NCBI GenBank assembly: GCA_903835385.1
Contig: CAILMQ010000011.1
Span: 1 to 38,681, forward strand
Direction of reading: 5' to 3'
Source of the DNA: an uncultured Microcaldota archaeon
GTDB taxonomy: Archaea; Micrarchaeota; Micrarchaeia; Anstonellales; Bilamarchaeaceae
Length of the DNA: 38,681 nt
The translations under genes and the position numbers were made by a program. The notes below the pieces were generated by a model. It ran no database searches and was not told the origin of the DNA. It worked only from the letters and a program-made list of their open reading frames with translations. Positions 1 to 38,681 of the stretch are shown here, piece by piece. Each line of letters begins with the position of its first letter. The stretch's first letter is position 1.

Positions 1-133
1 CAGCCTGCTGGAGCACGGGATGGACGAGCTCGTGACACTGCGCGAATCAGGCGGAAGGTTCGAGCTGGCCGTGCCTTCGCTGGGCATGCCGATACCTGTC
101 AGGCTCGGACCGTCAGGAATCACGGTGATTTAG
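1..133 (+). CDS. 3' end of an unidentified gene (partial)
   Basis: An open frame enters from the left edge and stops at TAG 131-133, giving a 43-residue C-terminal piece that ends in GPSGITVI. The piece has an alternating hydrophobic pattern that would suit beta strands. No domain can be recognised from so short a tail. It runs in the same direction as the roadblock gene that starts 109 bases later, so the two may share a transcript. The real start and size lie outside the window. Confidence 0.45.
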   Translation, partial: SLLEHGMDELVTLRESGGRFELAVPSLGMPIPVRLGPSGITVI

Positions 134-242
134 ATGACTCCAAACATACTTCGCAGTCTCCGGTTTTCTGGCAGAACTCCGGCAAACTCAGCGCCGTCGC
201 TGAAGCCGACAAACCAGCTGCCGCTCCGGCAGGTGATATAGG

Positions 243-803
243 ATGGCCGAGGAAAAGAAGCCGGCGAAGAAAATCGTGGAGCGCGACTGGGAAGGCATAG
301 GCGAGACAAGGAAGGCCGATGAAAAAAAGCCGGCCGGTAAAACCGCAGCGCATGACTGGGACGACATAAGCGAGATAAGGAAAACAAAGGCCACTGCGCC
401 CCATGCACATGAAGAGGCCGAAGCAACTGAAGAAACCCCTGCCAAGCCCCCTCCCCCGGCGGAACCCGCCAGGGTCAGCATATCGGACGAGCCGGGCGCG
501 GTGCTGGATGACATGAAGATCCATCTGGTGAACGGCGCAATTGTAAGGGCGGACGGCGTAATTGTCCATTCCACCATGCCGCTGACGGACGCCGCGGCGG
601 GCATGATGGCATCGGCCGCGAACATAACCGATGCACTCATGAAGCGCTCCAACGACGTGCCGAGGGAGATTGAAATCACGTTCGGCAGCAACATACTGGT
701 CATGATACCAATAGGCGCCTACATATTCTGCGGTTCCGTGAAGGACAGGGAGCAGAAGAAAATCATAAGGGAGTACGCGGAGAAGGCCAGGAAAGCGCTA
801 TGA
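243..803 (+). CDS. Roadblock/LC7-domain protein with charged N-terminal repeats
   Basis: A 186-residue protein. Residues about 85-186 fit the roadblock/LC7 (MglB-like) fold: a strand with GAIVRADG, a helix rich in Ala and Met (DAAAGMMASAANITDAL), then strands EIEITFGSNILVMIPIG and AYIFCGSV. Roadblock proteins usually dimerise and regulate small GTPases or act as scaffolds. The first 80 residues are low-complexity Lys/Glu/Ala/Pro with two copies of a motif of the form DW(E/D)xIxExRK, which could be a linear binding motif. The start is ATG 243 with AGGTGAT about seven bases upstream. No GTPase partner is seen in the window. The fold assignment is by pattern only. Confidence 0.6.
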   Translation: MAEEKKPAKKIVERDWEGIGETRKADEKKPAGKTAAHDWDDISEIRKTKATAPHAHEEAEATEETPAKPPPPAEPARVSISDEPGAVLDDMKIHLVNGAIVRADGVIVHSTMPLTDAAAGMMASAANITDALMKRSNDVPREIEITFGSNILVMIPIGAYIFCGSVKDREQKKIIREYAEKARKAL

Positions 804-808
804 AGGGC

Positions 809-1240
809 TCAGGGAGCCCGAATGGCTGTTTTCGCGTCCTCAAGAAATTCCGCCGCCCAATCGACTGCGGTCTTGGCCGATGTCTCCGAATAAACCAGCC
901 CGTAATCAGCATCTTCCCGAAGGCTCATGCAATCCCTGAATCTCGTGAAATGCTTGCTTTCCAAAACAGCCGCATCGATGAAAAGCTCCTTGAGCGCTAT
1001 GGAAAGGCAGGCATGGCTTTTCTCACGATAGCCGCGGCTGAGCACGAGGGCTTTTGCAGTATGGAACATGGAGTAGTATGCCTGGACGGTCGCCCACTTG
1101 AAATTCCCTTCGGATAAGGAATTCGTGGCGGTTTCCAAGTCGGATTCCGCGGCATTCAGCTCGCTTTTCACCAAATCCGGCTGCAATCCTTCCTTTGCGA
1201 GTTTGCCTTCCCTCAGGCATCGTTCGAGCTTATCAGTCAT
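809..1240 (-). CDS. HEPN-domain protein (HepT-like, partner of MNT)
   Basis: About 143 residues, mostly helical. It carries the HEPN signature YYSMFHTAKALVLSRGYREKSH, including the Arg and His (about R72 and H76) that form the RNase-type motif in active HEPN proteins. In HEPN/MNT toxin-antitoxin modules the HEPN protein is the toxin and the nucleotidyltransferase neutralises it by AMPylation. The gene follows the MNT gene on the minus strand and overlaps its end by a few bases, which is the usual arrangement. I prefer ATG 1240 (GGTGA five bases before it) over ATG 1252. Its stop sits five bases from the end of the convergent roadblock gene. Confidence 0.75.
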   Translation of the reverse strand: MTDKLERCLREGKLAKEGLQPDLVKSELNAAESDLETATNSLSEGNFKWATVQAYYSMFHTAKALVLSRGYREKSHACLSIALKELFIDAAVLESKHFTRFRDCMSLREDADYGLVYSETSAKTAVDWAAEFLEDAKTAIRAP

Positions 1241-1763
1241 CTCCCTCACCATAAAGCTCTATCCCGCGCAGCATGCGGTCGTAGAGCGGCTTGTCTTTTT
1301 GCTGCAGTTCGGCATACTCGACGCTACTCAGGATTATTGCCTGGATGGCGGGATAGTCATCCAACGCTCTTCTGACCTCTTCACGCCTGCGCGATAAAAC
1401 GAACAGGTCCACGTCGCTCTTTTCTCCGTTCCTGCCCTCGGCGCAACTGCCGAACAGGACGATGCGCTTGACCAGCGGGGCGATTTTTTCGATCGCGGGC
1501 ATCAGATTGTTTATTGACATGAAGACCTTGAACTGCCTGAGTAGCGGGCTTCTGTCGTTCCTGCGATAAAAAAGCATGCGCCCTTTTTTGGATTTGTTGA
1601 CAAGGCCCATCATGTCAAAGGTTTTGAGCATCGAGTTCACGGAACCGACGCTGACATTCGCTTCTTTTGCGATTTGGTATTGATACAGCTCGCCATCCTT
1701 TGTCGAGATGAACAGGAGAAGCTTCATCTCAGTTTTTGAAAACAAATTCAATTTTTTGAACAT
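1233..1763 (-). CDS. MNT-type nucleotidyltransferase with N-terminal winged helix
   Basis: About 176 residues from ATG 1763. Residues 1-70 look like a winged helix (KEANVSVGSVNSMLKTFDMMGLV). Residues about 100-150 are a minimal nucleotidyltransferase with the motif GSCAEGRNGEKSDVD (residues 105-119), which matches the GS-x10-DxD pattern of MntA antitoxins. It is probably the antitoxin and autoregulator of the HEPN gene that follows. The ORF track starts at 1826, but that extension would cover the AT-rich promoter at 1785-1794, so the shorter start is better. The TATA-like box lies 22-31 bases upstream, suggesting a leaderless or short-leader mRNA. Confidence 0.78.
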   Translation of the reverse strand: MFKKLNLFSKTEMKLLLFISTKDGELYQYQIAKEANVSVGSVNSMLKTFDMMGLVNKSKKGRMLFYRRNDRSPLLRQFKVFMSINNLMPAIEKIAPLVKRIVLFGSCAEGRNGEKSDVDLFVLSRRREEVRRALDDYPAIQAIILSSVEYAELQQKDKPLYDRMLRGIELYGEGDD

Positions 1764-1784
1764 GATTTCAATATAATGAGCAAT

Positions 1785-1794
1785 AAATATAAAC
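1785..1794. promoter_or_regulatory. TATA-like box between MNT and TldD genes
   Basis: AAATATAAAC is an AT island in GC-rich surroundings. It lies 22-31 bases upstream of the MNT start (minus strand) and about 60 bases upstream of the TldD start (plus strand). It is well placed for the MNT/HEPN transcript and could also serve tldD with a short leader. Confidence 0.5.
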
Positions 1795-1850
1795 ATTCCT
1801 ATGCAATTCTGTATCGATATAGCCAACGAGGCCGACTAGGCGGGTATTCC

Positions 1851-3158
1851 ATGGATATAGAGTTGCTTCTTTCAGAATACAAATACGCGGAAGCGAGGCT
1901 CGAGAACGGGACCGAGGCGACCGTCCGCATACAGGACGACGAGACAAAGGTGAACTCCGGCAGCTGGCAGGGCGCGTCCGTGCGCGTTCTGCAGGGCGGC
2001 TCCTGGGGATTCGCATCCTCAAACGACGCCACCGATATCCGCGGCCTGCTGGAAAAGGCGGCGCGGCTCGCCTCGCTCGACAAGGGAAAAATAATGCTGG
2101 CAGGCACGAAACCGGAACGCAAAACGATAAACGCGAAGGTCGGGCCGGTCCCGCTGGAGGAACAGGTCAAGGCCCTGCTCGCGGCGAAGAAGGACATGGC
2201 AGGCCGGAAAATCAGCTCCTGCAGGATCGCATGCTCCAACAACGCGCTGATAAAGGAGTTCTACAGCTCCGAGGGAGCGGCGATAATCCAGGAAACCGGC
2301 TACGCATACCTCTCCTGCAGCTGCGTGGCCCGGGACGCGGGCATGCTGATAAGGGGGGTTGAAACCTCGGCTTCCAGGAAGGGGTTCCGCGGCCTGGACC
2401 TCCACGCGGCAGCCAAATCATCCAGGGAAAAGGCCGAGCGGCTCGTGGGCGCGCCGATTGCGCCCAGGGGCAGGTTCACGGTGGTCCTGGACCCGGAGAT
2501 AAGCGGCGTGTTCGCGCACGAGGCCATGGGCCACGCGGTGGAAGCGGATTCTGTTACGGAGCGCGAGTCCATACTCGCAGGGAAGATGGGGACTGCCATA
2601 GGCAACGGGCTGCTTTCAATAGTGGACGACCCGACTGCGGATGATTTCGGCGCCTATGCCTATGACGACGAGGGCACGGAGGCGAAGAGAACCGTGGTGC
2701 TTGAGCAGGGAGTGCTGAAGGGGTACATCAACTCCAGGGAAACGGCGCACGAGACGAAGGCAGAACCGAACGGCCACGCGAGGGCTGCCGGCTATGACAG
2801 CGTGCCCATTGTCCGGATGTCAAACACCTACGTGCTTCCCGGGGAGCAGAGCAGGGAAGAAGTCTTCGACGTGAAGCACGGGGTGTACATAAAGGGGATG
2901 AAGGGCGGCTCGGTGGACATCTTCTCAGGGGGCTTCATGTTCAAGGCAGAGGAGGCCTACGAGATAAACAACGGGGCCCTGGGCAGGGTGATGCGCGACG
3001 CCGCCATAAGCGGCGATATCCTCAGCACGCTCAAGAACGTGGCCGCGGTCGGAAAGGACTTCGGCACCAGCCCGGGCATATGCGGAAAGAACGGCCAGGA
3101 AGCGCCGGTAAGCGATGGGGGACCACACATCCGTGTGGACAATATGATGGTAGGCTAG
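1851..3158 (+). CDS. tldD: TldD/PmbA-family zinc metalloprotease
   Basis: A 435-residue protein. The zinc motif HEAMGH (HExxxH, residues 223-228) follows the conserved VVLDPEISGVFAHE context, and the C-terminal third has the family's Gly-rich KGGSVDIFSGGFMFKAEEAYEI segment. TldD with TldE (PmbA) degrades unfolded or modified peptides. No tldE-type partner is adjacent, so it may act alone or pair with a distant gene. The ORF track begins at 1776; ATG 1851 is preferred because the upstream part covers a TATA-like box and is not family-like. The length matches the usual 430-480 residues. Confidence 0.88.
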   Translation: MDIELLLSEYKYAEARLENGTEATVRIQDDETKVNSGSWQGASVRVLQGGSWGFASSNDATDIRGLLEKAARLASLDKGKIMLAGTKPERKTINAKVGPVPLEEQVKALLAAKKDMAGRKISSCRIACSNNALIKEFYSSEGAAIIQETGYAYLSCSCVARDAGMLIRGVETSASRKGFRGLDLHAAAKSSREKAERLVGAPIAPRGRFTVVLDPEISGVFAHEAMGHAVEADSVTERESILAGKMGTAIGNGLLSIVDDPTADDFGAYAYDDEGTEAKRTVVLEQGVLKGYINSRETAHETKAEPNGHARAAGYDSVPIVRMSNTYVLPGEQSREEVFDVKHGVYIKGMKGGSVDIFSGGFMFKAEEAYEINNGALGRVMRDAAISGDILSTLKNVAAVGKDFGTSPGICGKNGQEAPVSDGGPHIRVDNMMVG

Positions 3159-3237
3159 GTGGGACCGTGTCTGTGTAATGGCTGAATGTTTTCTCAATCG
3201 TGCGGGTTGGCGTTGTTCTCTTTCTATGTTCAAAGGA

Positions 3238-3309
3238 GACGTGGATATCGGTTTGACCAGCGCCACGTCAGCCGTTACGGGTTCAACTCCAGTAGTGATT
3301 TGCCACGGC
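3238..3309 (+). other. Two stem-loops upstream of the permease gene
   Basis: In the 179-base gap between tldD and the permease there is a perfect 7-bp stem GACGTGG/CCACGTC (3238-3244 with 3263-3269). It is followed by GCCGT/ACGGC (3271-3275 with 3305-3309), which encloses a smaller imperfect hairpin with a TTCAACT loop. The structure sits about 20 bases before the ribosome binding site, so it could be a tldD terminator or a regulatory leader. I do not recognise a known riboswitch. Confidence 0.3.
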
Positions 3310-3337
3310 AGGATGGTGGTTATACTTGGAGATTGAC

Positions 3338-4486
3338 ATGCTGTTTTTCATCGGCGGGATTTTCCTCGGGCTCATAAGCGGACTTGTGCCGGGCATACAT
3401 TCCAACACGGTTGTTGCCGTGCTCGCATCATTGGGCCTCCCGCCCGAGAGCCTTGCGAGCGCCATAATCGGGCTGTTTCCGGCCCATGCCCTGGCCGCGT
3501 TCATACCTTCCATTTTCTTCGGCATACCGGAAAGCGGAACCGTGATTTCCGTGCTCGCGGGCCAGCGGCTCGTGATGCAGGGGAAGGGAATAGCCGCGCT
3601 CAAGGCGGTGCTGCTGAGCTGCGCCTTCGCGGCGCTCCTTGGCGTTGCGCTGTTCCAGCCGTCGCTCGCTTTCTACTCCGCTGCATACGGCGCGATACAC
3701 GATTACATAAAATGGGTGCTCCTCGCCTTCACGGCAGTCCTGGTCATCAGGTCCAAGCAGCCGCTGGTTTCAGCCCTTGTCCTGCTGCTCTCGGGCCTGC
3801 TCGGGCAGTACGCGCTTAACTCCGGCATAGAGGACCCGTTCCTCCCCCTGTTCTCTGGCCTGTTCGCCATGGGGGCGATACTGACGTACACGAAAGGCGC
3901 GGTGCCTGCGCAGAAGGACGAGCCGGTGGAACGCGGCATCCTGAAATGGTCCGCGCTCGGAGTCGCCCTCGGAATGGCGGCCCACCTGCTTCCCGGAGTC
4001 GGTTCGCCTTCGCAGATAGCGACATTGGCCACCTTGTTCCTGCCTCTGGGCACTGTCGCATTCCTCGCCACCATCTCGGCCATCGCCACGGGCGAGGGGA
4101 TATTCTCCCTTTCCACCACCGCGGCAATAGGGAAGTCCAGGATGGGGACTGTCCAGGTGCTTTCCCAGTACGTTGACGTGGGCCAGAGCCTCGTCCCGCT
4201 CCTTGTCCTCGCGCTCGTTTCCATAGCAGTTGCGGCTGCGGTTATTTACGCGCTGCGCAACCTCATAGGGAAGGCGGCGAACGTGGATTTCTCGCGCGCG
4301 AACATAATCCTTGCGGCATACCTTTTTCTTATCGTGGCGCTGATAGACGGCACCTGGGGAATGGTGATTTTCATACTCGCGTCGGCCATCGGCTGGCTCA
4401 CCATAAGGCTCGGGGCAGAGCGCACCAACATGATGGGGGCGGTCATCGTGCCGACGCTGCTGATGCTGTTCGGCGTGTTCATTTGA
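3338..4486 (+). CDS. TctA-family (DUF112-like) membrane permease
   Basis: A 382-residue integral membrane protein with about ten hydrophobic segments. It has the paired Gly/Pro-rich signatures of the TctA family: GLVPGIHSNTVVAVLASLG near the N-terminus, then FFGIPESGTV, and GMAAHLLPGVGSPSQIATLA as the second half's counterpart, which suggests an internal duplication. TctA proteins are the large membrane subunit of tripartite carboxylate transporters. Neither TctB nor TctC is present here, so the substrate and mechanism are unknown. ATG 3338 is chosen over TTG 3326 because GGAG lies six bases before it. Confidence 0.72.
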   Translation: MLFFIGGIFLGLISGLVPGIHSNTVVAVLASLGLPPESLASAIIGLFPAHALAAFIPSIFFGIPESGTVISVLAGQRLVMQGKGIAALKAVLLSCAFAALLGVALFQPSLAFYSAAYGAIHDYIKWVLLAFTAVLVIRSKQPLVSALVLLLSGLLGQYALNSGIEDPFLPLFSGLFAMGAILTYTKGAVPAQKDEPVERGILKWSALGVALGMAAHLLPGVGSPSQIATLATLFLPLGTVAFLATISAIATGEGIFSLSTTAAIGKSRMGTVQVLSQYVDVGQSLVPLLVLALVSIAVAAAVIYALRNLIGKAANVDFSRANIILAAYLFLIVALIDGTWGMVIFILASAIGWLTIRLGAERTNMMGAVIVPTLLMLFGVFI

Positions 4487-4507
4487 AAAATGGCTCTGCA
4501 GAAAAAC

Positions 4508-4612
4508 TTAGGCGCCATGCCGGGCTAGTCTGGCATTCAACTTCTGGACGCCCTTTGGGCACAGGACCCACCGTCTGCGGACGGTTCCCCCGTGCCAGTC
4601 TTTAGGTGCCAT
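4508..4612 (-). CDS. Possible 34-residue basic protein, or a structured RNA
   Basis: ATG 4612 to TAA encodes 34 residues (MAPKDWHGGTVRRRWV...), rich in Arg and Lys, with no recognised relative. A TATA-like CTTTATTTTG lies 22-31 bases upstream on the minus strand. The same interval can also fold: end sequences GGCACC and GGCGCC can pair, enclosing CCGTC/GACGG, GCCC/GGGC and TGCC/GGCA hairpins, and a run of five T follows on the minus strand. It may therefore be a small RNA and not a protein gene. The two readings cannot be separated from sequence alone. Confidence 0.35.
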   Translation of the reverse strand: MAPKDWHGGTVRRRWVLCPKGVQKLNARLARHGA

Positions 4613-4657
4613 TCTCGGGGTTTTTAAAAAACTCAAAATAAAGAAGTATCGCCGTTG

Positions 4658-4780
4658 CGTGCTCTTATCGAGCACGGCCGTCCACTTTTTCGACGTTTCG
4701 AAAAAGGGACCATATTTCGGATCGCCGAAATATTGGTCGTTTTTGTGAACAAAAACGCCGTTGCGTGGCTTTGAGCCACG
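4658..4780. repeat. Array of five short perfect hairpins
   Basis: Five stem-loops follow one another with few bases between them: CGTGCTC/GAGCACG (4658-4676), CTTTTTCGA/TCGAAAAAG (4685-4706), ATATTTCGG/CCGAAATAT (4712-4733), CGTTTTTG/CAAAAACG (4738-4757) and CGTGGCT/AGCCACG (4764-4780). Stems are 7-9 bp with loops of 3-5 bases. The first and last are each preceded by GCCGTTG and followed by GCC, so the array is framed by a diverged direct repeat. It lies just past the 3' end of the tRNA-Ser gene. No credible protein gene is seen here; the 163-aa ORF of the track simply runs through the hairpins. Confidence 0.6.
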
Positions 4781-4838
4781 GCCGACGATTTTTCCTGCGG
4801 CAAAACCCGAGACAGAAAACTGGAAACTAATGAAAAAT

Positions 4839-5055
4839 CGCCGAGAGCAGGATTTGAACCTGCAATCCACGAGGGATCGGTTGAATTGCGTGACCGGTTT
4901 CCTGTTCCCGGTTTCCCGCCCAAAACGGGACGCTATTGTCCGGCGAACCGGACAATGCGCGCCTTGTTTGCCGAAAGGGCAAACAAGTGCGAACCACAAG
5001 AACGAAACCGGAAACGGTTCAAGACCGACGCACTACCGGGTTATGCGATCTCGGC
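4839..5055 (-). tRNA. tRNA-Ser(TGA) with a 135-base intron
   Basis: On the minus strand the 5' exon is 5055-5018 and the 3' exon 4882-4839. The acceptor pairs GCCGAGA with TCTCGGC, the D stem is GCAT/GTGC, the anticodon stem TCGGT/ACCGA, and the T arm GCAGG-TTCAAAT-CCTGC. A 13-base variable arm makes it type II, and the discriminator is G, both as expected for tRNA-Ser. The loop CTTGAA reads anticodon TGA. The intron (4883-5017) sits at the archaeal canonical site after base 37, and TTGA can pair with TCAA across the junction as the central helix of a bulge-helix-bulge motif. CCA is not encoded. A TATA-like AAATATTTTA lies 26-35 bases upstream. Confidence 0.88.
4883..5017 (-). other. Hairpin-filled intron of tRNA-Ser
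   Basis: The intron contains a perfect 10-bp stem CTTGTTTGCC/GGCAAACAAG (4963-4987), a 9-bp stem ATTGTCCGG/CCGGACAAT with a four-base loop (4935-4956), a small CCC/GGG hairpin, and flanking TTTCCGG/CCGG sequences that can pair. It shows no open frame of the size of a homing endonuclease. It is long for an archaeal tRNA intron. Confidence 0.7.
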
Positions 5056-5080
5056 TAATGGATTAGACTAATTAAATCAG

Positions 5081-5090
5081 AAATATTTTA
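5081..5090 (-). promoter_or_regulatory. TATA-like box of tRNA-Ser
   Basis: AAATATTTTA (TAAAATATTT on the minus strand) is centred about 30 bases before the tRNA 5' end, as expected for an archaeal tRNA promoter. Confidence 0.45.
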
Positions 5091-5151
5091 GAACGTGAGG
5101 AATGGGAAAAAGAAGGGATAACCCCAAAATGGGGGATATGATAATCAAAAA

Positions 5152-5520
5152 TCAGAGCGGCTTCTTCGGCTTCGGCTTTGATTTTACGATTTTCACGTTC
5201 GAAGGCGTGAGCAGGATCGCATCCGTCGAGAGCAGCGCGATGTCCCCGTTGGTCTTGTTCGCGTGCGATTTGAGCTTCGCGATTATGCCCTTGAGCCTGT
5301 TCGGCTGCTTCGAAAGCGGAAGCAGGTTTAGTATGATGATGTTTTTCTGAACCAGCTCCTTCACAACCAGGTCGCCATCGCCTTCATTCCTGAGGTCTAT
5401 CCTCTTGACGTAGAATTCGGCGGGGGGGCTGACGACGTCTCCCTCGGCCTCCATGACCTCCTCGAGGTCAGGCACGTCAACGTTTTCACTTTTTCCGAAG
5501 ATCTTGTCCAAAAGTCCCAT
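5152..5520 (-). CDS. sepF: SepF-like cell division protein
   Basis: A 122-residue protein. It begins with a short amphipathic helix MGLLDKIFGK, which in SepF anchors the protein to the membrane. An acidic linker follows, then the compact SepF/DUF552 domain (about 38-115) with VKRIDLRNEGDGDLVVKELV, then NIIILNLLPL and NGDIALLSTDAILLTP. Archaeal SepF tethers FtsZ to the membrane and recruits division proteins. AAGGTGA lies six bases before ATG 5520. A TATA-like TTTTAAAAAC lies roughly 75 bases upstream. No ftsZ is seen in the window. Family length and motifs agree well. Confidence 0.87.
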   Translation of the reverse strand: MGLLDKIFGKSENVDVPDLEEVMEAEGDVVSPPAEFYVKRIDLRNEGDGDLVVKELVQKNIIILNLLPLSKQPNRLKGIIAKLKSHANKTNGDIALLSTDAILLTPSNVKIVKSKPKPKKPL

Positions 5521-5663
5521 CTGATCACCTTTTCAGCTTTACTGCCCTGGCCATGAACTCGCTCAGCAGCAATAGGCTGATAATAAATGGATTGTTTTTA
5601 AAATCTTGGGCTTCCCTTTCGACGGCGCACGGTGCCGGATAAATGGAAAGCCCGCAAAGAGCC

Positions 5664-5852
5664 CTAGCCTTTCACGTCCTTGTAGCGCTTCCTGGAAGGC
5701 ATGATGCTCCAGCAGCCCTTGCATATGTAAATCTTGCCCGGCTTCTTGCGCTTCTGGCTCTTTATGCAGGGGTAGCATATCTTCTTCTTGCAGTAGGCGC
5801 AGACCTCGAGCTTCGCGCTCTGGGCGCCGCATCTTGCACATGTCTCTATCAT
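5664..5852 (-). CDS. Small protein with four CxxC pairs (double zinc finger)
   Basis: A 62-residue basic protein with CARC, CAYC, CYPC and CKGC pairs, enough ligands for two zinc ions, followed by a Lys/Arg-rich tail. It resembles the many small archaeal zinc-finger proteins of unknown role and may bind nucleic acid. ATG 5852 is preferred to the track's start at 5900 because a strong AGGAGG site lies eight bases before it. The longer start would read into the 91-base repeat at 5885-5975, which therefore lies in the 5' leader or promoter region of this gene. I cannot name a family. Confidence 0.7.
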   Translation of the reverse strand: MIETCARCGAQSAKLEVCAYCKKKICYPCIKSQKRKKPGKIYICKGCWSIMPSRKRYKDVKG

Positions 5853-5884
5853 CAATTCAACCTCCTTTGAACGGGATGTATCCT

Positions 5885-5975
5885 GACCTGGTCTCGCCAC
5901 CTGAGCCGCGTCTTCTGTTGGCAGAAAACGCGGCTTGTCCAGACGACGGTGTTTAGCAAGTGGCGAAATCAGGTC
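5885..5975. repeat. 91-base palindromic element, copy 1
   Basis: The ends form a long stem: 16 base pairs of GACCTGGTCTCGCCAC with GTGGCGAAATCAGGTC, broken only by one C-A mismatch. Inside is a second hairpin GCCGCGT/ACGCGGC and a shorter variable region, giving a three-way-junction shape. A second element of exactly 91 bases lies at 23618-23708. By hand alignment 65 of 91 positions match; the differences cluster in loops, and end pair G1-C91 here is C1-G91 in the other copy. This copy lies between the zinc-finger gene and a divergent pilin gene. Confidence 0.8.
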
Positions 5976-6016
5976 CTCAGAATACGCCTTTTTCCATCTA
6001 ACACATGCAACGAAAT

Positions 6017-6025
6017 GTATTTAAG
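6017..6025 (+). promoter_or_regulatory. TATA-like box of pilin gene
   Basis: GTATTTAAG lies 23-31 bases upstream of ATG 6048, which implies a leaderless or nearly leaderless mRNA. Confidence 0.45.
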
Positions 6026-6047
6026 TCATACGCCGTTTAATCCCTCC

Positions 6048-6542
6048 ATGCGTGGACAGTCCATGATAGAATACGTGACCACCTACGGGTGGGCGATACT
6101 TGCCCTGGTCATAATAATCGGCCTGCTGGTGAGCAGCGGGGCGCTCTCGCCCACGTTCCTGGTGTCAGAGGAATGCAGCCTCGGCTCCAACCTGGCGTGC
6201 AAATTCGCGCTTTTCAACAACAACAGCGATACGAAAATAGCGCTCGGCCTGTACAACGGCTTCCCCTACAAGGTAAACATCACGAATGTCAGGGTGTACG
6301 ACCCTTCCATTGGCCTGGAGTTCAGCGGTTTCCCCAAAGGCACGCTGGTGGAGAGCGGCTCGAGCTACACCTCCAACGCGGGGCTCGGCACCGAGCTGCC
6401 GGCGAACACGGTGATGCAGCTCTATGCCAACATCACCTACGAGGCATGCACGCCTGAAGTCGCCGCGCCGGGCAGCGACTGCAGCGACGCGCAGCACACC
6501 ATATCAGGGAAGATAACCGGAAAAGTAATCGCCGGAAGCTAA
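6048..6542 (+). CDS. Class III signal-peptide (archaeal pilin-like) protein
   Basis: A 164-residue secreted protein. The start MRGQSMIEYVTTYGWAILALVIIIGLL is a class III signal peptide: a short basic leader, Q at the cleavage point, Glu shortly after, and a hydrophobic helix that serves as both export signal and assembly spine. The rest is a Ser/Asn-rich beta domain with four Cys that could form disulfides. Such proteins are processed by the EppA/PibD prepilin peptidase and form pili or surface structures. The track start at 5949 is rejected in favour of ATG 6048 because of the signal peptide and TATA box. Its end overlaps the convergent valS by four bases. Confidence 0.83.
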   Translation: MRGQSMIEYVTTYGWAILALVIIIGLLVSSGALSPTFLVSEECSLGSNLACKFALFNNNSDTKIALGLYNGFPYKVNITNVRVYDPSIGLEFSGFPKGTLVESGSSYTSNAGLGTELPANTVMQLYANITYEACTPEVAAPGSDCSDAQHTISGKITGKVIAGS

Positions 6543-8893
6543 AGAACGGAAACGCCGAAATCCCCCTTTATCTGCTCCACTTCTTTTATCTTGCTGATGA
6601 GCTTCAGCTCGGATTCCAGTTCAGGGCTGAGCGGTTCGGGGAGGCTCAGGCGGACTTTCGCCAGCTCTGCGTTCTGCGCCATCTTGTTCCTCGCCTTGTA
6701 TTGGCGCAGCTCCGCGACCACGCGGTTGAATTTCTCCAGCGCGGATATTGCATCAATGTCCACCGGGCCTTTGGCAGGCCAGGCGCTCCTGTGTATGGAC
6801 TCGCTTGCACCGAACACCTCGTGGTCCAGCTCCTCGGCCATGTGCGGTGTTATGGGGGCGAGCAGCCTGATTGAATCGTGCAGAACGTGGCGCAGGCAGT
6901 GCTGTGCGTCGTGCTTCGCCTTCGCGTCGGCACCGTATATCCTGTGCTTCACGTACTCCAGGTAGTTGTCGCAAAAATCATGCCAGAAGAAGTTCTGCAT
7001 TGCGCGTATGGCCTTGTGGAATTCGAACGCCTCCATGTCGCGGGTATACTCCTCCACGACCTGGCTCATCCTGCTATTTATCCACCGGTCAATGGTGCCG
7101 AGGCTTTCGGGCTTCGTCCCGCGCGCCTCGTGGCCCTCGGACGATTTCTCAACCAGCCGCGCCGCGTTCCACACCTTGGCCAGGAAGCTCTTCGCGTATT
7201 TTATGTCCTCGTAGCTGAAGGGGCGGTCCTTCGCCATGGCCCCGGACATCGCGGCCCATTGCCTTATGGCGTCGGCAGGATAGTCCTGCAGCAGGTCCGA
7301 GGGCGAGATTATGTTGCCCGTGCTCTTGGACATCTTCTTGCCGTCCGGTGCGAGCACGTTGCCGTTGAGCAGTATGGTGTGGAATGGAGGGATGCCGGTG
7401 AGCGCCACGCCGCTGCGGTAGATGGTGTAGAACGCCCAGGTGCGCACGATTTCCACGCCCTGGGGCCTGAGCGATGCCGGATATAGCCGCGCCATCCTCT
7501 TCTCGTCATCGGGCCATCCGGATATTATGAGCGGCGTTATGCTGGAATCCACCCAGACGTCGCAGGTGCTCGTTTCGGGAAGCATTTTGGCTCCGCAGGG
7601 GCACGCCTTGCCTGCTGCTTTTTCCGGATAGAACGGCAACTCGCCCGGCCCGGCGCCCGCGGTCGCGCCGCATTTTTCACAATAATAGAACGGAAGCGGT
7701 GTGCCGAACACGCGCTGGCGGGAAATCACCCAGTCCCATTCCGCGCCCTCCACCCAATCGATGAGATAGCTTATGCCAAAGTCCGGAACCCATTTTATCT
7801 TCTCGGCAAACGCCTTGATGCGCTTGGCCGTGGTGCGTATGTCGGCGAACCACTGCAGCGACGGGATGAGCTCCACCGGGGTCTTGCACCGGTCATGCAC
7901 CTTCACGGTCTGCCGCAGCGGCACTGATTTCACCAGCTTCCCCCCGGCCTTCAGCTTCTCAACGACCTTTTTCTTCGCCTCCTCCACCTTCAGGCCGTCG
8001 AACTCGCCGCTGTTCCTCATCCTGCCGTGCTGGTCTATGGAATCTATCATTGGCAGCTTGTACCTGTGCATCCATACGACGTCCATCTTGTCGCCGAAGG
8101 TGCATACCATGAGCAGGCCCGTGCCGAATTCCTTGTCCACTTCCTTGTCCGCGATTGCAGGGACGTCTTTTCCCAGCGCGGTCCTGATTGTTTTGTTGTC
8201 AAGAGCCCTGTACCGCTCGTCATCGGGATGAAAAAGCACTGCCACGCATGCGCTCATGAGCTCGGGCCGGGTGGTCGCTATGACCAGGTTTCCTCCGTCC
8301 GGGCCCGTGAAATTTATGTGGTGCATCATCCCGTCCTTGTCCTCGTCGTCAAGCTCAGCCTTCGCGATTGCGGACACGCATTTCGGGCACCAATAAACCG
8401 GATACTTGGACCTGTACACCAGCTTGTCATCGTACATCTTCAGCAGCGAGAGCTGGACCTTCCTGTGGTATTCAGGGTCCATGGTCCTGTATTCGTAGCG
8501 CCAGTCAGGGCTGAAGCCCATCTCGTTCATCTGCGCCTTCATGCGCGCTATGAACTCCCGCGTCCATTCCACGCATTTCTCGCGGAACTGCACCGGCGGG
8601 AGCCTGCCGAACTTCTTTTCCACCCTGACTTCGGTGGGGAACCCCTGGGTGTCCCATCCCTGGGGATAATAGACGTTGAAGCCCTGCATGCGCTTGTAGC
8701 GGGCCACGAAGTCGAAATAGGAGTAGCTCAGCACATGGCCCATATGGAGGTCGCCGGACGTGAATGGCGGCGGCGTGTCCAGGGAATAAATCGGCCTGAC
8801 CTCGTCCTTCTCGTCGAACCCGTAGGTGTTGTTCTCCGCCCACCACTTCTGCCATTTTTCCTCTATGGCCCTGCCGTACCTTTCCTGAAGCAT
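6539..8893 (-). CDS. valS: Valyl-tRNA synthetase
   Basis: A 784-residue class Ia synthetase that charges tRNA-Val. The HIGH motif appears as HMGH (residues 50-53) in TSGDLHMGHVLSY, and KMSKS is at 520-524 in DGKKMSKSTGN. Between them lie the editing (CP1) domain with TTRPELMSACVAVLFHP and zinc-knuckle cysteines (YWCPKC, YYCEKCG). The anticodon-binding domain fills the C-terminus, and the bacterial coiled-coil tail is absent, as in archaeal enzymes. AGGTAG precedes ATG 8893. Confidence 0.96.
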   Translation of the reverse strand: MLQERYGRAIEEKWQKWWAENNTYGFDEKDEVRPIYSLDTPPPFTSGDLHMGHVLSYSYFDFVARYKRMQGFNVYYPQGWDTQGFPTEVRVEKKFGRLPPVQFREKCVEWTREFIARMKAQMNEMGFSPDWRYEYRTMDPEYHRKVQLSLLKMYDDKLVYRSKYPVYWCPKCVSAIAKAELDDEDKDGMMHHINFTGPDGGNLVIATTRPELMSACVAVLFHPDDERYRALDNKTIRTALGKDVPAIADKEVDKEFGTGLLMVCTFGDKMDVVWMHRYKLPMIDSIDQHGRMRNSGEFDGLKVEEAKKKVVEKLKAGGKLVKSVPLRQTVKVHDRCKTPVELIPSLQWFADIRTTAKRIKAFAEKIKWVPDFGISYLIDWVEGAEWDWVISRQRVFGTPLPFYYCEKCGATAGAGPGELPFYPEKAAGKACPCGAKMLPETSTCDVWVDSSITPLIISGWPDDEKRMARLYPASLRPQGVEIVRTWAFYTIYRSGVALTGIPPFHTILLNGNVLAPDGKKMSKSTGNIISPSDLLQDYPADAIRQWAAMSGAMAKDRPFSYEDIKYAKSFLAKVWNAARLVEKSSEGHEARGTKPESLGTIDRWINSRMSQVVEEYTRDMEAFEFHKAIRAMQNFFWHDFCDNYLEYVKHRIYGADAKAKHDAQHCLRHVLHDSIRLLAPITPHMAEELDHEVFGASESIHRSAWPAKGPVDIDAISALEKFNRVVAELRQYKARNKMAQNAELAKVRLSLPEPLSPELESELKLISKIKEVEQIKGDFGVSVL

Positions 8894-8932
8894 AAAATCT
8901 ACCTGGAATAGGGATGGTATCTATTGGAATAG

Positions 8933-8940
8933 TAATAAAA
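8933..8940. promoter_or_regulatory. Divergent AT box between valS and the glycoprotein gene
   Basis: AATAAAAG lies 24-31 bases before ATG 8964 on the plus strand and about 40-47 bases before the valS start on the minus strand (read there as TTTTATTAC). The 70-base gap holds no other feature. Confidence 0.4.
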
Positions 8941-8963
8941 GAAAAGCGGTTGGTATTATTCCC

Positions 8964-10616
8964 ATGATTATGAAAACCCTGCCCGCAATCGCGCTCCTGC
9001 TCGCGCTTTTTTACATGGCCGGCGCGGCAAATGCGTCCAAGAACGTGAGCATACCCGGCGAGTCTTACGGAAACATAAACTGCCCCATCACCTACCTGTC
9101 GCACATTATTTCCGGCGGATACAACACCACGGTCAGGATAAGATTCGAAAATCCGTCGGGCTCCTCCACAAGCGCGTTCCGGCTCACGCTTTCAAGCGCG
9201 CTCGGATGGTTCGCGCCCAGGAACCTGACTTATGCGCTTAATCCGGACGGTTACGGCTCCGGCGGCTGGCCGTACTGGGACATGCCGCCCCTGGGGCCGG
9301 GCGAAAGCGCGGAGATATCGTTCGTGGTCAAGGGGAGCGTCGGGCTGGTCGACCAGGTGGGCCTGGATGCGGAACCGCTCGGCCGCTGGAGCGCCACGTG
9401 CAGCCGCGTCGTGCCCTATTCCGGCTCGGAACTGCGCCAGAACATCAGCCGCTACCTGGATTCGCTGAACTGGAGCCAGAACGTGACCGTGTATTATGAA
9501 AGCGGCAATCTCGCGCTCGCGCATCTGGAAAGGAACGGCTCCTTCGCGGTGTTCGGAATCAACAGCGGAAACGTCAGCGCGGTTTCGGATTACGGAACAA
9601 TATCCTCCCTGGTTTCAGGATATGGCGCCGCGGCGACGCCCGCGTTCTCCGGGGACGCCTCAAAGCCTTTCAGGACGCTGAATTATTCCAAAGCTCTGAA
9701 GGCCGGAGTGGAGAACAACTGCATGATGATTACCGGAATGGACAAGCACCCGTGCGTGAACCGGACCACCTGCCAGTACGCATGCGCCTCCGTGCCGGTA
9801 TGCTGGTATGTGGGGCAGATGGGCTGGCCGTTCATAGATTCGCTTCTGGCATACAAGACGAGCGTGAACAGCGCGAACGTCGCGCTGGAGAGCTCCATCA
9901 GTTCCTCCTATGCCTTCGGCCAGACGCCGTCCTATTCTACAGCGAACGCGGCGCTCTCGGACATGGAAGCACTCAACCGCTACGAGACCTCGGTCATCTA
10001 CCAGCCGCTTTTCAGCACGTATAATTTCTGCCCGCCGCCGGAATACGCCATGCCGCAGATGATTGATGCAAGGCGCACGCTGCTGGATTACCTGGACCAA
10101 AGCTGCGTCCAGACCCTGGAGGGAAGCATAACGAGCCAGAGCGTTGCAATCGCGCCCGCCCTGGCAAGGGCGGAAAAAGAAGCCGCGGCAGCGGAATCCG
10201 CAAGGATAAATGCGAGCCTTGCGTTGAACGCCAGCATTGCGCTGAATGCAAGCATCGCACTGAATGCAAGCATCGCGCTTAACAGGAGCGCCGCACTGAA
10301 CGCAAGCATTGCGTTGAATGCCAGCATTGCGGCGAACAGGAGCATCGCGTTGAATGATAGCATCGCGCTTAACAGGAGCCTTGCGCTGAATGCCAGCATT
10401 GCATTGAACAGGAGCCTTGCACTAAACGCGAGCATAGCGCTGAACAGGAGCATTGCCCTGAACGCCAGCATCGCGGCGAACGCGAGCAAAAGTTCGAGCG
10501 CCGTGCCTCAGACCATCCCGGAGGGCGTGCCGTGCAAGGTTCCGGCGGCCGCGCTGCTCGCGCTCGTAGCGATTACGGTGGCGGCTTCAATTGGGGATGC
10601 CCGTCCTTTACTTTAA
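8964..10616 (+). CDS. Secreted surface protein with 16 tandem N-glycosylation hexapeptides
   Basis: A 550-residue protein with an N-terminal signal peptide (hydrophobic run to about residue 24, NASKN following), a large extracellular domain rich in NxS/T sequons and Cys, then residues about 415-510 made of sixteen hexapeptides of consensus LNASIA. Every unit carries an NAS, NRS or NDS sequon. A hydrophobic segment near the C-terminus (about 526-543) is followed by only a few residues and probably anchors it in the membrane. It is likely a heavily glycosylated stalked surface protein. No family is recognised for the globular part. The last nine bases overlap the convergent phosphoesterase gene. 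ATG 8970 is an alternative start. Confidence 0.78.
   Translation: MIMKTLPAIALLLALFYMAGAANASKNVSIPGESYGNINCPITYLSHIISGGYNTTVRIRFENPSGSSTSAFRLTLSSALGWFAPRNLTYALNPDGYGSGGWPYWDMPPLGPGESAEISFVVKGSVGLVDQVGLDAEPLGRWSATCSRVVPYSGSELRQNISRYLDSLNWSQNVTVYYESGNLALAHLERNGSFAVFGINSGNVSAVSDYGTISSLVSGYGAAATPAFSGDASKPFRTLNYSKALKAGVENNCMMITGMDKHPCVNRTTCQYACASVPVCWYVGQMGWPFIDSLLAYKTSVNSANVALESSISSSYAFGQTPSYSTANAALSDMEALNRYETSVIYQPLFSTYNFCPPPEYAMPQMIDARRTLLDYLDQSCVQTLEGSITSQSVAIAPALARAEKEAAAAESARINASLALNASIALNASIALNASIALNRSAALNASIALNASIAANRSIALNDSIALNRSLALNASIALNRSLALNASIALNRSIALNASIAANASKSSSAVPQTIPEGVPCKVPAAALLALVAITVAASIGDARPLL
10206..10493 (+). repeat. 18-base tandem repeat encoding LNASIA units
   Basis: Sixteen imperfect 18-base units (such as GCGCTGAATGCAAGCATT) run head to tail in frame. 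Third positions vary freely (AAT/AAC, GCG/GCA/GCC, AGC kept) while the sequon is kept in every unit, which suggests selection on the protein and not a recent DNA expansion alone. Confidence 0.85.
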
Positions 10617-11390
10617 TCTCCATGCGGGTAATGGGTGTCTTTTTGTTCCTAAAGGGATTGAGACCATCTCCATGGAATCCGTATCCAACACTGCAACCCC
10701 GTTTGCAACTGTTCCGTTTGCAACGCAGGGGCATTTTGCCCAAGACAAACCGCTTATTTTTACCTTGGAACCGAACCTGGCTTTTCGAACACGATTTTCG
10801 CTTATTACTTCCAGCCCTTCCGTATGGTCGTGGCCGGAAATCCCCAGCGAACAATCGTTATGCTTCAGGAATTTCAAATGCCGGGCTGCGGCTCTTGAAC
10901 CGTCCACCTCGCAGTCAAGGCTGCCTGAAAGGTCCGGGTAAGCATAATGGGAGAGCAGCACCTTGAGACCGCCGAACCGTTCCACTCTGAACTCCGGCAG
11001 GGTGCCAAGGAAAATGACGTCTTTGTTTTGGAGCAAAGAAGGCAGGTCGTTTTCATACGAATACATGCCATTTGCTTTCGCAAACCTCGCACGCTCTCGC
11101 AAATTCATTCGCTGCCAGTTTTTCGGATAAGCGATTCCAGCTTCATGCTTCGGGGCCCTTGTCAGCGCAGCAAGGTCATGGTTGCCGAGTACCGTGGTAT
11201 AGCATTTCTTTTTCACCAATTCTACGCATTCATGCGCATTTCGGGATTTCAGGAAGCCGTAATACGGAACGGTGTATCCCACGGTATCCCCGAGGCAGAC
11301 GATTTTTTCGCAGCGGGATTGTAATATCCCGATTGCCTGGTCCAAACGACGCACGTCTTCGTGAATATCCGTGATAAACCCGACTTTCAT
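10608..11390 (-). CDS. Calcineurin-like metallophosphoesterase
   Basis: A 260-residue protein with the ordered metal-binding motifs of the family: DIHED near the N-terminus (DxH), CLGDTVGY (GD), TVLGNHD (GNHD), LLSHYAYPD, and SGHDHTEG (GHDH-type). The order and spacing match YfcE/MJ0936-like phosphodiesterases, usually about 170-250 residues. The substrate is unknown. The track's first codon at 11399 is GTG; ATG 11390 (MKVGFITDIHE) gives a more typical N-terminus. Its 3' end overlaps the surface-protein gene by nine bases. It follows an MBL-fold gene in the same direction with a small gap. Confidence 0.85.
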   Translation of the reverse strand: MKVGFITDIHEDVRRLDQAIGILQSRCEKIVCLGDTVGYTVPYYGFLKSRNAHECVELVKKKCYTTVLGNHDLAALTRAPKHEAGIAYPKNWQRMNLRERARFAKANGMYSYENDLPSLLQNKDVIFLGTLPEFRVERFGGLKVLLSHYAYPDLSGSLDCEVDGSRAAARHLKFLKHNDCSLGISGHDHTEGLEVISENRVRKARFGSKVKISGLSWAKCPCVANGTVANGVAVLDTDSMEMVSIPLGTKRHPLPAWRLK

Positions 11391-11418
11391 GTATTTCACT
11401 TCTGCTTCGGAAGCTTTC

Positions 11419-12210
11419 CTAAGGGTTGGACACCGTTATCTCATCGCCCACGGTAATCTTCATGCCGTCCTTTGCCGCGACGGTCTCGACTTCGCTCTCG
11501 TACTCTATTTTCTGCGCCTCCAGCTCCGGCCCTGCGCGCAGCATCTTCACCCCGAAATGGGACAGCACCGCCTTCTTGGGCTGCGCGGCCTTGAGCAGCT
11601 TCACTATGTCGCTGCTCTCGAGATGGTCCGGTATGCCGTCGGAATAGGGCTTGAGGCAGTTGGCAATCAGCAGGTCGCAGCCTGATAAGCGCTGCCCGAG
11701 CTCCTCGAACCAGTTGGTGTCGGAGGTGTACCCTATGACCCTGCCCTCAAGATAAAGCTTGAACCCGAAGGCGCTGGGCTCGTCATGCTTGACTTCTACG
11801 ATTTCCAGCTCGAATGAGCCTTTTTTCGTGGTGAATTTCTTCCGCTCGCCATAAACCGCGGTATAGACCTCCTTCGCGTGGTCCTGGTGGTATTTGGTTA
11901 TCAGCTGGTCCGGGCCGCTTAGCGAGTTCCTGCTGGCTATGAGTATGCCCTTTTTCTCAAGCGCGAACCTCGACATCCCTTCCACCATCACGTTCGCGTC
12001 GTTGCCATGATCCACGTGCGCGTGGGTCACTATCACCGCATCGAGCCTGAGCGGGTCGTGGCGGTATGCCGCGGAATAGACGAGCGCGCCGGGCCCTGGG
12101 TCCACGTGTATGTCCGCGGAGTCCGAGCTTATGCGGAAGCCGCCGGTCTTCCTCGTCTGCCTGATGAGGTTGACCCTGCCGCCCCCGGTGCCCAGAAATA
12201 CGATTTCCAT
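11419..12210 (-). CDS. Metallo-beta-lactamase-fold hydrolase (RNase Z/PhnP-like)
   Basis: A 263-residue protein. It opens with MEIVFLGTGGGR, typical of RNase Z and PhnP relatives, and carries THAHVDHGND, the zinc motif HxHxDH. Further ligand candidates are the D of GYTSDT and the H of LSHFG. Members hydrolyse phosphodiesters in RNA or small molecules. The genomic pairing with a phosphoesterase does not settle the substrate. It is not a standard RNase Z by the parts I can see, since no exosite arm is evident. The next minus-strand gene upstream is the tRNA thiolase. Confidence 0.82.
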   Translation of the reverse strand: MEIVFLGTGGGRVNLIRQTRKTGGFRISSDSADIHVDPGPGALVYSAAYRHDPLRLDAVIVTHAHVDHGNDANVMVEGMSRFALEKKGILIASRNSLSGPDQLITKYHQDHAKEVYTAVYGERKKFTTKKGSFELEIVEVKHDEPSAFGFKLYLEGRVIGYTSDTNWFEELGQRLSGCDLLIANCLKPYSDGIPDHLESSDIVKLLKAAQPKKAVLSHFGVKMLRAGPELEAQKIEYESEVETVAAKDGMKITVGDEITVSNP

Positions 12211-12256
12211 GGAGGGTTATGAAATGAAAGGTTATTTTACTTTACTACTTTGCCCG

Positions 12257-13249
12257 TCATCTCGCTGCCTTGCCAGTCATCTCACAGAATTTGCAGAGCG
12301 CGGAGCTGCCCGGCTCCCCGCAGGAGGAACACGCGGTGAAGCGTGCCCGCGCAGGGTGTTCCCCGGGCGCCTTTTCCATCGCAAGGAAGCTGCCGAGCAC
12401 CTTATACTTCGTGCCTGGGTGGAGCTCCTCCATGTCGTTGAGCTGGCTCCTCACGAGCTGCCTGAACGCGGATTGCGCATAGGGGCATTCCTTATAGTTC
12501 ATGTCCATGCCGCGGACCATCGCATAGACCGCGGTTTCCTTCTCCGGAGTGCGCAGGAGCGGCCTTATGCGCCGGACGAATCCCGGGCCTTTGGCAGGCG
12601 GGTCCAGCAGCCTGCTTGTGCGCGATGGCTCGTTCCTGAATATGTTCATGAGCACGGTCTGCGCCATGTCGTCCAGGTTGTGGCCCATGGCGAGCTTGTC
12701 CGCCTCCAGTTCCCTGGCCGCCCGGTTGAGCAGGCCGCGCCTCAGGACCCCGCACCAGGAGCAGGGCAGGAAGTTGCGTGTTCCGTGTCCTGTGTTCCGT
12801 GTCGTGTGCCCTGTGTTCCGTGTTGGGTGTTCGGTGTCCTGTTCCCGGAGTATGGCGTCAAGGGTTTTGCCGATTTCTTTTTTGAATGATATGACGCGGT
12901 GCTCGATTCCGAGTTTTTTGGCCTGTTTTTTCGCGATTTGAAGGGTCGCGTTGCGATAACCTGCGATTCCTTCGTCTATTGTTATCGCCACGAGCTCCAT
13001 GGGCAGGTCTTTGGACAATTCATGCAGGCAATTGAGCAAAACCGTGCTGTCCTTGCCGCCCGAGAGCCCGACCGCCACCCGCTCGCCCTTGCTTATCATG
13101 CGGAACTCGCGCACGGTGGAGCGGAATCGCTTGTCGAACATGCGCACGAAATGCGCGGCGCAGAGGCTCCGCTCGCAGTAGTGCAGGCGGATGACGGCAT
13201 CGTCGTCGCATTTAAAACATTTGGAGAGTTTGCCCGCTGGGTTCGCCAT
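12257..13249 (-). CDS. ttuA: TtuA/Ncs6-family tRNA 2-thiolation protein
   Basis: A 330-residue adenylating enzyme that activates tRNA uridine and inserts sulfur. It has an N-terminal zinc finger (CFKC with later Cys), the PP-loop SGGKDS at 63-68, CSWCGVLRR (about 163-171) and ECPYA providing the three cysteines that hold a 4Fe-4S cluster in TtuA, and a C-terminal zinc finger CSSCG with CKFC. Substrate could be U54 or wobble U34. The sulfur carrier gene lies immediately upstream, four bases away. An oddity is a low-complexity insert TRNTGHTTRNTGHGTRN (about 143-159) encoded by a DNA minisatellite, just before the Fe-S motif. Confidence 0.88.
   Translation of the reverse strand: MANPAGKLSKCFKCDDDAVIRLHYCERSLCAAHFVRMFDKRFRSTVREFRMISKGERVAVGLSGGKDSTVLLNCLHELSKDLPMELVAITIDEGIAGYRNATLQIAKKQAKKLGIEHRVISFKKEIGKTLDAILREQDTEHPTRNTGHTTRNTGHGTRNFLPCSWCGVLRRGLLNRAARELEADKLAMGHNLDDMAQTVLMNIFRNEPSRTSRLLDPPAKGPGFVRRIRPLLRTPEKETAVYAMVRGMDMNYKECPYAQSAFRQLVRSQLNDMEELHPGTKYKVLGSFLAMEKAPGEHPARARFTACSSCGEPGSSALCKFCEMTGKAAR
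12770..12845. repeat. In-frame minisatellite inside the thiolase gene
   Basis: The stretch is built from variants of GTGTTCCGTGT and CCTGTGTTCCGTGTC repeated three to four times. On the coding strand it reads as repeated ACACGGAACACAGG, giving the peptide repeat TRNTGH. The DNA looks simple and unlike the surrounding conserved gene. Confidence 0.7.
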
Positions 13250-13253
13250 GATG

Positions 13254-13442
13254 TTACCCGCCGAAAACTACCCTGAGCACTTCCACCGTGTCATTCGCTC
13301 TGACGGAAGCGGTTTCGGGCGCCAGCCTCCCGTTGAGCTTGACCACGACCTCTTCGCGCCTGACTTTGAGCTTTTTGAGAAGTGACGCGATGTCGCCCCT
13401 GTGGCTGACTGCCTTTTTTCTTCCATCAATAATAAGGCGCAT
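13254..13442 (-). CDS. Ubiquitin-like sulfur carrier (TtuB/SAMP/MoaD-ThiS type)
   Basis: A 62-residue beta-grasp protein ending in RVVFGG. The C-terminal Gly-Gly is the site of adenylation and thiocarboxylate formation in ThiS, MoaD, TtuB and SAMP proteins. It lies directly upstream of, and in line with, the TtuA-like gene, so it most probably donates sulfur for tRNA thiolation; protein conjugation is also possible, as shown for archaeal SAMPs. No E1-like activating enzyme is in the window. A TATA-like box at 13466-13475 lies 24-33 bases upstream of its ATG. Confidence 0.85.
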   Translation of the reverse strand: MRLIIDGRKKAVSHRGDIASLLKKLKVRREEVVVKLNGRLAPETASVRANDTVEVLRVVFGG

Positions 13443-13465
13443 GAACGGATATATCCTAACGAAAC

Positions 13466-13475
13466 AATTTAAAGG
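13466..13475. promoter_or_regulatory. Shared divergent TATA-like box (sulfur carrier / enolase)
   Basis: AATTTAAAGG lies 24-33 bases before ATG 13442 on the minus strand and 30-39 bases before TTG 13505 on the plus strand. A single near-palindromic AT core could serve both directions. Confidence 0.45.
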
Positions 13476-13504
13476 TTCAGCGAGAATGTCGGTCAGGTGG
13501 TTTT

Positions 13505-14728
13505 TTGCATATCAAGCGGGTCCATGCGCGCGAGATTCTTGATTCAAGGGGCAATCCCACGATAGAGGTGGATGTCGAGACCGACGAGGGCGCGTTCGGC
13601 AGGGCGGCAGCGCCGAGCGGCGCGTCCACGGGAAGCCATGAGGCGCTGGAACTGCGCGACAATGACAGCCGCTACCTGGGCAAGGGCGTGAGGCAGGCGG
13701 TGCAGAATGTCAATGAGAAAATAGAGCCCATGCTCGTGGGCATGCCGATAGAGCCGCTGGAGGACATAGACGCCCAGATGATAGCCCTCGACGGCACGCC
13801 GGACAAATCCAGGCTGGGCGCAAACGCCATGGTGGCGGTGTCCATGGCCTGCGCAAGGGCCGCGGCCGCATCCAACAAGGAGCCGCTGTACGAATATCTC
13901 GGGGGCAGCCATCTCCCGAAAGCCATGTTCAACATACTCAACGGCGGCAAGCATGCGGGAGGCAGGCTGTCCATCCAGGAGTTCATGATAATTCCAGAGG
14001 CGCCGACGTTCGCCGAGCGCCTGAGGATTGCGAGCGAGGTGTACCACACGCTCGGCCAGCAGCTGGCGAAGAAGTACGGCCCGTCCGCTCGGAACGTCGG
14101 TGACGAAGGCGGATTCGCGCCGCAGCTCCAGAGCGCTTCCGAGGCGCTCTCAGCCATAGAAGGCGCGCTGGTGGAATGCGGCTGCAGGCAGAAGACCGGC
14201 ATCGCCATAGACGCAGCCGCAAGCTCGTTCTACGATGAGAAAAAGCAAAAATACAGCCTGGACGGAAAATCCACTGACGCGGAGGGCCTGCTTGACTTCT
14301 ATGCCGGCCTGGTGAAGGACTTCGGCCTGGTGTCCATAGAGGATCCGTTCTTCGAGGAGGATTTCGACACGTTCAGCGAGATGACGGAAACGCTCGGCAA
14401 AAAAATCCAGGTGGTCGGGGACGACCTGCTGGTGACCAATGCCAGAAGGATAAGGACCGCGATTGAAAAGCGCTCATGCAACGCCCTGCTGCTCAAGGTC
14501 AACCAGATAGGGACCGTGACCGAGGCCATAGCCGCGGCCAGCATGTGCAGGCACAAAAAATGGAACGTAATCGTTTCCCACCGCTCGGGCGAGACCGAGG
14601 ACAGCTTCATAGCGGATTTTGCGGTGGGCATAAACGCGGGCCAGATAAAGGCCGGCGCGCCCGCCAGAGGAGAGCGCACGGCGAAATACAATCAGCTGCT
14701 GAGGATTGAGGAGGAACTTGGGGAATAA
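13505..14728 (+). CDS. eno: Enolase
   Basis: A 407-residue enzyme that interconverts 2-phosphoglycerate and phosphoenolpyruvate in glycolysis/gluconeogenesis. Visible signatures: AREILDSRGNPTIEV, SGASTGSHEA, the magnesium ligands in AIDAAASS, SIEDPFFEED and VVGDDLLVTN, the catalytic Lys in LLLKVNQIGT, and VSHRSGETED. The start is TTG 13505: the resulting N-terminus fits the family exactly, no ATG is available at that point, and AGGTGG lies just upstream. It diverges from the tRNA thiolation pair. Confidence 0.96.
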   Translation: MHIKRVHAREILDSRGNPTIEVDVETDEGAFGRAAAPSGASTGSHEALELRDNDSRYLGKGVRQAVQNVNEKIEPMLVGMPIEPLEDIDAQMIALDGTPDKSRLGANAMVAVSMACARAAAASNKEPLYEYLGGSHLPKAMFNILNGGKHAGGRLSIQEFMIIPEAPTFAERLRIASEVYHTLGQQLAKKYGPSARNVGDEGGFAPQLQSASEALSAIEGALVECGCRQKTGIAIDAAASSFYDEKKQKYSLDGKSTDAEGLLDFYAGLVKDFGLVSIEDPFFEEDFDTFSEMTETLGKKIQVVGDDLLVTNARRIRTAIEKRSCNALLLKVNQIGTVTEAIAAASMCRHKKWNVIVSHRSGETEDSFIADFAVGINAGQIKAGAPARGERTAKYNQLLRIEEELGE

Positions 14729-14775
14729 TCGGTGCAGGGGCGGTGGAGAATAATCTTAAAAATCCCGTCGCCCAT

Positions 14776-14785
14776 GTTTAAGCAG
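14776..14785 (+). promoter_or_regulatory. TATA-like box of TPR-AAA gene
   Basis: ATGTTTAAGC lies 20-29 bases before ATG 14805. An alternative AT stretch, CTTAAAAATC, is about 45 bases upstream. Confidence 0.35.
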
Positions 14786-14804
14786 AGACATTCCAGTTGG
14801 TATC

Positions 14805-16565
14805 ATGATTGAGCGAAAACCGAATCCTACAGACGCGAAGACGTATTACCAGTTGGGCAACGATTACTACGAGAAGTCAGACTACGAGAAGGCCATAGAG
14901 AACTATAACATGGCCATCCTACTCAACCCGGTGTTCTCCGAGGCCTACTTCAACCGCGCCCTGTCTTATTATCAGCTCAAGAACTTCGACAAGTCCGTCG
15001 CGGACTACACCAAGGCCGCGGAGCTGGACCCCCAGAACCCGATAATCTACAATAACAGGGGCGACGCGTTCTACAGGAAGCAGGATTTCCAGACCGCGGT
15101 GAAGGATTACGACAAGGCCATAACCCTCAACCCCAACTACCTCAAGGCGTTCTACAACAGGGGGCTCTCCTACGCCTCCATAGAGGAGTACGAGAAGGCG
15201 GTGGAGGATTTCAGCAAGGTCATCCAGATAAAGGCGGACTTCGCCGAGGCCTACCACCTCAGGGGCCTGGCGCACGAGTACGCGGGCAGCATCAGCGACG
15301 CAATAGCGGACTACGAGAAGGCGCTGCAGCTCAACCCCGAGCTCGCGGAGGCCAAGACGCACCTGGAGAGCGCGAAGGCGAAGAAGGAGCAGGAAGGCAA
15401 GGGCGAGGGTGGCGGCGGCGGGGGGGCTGCCGGCGCGGACATAAAGATGCTCCAGAAGCCGACAATGACATTCAACGACGTCGCGGGCATGAAGAAGATG
15501 AAGGAGGAAATCCGCGAGGCAATCGTATACCCGATGATAAATCCGGACCTGGCCCGCAAGTACGGCAAGCTGGGAGGCGGCGGCATACTGATGTACGGCC
15601 CGCCCGGATGCGGGAAGACCTTCATAGTCAAGGCTGCCGCCGGCGAGTGCCAGGCGGGGTTCATAAACGCGAAGCTGTCCGATTTGCTGGACATGTACGT
15701 GGGCAACACCGAGAAGAACATACACAAGGTGTTCGAGCTGGCGCGCAAGCACGTGCCGTGCATACTGTTTTTCGACGAAGTGGACGCCCTCGGTGGCAGG
15801 AGGGACCAGCAGGAAGGCCAGCAGTACATGAAGATGGCCGTGAACCAGCTTCTCTACGAGATGGACGGCGTGGAGGCGAACAACCAGAACGTGCTGGTCA
15901 TAGCCGCGACCAACGCGCCCTGGGATGTGGACCCGGCGCTGAGGAGGTCCGGCCGTTTCAGCAAGCTGCTGTACATACCGGAGCCGGATTACGACTCGCG
16001 CGTCGCCATACTCAAGCTCCATGCCAAGAAAAGGCCGGTCGGGTCGCTGGTGCCGTTCAGGCTGCTAGGGACTGCGACCATGGGCTATGCCTCGGCCGAC
16101 CTCAAGGCGATTGTGGACGAGGCGGCGACCTACCCGTGGAGGGAGGCGTTCTTCTCCATAGAGAAGAAGGCGGAGAAGTACATCGAGCAGGGCATGGCCA
16201 AGGAGGAGGCCCATGAGAAGGCGAAGAAGGAGGTCTACCAGAGGTCGCTCAGCGTGGGCGATTTCACCAAGGCCATGATGAAGAAGAAATCCTCGCTGCC
16301 GCCCTGGTACGGCCAGGCGAAGAAGCAGATAGGCAAGCAGGAGGAAATCACCATAATAGACGGCAAGGAGCACAAGAAAGTGAGCGACAGCAAGATGGGC
16401 CCTGCGGAAAAGGAGTCCTTCAAGGAGCTGCTCAACGTCATAAACACCGGGAACCAGGCGTGGCACAAGTTCCTCGTGTACGGGGTGGTGCGCTACGCCT
16501 CGCTCGCGCTCCTGTTCCTCTACACGCTGGTCATCGACAGGAAGATAGTGCTGTCCTCGAAGTGA
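14805..16565 (+). CDS. TPR - AAA ATPase - membrane-anchor fusion protein
   Basis: A 586-residue protein. About five tetratricopeptide repeats fill residues 11-185 (units such as AYFNRALSYYQLKNFDKSVADYTKAAELDP). A Lys/Glu and Gly-rich linker follows. Then comes one AAA domain: Walker A GPPGCGKT 265-272, Walker B LFFDEVDAL with D324/E325, and the RRSGRF arginine-finger region. It resembles a single CDC48/p97 or FtsH-type AAA module. Near the C-terminus one hydrophobic segment (about 561-577) should anchor it in the membrane, leaving TPR and ATPase on the same side. It may unfold or remodel TPR-captured clients at the membrane; that role is inference. No protease domain is seen. Confidence 0.85.
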   Translation: MIERKPNPTDAKTYYQLGNDYYEKSDYEKAIENYNMAILLNPVFSEAYFNRALSYYQLKNFDKSVADYTKAAELDPQNPIIYNNRGDAFYRKQDFQTAVKDYDKAITLNPNYLKAFYNRGLSYASIEEYEKAVEDFSKVIQIKADFAEAYHLRGLAHEYAGSISDAIADYEKALQLNPELAEAKTHLESAKAKKEQEGKGEGGGGGGAAGADIKMLQKPTMTFNDVAGMKKMKEEIREAIVYPMINPDLARKYGKLGGGGILMYGPPGCGKTFIVKAAAGECQAGFINAKLSDLLDMYVGNTEKNIHKVFELARKHVPCILFFDEVDALGGRRDQQEGQQYMKMAVNQLLYEMDGVEANNQNVLVIAATNAPWDVDPALRRSGRFSKLLYIPEPDYDSRVAILKLHAKKRPVGSLVPFRLLGTATMGYASADLKAIVDEAATYPWREAFFSIEKKAEKYIEQGMAKEEAHEKAKKEVYQRSLSVGDFTKAMMKKKSSLPPWYGQAKKQIGKQEEITIIDGKEHKKVSDSKMGPAEKESFKELLNVINTGNQAWHKFLVYGVVRYASLALLFLYTLVIDRKIVLSSK

Positions 16566-16569
16566 GCCC

Positions 16570-17769
16570 ATGTCACCCCTTGTCAAAGGCGGCAGGGTTT
16601 TCCTGGAAGGGGGGTTCAGGGACGCTGACATACTAATTGAAAACGGGAAAATAAAGAAGGTCGGCCCCGGGCTGGATAAGGGGGGCGAGAGGCCCGTCAA
16701 CGCATCCGGGCTGCTGGTGGTGCCGGGCCTCATTGACCCCCATGTGCATTTGCGCGAGCCCGGCGCGGAATACAAGGAGGATTTCAGGACCGGGACCCGG
16801 GCCGCCGTGGCAGGCGGATTCACCACGGTCATGGACATGCCGAACAACAATCCCCCCACCACCACTGCGGAGCGCCTCGAAGAGAAGAAGAAACTCGCGA
16901 AGAAGAAGGCATTATGCGAAGTGCTGTTCCATTTCGGGACCACGGATTCCAATTTTGAGGAGGTAAGGAAAGCGGACCCCGGCTCGCTCAAGGTATACAT
17001 GGGCCGGACCACCGGGGAGCTCATGCTGAAGGAAAAGGATTCCCTGGAAAGGCATTTCTCGGAATTCGACCATCGTAGGCCCATAGTCGTGCACGCGTCG
17101 GACGATTCCCCTGACGAAAAAAAGAACCTGGCTGCCACCTACGCAAACGCGGGCCATGCGGCAAGCGTTGCCCAAAAGCACGGGCAAAGGGCCCACCTCG
17201 CCCACGTCTCCACGCCCCATGAAATCACGCTGTTCAAAAAATCGGCCAACACCACCTGCGAGGTCGCGCCCCACTACCTGTTCCTGTCCGCAAAGGATGC
17301 GAAAAGGCTCGGGCCCATGGGAAGCGCCTATCCGCCGCTCCGGAGCGAGCAGAAGCGCATCACCCTATGGCATTGCCTGGAGCGCATAGACTGCATTGCC
17401 ACGGACCACGCGCCGCACACAACGGAGGACAAGGAAGCCGGCGCGCGCGGATTCCCGGGCCTTGAGACCTGCCTTTCGCTCATGCTGGATGCGCACCATA
17501 AAGGGCTGCTGGGGATTGACTGGGTGATTCCGGCCATGACCGAAAACCCGGCGAGGATTTTCAACCTCAGGGGCAAGGGCAGGATAGCCGCGGGATACGA
17601 CGCGGACCTCACGCTCATTGACATGAAAAAGGAGTGGACCGTGGACGGTACGGAACTCCTCACGAAGTGCAGGTGGAGCCCGTTCGAGGGGAAGCGGCTC
17701 AAAGGCAGGGCGGTATCGGTCATGCGCAAGGGAGAGCTTCTCATGGAGGACGGGGAGCTTCGGGAATGA
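16570..17769 (+). CDS. pyrC: Dihydroorotase
   Basis: A 399-residue amidohydrolase of pyrimidine synthesis, converting carbamoyl aspartate to dihydroorotate. Motifs: DPHVHLREPG (metal His at 58 and 60, substrate Arg), FTTVMDMPNNNPPT, LAHVST, and the metal Asp at about 279 in TDHAPHTTEDKE. The position of the usual carboxylated Lys is less clear. The sequence fits class I dihydroorotases more than allantoinases. It starts four bases after the AAA gene stop and shows no clear ribosome binding site, so translation may be coupled. No other pyr gene is in the window. Confidence 0.92.
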   Translation: MSPLVKGGRVFLEGGFRDADILIENGKIKKVGPGLDKGGERPVNASGLLVVPGLIDPHVHLREPGAEYKEDFRTGTRAAVAGGFTTVMDMPNNNPPTTTAERLEEKKKLAKKKALCEVLFHFGTTDSNFEEVRKADPGSLKVYMGRTTGELMLKEKDSLERHFSEFDHRRPIVVHASDDSPDEKKNLAATYANAGHAASVAQKHGQRAHLAHVSTPHEITLFKKSANTTCEVAPHYLFLSAKDAKRLGPMGSAYPPLRSEQKRITLWHCLERIDCIATDHAPHTTEDKEAGARGFPGLETCLSLMLDAHHKGLLGIDWVIPAMTENPARIFNLRGKGRIAAGYDADLTLIDMKKEWTVDGTELLTKCRWSPFEGKRLKGRAVSVMRKGELLMEDGELRE

Positions 17770-17780
17770 TGCCCCTGTCC

Positions 17781-18305
17781 TTAACCCATCAGTATCCTGA
17801 GCTGCTCTCCGACAAGGTATCCGATTATCGCACCGGCCACGCCGAGAAGCGAGTACTGGATGCCGTGGCTGAGCACGCTCTCCTTGCTGATTTTCGCGGT
17901 GTATGCCCCTAGCACGAAAAGCAGCAGCACGCCCACGGCGAAGGAGGCGAGCATGGCCTGCCCGATGGAAAGAGCAGTGAACGGGACCACCATGGCAAGG
18001 GAAACCAGCACGGTCGCGCAGAACGAAGCCACCGCGTTGACCACGTTTTCATGCACGGAATGGACGTGGGTGCGCTCGCCCTCCGCGACCTGCGCCTTCT
18101 GGAGCCCGCGCTCCGTGGACTGCGAAATGTACATCCCGATTCCATTCGCAAAGGAATTCGACACTCCGGCGAGCACGCCGGCGATTATTGCCAGGCTGGA
18201 GCTCCGGGTGGCTGCGGCCGCCCCGATTATGGTGCCCAGCGAGCAGATGATGCCGTCCGTGGTGCCGAAGGCCGCGCCTTCGAGCGTCTCGCGCAATGAG
18301 ACCAT
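17781..18305 (-). CDS. VIT1/CCC1-family membrane protein
   Basis: A 174-residue membrane protein with about four to five hydrophobic helices. The first part, EGAAFGTTDGIICSLGTIIGAAAA, followed by AGVSNSFANGIGMYISQSTE, matches the VIT family, whose members move iron or manganese out of the cytosol into a compartment or the outside. It is short compared with typical VIT proteins (about 230) and lacks the cytosolic metal-binding domain between helices. Metal transport is inferred. It lies in a minus-strand group with a pilin and the CBS protein. Confidence 0.75.
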   Translation of the reverse strand: MVSLRETLEGAAFGTTDGIICSLGTIIGAAAATRSSSLAIIAGVLAGVSNSFANGIGMYISQSTERGLQKAQVAEGERTHVHSVHENVVNAVASFCATVLVSLAMVVPFTALSIGQAMLASFAVGVLLLFVLGAYTAKISKESVLSHGIQYSLLGVAGAIIGYLVGEQLRILMG

Positions 18306-18309
18306 TCTA

Positions 18310-18753
18310 TCAGGACCTGTCTATGTTTATCGTCGCCTCTCCGCTGGTACTGTTGTATACCGAGGTTATGGTGAACCTCGCCCAGCCCGACTGGCTCTGG
18401 AGCTGCTGGGGGTTGGCGATGGGATACTTGACAATTTCCACCACTTCACTCGGCCCGGACGGAGTGTCCATGGCTAGCACGACCTCGCCGCCGTGCTGGA
18501 CGGTCCGGGTGCTGAAGTTGGATACTCCGGGCGGGATGTAAACCTCGGCGACCAGGGACGTGCTGCTGCCCAGGGCGCCGACGGAGTTCGCCAGGTAGGC
18601 GAGCCTGAGCGCGGCCAGTTCCGCCTGGTATTCGCCTATCTGCGCGTTGGCCTCGTTGGTCTTGAAATAGACGAACATGAGCAAGGGTATGAAAACGACC
18701 AGCACCAGGCCGATGATGATGAGGAATTCTGTCGCCACCTGTCCTTTTTTCAT
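18310..18753 (-). CDS. Class III signal-peptide (pilin-like) protein
   Basis: A 147-residue protein with MKKGQVATEFLIIIGLVLVVFIPLLMFV at the start: short basic leader, Q at the processing site, Glu, and a hydrophobic helix. The mature part begins helical (NEANAQIGEYQAELAALRLAYLANSV) and ends in beta-rich Ser/Thr sequence with an NST sequon. Its ATG overlaps the stop of the upstream CBS gene (ATGA), so the two are probably translated together. Role in pilus or surface assembly is inferred from the signal type. Confidence 0.8.
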   Translation of the reverse strand: MKKGQVATEFLIIIGLVLVVFIPLLMFVYFKTNEANAQIGEYQAELAALRLAYLANSVGALGSSTSLVAEVYIPPGVSNFSTRTVQHGGEVVLAMDTPSGPSEVVEIVKYPIANPQQLQSQSGWARFTITSVYNSTSGEATINIDRS

Positions 18754-19865
18754 AGAACTTCCTCTTCCCGGCCGCTGTTGACCCGCCTGGCCTTCGTGTG
18801 CTTCTTCTCTTTCTTTTTCAAGAGCACGGCGTCCAGCTCATCGGCCAGCTGGTCCACGGCTTCCTTGAGCGCCTTGCGTTCTGTTGACAGCGAAATATGG
18901 CCGTCATCAGTGTCGAAGTAGAGGAAGACCTCGAACGTGGATTTGTCCTCCTTCACGTGCACAGAAACGTTCCTGATGTTGAATGATTTGGAGAACTTCT
19001 CGAGCACCCCGCCGATCTTGGCTTTTATCTCCGGGAACTGCCATATGCTGTCCTCCGTGAGGCCGGAGACCGACATGGATATCTCCTCTTTGGCGATCTC
19101 CTGTATCCTCCTGAATATGTCTATGGCCGAGAGCACGCCCACAAGCCCCTTGCCAGAGACCGAGACCGCGAGCACCGAGGACACGCCCTTGTCTATCATC
19201 CGCTTGGCCGCCTCTTCTATGGTGGACTGCTCGGGGATGGTCGTCACATCCGCCCTCAGGTAGCCGGATATCGGCATTTCAAGCCCGCTATCCACTTCCT
19301 TGACAACGTAGGGCTTTTTCTCGATCAGCCTCGGCTTCGTGAGATAGGACGCGAGGTCCAGGGTGGATATCACTCCCACGGGAGTGCCCTTCCTGGTGAC
19401 CACGAGGCGGTGGCAGCCATACTCTTTCATCATGCCCCTGGCCCTGGCCACGGGCGCGCTTTCATCAATGGTGTATACCGGCGAACTCATGAGCTCGGAT
19501 ATCCGGTTCTTCGGCACCAGCCCCTCCTCCACCATGGCCTTGAGCAAATCGGTGCGCGTGGTTATCCCGAGCGGCTTTCCGTCCGCGTCCACGACCGGGA
19601 GCGCCTTGAAATGGCCGAGCAGGAACGCGTTTATCTGGTCCAATATGGCGGTGTCCGGCTTCAGGACGGGCGGCTTGACCACGCAGTTCTCGCATTTCGT
19701 CTTTGCCGAGTCCGCGATGCCGTGCCTGAGGTTCCGGTCGTCTATTATCCCGTAGTATCTCTCGTTCTTGGTGACCAGGACCGCGGTTCCGGTCTCCATG
19801 AGCTCGTTTATGGCCCTGGACAGGTGTTCGTCTCCATCAAGCGTAAGCGACTTCGTTATCTCCAT
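18750..19865 (-). CDS. Four-CBS-domain protein with hibernation-factor-like tail
   Basis: A 371-residue protein. Four CBS units (two Bateman modules) fill about residues 1-265; a CENC insert lies in the first module. The C-terminal region (FNIRNVSVHVKEDKSTFEVFLYFDTDD... to LDAVLLKKKEKK) has the strand-helix pattern and basic end of the HPF/RaiA ribosome-hibernation fold. CBS modules bind adenosine nucleotides, so the likely idea is an energy-sensing ribosome silencer; archaeal CBS-domain hibernation factors have been reported, but identity with them is not established here. A strong GGAGGT site precedes ATG 19865. Confidence 0.8.
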   Translation of the reverse strand: MEITKSLTLDGDEHLSRAINELMETGTAVLVTKNERYYGIIDDRNLRHGIADSAKTKCENCVVKPPVLKPDTAILDQINAFLLGHFKALPVVDADGKPLGITTRTDLLKAMVEEGLVPKNRISELMSSPVYTIDESAPVARARGMMKEYGCHRLVVTRKGTPVGVISTLDLASYLTKPRLIEKKPYVVKEVDSGLEMPISGYLRADVTTIPEQSTIEEAAKRMIDKGVSSVLAVSVSGKGLVGVLSAIDIFRRIQEIAKEEISMSVSGLTEDSIWQFPEIKAKIGGVLEKFSKSFNIRNVSVHVKEDKSTFEVFLYFDTDDGHISLSTERKALKEAVDQLADELDAVLLKKKEKKHTKARRVNSGREEEVL

Positions 19866-19913
19866 GCGAATGACCTCCGTCTCAAAAACGCTATTGGGAT
19901 ATGGATGCGCGAA

Positions 19914-19938
19914 GTTTAAAAAGATAGATATTTATTAT
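19914..19938. promoter_or_regulatory. Divergent promoter boxes (CBS gene / scpA)
   Basis: ATATTTATTAT (19928-19938) lies 20-30 bases before the scpA ATG. GTTTAAAAAG (19914-19923, read CTTTTTAAAC on the minus strand) lies about 50 bases before the CBS gene, leaving room for its ribosome binding site. Confidence 0.45.
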
Positions 19939-19957
19939 TCGCCTCAGATATAACGCC

Positions 19958-20767
19958 ATGGCGACCGGTGTAGAAGTCACGTCTTCAGCCAGCTTGGAAA
20001 CGGAACCGCGTGCCCAAAGGCTGGACATAGACAGCATGGTAACCAAGCCGTCATGGAAGGCCATACTCCTCGAGCTCATTGAAAGCCGGCGCCTGGACCC
20101 CTGGAACATAGACATAGCCGAAATTTCCGACGCGTTTTTGAAAAAGGTCCGCGAGATGCAGGAGCTGGACCTGCTCGTGCAGGCGAACGTCATACTCGCC
20201 GCCGCCATACTCCTCAAGTACAAGTCCGAATACCTGAGACTGCTCCAGTACCAGGAGCAGATGAGCGATTACGTGGAAGGCGACGGGCAGGGCGTGCCCA
20301 TGGAGGACGTGCCCCAGCTCACGCTTTCATCCAGGATACCCCCGAAGCGGCAGATAACGCTGGACGAGCTCGTCCAGGAGATGGAAGGCATAATAAAGTA
20401 CGAATCCGACGAGCGGCTTTCCCGCAAGCCCAAGGGGGGCATAGACCAGATAGTGGACCTCAAGCTCAACAATGTGGACATCGAGGAGAGGATGGAACAC
20501 ACGATGTCGCGCATAAGGGGCAGCACCGACGAGGAGGGATGGACGCTCTTCTCGCGCCTGCTTGAGGACAGGGAGGACAGGCTCGAGCTCATATACGCGC
20601 TCATGTCCGTGCTCCATCTCACCCAGAAGGAGGCGATACTCATCAGGCAGGACAAGCTGTTCGGGGAGATATTCATAAGGCTGGCGGACGGCAATGGAAA
20701 GGCGGACGATGCGACGCAAGCGAAAGACAATGGCGCCGAAGCCGGGGATGCTGGAGAGGATTCGTGA
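19958..20767 (+). CDS. scpA: Condensin kleisin subunit ScpA
   Basis: A 269-residue protein. The N-terminal part (about 28-115) has the ScpA hallmark LLELIESRRLDPWNIDIAEISDAFL followed by ANVILAAAILLKYKSEYL. The C-terminal winged-helix (about 180-245) includes TLFSRLLEDREDRLELIYALMSVLHLTQKEAILIRQ, the part that binds the SMC head. ScpA links SMC heads in chromosome condensation. Neither smc nor scpB is in the window. It lies five bases upstream of purA in the same direction, probably as an operon. The final 25 residues are low-complexity and acidic. Confidence 0.9.
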   Translation: MATGVEVTSSASLETEPRAQRLDIDSMVTKPSWKAILLELIESRRLDPWNIDIAEISDAFLKKVREMQELDLLVQANVILAAAILLKYKSEYLRLLQYQEQMSDYVEGDGQGVPMEDVPQLTLSSRIPPKRQITLDELVQEMEGIIKYESDERLSRKPKGGIDQIVDLKLNNVDIEERMEHTMSRIRGSTDEEGWTLFSRLLEDREDRLELIYALMSVLHLTQKEAILIRQDKLFGEIFIRLADGNGKADDATQAKDNGAEAGDAGEDS

Positions 20768-20771
20768 TTCT

Positions 20772-22046
20772 ATGCCAACTACGGTCGTCGTGGGCATGCA
20801 GTGGGGAGACGAGGCCAAGGGCAAGATAGTGGACATGCTGGCCCAGGAACACGATTACATAGTGAGGTTCAACGGCGGGGACAATGCCGGCCATACAATA
20901 AGGCACGGCGAAAAGACCTTCAAGCTCCACCTGGTGCCTTCTGGCGTTTTCTATCCGGAAAAAACCAAGGTCATAGCGAACGGCGTGGTGGTGAATCCGA
21001 AGACGCTGCTCAAGGAGCTCCAGGAGATAGAGGCGGCCGGATATTCCATGAAGAACCTGGCCGTGAGCGAGTCCGCGCACCTCATAATGCCCTGGCACAT
21101 AGTGCTGGACGGCATAGAGGAGAGAAGCGGCGGCATAGGAACCACGAAAAAAGGAATCGGTCCCGCATACTCGGACAAAGCTGCGAGGGTGACTGCGGTT
21201 CGCACCGCTGACCTGCTGCTCGATGAAAAGGAATTAAGAGCGAAAATCGAGCGAATCGGGGAAGTCAAAAACTTAATAATCGGGGCGCTTGGGGGCGAAC
21301 GGCTCGATGTCGCGAAAATCGCTGACGAGACGGTTGCAGCCGCCAAGGCCATCCGCCCATACATCACGGATACCCGCTTCCTGCTTAATGGCGCGCTCGC
21401 GAAAGGCAAGAAAGTGCTGCTCGAAGGCGCACAGGGCGGGCTTCTGGACGTGGACCATGGCACTTACCCTTATGTGACCTCGTCCAACATGACCGCTGGC
21501 GGAGCGTGCACAGGAACCGGAATCCCGCCCTCTGCAATCAACAAGGTGGTCGGCGTGGCAAAGGCCTACACCACGCGCGTTGGCGCGGGCCCGTTCCCAA
21601 CAGAACTCACTGACGCGCTCGGAGAGAAAATCAGGCAGAAGGGAGGGGAGTTCGGCACCACCACGGGAAGACCCAGAAGATGCGGCTGGCTTGACCTTGT
21701 TGTCGTGCGCTACAGCGCGATGCTGAACGGCACTAACGAGCTGGCGCTCATAAAACTGGATGTGCTCGATGGCATGGAAGAGCTGAAGGTCTGTGTTGCT
21801 TATGAGGCTGGAAACGGAAAGCGGACAACTGATTTCCCGGCGGACATAAACGCTCTCGCGAAAATGAAGCCCGTGTACAAGGCGTTCAGGGGATGGCCTG
21901 TGTTCGACTGGAAAAAGGCCAAGGCGAAAAAGGACCTTCCAAAAGAGCTGCAGGAATACCTATCGTTCGTTGAAAAGGAGCTCAAAATCCCGATACGCTA
22001 CGTTTCCTACGGGCCGGCGAGGGAAGAGACGATTATTGTTCGCTAG
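20772..22046 (+). CDS. purA: Adenylosuccinate synthetase
   Basis: A 424-residue enzyme that joins IMP and aspartate with GTP in AMP synthesis. Signatures: GMQWGDEAKGKIVD (GDEAKGK at 12-18; the usual GDEGKGK has Gly for Ala), NGGDNAGHT, EGAQGGLLDVDHGTYPYVTSSN, and TTTGRPRRCGWLDLV. The length is that of the long bacterial/eukaryotic form, not the roughly 340-residue form found in several archaea. ATG 20772 is preferred to the track's 20694, which overlaps scpA. The last 14 bases overlap the convergent DHH gene. Confidence 0.95.
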   Translation: MPTTVVVGMQWGDEAKGKIVDMLAQEHDYIVRFNGGDNAGHTIRHGEKTFKLHLVPSGVFYPEKTKVIANGVVVNPKTLLKELQEIEAAGYSMKNLAVSESAHLIMPWHIVLDGIEERSGGIGTTKKGIGPAYSDKAARVTAVRTADLLLDEKELRAKIERIGEVKNLIIGALGGERLDVAKIADETVAAAKAIRPYITDTRFLLNGALAKGKKVLLEGAQGGLLDVDHGTYPYVTSSNMTAGGACTGTGIPPSAINKVVGVAKAYTTRVGAGPFPTELTDALGEKIRQKGGEFGTTTGRPRRCGWLDLVVVRYSAMLNGTNELALIKLDVLDGMEELKVCVAYEAGNGKRTTDFPADINALAKMKPVYKAFRGWPVFDWKKAKAKKDLPKELQEYLSFVEKELKIPIRYVSYGPAREETIIVR

Positions 22047-23007
22047 CGCATCCCGGGTTCTCCATCCTGGCCTGAAGCGCCTCCACGCAGCGCGCGAGCG
22101 CCTCCTGCGTGTGAACCTTAACAGTTGCACCAGCGGCCTTTGGATGCCCGCCTCCGTTCCCGCCGAGCGAGATGCCAACGTCCTTCATCACTTCATTGAG
22201 CTCAATGGAAACCGACTTGCGCGCCCTCGCGGATATGCGCGTCTCGCGCTCGCGGTCCTTCCAGCTCGCCACGAACGCCACGTCCGCGGCTTCGGAAAGC
22301 ACCTGTGCGGCGTCGGATTCGTTGGAGCCGACTTCGGACGTGGCTATCACCAGGCCTCCGGAATAGACCACGCTGACCCTCTGGCACGCCTTAAGTATCG
22401 CCATCTTGACATCCGCCCTTGCCTCGGGCTCCGCGACCTCGAGCAGCTCGTGGTAGGTCGCGCCGCAGATTTTCATCAGCCTTGCCAGGGTCTCGAAGGT
22501 CTCCACACGCCCGGACTTGAAGCGGGCGGTGTCGGATATCACCGCGCAGGCGAGCGCGAACGCGGTCTCCTTGTCGATTTCCGGAAGCAGCGCTGCGATT
22601 ATTTCCGCGGTGGAAGGGGACTTGTCGTCCACTATGAAGGCGTCGGACTTCATGTCCCTGCCCTGGGGGTGGTGGTGGTCTATCACGAGCAGTATCTTCC
22701 ATTGTTTCGCGGGCTCCAGCAGGGTGTAGGCCGCGGTGTCCACCACAAGAAGGCCGGCGTATTCCTTCCTGTCCAGCTCCCGCAACGGGAGGACCTGGAT
22801 GTCCAGCCGCTCCACGAGCGCCTTCGCGTTCTCGTCAAGCTCGTCGGTGGCTATCACTGATTCGGGCAAAATGCGGTGCATGGCATAGGCGCATGCCAGG
22901 CCGTCCACGTCGGTCTTCCTGTGGGACGTCACGACGAGCCTGGATTTCCCGTTGTTGGAGAGGAAATTCCTGAAAATCTCCCTATCCTCCGGGCTGGGCG
23001 GCGCCAT
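22033..23007 (-). CDS. DHH/DHHA1 phosphoesterase (NrnA/RecJ-like)
   Basis: A 324-residue protein. Motif order fits DHH phosphodiesterases: SHRKTDVDGLACAYAM near the N-terminus, LVVDTAAY, VIDHHHPQ (the DHH signature), ACAVISDTARF, and the DHHA1 substrate-binding motif GGNGGGHPKAAGATV. These enzymes degrade short oligonucleotides, cyclic dinucleotides or pAp. Its size is that of NrnA-like enzymes, not the larger archaeal GAN/RecJ. It follows prefoldin beta with overlapping ends and may be the last gene of the superoperon. Confidence 0.88.
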   Translation of the reverse strand: MAPPSPEDREIFRNFLSNNGKSRLVVTSHRKTDVDGLACAYAMHRILPESVIATDELDENAKALVERLDIQVLPLRELDRKEYAGLLVVDTAAYTLLEPAKQWKILLVIDHHHPQGRDMKSDAFIVDDKSPSTAEIIAALLPEIDKETAFALACAVISDTARFKSGRVETFETLARLMKICGATYHELLEVAEPEARADVKMAILKACQRVSVVYSGGLVIATSEVGSNESDAAQVLSEAADVAFVASWKDRERETRISARARKSVSIELNEVMKDVGISLGGNGGGHPKAAGATVKVHTQEALARCVEALQARMENPGCASEQ

Positions 23008-23338
23008 AGTCCTTCATCCGCTCCTGGAGCGACTTCTGCGCACTCATGACCGAATCGCGGAGCTTCTCCTCCTGCTTGGCCTGCGCGTTGAGCTTCACTT
23101 CGAGGAGCTCCTGCCTGTCTTTGAGCTCCTTCTCCGCTTCCGCCCTGTCGCTGAGCATCATTATGGAGCCTATGGAGCGGTATATCGCGCCCTTGGCCTT
23201 CTTGAGCTCCTCGGCCGCGTGCTTCACTTCGTTGAGCTGCAGCTGGAGCTGGTGCTTCTGTATGAGCACCACTTCGAGCTGCTTTTCGAGATTCTCGTAT
23301 TCCAGTATGTCCTGGTCTATTTTGCTGTCTCTTTTCAT
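22982..23338 (-). CDS. pfdB: Prefoldin beta subunit
   Basis: A 118-residue protein with two long coiled-coil helices (about 5-45 and 75-113) joined by beta hairpins (AKGAIYRSIGSIMMLSDR), the pattern of the beta-class prefoldin. Prefoldin hexamers hand unfolded proteins to the chaperonin. ATG 23338 (MKRDSKIDQD) is used in place of the track start at 23383, because the longer form would overlap Pcc1 and family length is about 115-120. Position after Pcc1 matches the common archaeal order. Confidence 0.9.
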   Translation of the reverse strand: MKRDSKIDQDILEYENLEKQLEVVLIQKHQLQLQLNEVKHAAEELKKAKGAIYRSIGSIMMLSDRAEAEKELKDRQELLEVKLNAQAKQEEKLRDSVMSAQKSLQERMKDYGAAQPGG

Positions 23339-23348
23339 ATCCGCACCC

Positions 23349-23591
23349 CTAGGCATCATTAGTATTCTTCTCGATAGATTCAAAAACCTGGAGGTTCCTC
23401 AGCAGGCTGTTGGCAGCCGCCCGGAACGCAACCACGTCGTCCGCTTCTATTTTTATGGTGAGCGATGCGCCGGACAACCGCACCGAGCATGCCGAGCGCC
23501 CGAAACCCTTCTCGCCTGCGAGCGCGGTTGCGGCTGATTTCGCCGCTGCGACGGAATCGAACTCCACCTCAATCCTTCCCTTTGCCTTCAT
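23349..23591 (-). CDS. pcc1: KEOPS subunit Pcc1
   Basis: An 80-residue protein with the Pcc1/CTAG strand-helix layout: GRIEVEFDSVAAAKSAATAL, then SLTIKIEADDVVAFRAAANSLLRNLQVFESI. In KEOPS, Pcc1 forms the dimer core for t6A tRNA modification with Kae1, Bud32 and Cgi121. ATG 23591 is used; GGAAGG-type purines lie upstream. The start overlaps the end of the Brix gene by 23 bases in another frame. Position between Brix and prefoldin beta is the usual one. Confidence 0.85.
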   Translation of the reverse strand: MKAKGRIEVEFDSVAAAKSAATALAGEKGFGRSACSVRLSGASLTIKIEADDVVAFRAAANSLLRNLQVFESIEKNTNDA

Positions 23592-23943
23592 GATCAACGA
23601 CTTCCTTCCTTCCCGACCACCTGGTCTCGTCACCGGAGCCGCGTCTTCTGCCTTTCTTCGACGCGGCTTGTGCCACCGGCTCTTTGGCGCAAGTGGCGAA
23701 ACCAGGTGCCCAGCGCCAGCCGCCCCTTTCCAGGACTTCTACTGATGAGATGAACGCGGGCTTTCCGCCCCTTTCCTCCACGATGCCGACACTCGCGTCG
23801 CCGGCCCTTCTCGCGAATTCGGCGAGAGCGGCGATTGTTTTCTTGCCCCGGGCCACGAAGCGCGCGCCGGATGATGCGGCGAGAGAGCGCGCAGCCTTCC
23901 GCGTCTCCTCGGACGCGTACCTGCTGGTTGTCAGGAGCGCCAT
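23569..23943 (-). CDS. Brix-domain ribosome biogenesis protein, short, with palindromic element in its 3' end
   Basis: A 124-residue protein. Its first 78 residues (LLTTSRYASEETRKAARSLA, then GARFVARGKKTIAAL, GIVEERGGKPAFISSVEV) match the archaeal Brix/Imp4 N-terminal half. Family members bind pre-rRNA during ribosome assembly and normally continue with a second half of similar size. Here residues about 78-108 are encoded by the 91-base palindromic element at 23618-23708 and read as basic low-complexity sequence (KKGRRRGSGDETRW). The conserved second half is not seen, so the gene may be truncated or remodelled by the element. ATG 23943 follows the RpoP-like stop directly (TAGATG). Confidence 0.75.
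   Translation of the reverse strand: MALLTTSRYASEETRKAARSLAASSGARFVARGKKTIAALAEFARRAGDASVGIVEERGGKPAFISSVEVLERGGWRWAPGFATCAKEPVAQAASKKGRRRGSGDETRWSGRKEVVDHEGKGKD
23618..23708. repeat. 91-base palindromic element, copy 2, inside the Brix frame
   Basis: Same length and architecture as copy 1 (5885-5975). The outer stem pairs CACCTGGTCTCGTCAC with GTGGCGAAACCAGGTG with the same single C-A mismatch, and GCCGCGTC pairs with GACGCGGC inside. Relative to copy 1 the end pair is swapped (C-G for G-C), pair 7/85 is G-C in place of G-T, and pair 13/79 is T-G in place of C-G, so pairing is kept. Confidence 0.8.
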
Positions 23944-24081
23944 CTAATCAGTGCCGCATTCCTTGGCTATGGGCGGCCTGGATTTGAGAAGCATCTTCGC
24001 GCCGGATGAAGGGAACTGGAAGTTCTTCTCATCGGCGATGGTCACCAGGGCGCCGCTCTTTAGGTCTTTGTATTCTCCCAT
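23944..24081 (-). CDS. rpoP: RpoP (Rpb12)-like protein lacking all four zinc cysteines
   Basis: A 45-residue protein absent from the ORF track. Between L37Ae and Brix archaea often encode RpoP, the zinc-ribbon subunit of RNA polymerase. Alignment by eye is clear: family YKCxxCG becomes YKDLKSG (D6, S9) and family CPxCG becomes FPSSG (F23, S26), followed by the typical AKMLLKSRPP tail. The CxxC spacing is kept, yet every cysteine is replaced. The frame is intact, the ATG follows GGTTGTATCA, and the stop abuts the Brix ATG, so it looks like a maintained gene. Whether it still joins the polymerase is open. Confidence 0.75.
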   Translation of the reverse strand: MGEYKDLKSGALVTIADEKNFQFPSSGAKMLLKSRPPIAKECGTD

Positions 24082-24091
24082 TGATACAACC

Positions 24092-24325
24092 TCACGACTT
24101 CTCGTATTCCTTGGCCAGGCGGAGCATTATCTCGCCGGTCTCGGTCTTTAGCGCGTAGGCGCCGCCTGCGAATTCGGCATTGCAGGAGCGGCACTTCCAC
24201 AGGGCGTTGCTTTTCCTTGCGACTTTCTTCTTGCCGCAGCGGGGGCACTCGTACCTGGTCCTCTTGGATTTCTCTGCAGCGTCAACGAGCTTCCTTATGG
24301 TCGCTCCGTATTTAGGTGTCCTCAT
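24092..24325 (-). CDS. rpl37ae: Ribosomal protein L37Ae
   Basis: A 77-79-residue large-subunit protein with an intact zinc ribbon, YECPRCGKK and WKCRSCNAEF, and the family tail FAGGAYALKTETG. ATG 24325 has GGTGA six bases before it; ATG 24331, two codons further upstream, is possible. It lies between Rrp42 and the RpoP-like gene, the usual archaeal order. In contrast to its neighbour, all four zinc cysteines are kept. Confidence 0.92.
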   Translation of the reverse strand: MRTPKYGATIRKLVDAAEKSKRTRYECPRCGKKKVARKSNALWKCRSCNAEFAGGAYALKTETGEIMLRLAKEYEKS

Positions 24326-24337
24326 TGCCATTCACCA

Positions 24338-25123
24338 TTACAGCATTGCCCTTATCTCGCTACCTCTTTTAAACGCTATGTCGATGTTATCCAGCAGCTC
24401 CTGCTTCGTCAGGCTGCCCTTGCCCTTCTGGATGGCGCATACGTGCGACTCCGTAGTCGCTATGGTTATCCTGCAGTCCTGCACCATCTCCTCCTCGCGC
24501 GTGGGGTCCACAAGCCAGGTCTTCCCGATCTTCACCAGCGTGGTGGAGATGGGCAGCGCCCTGGGGTTGAGCGGCCCGACGTACTCGCCGCGGACTATCT
24601 TGTCGCCCTCGACTTTGGGGAATTTCGCGTCGCTCAGAGCCGCGGATGCCGCAAGCGTGCCCGCGTCTATGAAATTGCCCGTGTGGTCGAGCACGTAGAG
24701 GTCCAGGAACAGTGAAATCACCTTGCCCTCCTTTATGAAGAGGGACTTGAGGTCCACGCATTCCGCGCTCCGTACGGCCCTGTCCACTATGCGCGCGAAT
24801 TCTACGGAATTCTCGTCCGGCGGCCCGGGCTCGAAGCTCGGCGACGCCAAGGGGAGCAGCTCCGAGTTCGTGATGAGCACTCCCTCGGTCGGCCTGTCGG
24901 CGAACGGGGTTGCCACGTCGAACTTGACCGAGGCCAGCACCTTCGTGCCCCCTATGCACGCCAGCGCCGAGCCGTCCGCGCTCTTGAGCGCGCCCTTCTG
25001 CACCGATATGGGCCTGAATTCGTCCAACTGCCTGCCGTCGTACCTGGTGCCCTTCGCCAGCGTGCCGAGCATCACGTCTTTCTTGATGCGCGACATTACC
25101 ATGTCCTTGAGTTCATCTGACAT
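24338..25123 (-). CDS. rrp42: Exosome subunit Rrp42
   Basis: About 261 residues of RNase PH fold: GTRYDGRQLDEFRPISVQKGALKSADGSALACIGGTKVLASVKF, NSELLPLASPSFEPGPP, and VDRAVRSAECVDLKSL. Rrp42 is the non-catalytic partner of Rrp41 in the hexameric exosome ring. The many residues before MSDELKDM in the track belong to Rrp41's other frame; ATG 25123 has GGTG six bases upstream (ATG 25126 is adjacent). It follows rrp41 with ten bases between. Confidence 0.94.
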   Translation of the reverse strand: MSDELKDMVMSRIKKDVMLGTLAKGTRYDGRQLDEFRPISVQKGALKSADGSALACIGGTKVLASVKFDVATPFADRPTEGVLITNSELLPLASPSFEPGPPDENSVEFARIVDRAVRSAECVDLKSLFIKEGKVISLFLDLYVLDHTGNFIDAGTLAASAALSDAKFPKVEGDKIVRGEYVGPLNPRALPISTTLVKIGKTWLVDPTREEEMVQDCRITIATTESHVCAIQKGKGSLTKQELLDNIDIAFKRGSEIRAML

Positions 25124-25133
25124 CATGACCACC

Positions 25134-25880
25134 TTACATGAGGAATTTCTTCTCGCCGGCTTCCTCGTAGTGCCTCTTGAGCGAATCCGCCTGCACGGCG
25201 TGTATCTTCCCTTCGGCGCGCTCCGCCATGTCCAGCACCCTCGCCATCTCATCCCTGGTGAGCATGCCGTCCATCTGTATCAGGAGTATGTCCTTGCTCC
25301 GGGATGCGAATGCCACCGGAGTGTCGGACTGGCCGAAATTGTCCTCCGCCTTGCCCAGGTCCACGAGAAGCTGGCCGTCGGCCTTGCCGACCGCCACCGC
25401 GGAGACCATGTCCTTCATGGGTATGCCCGCGTTCGCGAGGGCCACCGCGGCCGCGGTTATGGACGCCGTCCTCGTGCCCCCGTCCGCCTGGAGCACGTCT
25501 ATGTAAATGTCTATCTGGGTGTTCGGGAATTTCTCGGCTATCACCAGGTTCTCGAACACTTCCCTTATGACCTTGGAGAGCTCGGTGCTCCTCCTGCTCG
25601 GCCCGGACCTGCTGTGCTCCTCCAATGATGCGAAGGGGGACATCATGTACCTGCATTTGACCAGCGCCCGGTACGGGCTTGCCAAGAACCTCGGGATGCA
25701 CTCCCTGGGCCCGTAGACGCCGCAGATTATCTTGTTGCCGCCCCACTCCACGAACGCGGAACCGTCCGCCTCGTGGAGCACGCCGGCCTCTATGCGCAGC
25801 TGCCTGAGGTCTTCGGGGCCCCTGCCGTCCATGCGCTTGCCGTCTATGACGAGCCTGACTTCTGATGTAGAGCTTGCCAT
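25134..25880 (-). CDS. rrp41: Exosome subunit Rrp41 (catalytic)
   Basis: About 248 residues of RNase PH fold. It has GKRMDGRGPEDLRQLRIEAGVL, ADGSAFVEWGGNKIICGVYGP, the RNA-binding Arg-rich RSGPSRRSTEL, and LVDLGKAEDNFGQSDTPVAF, which holds the acidic catalytic residues. It performs phosphorolytic 3'-5' RNA decay in the ring with Rrp42. The gene starts with ATGATG overlapping the Rrp4 stop; the second ATG has better spacing to AGGTG. Confidence 0.95.
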   Translation of the reverse strand: MASSTSEVRLVIDGKRMDGRGPEDLRQLRIEAGVLHEADGSAFVEWGGNKIICGVYGPRECIPRFLASPYRALVKCRYMMSPFASLEEHSRSGPSRRSTELSKVIREVFENLVIAEKFPNTQIDIYIDVLQADGGTRTASITAAAVALANAGIPMKDMVSAVAVGKADGQLLVDLGKAEDNFGQSDTPVAFASRSKDILLIQMDGMLTRDEMARVLDMAERAEGKIHAVQADSLKRHYEEAGEKKFLM

Positions 25881-26497
25881 CATATCACCTTGTTCTGCTT
25901 TTCCTTGGCGAAAAACGCCGCGACCCTGTCCGTTAGGCCGGAGAAATGCGCCCCCTCGTCTATCATCTTGACCACTTTAATGGCCAGCGGGATGTCCGCC
26001 TTCTCCGAAATCCAGACGTAGCCGTTGTTTCCTACGAGTATGTCCCCCACGTTCTCCTTGATGAGGTTTATCATGCTGAGCTTCTTGCCTATGAGGCGCG
26101 GCACCTTTGCCGGCGGGAAAACCACCATCTGGCCCCTGGGCAGGCGGCGCACGTCCGCAAGGTCCATGTCGCCGGTCTCGGTGACCTCGCGCACCTTGCA
26201 GACCACGAAGTCGCCCAGCTCCAGCTTGAGCCGGATGTCCCGCGCGGGTATGAACCCAACGTTCGGGAGGTTGAGCTCCACGTCGTAGCCCGCGTGCCTC
26301 GCATCCGTCACCATGCCGATGACGACGTCGTCCACTATGGGCCTGTACTTCTTCTCCATGGGGATGAATCTCCCCTCCTCGTCAAGCATGCCGACAACGG
26401 ACGCGTAGGTCGCCTGGCTGTCATTGAAAGCACCCGGCACCTGGACCCGCGCGTCGGCTATCTTCTCGCCTGGAAGGATTATCTTCCTGCCATTCAT
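25880..26497 (-). CDS. rrp4: Exosome cap subunit Rrp4
   Basis: About 205 residues with the three Rrp4 parts: N-terminal hairpin domain (LPGEKIADARVQVPGAF), S1 domain (PIVDDVVIGMVTDARHAGYDVELN), and KH domain (VPRLIGKKLSMINLIKENVGDILVGNNGYVWI). It caps the Rrp41/42 ring and recruits RNA. The track starts at a GTG (26506); ATG 26497 has AGGTG six bases upstream and is preferred. A TATA-like box sits about 145 bases before, implying a leader of roughly 115 bases. Confidence 0.93.
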   Translation of the reverse strand: MNGRKIILPGEKIADARVQVPGAFNDSQATYASVVGMLDEEGRFIPMEKKYRPIVDDVVIGMVTDARHAGYDVELNLPNVGFIPARDIRLKLELGDFVVCKVREVTETGDMDLADVRRLPRGQMVVFPPAKVPRLIGKKLSMINLIKENVGDILVGNNGYVWISEKADIPLAIKVVKMIDEGAHFSGLTDRVAAFFAKEKQNKVI

Positions 26498-26670
26498 CAA
26501 ATTCACCTACGTGTTGCGGCATGGTGGGCATGTACCGAAATAGTCGGGCAGCAGCACCGCCGCTCAATTCACAGCGTCAAAATACAGCAATATGTTTCGA
26601 CTGTCTGTCTCTCTCAACATGGGAATTAGGCACGGAAAGATTTAAAAGGGATTGAGACCGGGCGCTTTTC
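26498..26670 (-). promoter_or_regulatory. Leader and promoter of the exosome operon
   Basis: CTTTTAAATC on the minus strand (26639-26648) is the best TATA-like box. Transcription would begin near an ATG at about 26612 that opens an 18-codon frame, ended by TGA, with a second open stretch containing CPPC after it. No protein family is recognised in either. The gap separates SBDS from rrp4, which are usually tightly linked. Confidence 0.35.
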
Positions 26671-27372
26671 TCACGGGAGGGTGCCCAGTATCTTCGTCTC
26701 AACCTGGCCGCCGGTCATCTTGTTGAGCTTGTCGAAAAGCTCGCCCTGCTCGCCGCCGAATATCTCCAGCACGCATATGAGGTCGCCGTTCTTGGCCCAC
26801 TCCTCCTGCTTCATGCCCCAGCCCTTCAGGGAGCCGTAGGCGCGGTGGGCGAAGGCTGCCGGTATTTTCACCGCGACCCTCACCTTCTCGAACTTCAGCG
26901 GAAGCAGCGGCCGCAGCTTCTTTATCACATCGGGGAGCTGCTCGCGGGCGTCCTTGAACGGGTCCACCGTTATCCTCGCCTCCTCGAAGGCGTTCTCCAT
27001 CCTGATAAGCGTGTGTGGCGCATTGGTGCGCGGGTCTATGGACTCGCGCAGCAGTATGGTGAGTATCTGCTTCCTCCTTTCTTCCAGCTTCTTCCGCTTC
27101 TGCTCCGTCGTCAGCTGGACCTCCCCGTTCTTCAGGACGAACTCCAGCACGCCCATTATATCCGTGGTGCCGAAGGCCTTTTGCACTGCCGCGCTTGTCG
27201 CACGCTCGCCTTTTTTCGCGTTCTCGTAGACCTCCTCGGCCACGAGGATGTTCTTCAGGTCCTTTTTCTGGCCCTCCAGGTAGGAATAGGCGGCATCAGG
27301 GTCCACGTAGAGCTCGAAATGCTTTCCCTCCCGGTCATAGGACGCGATTATCGCTTTGTCAAGAGAAACCAT
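26671..27372 (-). CDS. SBDS ribosome maturation protein
   Basis: About 233 residues from MVSLDKAIIASYDREGKHFELYVDP, the standard N-terminus, with the FYSH domain (1-90, including GTTDIMGVLEFVLKNGEVQL), a central helical domain, and a ferredoxin-like C-terminal domain (KVRVAVKIPAAFAHRAYGSLKGWG). SBDS with EF-2-like GTPase releases the anti-association factor from the large subunit. ATG 27372 is chosen by family; 27384 and 27390 are in-frame alternatives, and the TATA-like TAATATTAATA at 27399-27409 would favour a leaderless start at one of them. Confidence 0.92.
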   Translation of the reverse strand: MVSLDKAIIASYDREGKHFELYVDPDAAYSYLEGQKKDLKNILVAEEVYENAKKGERATSAAVQKAFGTTDIMGVLEFVLKNGEVQLTTEQKRKKLEERRKQILTILLRESIDPRTNAPHTLIRMENAFEEARITVDPFKDAREQLPDVIKKLRPLLPLKFEKVRVAVKIPAAFAHRAYGSLKGWGMKQEEWAKNGDLICVLEIFGGEQGELFDKLNKMTGGQVETKILGTLP

Positions 27373-27398
27373 CGTATCATCCATTGGCATTACATCGC

Positions 27399-27470
27399 TA
27401 ATATTAATACGGTTTTTGGCTGGCCTGAACGACACCGAAACGGGTTTATAAAGTGTTTCTTTATATAACT
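27399..27470. promoter_or_regulatory. Divergent promoter region (SBDS / membrane protein)
   Basis: TAATATTAATA (27399-27409) faces SBDS on the minus strand. GTTTATAAAG (27444-27453) and TTATATAACT (27461-27470) face the plus-strand membrane protein. The region is distinctly AT-rich. Confidence 0.45.
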
Positions 27471-27506
27471 AGATGGGTGGGATTCGTGGCACGGGACAAC
27501 AGGTTA

Positions 27507-28208
27507 ATGCTGGTTCAGTACATACAACCGCAAATCAAGGCGAATACGGCCCGGGCGAGAGCGGCTTTCGGAAAGTACATGAGCGAAGAACCCGGCACGA
27601 ACGCCGCAAAAAAGGTGGGCGGCCCGCGGATTACGAAAGACGGGGAAGCCGGACAGCAGTTAACGCCAGTGGGACAAATGAGCATTGCCGAGAGGATAGG
27701 GCGGGCTGAAACGAATTCGTTGGGGTGCAGGTTCCTTGAACGCTGCGCCGGGATTCTCGGTACAACCTCTTCCGTAATCGTGACCGACTTGCTGTCTGCT
27801 GCGGCAGTTGGAGGCTTGTTTCACGCTGTCCAGGCGGCCACATCGCCGCGTTCTCCGGACCCCATAACGCATGTATGGCTCAATGTTCCGTTTCCAGTTG
27901 GATTCATAGTAGGTGCCGTTCTTGGATTGTACCTTGGTTCGATTCTGGCTGGCGGCTTGGAGGACAGGCTGAAGGGACTGGCCCGCGACATAAAAAATCG
28001 TAAAGCAGCATCCCTGGCATGCGATGCCCTTCTGAGCGGCACTGTTACCGACCCGGCTGCGCAGGAAAAACTTGTGGATGTCATAGGAAAAGGCATGAGA
28101 TATGATTTAACTATCCCCCGCCTCCCTCGCGGCATAATCAAAAAAGTAGAAACGATTCTCGCGAGCGGTGTGCTTTCACAGGACCAGGCAAAACAACTGC
28201 CCCAGTAA
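27507..28208 (+). CDS. Hypothetical protein with two membrane segments
   Basis: About 233 residues. The first 70 are polar and basic with no clear domain; residues about 83-110 and 125-150 are hydrophobic (GTTSSVIVTDLLSAAAVGGLF; VGFIVGAVLGLYLGSILAGG) and should cross the membrane. A C-terminal cytosolic part is helical and ends in QDQAKQLPQ. ATG 27507 is used; GTG 27486 is an alternative nearer the TATA-like box. The base composition is less GC-rich than its neighbours and codon choice is looser, so it may be lineage-specific or acquired. I recognise no family. Confidence 0.55.
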   Translation: MLVQYIQPQIKANTARARAAFGKYMSEEPGTNAAKKVGGPRITKDGEAGQQLTPVGQMSIAERIGRAETNSLGCRFLERCAGILGTTSSVIVTDLLSAAAVGGLFHAVQAATSPRSPDPITHVWLNVPFPVGFIVGAVLGLYLGSILAGGLEDRLKGLARDIKNRKAASLACDALLSGTVTDPAAQEKLVDVIGKGMRYDLTIPRLPRGIIKKVETILASGVLSQDQAKQLPQ

Positions 28209-28209
28209 A

Positions 28210-28219
28210 ACGTATAAAG
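28210..28219 (+). promoter_or_regulatory. TATA-like box of MTA phosphorylase gene
   Basis: CGTATAAAGG lies 22-31 bases upstream of ATG 28241. Confidence 0.45.
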
Positions 28220-28240
28220 GTTAGAGTCCAATGTGTAATC

Positions 28241-28963
28241 ATGCTAGCCGTGATAGGTGGAACCGGATATCTCGGATTGGGAAAGGTTTTGGAGAAGGAG
28301 GACGTCATCACGCCCTATGGCCATGCGGCAGTGGACCGCATGAAGGTGCTGGATGAGGAGCTGTACTTCATTCCAAGGCACGGGGAGGGGCACGAGCTGC
28401 CGCCTCATCGGATAAACTACAGGGCCGAGGTCTATGCGCTCAAGAAACTGGGCGTGAACGCCATACTGGCCACCTACGCGTGCGGGGCGATAGCGAAATA
28501 CAAGCCCGGCGACCTGGTTATGCTCAAGGACTTCATCGCGTTCAACACGCCTGTGACTTTCTTCGATGATTTTTCGGCAGGCATAAAGCACGTCGATTTC
28601 ACGGAACCCTTCGACTTCAGGCTCTGCAGGCGGACCAGGGAAATCGCGAGCGCGGAGGGGGTAAGGCTCGTCGAGGGCGGAGTGGTGGCGACGACCATTG
28701 GCCCGAGATTCGAGACGAAATCCGAAGTCGTCGCATTGAAGAAGATGGGCGCGAACCTGGTGAGCATGACCGCTGGTTATGAAATAATCCTCGCCCATGA
28801 GGTTGAAATCCCGATGACGGGCCTGGGGATAGTGGCCAACTACGCATGCGGCATATCCAAAAAGCCCCTTATCCACGACGAGATAGTGGCCATGACCGAA
28901 AAGGCGAAGGGCAAGATAGACCCGATAATCGGCGGGCTGCTGGAAGTCGTGGCCGACGATTAG
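28241..28963 (+). CDS. mtnP: S-methyl-5'-thioadenosine phosphorylase family protein
   Basis: A 240-residue type-I purine nucleoside phosphorylase. It shows MLAVIGGTGYLG, the phosphate-binding IPRHGEGHELPPHRINYRAEVYALKKLGV, TTIGPRFETKSEV, NLVSMTAGYEIILAHE, and MTGLGIVANYACGI. These enzymes salvage adenine from methylthioadenosine or act on thioinosine or other purine nucleosides. The family text SMT(xx)PE-type contact reads here as SMTAGYE, so substrate choice among MTA, MTI and others is uncertain. Confidence 0.85.
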   Translation: MLAVIGGTGYLGLGKVLEKEDVITPYGHAAVDRMKVLDEELYFIPRHGEGHELPPHRINYRAEVYALKKLGVNAILATYACGAIAKYKPGDLVMLKDFIAFNTPVTFFDDFSAGIKHVDFTEPFDFRLCRRTREIASAEGVRLVEGGVVATTIGPRFETKSEVVALKKMGANLVSMTAGYEIILAHEVEIPMTGLGIVANYACGISKKPLIHDEIVAMTEKAKGKIDPIIGGLLEVVADD

Positions 28964-28977
28964 GCGGCTTTACCGCT

Positions 28978-30042
28978 TTAGCGGGTTATTTCGACTTCTT
29001 TCATCTGCTCCAGATACTCCTTGTTTTTCGCGAAATACTCGCGGCAGGGCGCGAGCATGGTGATTAGCTCCCTTGCGACAGAATTCTTCAGGTCCATGGG
29101 GTGGAGCTTGCCTTCGGAATAAACGGTCCTGAGCGCAGCCGCGTCCGGAATCTCCAGGTCGCCGCCGAATTTCGCAGGCCGCTCTATTTTCATGGGCCGC
29201 TCGCGCAGGACCAGGTACTCGGCCATTTCGAACACGGGGTTCCCTTCCGCGACCTTCTCCGGGCAGTATGCCTTGCTGATTTTCTTTTTTATCTCGTCCT
29301 CGGAATCATGGATGAATATTGCCGAGTCGGGCTTGGATTTGGACATCTTGGCGTCCACAACCGCCTCCTCGTCCGGATTCATCCTCTGCACGCCAAGCAG
29401 GCTGGGGAGCAGGTGGCCGTGGACGGAGGCGAATTTCCTGTTCCCGAACTTCGGCGCGAGCTCGTGGGCGAGCATGTGCACCTTGCGCTGGTCCATGCCC
29501 GCGTGCGCAATCTGGACGTCCAGCCCGAAAAGGTCCGCTGCCTGCATGGCAGGATAGAAGATGACCGAAGACTTCATGCCCTCCTCCTCCTTCCTGCCCA
29601 TGATGGTTATGCAGCGCAGCATGCGCTTCATGGTGGTGTCCTTCGCGACTTTCAGCACGTCGGCCCAGTAGTCGTTGTCGTAGAACTCGCTGGCGAGCAC
29701 GTATTCCACCTTGTCCTCCGGAAGCCCGAGCGAGACGAAGCAGTGCTTGAAATAGCCGTTGGCGACCTTGCGGATTTTCTCCATGTCGCCGCCGAGCTTG
29801 CCGTTGATGTAGGAATGGTAGTCCGCCAGGAAAATAGTCGGCTTGATTCCCGCCTGGATGAAGTCCCGTATCTTCAGCGTGGTGCAGAGCCCGGTCCCGA
29901 GATGGACTTTCCCGGAAATCTCGAACCCGATGTAGTGCTTCGGGTGCTCGTATGCCTCGAAAATCTCGCGCAGCGACTGCTCGGTCACGATTTCCTCGGT
30001 CGGCTTCTTTTTCACGAGTTCTATCTTCGTTTCTATGTCCAT
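28978..30042 (-). CDS. tyrS: Tyrosyl-tRNA synthetase
   Basis: A 354-residue class Ic synthetase of the archaeal/eukaryotic type. It has YIGFEISGKVHLGTG (HIGH-like, 47-51), IFLADYHSYIN, and DAKMSKSKPDSAIFIHD (KMSKS at 232-236), and lacks the bacterial S4 domain. It charges tRNA-Tyr. The final residues EYLEQMKEVEITR are helical as in relatives. The gene stands alone on the minus strand, ending 14 bases from the end of the phosphorylase gene. Confidence 0.94.
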   Translation of the reverse strand: MDIETKIELVKKKPTEEIVTEQSLREIFEAYEHPKHYIGFEISGKVHLGTGLCTTLKIRDFIQAGIKPTIFLADYHSYINGKLGGDMEKIRKVANGYFKHCFVSLGLPEDKVEYVLASEFYDNDYWADVLKVAKDTTMKRMLRCITIMGRKEEEGMKSSVIFYPAMQAADLFGLDVQIAHAGMDQRKVHMLAHELAPKFGNRKFASVHGHLLPSLLGVQRMNPDEEAVVDAKMSKSKPDSAIFIHDSEDEIKKKISKAYCPEKVAEGNPVFEMAEYLVLRERPMKIERPAKFGGDLEIPDAAALRTVYSEGKLHPMDLKNSVARELITMLAPCREYFAKNKEYLEQMKEVEITR

Positions 30043-30155
30043 GTGAATGGCACCTGCCTGGATAGAAGGTAGATGAGAGGCAATAAAATTAAAGCGTTTG
30101 TAACGTCACATCCTCAGGCATTGTTTCGCAAGCCTGAGGAATTTCTTCGCGTCGC

Positions 30156-30869
30156 TTATGGCTTCCTCGCCAGAATCACCGCTTCCAGCTTCTCCCGGTA
30201 TTCCACTCTTGCCGTGAAGCCGATGCCTGAAAGGACCGAAAGCAGCTGCTCCGCCGTGAAGTACCGCAGCGCGTCCTGGTTGTAGTGGTCGATCCACTGC
30301 TCTGCAAGTTCCGGAGGCAGGTTCTTCCTGACCATGTCCTGCTGCCACTGGAAAACGCTCCTCTGAAGCTCCGGGTCCTGGTATGCAAGGAGGTCGCCGT
30401 CCACGAAACAGCCGCCGGGCTTCAGTTTCGCATATATCGCCTTGAAAATGGGGACCTGGTCCACCTGTGGCAGGTTGTGTATCGTATAAGCGCTATAGGC
30501 GCCGTCCAGCGTTGGGGCGGAACCCCCAAAGAAGCTGAGCAGGTCCGCGGTTACGAATTCTATCTGCGGGATTGCGAAATCCCTTCTGCAAATATCAACC
30601 ATGGCCGGGCTCACATCCACGGCATAGAGGCGTTCCACTCCGGCAAGCATGCCTGTTTCATCAAGCACCATGGAAAGGGTGCAGCCGGTCCCGATGCCTC
30701 CTTCTGCGAGCGTGGCCTTTTTCCCTTTCGCCGCGGCAGGGCGGATTATGCTGGAATTCACCAGCCGCCCGACCGTCCGCTGGAAATCGTCGTGGTGCGG
30801 AACCGCGCGATTGAACAGCGCGTATTCCTTCGCCTGGCTGCCCTTGAAAAGCGCGTCCTTGTCCTTCAT
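30156..30869 (-). CDS. Class I SAM-dependent methyltransferase
   Basis: About 237 residues with the Rossmann methyltransferase motifs: LAEGGIGTGCTLSMVL (motif I, GxGxG-like), LYAVDVSPAMVDICRRDF (motif II), FVTADLLSF, GAYSAYTIHNLPQ (motif IV), and KLKPGGCFVDGDLLAYQD (motif V/VI). The substrate is unknown. The start is unclear: the track's 30938 overlaps the upstream gene by about 40 bases, GTG 30881 or ATG 30869 fit better, and no strong ribosome binding site is evident. It follows the putative beta-barrel gene closely and may be cotranscribed. Confidence 0.75.
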   Translation of the reverse strand: MKDKDALFKGSQAKEYALFNRAVPHHDDFQRTVGRLVNSSIIRPAAAKGKKATLAEGGIGTGCTLSMVLDETGMLAGVERLYAVDVSPAMVDICRRDFAIPQIEFVTADLLSFFGGSAPTLDGAYSAYTIHNLPQVDQVPIFKAIYAKLKPGGCFVDGDLLAYQDPELQRSVFQWQQDMVRKNLPPELAEQWIDHYNQDALRYFTAEQLLSVLSGIGFTARVEYREKLEAVILARKP

Positions 30870-30897
30870 CGCATGTTTCACGTAAGCCACGCCCCAA

Positions 30898-31560
30898 TCA
30901 GAATCTCTTGGACATGAAGCCGCCGACATTCCAGCCAAAGGTTCCGTCCCCGAAACTCGGATTGTGGCCGGTTTGTGTCAAATCAGCCGCGGCTCCGGCT
31001 CCCCATCCCTTCAATTCAACCCCGAGCCGCATCCTCTGCGCGCTGAAAACGTTCCCTCCGGCATCGGCATCGTTCAAAACCTCTATTTGCGTGAACAGCT
31101 TCAGGATTTTGTACAGCGAAGGGTCGTATCCCAAAATCGCAAGTGATTCGACATAGGGATTCTTGTCCAGACCCATTGTCGCAAGGGCGTAGACGCTAAG
31201 ATTTCCGGTCTTGGTGAAATACTGCATGCCTGCCCTTGGAACCGCCTTTCCGCCGAAAGCCTGGACCTCCCCTACGGCGTCCAGTCCGCCGCCCAGGTTG
31301 ATGGTCAGGTCTGCAAGAGCGAACGAACTGATTGTTCCTGTGTAATCCACAGACGGCCTCGCCCTGATGAACACGCCGAGCCTTTTCGCCACTTCGGCCG
31401 ACGCCTTCAGGTCAATGGTGGCGCTCTTGTTTCCTGCCATCAATTCGATTGAATCCGCCCTGGCCGGCTTCGGCAGCATCATGCCCGCGGCCAAAATCGA
31501 TCCAACAAGCATTCTGCCAAGTTTTCTTGTTTCCGGCTTAATGGTTTTTTTGAACTTCAT
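30898..31560 (-). CDS. Secreted beta-rich protein, possibly barrel-like
   Basis: A 220-residue protein from ATG 31560. A basic N-region and a hydrophobic core (LVGSILAAGMMLP) end at ARA-D, a typical signal-peptidase I site. The rest alternates hydrophobic and polar residues in short strands (ADLTINLGGGLDAVGEVQAF; AQRMRLGVELKGWGAGAAADL) and ends in FMSKRF with a terminal Phe, as in many bacterial outer-membrane barrels. In an archaeon such a barrel would be unusual; a secreted beta-sandwich is as likely. AT-rich TATA sequence (31592-31604) lies about 40 bases upstream. No family is recognised. Confidence 0.55.
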   Translation of the reverse strand: MKFKKTIKPETRKLGRMLVGSILAAGMMLPKPARADSIELMAGNKSATIDLKASAEVAKRLGVFIRARPSVDYTGTISSFALADLTINLGGGLDAVGEVQAFGGKAVPRAGMQYFTKTGNLSVYALATMGLDKNPYVESLAILGYDPSLYKILKLFTQIEVLNDADAGGNVFSAQRMRLGVELKGWGAGAAADLTQTGHNPSFGDGTFGWNVGGFMSKRF

Positions 31561-31591
31561 AATTATCAGCAAATACAACAATACAATTCTG

Positions 31592-31604
31592 ATATATATT
31601 ATAT
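31592..31604 (-). promoter_or_regulatory. TATA-like box of secreted protein gene
   Basis: ATATATATTATAT, the most AT-rich run of the area, lies 32-44 bases before ATG 31560. Confidence 0.4.
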
Positions 31605-31665
31605 GGTGAAGAAAAACGCAAGAAAACCGGAATATTCTTAATGTTTTTTAGGATAAGTAGTATCA

Positions 31666-32649
31666 ATGAAACTGGACAAGAAGGATAGGGACCTGCTCAC
31701 GCTTCTCTACGCAGACTCGCGCGCCAGTTTCACAGAGATGGGAAAAAGGCTCCAGCTGAGCAGCAGCACGGTGGAAAGGAGGATGCGCAGGCTGCAGGAA
31801 AGCGGCGTCATAACCCTGCTGTTCGCCAATATAAATTTCGCCAAGTTCGGCCTGAGGTCTTACCGGCTCTACTTCAAATTCGACGTTATGGACGCAAAAA
31901 CAGAGAAGGGGATGCTCACGTTGTTTGATTCCATCCCGAACACGGTCTGGGGCGTGGTGTGCGAAGGGGAGTATGACATCATATGGAGGATCATCGTGCG
32001 CGACGAGATGGACGTGCAGGATACGATAGACCTCGTCACAGAGCGCTTCGGCACCAGGATAATAGAGAAGGCGGTCGCTACAACCACGTACCAGACCTAC
32101 CTCTCGTGGAACCGCGCGTTCGGAGGCGTGCGCAAGCTCGAGTTTCCGCTCCAGCGCGCGTCAGGGATTGAAAAACTGAGCGACACGGACATGAAGATAC
32201 TCGCCGCGCTCTATGGGAACGCGCGTGCTACCACGGTAGAACTTGCGGCTCTCGTAGGCCTCACGCCGGATGCCGTGCAGTATAGGATTAAAAAACTCAC
32301 GGAAAAGGGCTTCGTCCTCGGCTACACCGCATGGTATGATGCCAAGAAGCTCGGGCTGGAATACTACAAGATCCTCTTCGGTTTCCGTGGGATGACTGCG
32401 GAGAAGGAGAAAAAATTCCTGGATTTCTGCCTTGAGCATGACGGCGTCGTGTTCCTGAACAAGACAATCGGCTCCTGGGACATAGAGCTGGATGTCATAG
32501 TGAAGGACGTGATGGAGCTGCACGGCTTCCTACTTGAGATAAAGACGAAATTCGGCCACATGATAGGCAAGCACGCGTATATCGCAGCCATAGAGGAAAG
32601 GATGCTGAATCCGCTAAGGGCAGAGCTGAAAAAAAGCCCCAGAGGGTAA
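31666..32649 (+). CDS. Tandem Lrp/AsnC-type transcription regulator
   Basis: A 327-residue protein made of two similar halves. Each starts with an AsnC-type helix-turn-helix: LDKKDRDLLTLLYADSRASFTEMGKRLQLSSSTVERRMRRLQESGVI (about 3-50) and LSDTDMKILAALYGNARATTVELAALVGLTPDAVQYRIKKLTEKGFV (about 171-218). Each is followed by a beta-alpha domain reminiscent of the RAM ligand domain. Standard Lrp proteins have one such unit (about 150 residues), so this is a fused dimer. Targets are unknown. Its last 15 bases overlap the 3' end of the convergent tRNA-Thr gene. Confidence 0.82.
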   Translation: MKLDKKDRDLLTLLYADSRASFTEMGKRLQLSSSTVERRMRRLQESGVITLLFANINFAKFGLRSYRLYFKFDVMDAKTEKGMLTLFDSIPNTVWGVVCEGEYDIIWRIIVRDEMDVQDTIDLVTERFGTRIIEKAVATTTYQTYLSWNRAFGGVRKLEFPLQRASGIEKLSDTDMKILAALYGNARATTVELAALVGLTPDAVQYRIKKLTEKGFVLGYTAWYDAKKLGLEYYKILFGFRGMTAEKEKKFLDFCLEHDGVVFLNKTIGSWDIELDVIVKDVMELHGFLLEIKTKFGHMIGKHAYIAAIEERMLNPLRAELKKSPRG

Positions 32650-32801
32650 TTGAAACCCCTGCCTCTCGCTCCCAAGCCTTTTGGCTTACGTTTCTCTTCG
32701 GGCAAAAGGCTAGGGCTTATCCAAAAGCCCTGAGGCCTGCCTTCGAAGAACGTGCGCCAAACGGATACAAGGCGAGCGCTCTACCGATGAGCTACTGGGG
32801 C
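32635..32801 (-). tRNA. tRNA-Thr(TGT) with a 95-base intron
   Basis: On the minus strand the 5' exon is 32801-32766 and the 3' exon 32670-32635. Acceptor GCCCCAG/CTGGGGC, D arm GCTC-ATCGGTA-GAGC (sharing the usual shape), anticodon stem CTCGC/GCGAG with loop CTTGTA giving TGT, and T arm GGGGT-TTCAATT-ACCCT all fit. The discriminator is T, as in archaeal tRNA-Thr. The intron (32671-32765) is at the 37/38 position and has hairpins AGGGCTT/AAGCCCT and AGCCTTTTG/CAAAAGGCT. CCA is not encoded. The 3' end lies inside the coding end of the convergent Lrp-like gene. Confidence 0.88.
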
Positions 32802-32828
32802 GGCAGCACCTGTTATCTGCGCAGGACA

Positions 32829-32837
32829 GTTTTAAAC
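32829..32837 (-). promoter_or_regulatory. TATA-like box of tRNA-Thr
   Basis: GTTTTAAAC, palindromic, lies 28-36 bases upstream of the tRNA 5' end. It could also serve the OB-fold gene in the other direction with a leader, although ATTTTTAATC (32851-32860) is closer to that gene. Confidence 0.4.
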
Positions 32838-32897
32838 TCCTATACTTATGATTTTTAATCATTCCCATTTTACAAGTAAAAGGTAAGAGGTGTGTTA

Positions 32898-33182
32898 ATG
32901 ACCATTAGCGAACTTAAGCCTGGCACCGGCAGCGTGAACCTCGATGTGGAGGTCGTTTCCATAGACGCGGCCAGGGAGATAAACAAATACGGCCGCAAGC
33001 TCAGGGTGGCGAACGCCACGATAAAGGACGAAAGCGGCACCATAACGCTCGTGCTCTGGAACGAGCAGATAGACCTCGTGAAAGAGGGCTCGAAGCTGAA
33101 AATAGAGAACGGCTACGTCAACGAATGGCAGGGAACCCCGCAGCTCACGCTCGGCAAGTTCGGCAAGATGACCGTGCTCTAG
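32898..33182 (+). CDS. Single OB-fold protein (RPA/SSB-like)
   Basis: A 94-residue protein with one OB fold. It has the pattern of archaeal and SOSS-B type single-strand DNA-binding proteins: ISELKPGTGSVNLDVEVVSID, KLRVANATIKDESGTITLVLWNEQIDLVKEGSKLKIENGYVNEWQGTPQLTLG. It probably binds single-stranded DNA or RNA. ATG 32898 is preferred to GTG 32892 because of AGAGGTG upstream. Unlike longer RPAs it lacks a zinc finger or extra OB folds. Its end overlaps the convergent pilin-like gene by four bases. Confidence 0.83.
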   Translation: MTISELKPGTGSVNLDVEVVSIDAAREINKYGRKLRVANATIKDESGTITLVLWNEQIDLVKEGSKLKIENGYVNEWQGTPQLTLGKFGKMTVL

Positions 33183-33574
33183 GGAAATGCGGCAACGGAC
33201 ACCCTCCCATCCTCATTTTTTACTTCCACTTTGCCATGGAGCGAGTCCGCGCTGTTGACCGGGCAGAAGGTCTTCCGCGAGAGCGACAGGCCATATTGCG
33301 AGTCCTGGAATTCCGCGTAGTGCATGGCGCCGCTTTGCCCGCCAGACACATCAACGGCCTGTTTCACATAGACCATGCGGCTGTTGCCGGCCCCCAGCGC
33401 GCACACCTCGTCCATGGCATTGCCCAAATCTATTGCCGAGCTTTTGAACAGCAGGGCCGCGTATGCCCTGGCCGAGGAATCCCTGATGTGCGCCAGGGCG
33501 AGCACCGAGAACGATATGAGTGAGAGTGCGATGACGGAAAGAAGAAGATACTCCACGGTCACCTGGGCCCTCAT
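33179..33574 (-). CDS. Class III signal-peptide (pilin-like) protein
   Basis: A 131-residue protein starting MRAQVTVEYLLLSVIALSLISFSVLAL: short basic leader, Q at the processing point, Glu after it, then a hydrophobic helix. The mature region has helix-forming Ala/Ser and two Cys. It begins one base after the stop of another pilin-like gene and is surely cotranscribed with it. Role is inferred from the signal peptide. Confidence 0.8.
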   Translation of the reverse strand: MRAQVTVEYLLLSVIALSLISFSVLALAHIRDSSARAYAALLFKSSAIDLGNAMDEVCALGAGNSRMVYVKQAVDVSGGQSGAMHYAEFQDSQYGLSLSRKTFCPVNSADSLHGKVEVKNEDGRVSVAAFP

Positions 33575-33575
33575 G

Positions 33576-33845
33576 CTAATCGCAGACGTAATCGCCCGAG
33601 CCGCCGCTGCAGCCGGGGTCGGGGCATCCGCAGCTGTCGCTGAGGCACCCCTCGTCCTTCACGCAGAATTCCCCTGCCTTCGCCTTCATGGATTTTTCAG
33701 CCATGGACCCTATTTCCTGAGACTGGTTGCCGACCTGCTCGGAAGACGCCTTGGCCGTTGATATGAGCCTCGTGGCTGCTATGGCAACGACTGCGACCAC
33801 TACCGCTATCAGAATGAGCATCTCGGCAGACAGCTGGCCTTTCAT
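33576..33845 (-). CDS. Class III signal-peptide protein with Cys-rich tail
   Basis: An 89-residue protein starting MKGQLSAEMLILIAVVVAVVAIAATRLI, a class III signal peptide. After a helical stalk (STAKASSEQVGNQSQEIGSMAEKSMKAKAGEF) the C-terminus holds seven cysteines (CVKDEGCLSDSCGCPDPGCSGGSGDYVCD), likely a disulfide-knotted or metal-binding tip. ATG 33845 is chosen; GGTGGGATGC lies before it. It is the first gene of a two-pilin operon. Confidence 0.8.
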   Translation of the reverse strand: MKGQLSAEMLILIAVVVAVVAIAATRLISTAKASSEQVGNQSQEIGSMAEKSMKAKAGEFCVKDEGCLSDSCGCPDPGCSGGSGDYVCD

Positions 33846-33865
33846 GCATCCCACCCCCAGGGGGG

Positions 33866-33888
33866 ATAAGGGTAAAAAAGTTTTTTAA
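33866..33888 (-). promoter_or_regulatory. Promoter of the two-pilin operon
   Basis: CTTAAAAAACTTTTTTACCC on the minus strand provides an AT box 25-40 bases upstream of ATG 33845, followed by CCCCCC/GGGGG near the ribosome binding site. The T run could instead end a minus-strand transcript coming from the hairpin array. Confidence 0.35.
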
Positions 33889-33962
33889 GGCTTTGTGTGG
33901 CTGGGCATAACTTAGGCATTCTCATTATTAGAGAACCGTCGTCTTGCCGCGACCGGCGCCCA

Positions 33963-34113
33963 CTTATTCGGCGCTCCGAATAAGGGGGCACCATGTTGCC
34001 CGGCAACATGATTGTGCCCGCACAAAGGCGGGCATGTGGTCGTCCCCGTACAAACTCGTGCTCCGTCCGGAGCCACGAAGTGGCGAGGACCCTTGCCCGG
34101 TCCGCCGGGCAAG
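33963..34113. repeat. Second array of five short hairpins
   Basis: The 316-base gap between the pilin operon and the PAC2 gene has no credible gene. It holds CTTATTCGG/CCGAATAAG (33963-33984), CATGTTGC/GCAACATG (33992-34010), TGCCCGC/GCGGGCA (34015-34034), CGTGCTCC/GGAGCCACG with one bulge (34057-34077) and CTTGCCCGG/CCGGGCAAG (34092-34113). GACCG (33951-33955) and CGGTC (34114-34118) could close the whole set. The layout closely parallels the array at 4658-4780, with different stem sequences. A smaller hairpin (TTCTC/GAGAA) sits at about 33919-33935. Confidence 0.6.
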
Positions 34114-34161
34114 CGGTCAGTCGTCGGGGCTTGGCTTCTGCACGAATTTCAAGCGCTTTCA

Positions 34162-34917
34162 CTACCGTATGTAGGAAACGCCCTTGGGCGACTCGAAGGG
34201 GGCGACCATGGACTTCTGGATTTCCTCCTCTATCCTCTTGAGCATTTTCTCGCTCTCCTTGGCCTTCTGGTCCAGCCTCTTGAGGTCCACGGGTATCTGG
34301 AAGTAGCTTGACAGCAGCTTCACGATGTTCCTGGCCGAGGCCGTGTCCACATAGCCACCGTGGGTCTCGCCCATGAGGCATACGCCCTTGAAGCCGCGCA
34401 GCTTGCCGATGGCGGGCAGGAGCCCGGCCACGCCCACTATGGAGCCCTTGGCCTCCCCGAATATCACGCCATGCTTCTTGAAGCCGGACAGCATCTCCTT
34501 GTGGGTGGTCACGGCGAACACCCGCCGTTCCTCGCTTATCTTGCCTGTGCTGTAGCCGCCGACGCTCATTATCCGGGTCACGCCGACTTTCTTCGCATAA
34601 TCGAGGATGTAGTCCACGACTTCGTACTGCCCGATGGAGGACATGGCCTGCACGTCCCCGACCAGGATGAGGAATTCGTTCTTGCCGTCGCGGTACTCGT
34701 AGAAGCTGTTCTTGATGAGCCGCAGGCCGCCCTTCTTGGTCATGAAGACCTGGTGCGGGAAGTGGTGCGAGTAGAGGTTGGCGACCTTCTTCGCCTTGAG
34801 CTCCTCCACCAGGTAGCGGCCCACGACCTGGCCTATTAGCCCTATGCCCGGAAGCCCGGTTATGAGCACGCCGTCCTTGAACTTTATTTTTCTTTTCTCG
34901 ACGATTTCAGTCTTCAT
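34162..34917 (-). CDS. PAC2-family (proteasome assembly chaperone-like) protein
   Basis: About 251 residues from MKTEIVEKRKIKFKDGVLITGLPGIGLIGQVVGRYLVEELKAK, the PAC2/DUF75 N-terminus, followed by the conserved LILVGDVQAMSSIGQYEVVDYILDYAKK and TRIMSVGGYSTG. A helical tail (DLKRLDQKAKESEKMLKRIEEEI) ends it. Members are related to proteasome assembly chaperones; the archaeal role is not firmly known. AAGGTG lies seven bases before ATG 34917. It overlaps the end of nop10 by eleven bases, the common archaeal arrangement. Confidence 0.87.
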   Translation of the reverse strand: MKTEIVEKRKIKFKDGVLITGLPGIGLIGQVVGRYLVEELKAKKVANLYSHHFPHQVFMTKKGGLRLIKNSFYEYRDGKNEFLILVGDVQAMSSIGQYEVVDYILDYAKKVGVTRIMSVGGYSTGKISEERRVFAVTTHKEMLSGFKKHGVIFGEAKGSIVGVAGLLPAIGKLRGFKGVCLMGETHGGYVDTASARNIVKLLSSYFQIPVDLKRLDQKAKESEKMLKRIEEEIQKSMVAPFESPKGVSYIR

Positions 34918-35065
34918 AAGAAACACCTTTCCATCTTCTCCTGTAATCGCCGTAGCGGTCGTTCGGGTCATAGCCGGCCGGGTGGCCGGAAGCCGCCGGC
35001 TTCCCGCAGTGCGCGTTGCCGAGCGTATAGTTGCCGCAGACCGCACATTTACGGAGCTTTTTCAT
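34907..35065 (-). CDS. nop10: Nop10, H/ACA RNP component, with one zinc Cys missing
   Basis: A 52-residue protein MKKLRKCAVCGNYTLGNAHCGK... to GHPAGYDPNDRYGDYRRRWKGV. The YTL motif and the PxDxYGxYRRRWK tail identify Nop10, which holds Cbf5 in pseudouridylation complexes. The first zinc pair CAVC is present. The second pair, normally CPxC, is reduced to NAHC with a shorter loop, leaving three Cys and a nearby His. ATG 35065 replaces the track's 35089 start. Confidence 0.88.
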   Translation of the reverse strand: MKKLRKCAVCGNYTLGNAHCGKPAASGHPAGYDPNDRYGDYRRRWKGVSYED

Positions 35066-35112
35066 GTGATACCATCCACTCTCCGGCAAGGATTAAAATA
35101 GATGGGGCTTGC

Positions 35113-35871
35113 TCAGGATTTTTCCAGCTCGAAACCGAAATCGCAGGTGCATTTTTCGGCCGCAGCCTGCATCTTCTCGATTATCTTCGCAAGCCGCTTC
35201 TCCCCGTCCTTGTAATTCGCCGCGGTGAGCTGTATCCTGTAGCGCGGGGCGCCGAGATAGTGCACTTCAACGCCCTCTTCCTCCGGGCCGAGCACCTTCT
35301 TTATGTCGTCCACGCCGTCCATGCCCCAGCAGGCCAGGTTGATCATCCCGGAAACTTCCACCGTGGGCCTCTTGATGTTCTTCTCCGCTATGGCGATGAT
35401 TTCGGCCTTGACCGCGTCCGGCACCGCAAGATTTTTCAGGCCTTCCTCCTTCTTCTCGAAGGCCACGGCGAATGCGGACCAGACGTCGCCGAACTCCTTT
35501 GTGAGCAGTTCCGCCGCCTCTTCTGGCTTGAGCTTGGACTTGGAATTCTTGAGCACGAGCGAGAGCAGCTTCTCCGCCCTCTTCTCGGTGCGGATTATTT
35601 CGAGCTTGCCCTTTTTCTCCTCCTCGTTGACGCGCTTGAGCGAGACGTCGACCTGGTTCTTCTCCCTGTCCACGCGGTGTATCTTCGCAACGTGGCGCTG
35701 GCCCTCGGAGATGAACTCGTGGATGTTCTTTATCCACCTGGGGGCGATTTCAGAGACGTGGAGGAACGCCTCCAGGTTGCCGTATTCCGGGAGCACGCAG
35801 AACGCACCATAGGGCATGATTTTCTTTATGACCACTATGACGAGCTCGTCCGGCTCCGGAAACTCCACCAT
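35113..35871 (-). CDS. Translation initiation factor aIF2 alpha
   Basis: A 252-residue protein with an N-terminal S1 domain (VIVVIKKIMPYGAFCVLPEYGNLEAFLHVSEIAPRWIKNI, then DVSLKRVNEEEK), a helical middle domain, and a C-terminal alpha-beta domain (VEVHYLGAPRYRIQLTAANYKDGEKRL). With beta and gamma subunits it carries initiator tRNA to the ribosome. The Ser loop region reads VSEIAPRWIKNI. It starts directly after the S27e stop (TGAATG). Confidence 0.94.
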   Translation of the reverse strand: MVEFPEPDELVIVVIKKIMPYGAFCVLPEYGNLEAFLHVSEIAPRWIKNIHEFISEGQRHVAKIHRVDREKNQVDVSLKRVNEEEKKGKLEIIRTEKRAEKLLSLVLKNSKSKLKPEEAAELLTKEFGDVWSAFAVAFEKKEEGLKNLAVPDAVKAEIIAIAEKNIKRPTVEVSGMINLACWGMDGVDDIKKVLGPEEEGVEVHYLGAPRYRIQLTAANYKDGEKRLAKIIEKMQAAAEKCTCDFGFELEKS

Positions 35872-36036
35872 TCATCCCAACTCCTTCACAATGTCCCCGT
35901 GTATGATGGCCTCGCCGCCGGCCGGGTGCGCCAGTGGCTCGCTGCACTTTGCGCAGTTGACCACTGAGGTCGCATGGGAAAATATCTTCTGCTCGTTTCC
36001 GCATTTGCATTTCACAAGAAAGAACTTGCCTGCCAT
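35872..36036 (-). CDS. rps27e: Ribosomal protein S27e
   Basis: A 54-residue small-subunit protein not in the ORF track. It reads MAGKFFLVKCKCGNEQKIFSHATSVVNCAKCSEPLAHPAGG..., with both zinc pairs (CKC-G and CAKC) and the FSHATSVVNC family core. The first pair is CKC, one residue shorter than the usual CPxC, so the first zinc pair is slightly altered. It lies between L44e and aIF2 alpha, the usual archaeal order. Confidence 0.92.
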   Translation of the reverse strand: MAGKFFLVKCKCGNEQKIFSHATSVVNCAKCSEPLAHPAGGEAIIHGDIVKELG

Positions 36037-36045
36037 TGCAACACC

Positions 36046-36324
36046 TCACTTGAGCTCGATTTTCTTCTTGGTCCTGGTTCCGACCGTGCGCTGGTGCTTC
36101 TTCTTGCACGTGGAGCACTCCAGCATGAGCACCTGCCTCTTGCCCTGCTTCTTCACGGTCTTCTCGCCTGCGACCTTGCCGCCGTGGCCGAGCAGGCTCC
36201 TCTCGTGGGCGCGGTTTCCCGCGGCCAAGGTCCTGGCCCTGCCTTTGCTCACAAGCCTCACTTTGTGCGCCTGGTGCGACTTGCAGTATGGGCAATATGT
36301 TCTCGTTTCCTTCGGGAATTTCAT
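36046..36324 (-). CDS. rpl44e: Ribosomal protein L44e
   Basis: A 92-residue protein starting MKFPKETRTYCPYCKSHQAHKVRLVSKGRARTLA, with the second zinc pair in LMLECSTCKKKHQRTVGTRTKKKIEL. Both pairs are intact. It is a large-subunit E-site protein. ATG 36324 has GAGAGGTT eight bases upstream; the track's longer form from 36360 is less likely. Confidence 0.94.
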   Translation of the reverse strand: MKFPKETRTYCPYCKSHQAHKVRLVSKGRARTLAAGNRAHERSLLGHGGKVAGEKTVKKQGKRQVLMLECSTCKKKHQRTVGTRTKKKIELK

Positions 36325-36378
36325 CTTCTCAACCTCTCTTTTTTTCGCTAAAGCAGCCACACATGGCCGGAAGGAACT

Positions 36379-36897
36379 TTAGAGAAGCTCCGCCAGCCTG
36401 GATTTGAGCAGCCAGTCGGCCTCGGACATCGGCAGGATGCGCTCCTCGCCGGTCCGGAAGGGCCCGTAGACCGCCTTGTCAATGCCGCTATATGCTTCGA
36501 TGTCCTTTAATATCCTTACTTTCCGCGTGCTCGGGGCAGAACCGGCCTCGCGGCCATTGTTCCAGATGTCCGACACCCGCGCGCGGGAGGACGCTATCCT
36601 GTCCGCCAGCTCGCCCAGCAGGCCCGCCTCGTCCCTGGTGAGGCTAGGCGAGTCCCTCTCGCCGCGCACGGCCATGAGCACGATTTTCTCCTCGCGCTTC
36701 ATCTGGATGGCGGCGACGATTTTCCTTGCGTTCTCGTACTCCTTTATGGCGAGTATGGAGCCGGAATCCAGCGCCGCCTGCTTCCGGTCCGCTATGAGTT
36801 TCGCCGCGTCCTCGTAGAACGCCGGTTCGAGCCGGACTACTGCTGCGGACTCGGACTCCTTCTTCTGTATGTCCCGCAGCAAGACGTAGTTAAGCAT
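36379..36897 (-). CDS. GINS complex subunit (Gins51/Gins15 type)
   Basis: A 172-residue protein. It begins MLNYVLLRDIQKKESESAAVVRLEPAFYEDAAKLIADR, and continues with LAIKEYENARKIVAAIQMKREEKIVLMA, the helical A-domain of archaeal GINS. The small B-domain may be the KVRILKDIEAYSGIDKAVYGPF end. GINS activates the MCM helicase. It precedes L44e, a common archaeal arrangement. GGGAG lies upstream of ATG 36897. Confidence 0.87.
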   Translation of the reverse strand: MLNYVLLRDIQKKESESAAVVRLEPAFYEDAAKLIADRKQAALDSGSILAIKEYENARKIVAAIQMKREEKIVLMAVRGERDSPSLTRDEAGLLGELADRIASSRARVSDIWNNGREAGSAPSTRKVRILKDIEAYSGIDKAVYGPFRTGEERILPMSEADWLLKSRLAELL

Positions 36898-36987
36898 CGT
36901 TCTCCCAAAAGATGGTTTTGCGGGCAGGGGTTTTTATTGGTTCGTGGAAGTTGCAGAAACGGAAACAAACGAAACAAAAAAATCCAT

Positions 36988-37060
36988 GCACGTTCGCGTG
37001 CGCGCGCATCCGAGCGTTCGAGTGCGTGGTTCGGGCGTCCGGGCGCCGTGTTTTTTTTGC
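36988..37060. other. Intergenic region with TTCG hairpin and T8 loop
   Basis: The 229 bases between GINS and the next gene hold GCACG-TTCG-CGTGC (36988-37001) and CCGTG/CACGG closing a loop with eight T (about 37046-37064), with repeated GTTCG/GTGCG words between. No gene is seen. The features may be terminators or part of the divergent promoters. Confidence 0.3.
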
Positions 37061-37095
37061 ACGGTCACGAGATACGAATATAGAGAAACAATAAC

Positions 37096-37107
37096 AAATT
37101 TAAATCG
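37096..37107 (+). promoter_or_regulatory. TATA-like box of the repeat-protein gene
   Basis: AAATTTAAATCG lies 20-31 bases before ATG 37127, consistent with a leaderless mRNA. Confidence 0.5.
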
Positions 37108-37126
37108 TTCCCAATAAGATAAAATT

Positions 37127-38681
37127 ATGGACATTACTAATCGTTACCGGATGAATGTATTTGGAAGCTACTCGGAATGCGCCATAACTTTGGACAGTGC
37201 GGTGTTCCAGAGCGTGAATGACGGATTGCCTGATTCGGGCAGCTCCAGGCTGGACAGGTCTGGAGACGTCGCGTCGCTCATAACGGGGTTGCTCGGACCC
37301 CCGGCGTTGGGAAGAGCGTTCATGGAAACAAGGCCGGCGTTCAGGACCACCGAAGCAGGGACAAGGAAAAGCGAATGCAACAGCGAGGTAAGCGTGGAGC
37401 TGGATATGGACATTGAGATAAGGTTCGAAGTGCCCAACGCCGGAGCGGGAACCACCCCCGAAGATGAAAAAGCCAGGCGTGTCATTAAGATTTGGGCGGA
37501 GAGCGACACAATCTCCAGGATGGTGGAGGACGGGAGCATTCCGGACGCAGTGGAAAATCTGCTGCGCAGGAGCAGGGGACGCGGGAGTGGAAACATGGAA
37601 GCGAATCTTGATTTGAGTTTTGAGGACCTGGACGACGGGCGCCGGAGGTATGTGCTGCCCCTTGGCAGGGGAATAGACCAGCAGATAGAGCATAGCAGCG
37701 GCGTATTGAGCAGGGAAAGCAGGCTTGTGGGGCAGGGCGACATCGTGCGCCTGGCAGAGGGCCTGTTCCCGAACAACCTCAACAAAAGGCTGATTTTCGG
37801 GACAAACACGAATGCTGGCCAGATGGCGATGCTGAGGGCGTACCCGTACCAGGATGAGGGAAACACGTCGGAGCAGGTTGAGATTTGGTTCGTGGCGCCT
37901 GATGCAACACGTGAAACAATAGGAGGCGAATGCAGGACCGAAATCACGATGACAGGTGAGAAGTGGGTTTTTCCGCATGAATCCATAATACGGACGGCGC
38001 ATGCATCGCTGAAAGGCCGCACTGCCGCGCAGCCAAAAGCAGCGGAAGCCCGCGAATTGATAATTTTCCAGAGGCCCGTGTTCCAGCCGCTTCTGCGGTA
38101 CAAGGACCAGGCGTCCGAAAGGCAGATGCAGGTGCCTCATTCCGAAGGGGACGTCGCAGTGCTGCTGGCGCGAACGCTCGGAAACGGGGTTCTGAGAGAT
38201 GTGATGGTCACCGAAGCCGCGGTGCCGGAAAAAGGCTCGGAGCCTGCCGCGCGTCCTTCGTATTTCGATTACTTTTCAGAACCGCCGCCACCGCCGACGT
38301 ACAATACGATGGTGGCCATGCACATGCAGGTTGACGGCGGCACCCTTACCCTGAGTTTTGAAATTCCGCACGGAAGCCGAGCGCGCTCAATGGCAGGCCC
38401 GAAAGAAGCGTTGGAAAGAAGAAAATTAATCACAATATCAGGGCGAAAGGAAACGGTCGCAAGAATAACCCAGCACCCGAATTTCGAAAAAATATGCGAT
38501 GGGTTGAGGCAGCGGAATACTGCGGCAATCAATGTTTACGAGGACCCGGCGAACCCCTCTGAATTCACGATTGCGCTCGCAAGGCCCGTGTTCCAGCCGC
38601 GCGCGGAACTCAACGGGACCCTGGCACCGGCTGAAGGGGACCTCACGATACTGTTTGGCAGGGTATTCGGGGGAAATGCGA
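37127..38681 (+). CDS. Large unknown protein with internal repeats (partial, open at window end)
   Basis: From ATG 37127 the frame stays open for 518 codons to the window edge; it is missing from the track because it has no stop. There is no signal peptide or membrane segment. The protein repeats a module: a strand ending near PVFQP, a variable 20-30 residues, then GDV-type acidic-hydrophobic sequence and a helix ending in GN. Clear copies are RPVFQPLLRY...SEGDVAVLLARTLGNG and RPVFQPRAEL...AEGDLTILFGRVFGG, with weaker ones at the N-terminus (SAVFQS...SGDVASLITGLLG) and near residue 190 (QGDIVRLAEGLFPNN). A Pro run (EPPPPPTY) separates parts. No family is recognised. The opposite-strand ORFs of 346 and 311 aa are shadows. 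Confidence 0.7.
   Translation, partial: MDITNRYRMNVFGSYSECAITLDSAVFQSVNDGLPDSGSSRLDRSGDVASLITGLLGPPALGRAFMETRPAFRTTEAGTRKSECNSEVSVELDMDIEIRFEVPNAGAGTTPEDEKARRVIKIWAESDTISRMVEDGSIPDAVENLLRRSRGRGSGNMEANLDLSFEDLDDGRRRYVLPLGRGIDQQIEHSSGVLSRESRLVGQGDIVRLAEGLFPNNLNKRLIFGTNTNAGQMAMLRAYPYQDEGNTSEQVEIWFVAPDATRETIGGECRTEITMTGEKWVFPHESIIRTAHASLKGRTAAQPKAAEARELIIFQRPVFQPLLRYKDQASERQMQVPHSEGDVAVLLARTLGNGVLRDVMVTEAAVPEKGSEPAARPSYFDYFSEPPPPPTYNTMVAMHMQVDGGTLTLSFEIPHGSRARSMAGPKEALERRKLITISGRKETVARITQHPNFEKICDGLRQRNTAAINVYEDPANPSEFTIALARPVFQPRAELNGTLAPAEGDLTILFGRVFGGNA

Follow-up and report, generated by a model that had tools for sequence, protein, structure and literature searches.

A putatively zinc-free form of the RNA polymerase subunit Rpo12 (RpoP) in a clade of Micrarchaeota

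The window, that is the whole stretch of 38,681 nucleotides analysed here, encodes an RNA polymerase subunit RpoP (Rpo12) in which all four zinc-binding cysteines are replaced. An earlier note had pointed out these replacements in the single gene. Our analysis goes beyond it: the replacement of the zinc ligands in Rpo12 is a trait of a whole clade, made up of the window's family (f1; 43 genomes in 13 genera) and a second family (f8), in which it probably arose once, and the other zinc sites of the polymerase were spared. The gene, its former ligand codons and its neighbours are located as follows.

23944..24081, minus strand: rpoP (Rpo12), putatively zinc-free, 45 amino acids, encoding MGEYKDLKSGALVTIADEKNFQFPSSGAKMLLKSRPPIAKECGTD
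24064..24066, minus strand: codon GAC for D6, first zinc cysteine position (alignment and sequence)
24055..24057, minus strand: codon AGC for S9, second zinc cysteine position (alignment and sequence)
24013..24015, minus strand: codon TTC for F23, third zinc cysteine position (alignment and sequence; F in 40/40 sequences of f1)
24004..24006, minus strand: codon TCC for S26, fourth zinc cysteine position (alignment and sequence; T or S in 40/40 sequences of f1)
23947..23991, minus strand: conserved C-terminal tail, residues 31-45, LLKSRPPIAKECGTD, common to the cysteine-bearing Rpo12 of the order
24092..24331, minus strand: ribosomal protein L37Ae (eL43) with an intact zinc ribbon, directly upstream (PF01780, E 1.6e-22)
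23569..23943, minus strand: Brix-like rRNA maturation protein, directly downstream (NF002093, E 1.3e-7, under its cut-off)
23349..23633, minus strand: KEOPS subunit Pcc1, true start perhaps further in (PF09341, E 6.5e-13)

On the minus strand, the genes are thus arranged in the order L37Ae, rpoP, Brix-like gene and Pcc1. The rpoP start lies 10 nt past the L37Ae stop, and the rpoP stop codon abuts the ATG of the Brix-like gene. The four ligand positions were assigned by alignment: D6, S9, F23 and S26 occupy the positions that are cysteines in relatives from the same order. The neighbouring L37Ae retains its own cysteines (CPRC...CRSC), and its ribbon is likewise kept in the loci shown. The slot is the usual one: across the order, almost every locus has rpoP behind L37Ae, whether or not the protein has its cysteines, and zinc-free and cysteine-bearing proteins have the C-terminal tail K.RPPIAKE..TD in common. 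The description in the earlier note (a tightly packed, intact frame in the usual rpoP slot, with the family tail kept, all four zinc cysteines replaced and an intact zinc ribbon in the neighbouring L37Ae) therefore stands in every part.

Orthologues are present in 42/43 genomes of f1, and the remaining genome also lacks L37Ae. For G021 and G065, in which profile searches failed, loss of rpoP was considered and rejected; L37Ae is missing there too, so that an assembly gap is likely. All f1 Rpo12 sequences that were read lack the four cysteines, and the alignment of RpoP from related genomes, which the earlier note had proposed as a check, contains no cysteine at the four ligand positions in any of the 45 alignable sequences from f1 and f8. 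This rules out sequencing error or chance, and an assembly error is ruled out because the orthologues agree across many separate metagenome assemblies. Outside the clade, the survey covered Micrarchaeota: in other families of the order and class, all of the roughly 30 Rpo12 sequences that were read carry the four cysteines, including the lowest scorers picked from a phylum sample of 295 genomes, the rest of which was assessed by score only. A scan of a genome collection of 85,462 species, based on peptide patterns that would miss distant Rpo12 versions, returned 30 records titled Micrarchaeota, Ca. Micrarchaeum, Ca. ainarchaeum or archaeon. One of these, with a cysteine-free Rpo12, is LFW-283_2, the type genome of Ca. 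Bilamarchaeum dharawalense, which belongs to the Ca. Bilamarchaeaceae within the order Ca. Anstonellales; f1 therefore probably corresponds to the Ca. Bilamarchaeaceae of the Micrarchaeota.

In f8, five genomes encode a cysteine-free Rpo12 in the same layout as in f1, with I/L/V, T/A, L/I and S at the four ligand positions. A tree of the Rpo2 subunit unites f1 and f8 in one clade with 100/100 support, f8 being nested in f1 or sister to it. A single loss of zinc explains these data, and the ligands were probably lost once, in the common ancestor of both families.

The replaced positions are themselves constrained. At the four former ligands, f1 sequences have D/E (34/40), T/S (39/40), F (40/40) and T/S (40/40), respectively. 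An arginine preceding the third ligand, found in 14/15 cysteine-bearing relatives, is gone in the zinc-free proteins, which have acquired an aromatic residue two positions ahead of that ligand; Y4, K19, F21, F23, P24 and G27 are nearly invariant in the N-terminal half in f1. Across the whole gene, dN/dS is about 0.03-0.12 where dS could be estimated (dS is saturated when the window's genus is compared with its neighbours), indicating purifying selection. Conservation and dN/dS rule out a pseudogene, and the decay that would have counted against the earlier note, together with a canonical rpoP elsewhere, is not seen in a frame kept in 42 of the 43 family genomes. Taken together, the constraint at the ligand sites and the low dN/dS argue that the zinc-free N-terminal half is a rebuilt domain under selection and not a product of drift, and the suggestion of a zinc-free polymerase subunit is well supported at the level of sequence.

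The picture differs in the genus g28 of f8, whose five genomes measure 0.5-0.6 Mb. Here, a protein of 42-49 residues is found directly after L37Ae (e.g. MKYYLWPKLKEIEVDSLAEFSFAGVHILVKKKPDGPVEVSTD), which is unrecognised by the profiles and ends in the same (V/I)STD. Loss of rpoP, to which the failed profile searches might point, was rejected because this diverged reading frame fills the slot; judged by position, size and tail, it is presumably an extremely diverged Rpo12. The loci are L115 and L117-L120 (genomes G055, G080, G082, G081 and G052), and in all five the next reading frame, of about 257-284 residues, overlaps the end of the slot frame. On balance, we lean towards the view that a metal-free Rpo12 ribbon was fixed in this Micrarchaeota clade, with stepwise shrinkage toward a docking peptide in g28, which would form a natural series from ribbon to tail. 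A changed role, the second suggestion of the earlier note, found no support in the window's family, and five small genomes of f8 may be heading there.

The divergence of g28 could also be taken to mean that Rpo12 is a decaying remnant, a subunit on its way out whose tail alone is still needed, with filler for an N-terminal half. The eroded N-terminus of Rpo12 in G034 would fit this, as would the finding that a 17-residue C-terminal peptide of the Pyrococcus furiosus subunit (P) suffices to restore most activity in vitro (PMC2680338). However, the conserved residues of the N-terminal half in f1, the constrained ligand positions and the low dN/dS across the whole gene speak against filler, and we regard this explanation as improbable. 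Binding of a different metal, or of zinc by other ligands, is even less probable: in f1, the first position is frequently D/E and the second and fourth are T/S, which could be read in its favor, but the third position is an invariant F there, the residues of f8 offer no usable ligand set, and the zinc-free proteins have no conserved His or Cys.

As the zinc ribbon has been lost within the family, orthology to Rpo12 rests on profile, slot and tail. The window protein lacks the CxxC...CxxC ribbon of PF03604, with cysteine at none of the four positions; it does show profile homology, the basic C-terminal tail, the slot next to L37Ae and single copy number. Searched as a single sequence, it gave no match in Pfam, PF03604 included (a cysteine-bearing relative matches that family at 1.4e-8), and only a weak RpoP match in NCBIfam (E 0.1, far under the cut-off). 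In an hhalign comparison, a profile of 37 orthologues matched the order's cysteine-bearing Rpo12 with 98.2% probability (E 3.9e-14); in the PDB, it detected Rpo12 chains of archaea (E-values 2.2e-4 and 0.0087) and one further match at chance level. An AlphaFold2 (AF2) model of the window protein is of moderate confidence (pLDDT 71, pTM 0.37); in a Foldseek search of the PDB with this model, 9/11 matches were Rpo12/Rpb12, none of them significant, and a canonical relative used as control also matched this family, at values that were better yet modest (E 0.013 at best). Membership in a different family, which the earlier note had named as a possible refutation, was thus addressed by profile searches that recovered Rpo12 and nothing else of substance, with slot and tail in agreement. 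The empty Pfam result and the weak NCBIfam match would also be expected if the slot held a small protein unrelated to Rpo12, but the profile-profile match, the PDB matches and the slot and tail common to both kinds across the order largely refute this, leaving it a very slim chance. These results support the window gene as an RpoP/Rpo12 orthologue, to judge from its sequence one without zinc ligands.

The search for a second rpoP that the earlier note had called for found none in the window genome (a draft, 89% complete, in 68 contigs): apart from the single gene, there was one match, within a frame of 1612 aa, and its E of 0.34 is at chance level. A cysteine-bearing profile, whose matches to canonical Rpo12 from this order reach E 1e-19 to 1e-28, likewise detected no canonical Rpo12 in 37 genomes of f1 and five of f8, and a second copy was rejected for the window genome and the related genomes searched. 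Draft genomes could hide a canonical Rpo12, but with 0/37 f1 genomes matching, the probability of this is negligible.

A general loss of zinc sites is ruled out by the remaining polymerase subunits and L37Ae. The cysteines of Rpo10 are present in 30/30 genomes read, and both zinc sites of Rpo1' are kept in 14/14 genomes, ten of them in the clade, a count that excludes four genomes skipped by the motif filter. The C-terminal ribbon of Rpo2 is intact in most genomes, so that zinc has not been abandoned in general. At least one cysteine of this ribbon is lost in G011 and G018 (f1; loci L123 and L133), G042 (f7; L149) and G086 (f12; L147), scattered inside and outside the clade. As candidates for compensating changes, four columns in the C-terminal half of Rpo2 set the clade apart and one more has lost a conserved Arg; no clade-distinguishing columns were found in the aligned Rpo3 sequences.

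Several further features of the polymerase genes were observed. In all 11 genomes outside the clade where both genes were located, rpo3 and rpo10 are no more than about 3 kb apart; in 16/16 genomes from f1 and f8, they are on different contigs or separated by 49 kb (loci compared: L151-L180 and L199-L225). The old rpo3-rpo10 operon appears to have been broken up along the branch on which zinc was lost. In three f8 genomes (L134, L139, L142), Rpo2 is read as a single frame of about 1100 codons; the frames of most other genomes, also in f1, span about 605-690 codons, which would fit a split into B' and B''. In Rpo1' of some f1 genomes, including that of the window, the two CxxC pairs of the clamp zinc site are separated by a long insertion of low complexity with many E, K and P residues (L185, L188, L190, L191).

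Based on this evidence, we consider it highly probable that the protein is the sole true Rpo12 of its host, derived from a zinc-ribbon ancestor, with a core rebuilt in metal-free form and docking through the tail. The ancestor of f1 and f8 would have had a zinc-ribbon Rpo12, of which all four ligands were then replaced. The predicted protein would hold no bound metal; its metal-free fold may be built around the invariant F at the third ligand and the new aromatic residue two positions earlier, and T/S at the second and fourth ligands perhaps hold the turns. The conserved FxFPx(T/S)G core is a likely way to avoid misfolding of the N-terminal half. By homology, the tail would dock Rpo12 as a bridge between Rpo2 and Rpo3, and the subunit would act in initiation by helping promoter opening; P. 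furiosus polymerase without P forms no stable open complexes (PMC2680338). In yeast Rpb12, the first cysteine alone is essential (PMC2680338). Since the tail peptide works and most yeast cysteines are dispensable, a zinc-free Rpo12 seems feasible if the N-terminal half is not misfolded. Binding of the C27/30S mutant of P is loose and its function poor (PMC2680338), so zinc loss would not be harmless without compensation, for which the rebuilt core is our candidate.

Compared to archaeal Rpo12 and eukaryotic Rpb12 (PF03604), the window protein is alike in size, L37Ae slot, spacing, glycine/proline turn and C-terminal tail, and differs in the replacement of the four zinc cysteines and of the Arg before the third, and in its new aromatic core residues. 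To our knowledge, known alignments show the zinc ribbon of Rpo12/Rpb12 to be conserved across all of the archaea and eukaryotes. Among bacterial ribosomal proteins, zinc-free (C-) paralogues of L31, L33 and L36 are metal-free versions that replace a zinc ribbon, commonly as second copies beside the zinc form; unlike these, Rpo12 here is single-copy, without a cysteine-bearing partner. Zinc ligands were also replaced in the P. furiosus P C27/30S and yeast Rpb12 mutants (PMC2680338), but those were engineered and partly defective, whereas here four replacements are natural, fixed in the clade and accompanied by surrounding changes. The multisubunit polymerases of ASFV and vaccinia lack RPB12 (PMC10881513) and hence also do without its zinc ribbon; there the whole subunit is missing, whereas the Micrarchaeota clade keeps and conserves it. 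A literature search whose coverage left out most subscription journals found no naturally cysteine-free Rpo12, and a 2026 paper on archaeal polymerase evolution mentions neither zinc nor Micrarchaeota (PMC13257274). As far as we found, zinc-ligand loss in Rpo12 was previously known just from laboratory mutants.

These findings carry a warning for genome annotation: because Pfam misses the zinc-free RpoP and NCBIfam scores it far below cut-off, the subunit may be called absent or hypothetical in genomes of this clade. Mutant work has left the role of zinc unsettled, as some ligand changes cripple the enzyme and others are tolerated (PMC2680338). The clade described here represents a natural experiment, having dropped the metal ligands, kept Rpo12 and left the other zinc sites of the polymerase alone, so that the residues that can replace zinc, and the purpose of the ribbon itself, become testable.
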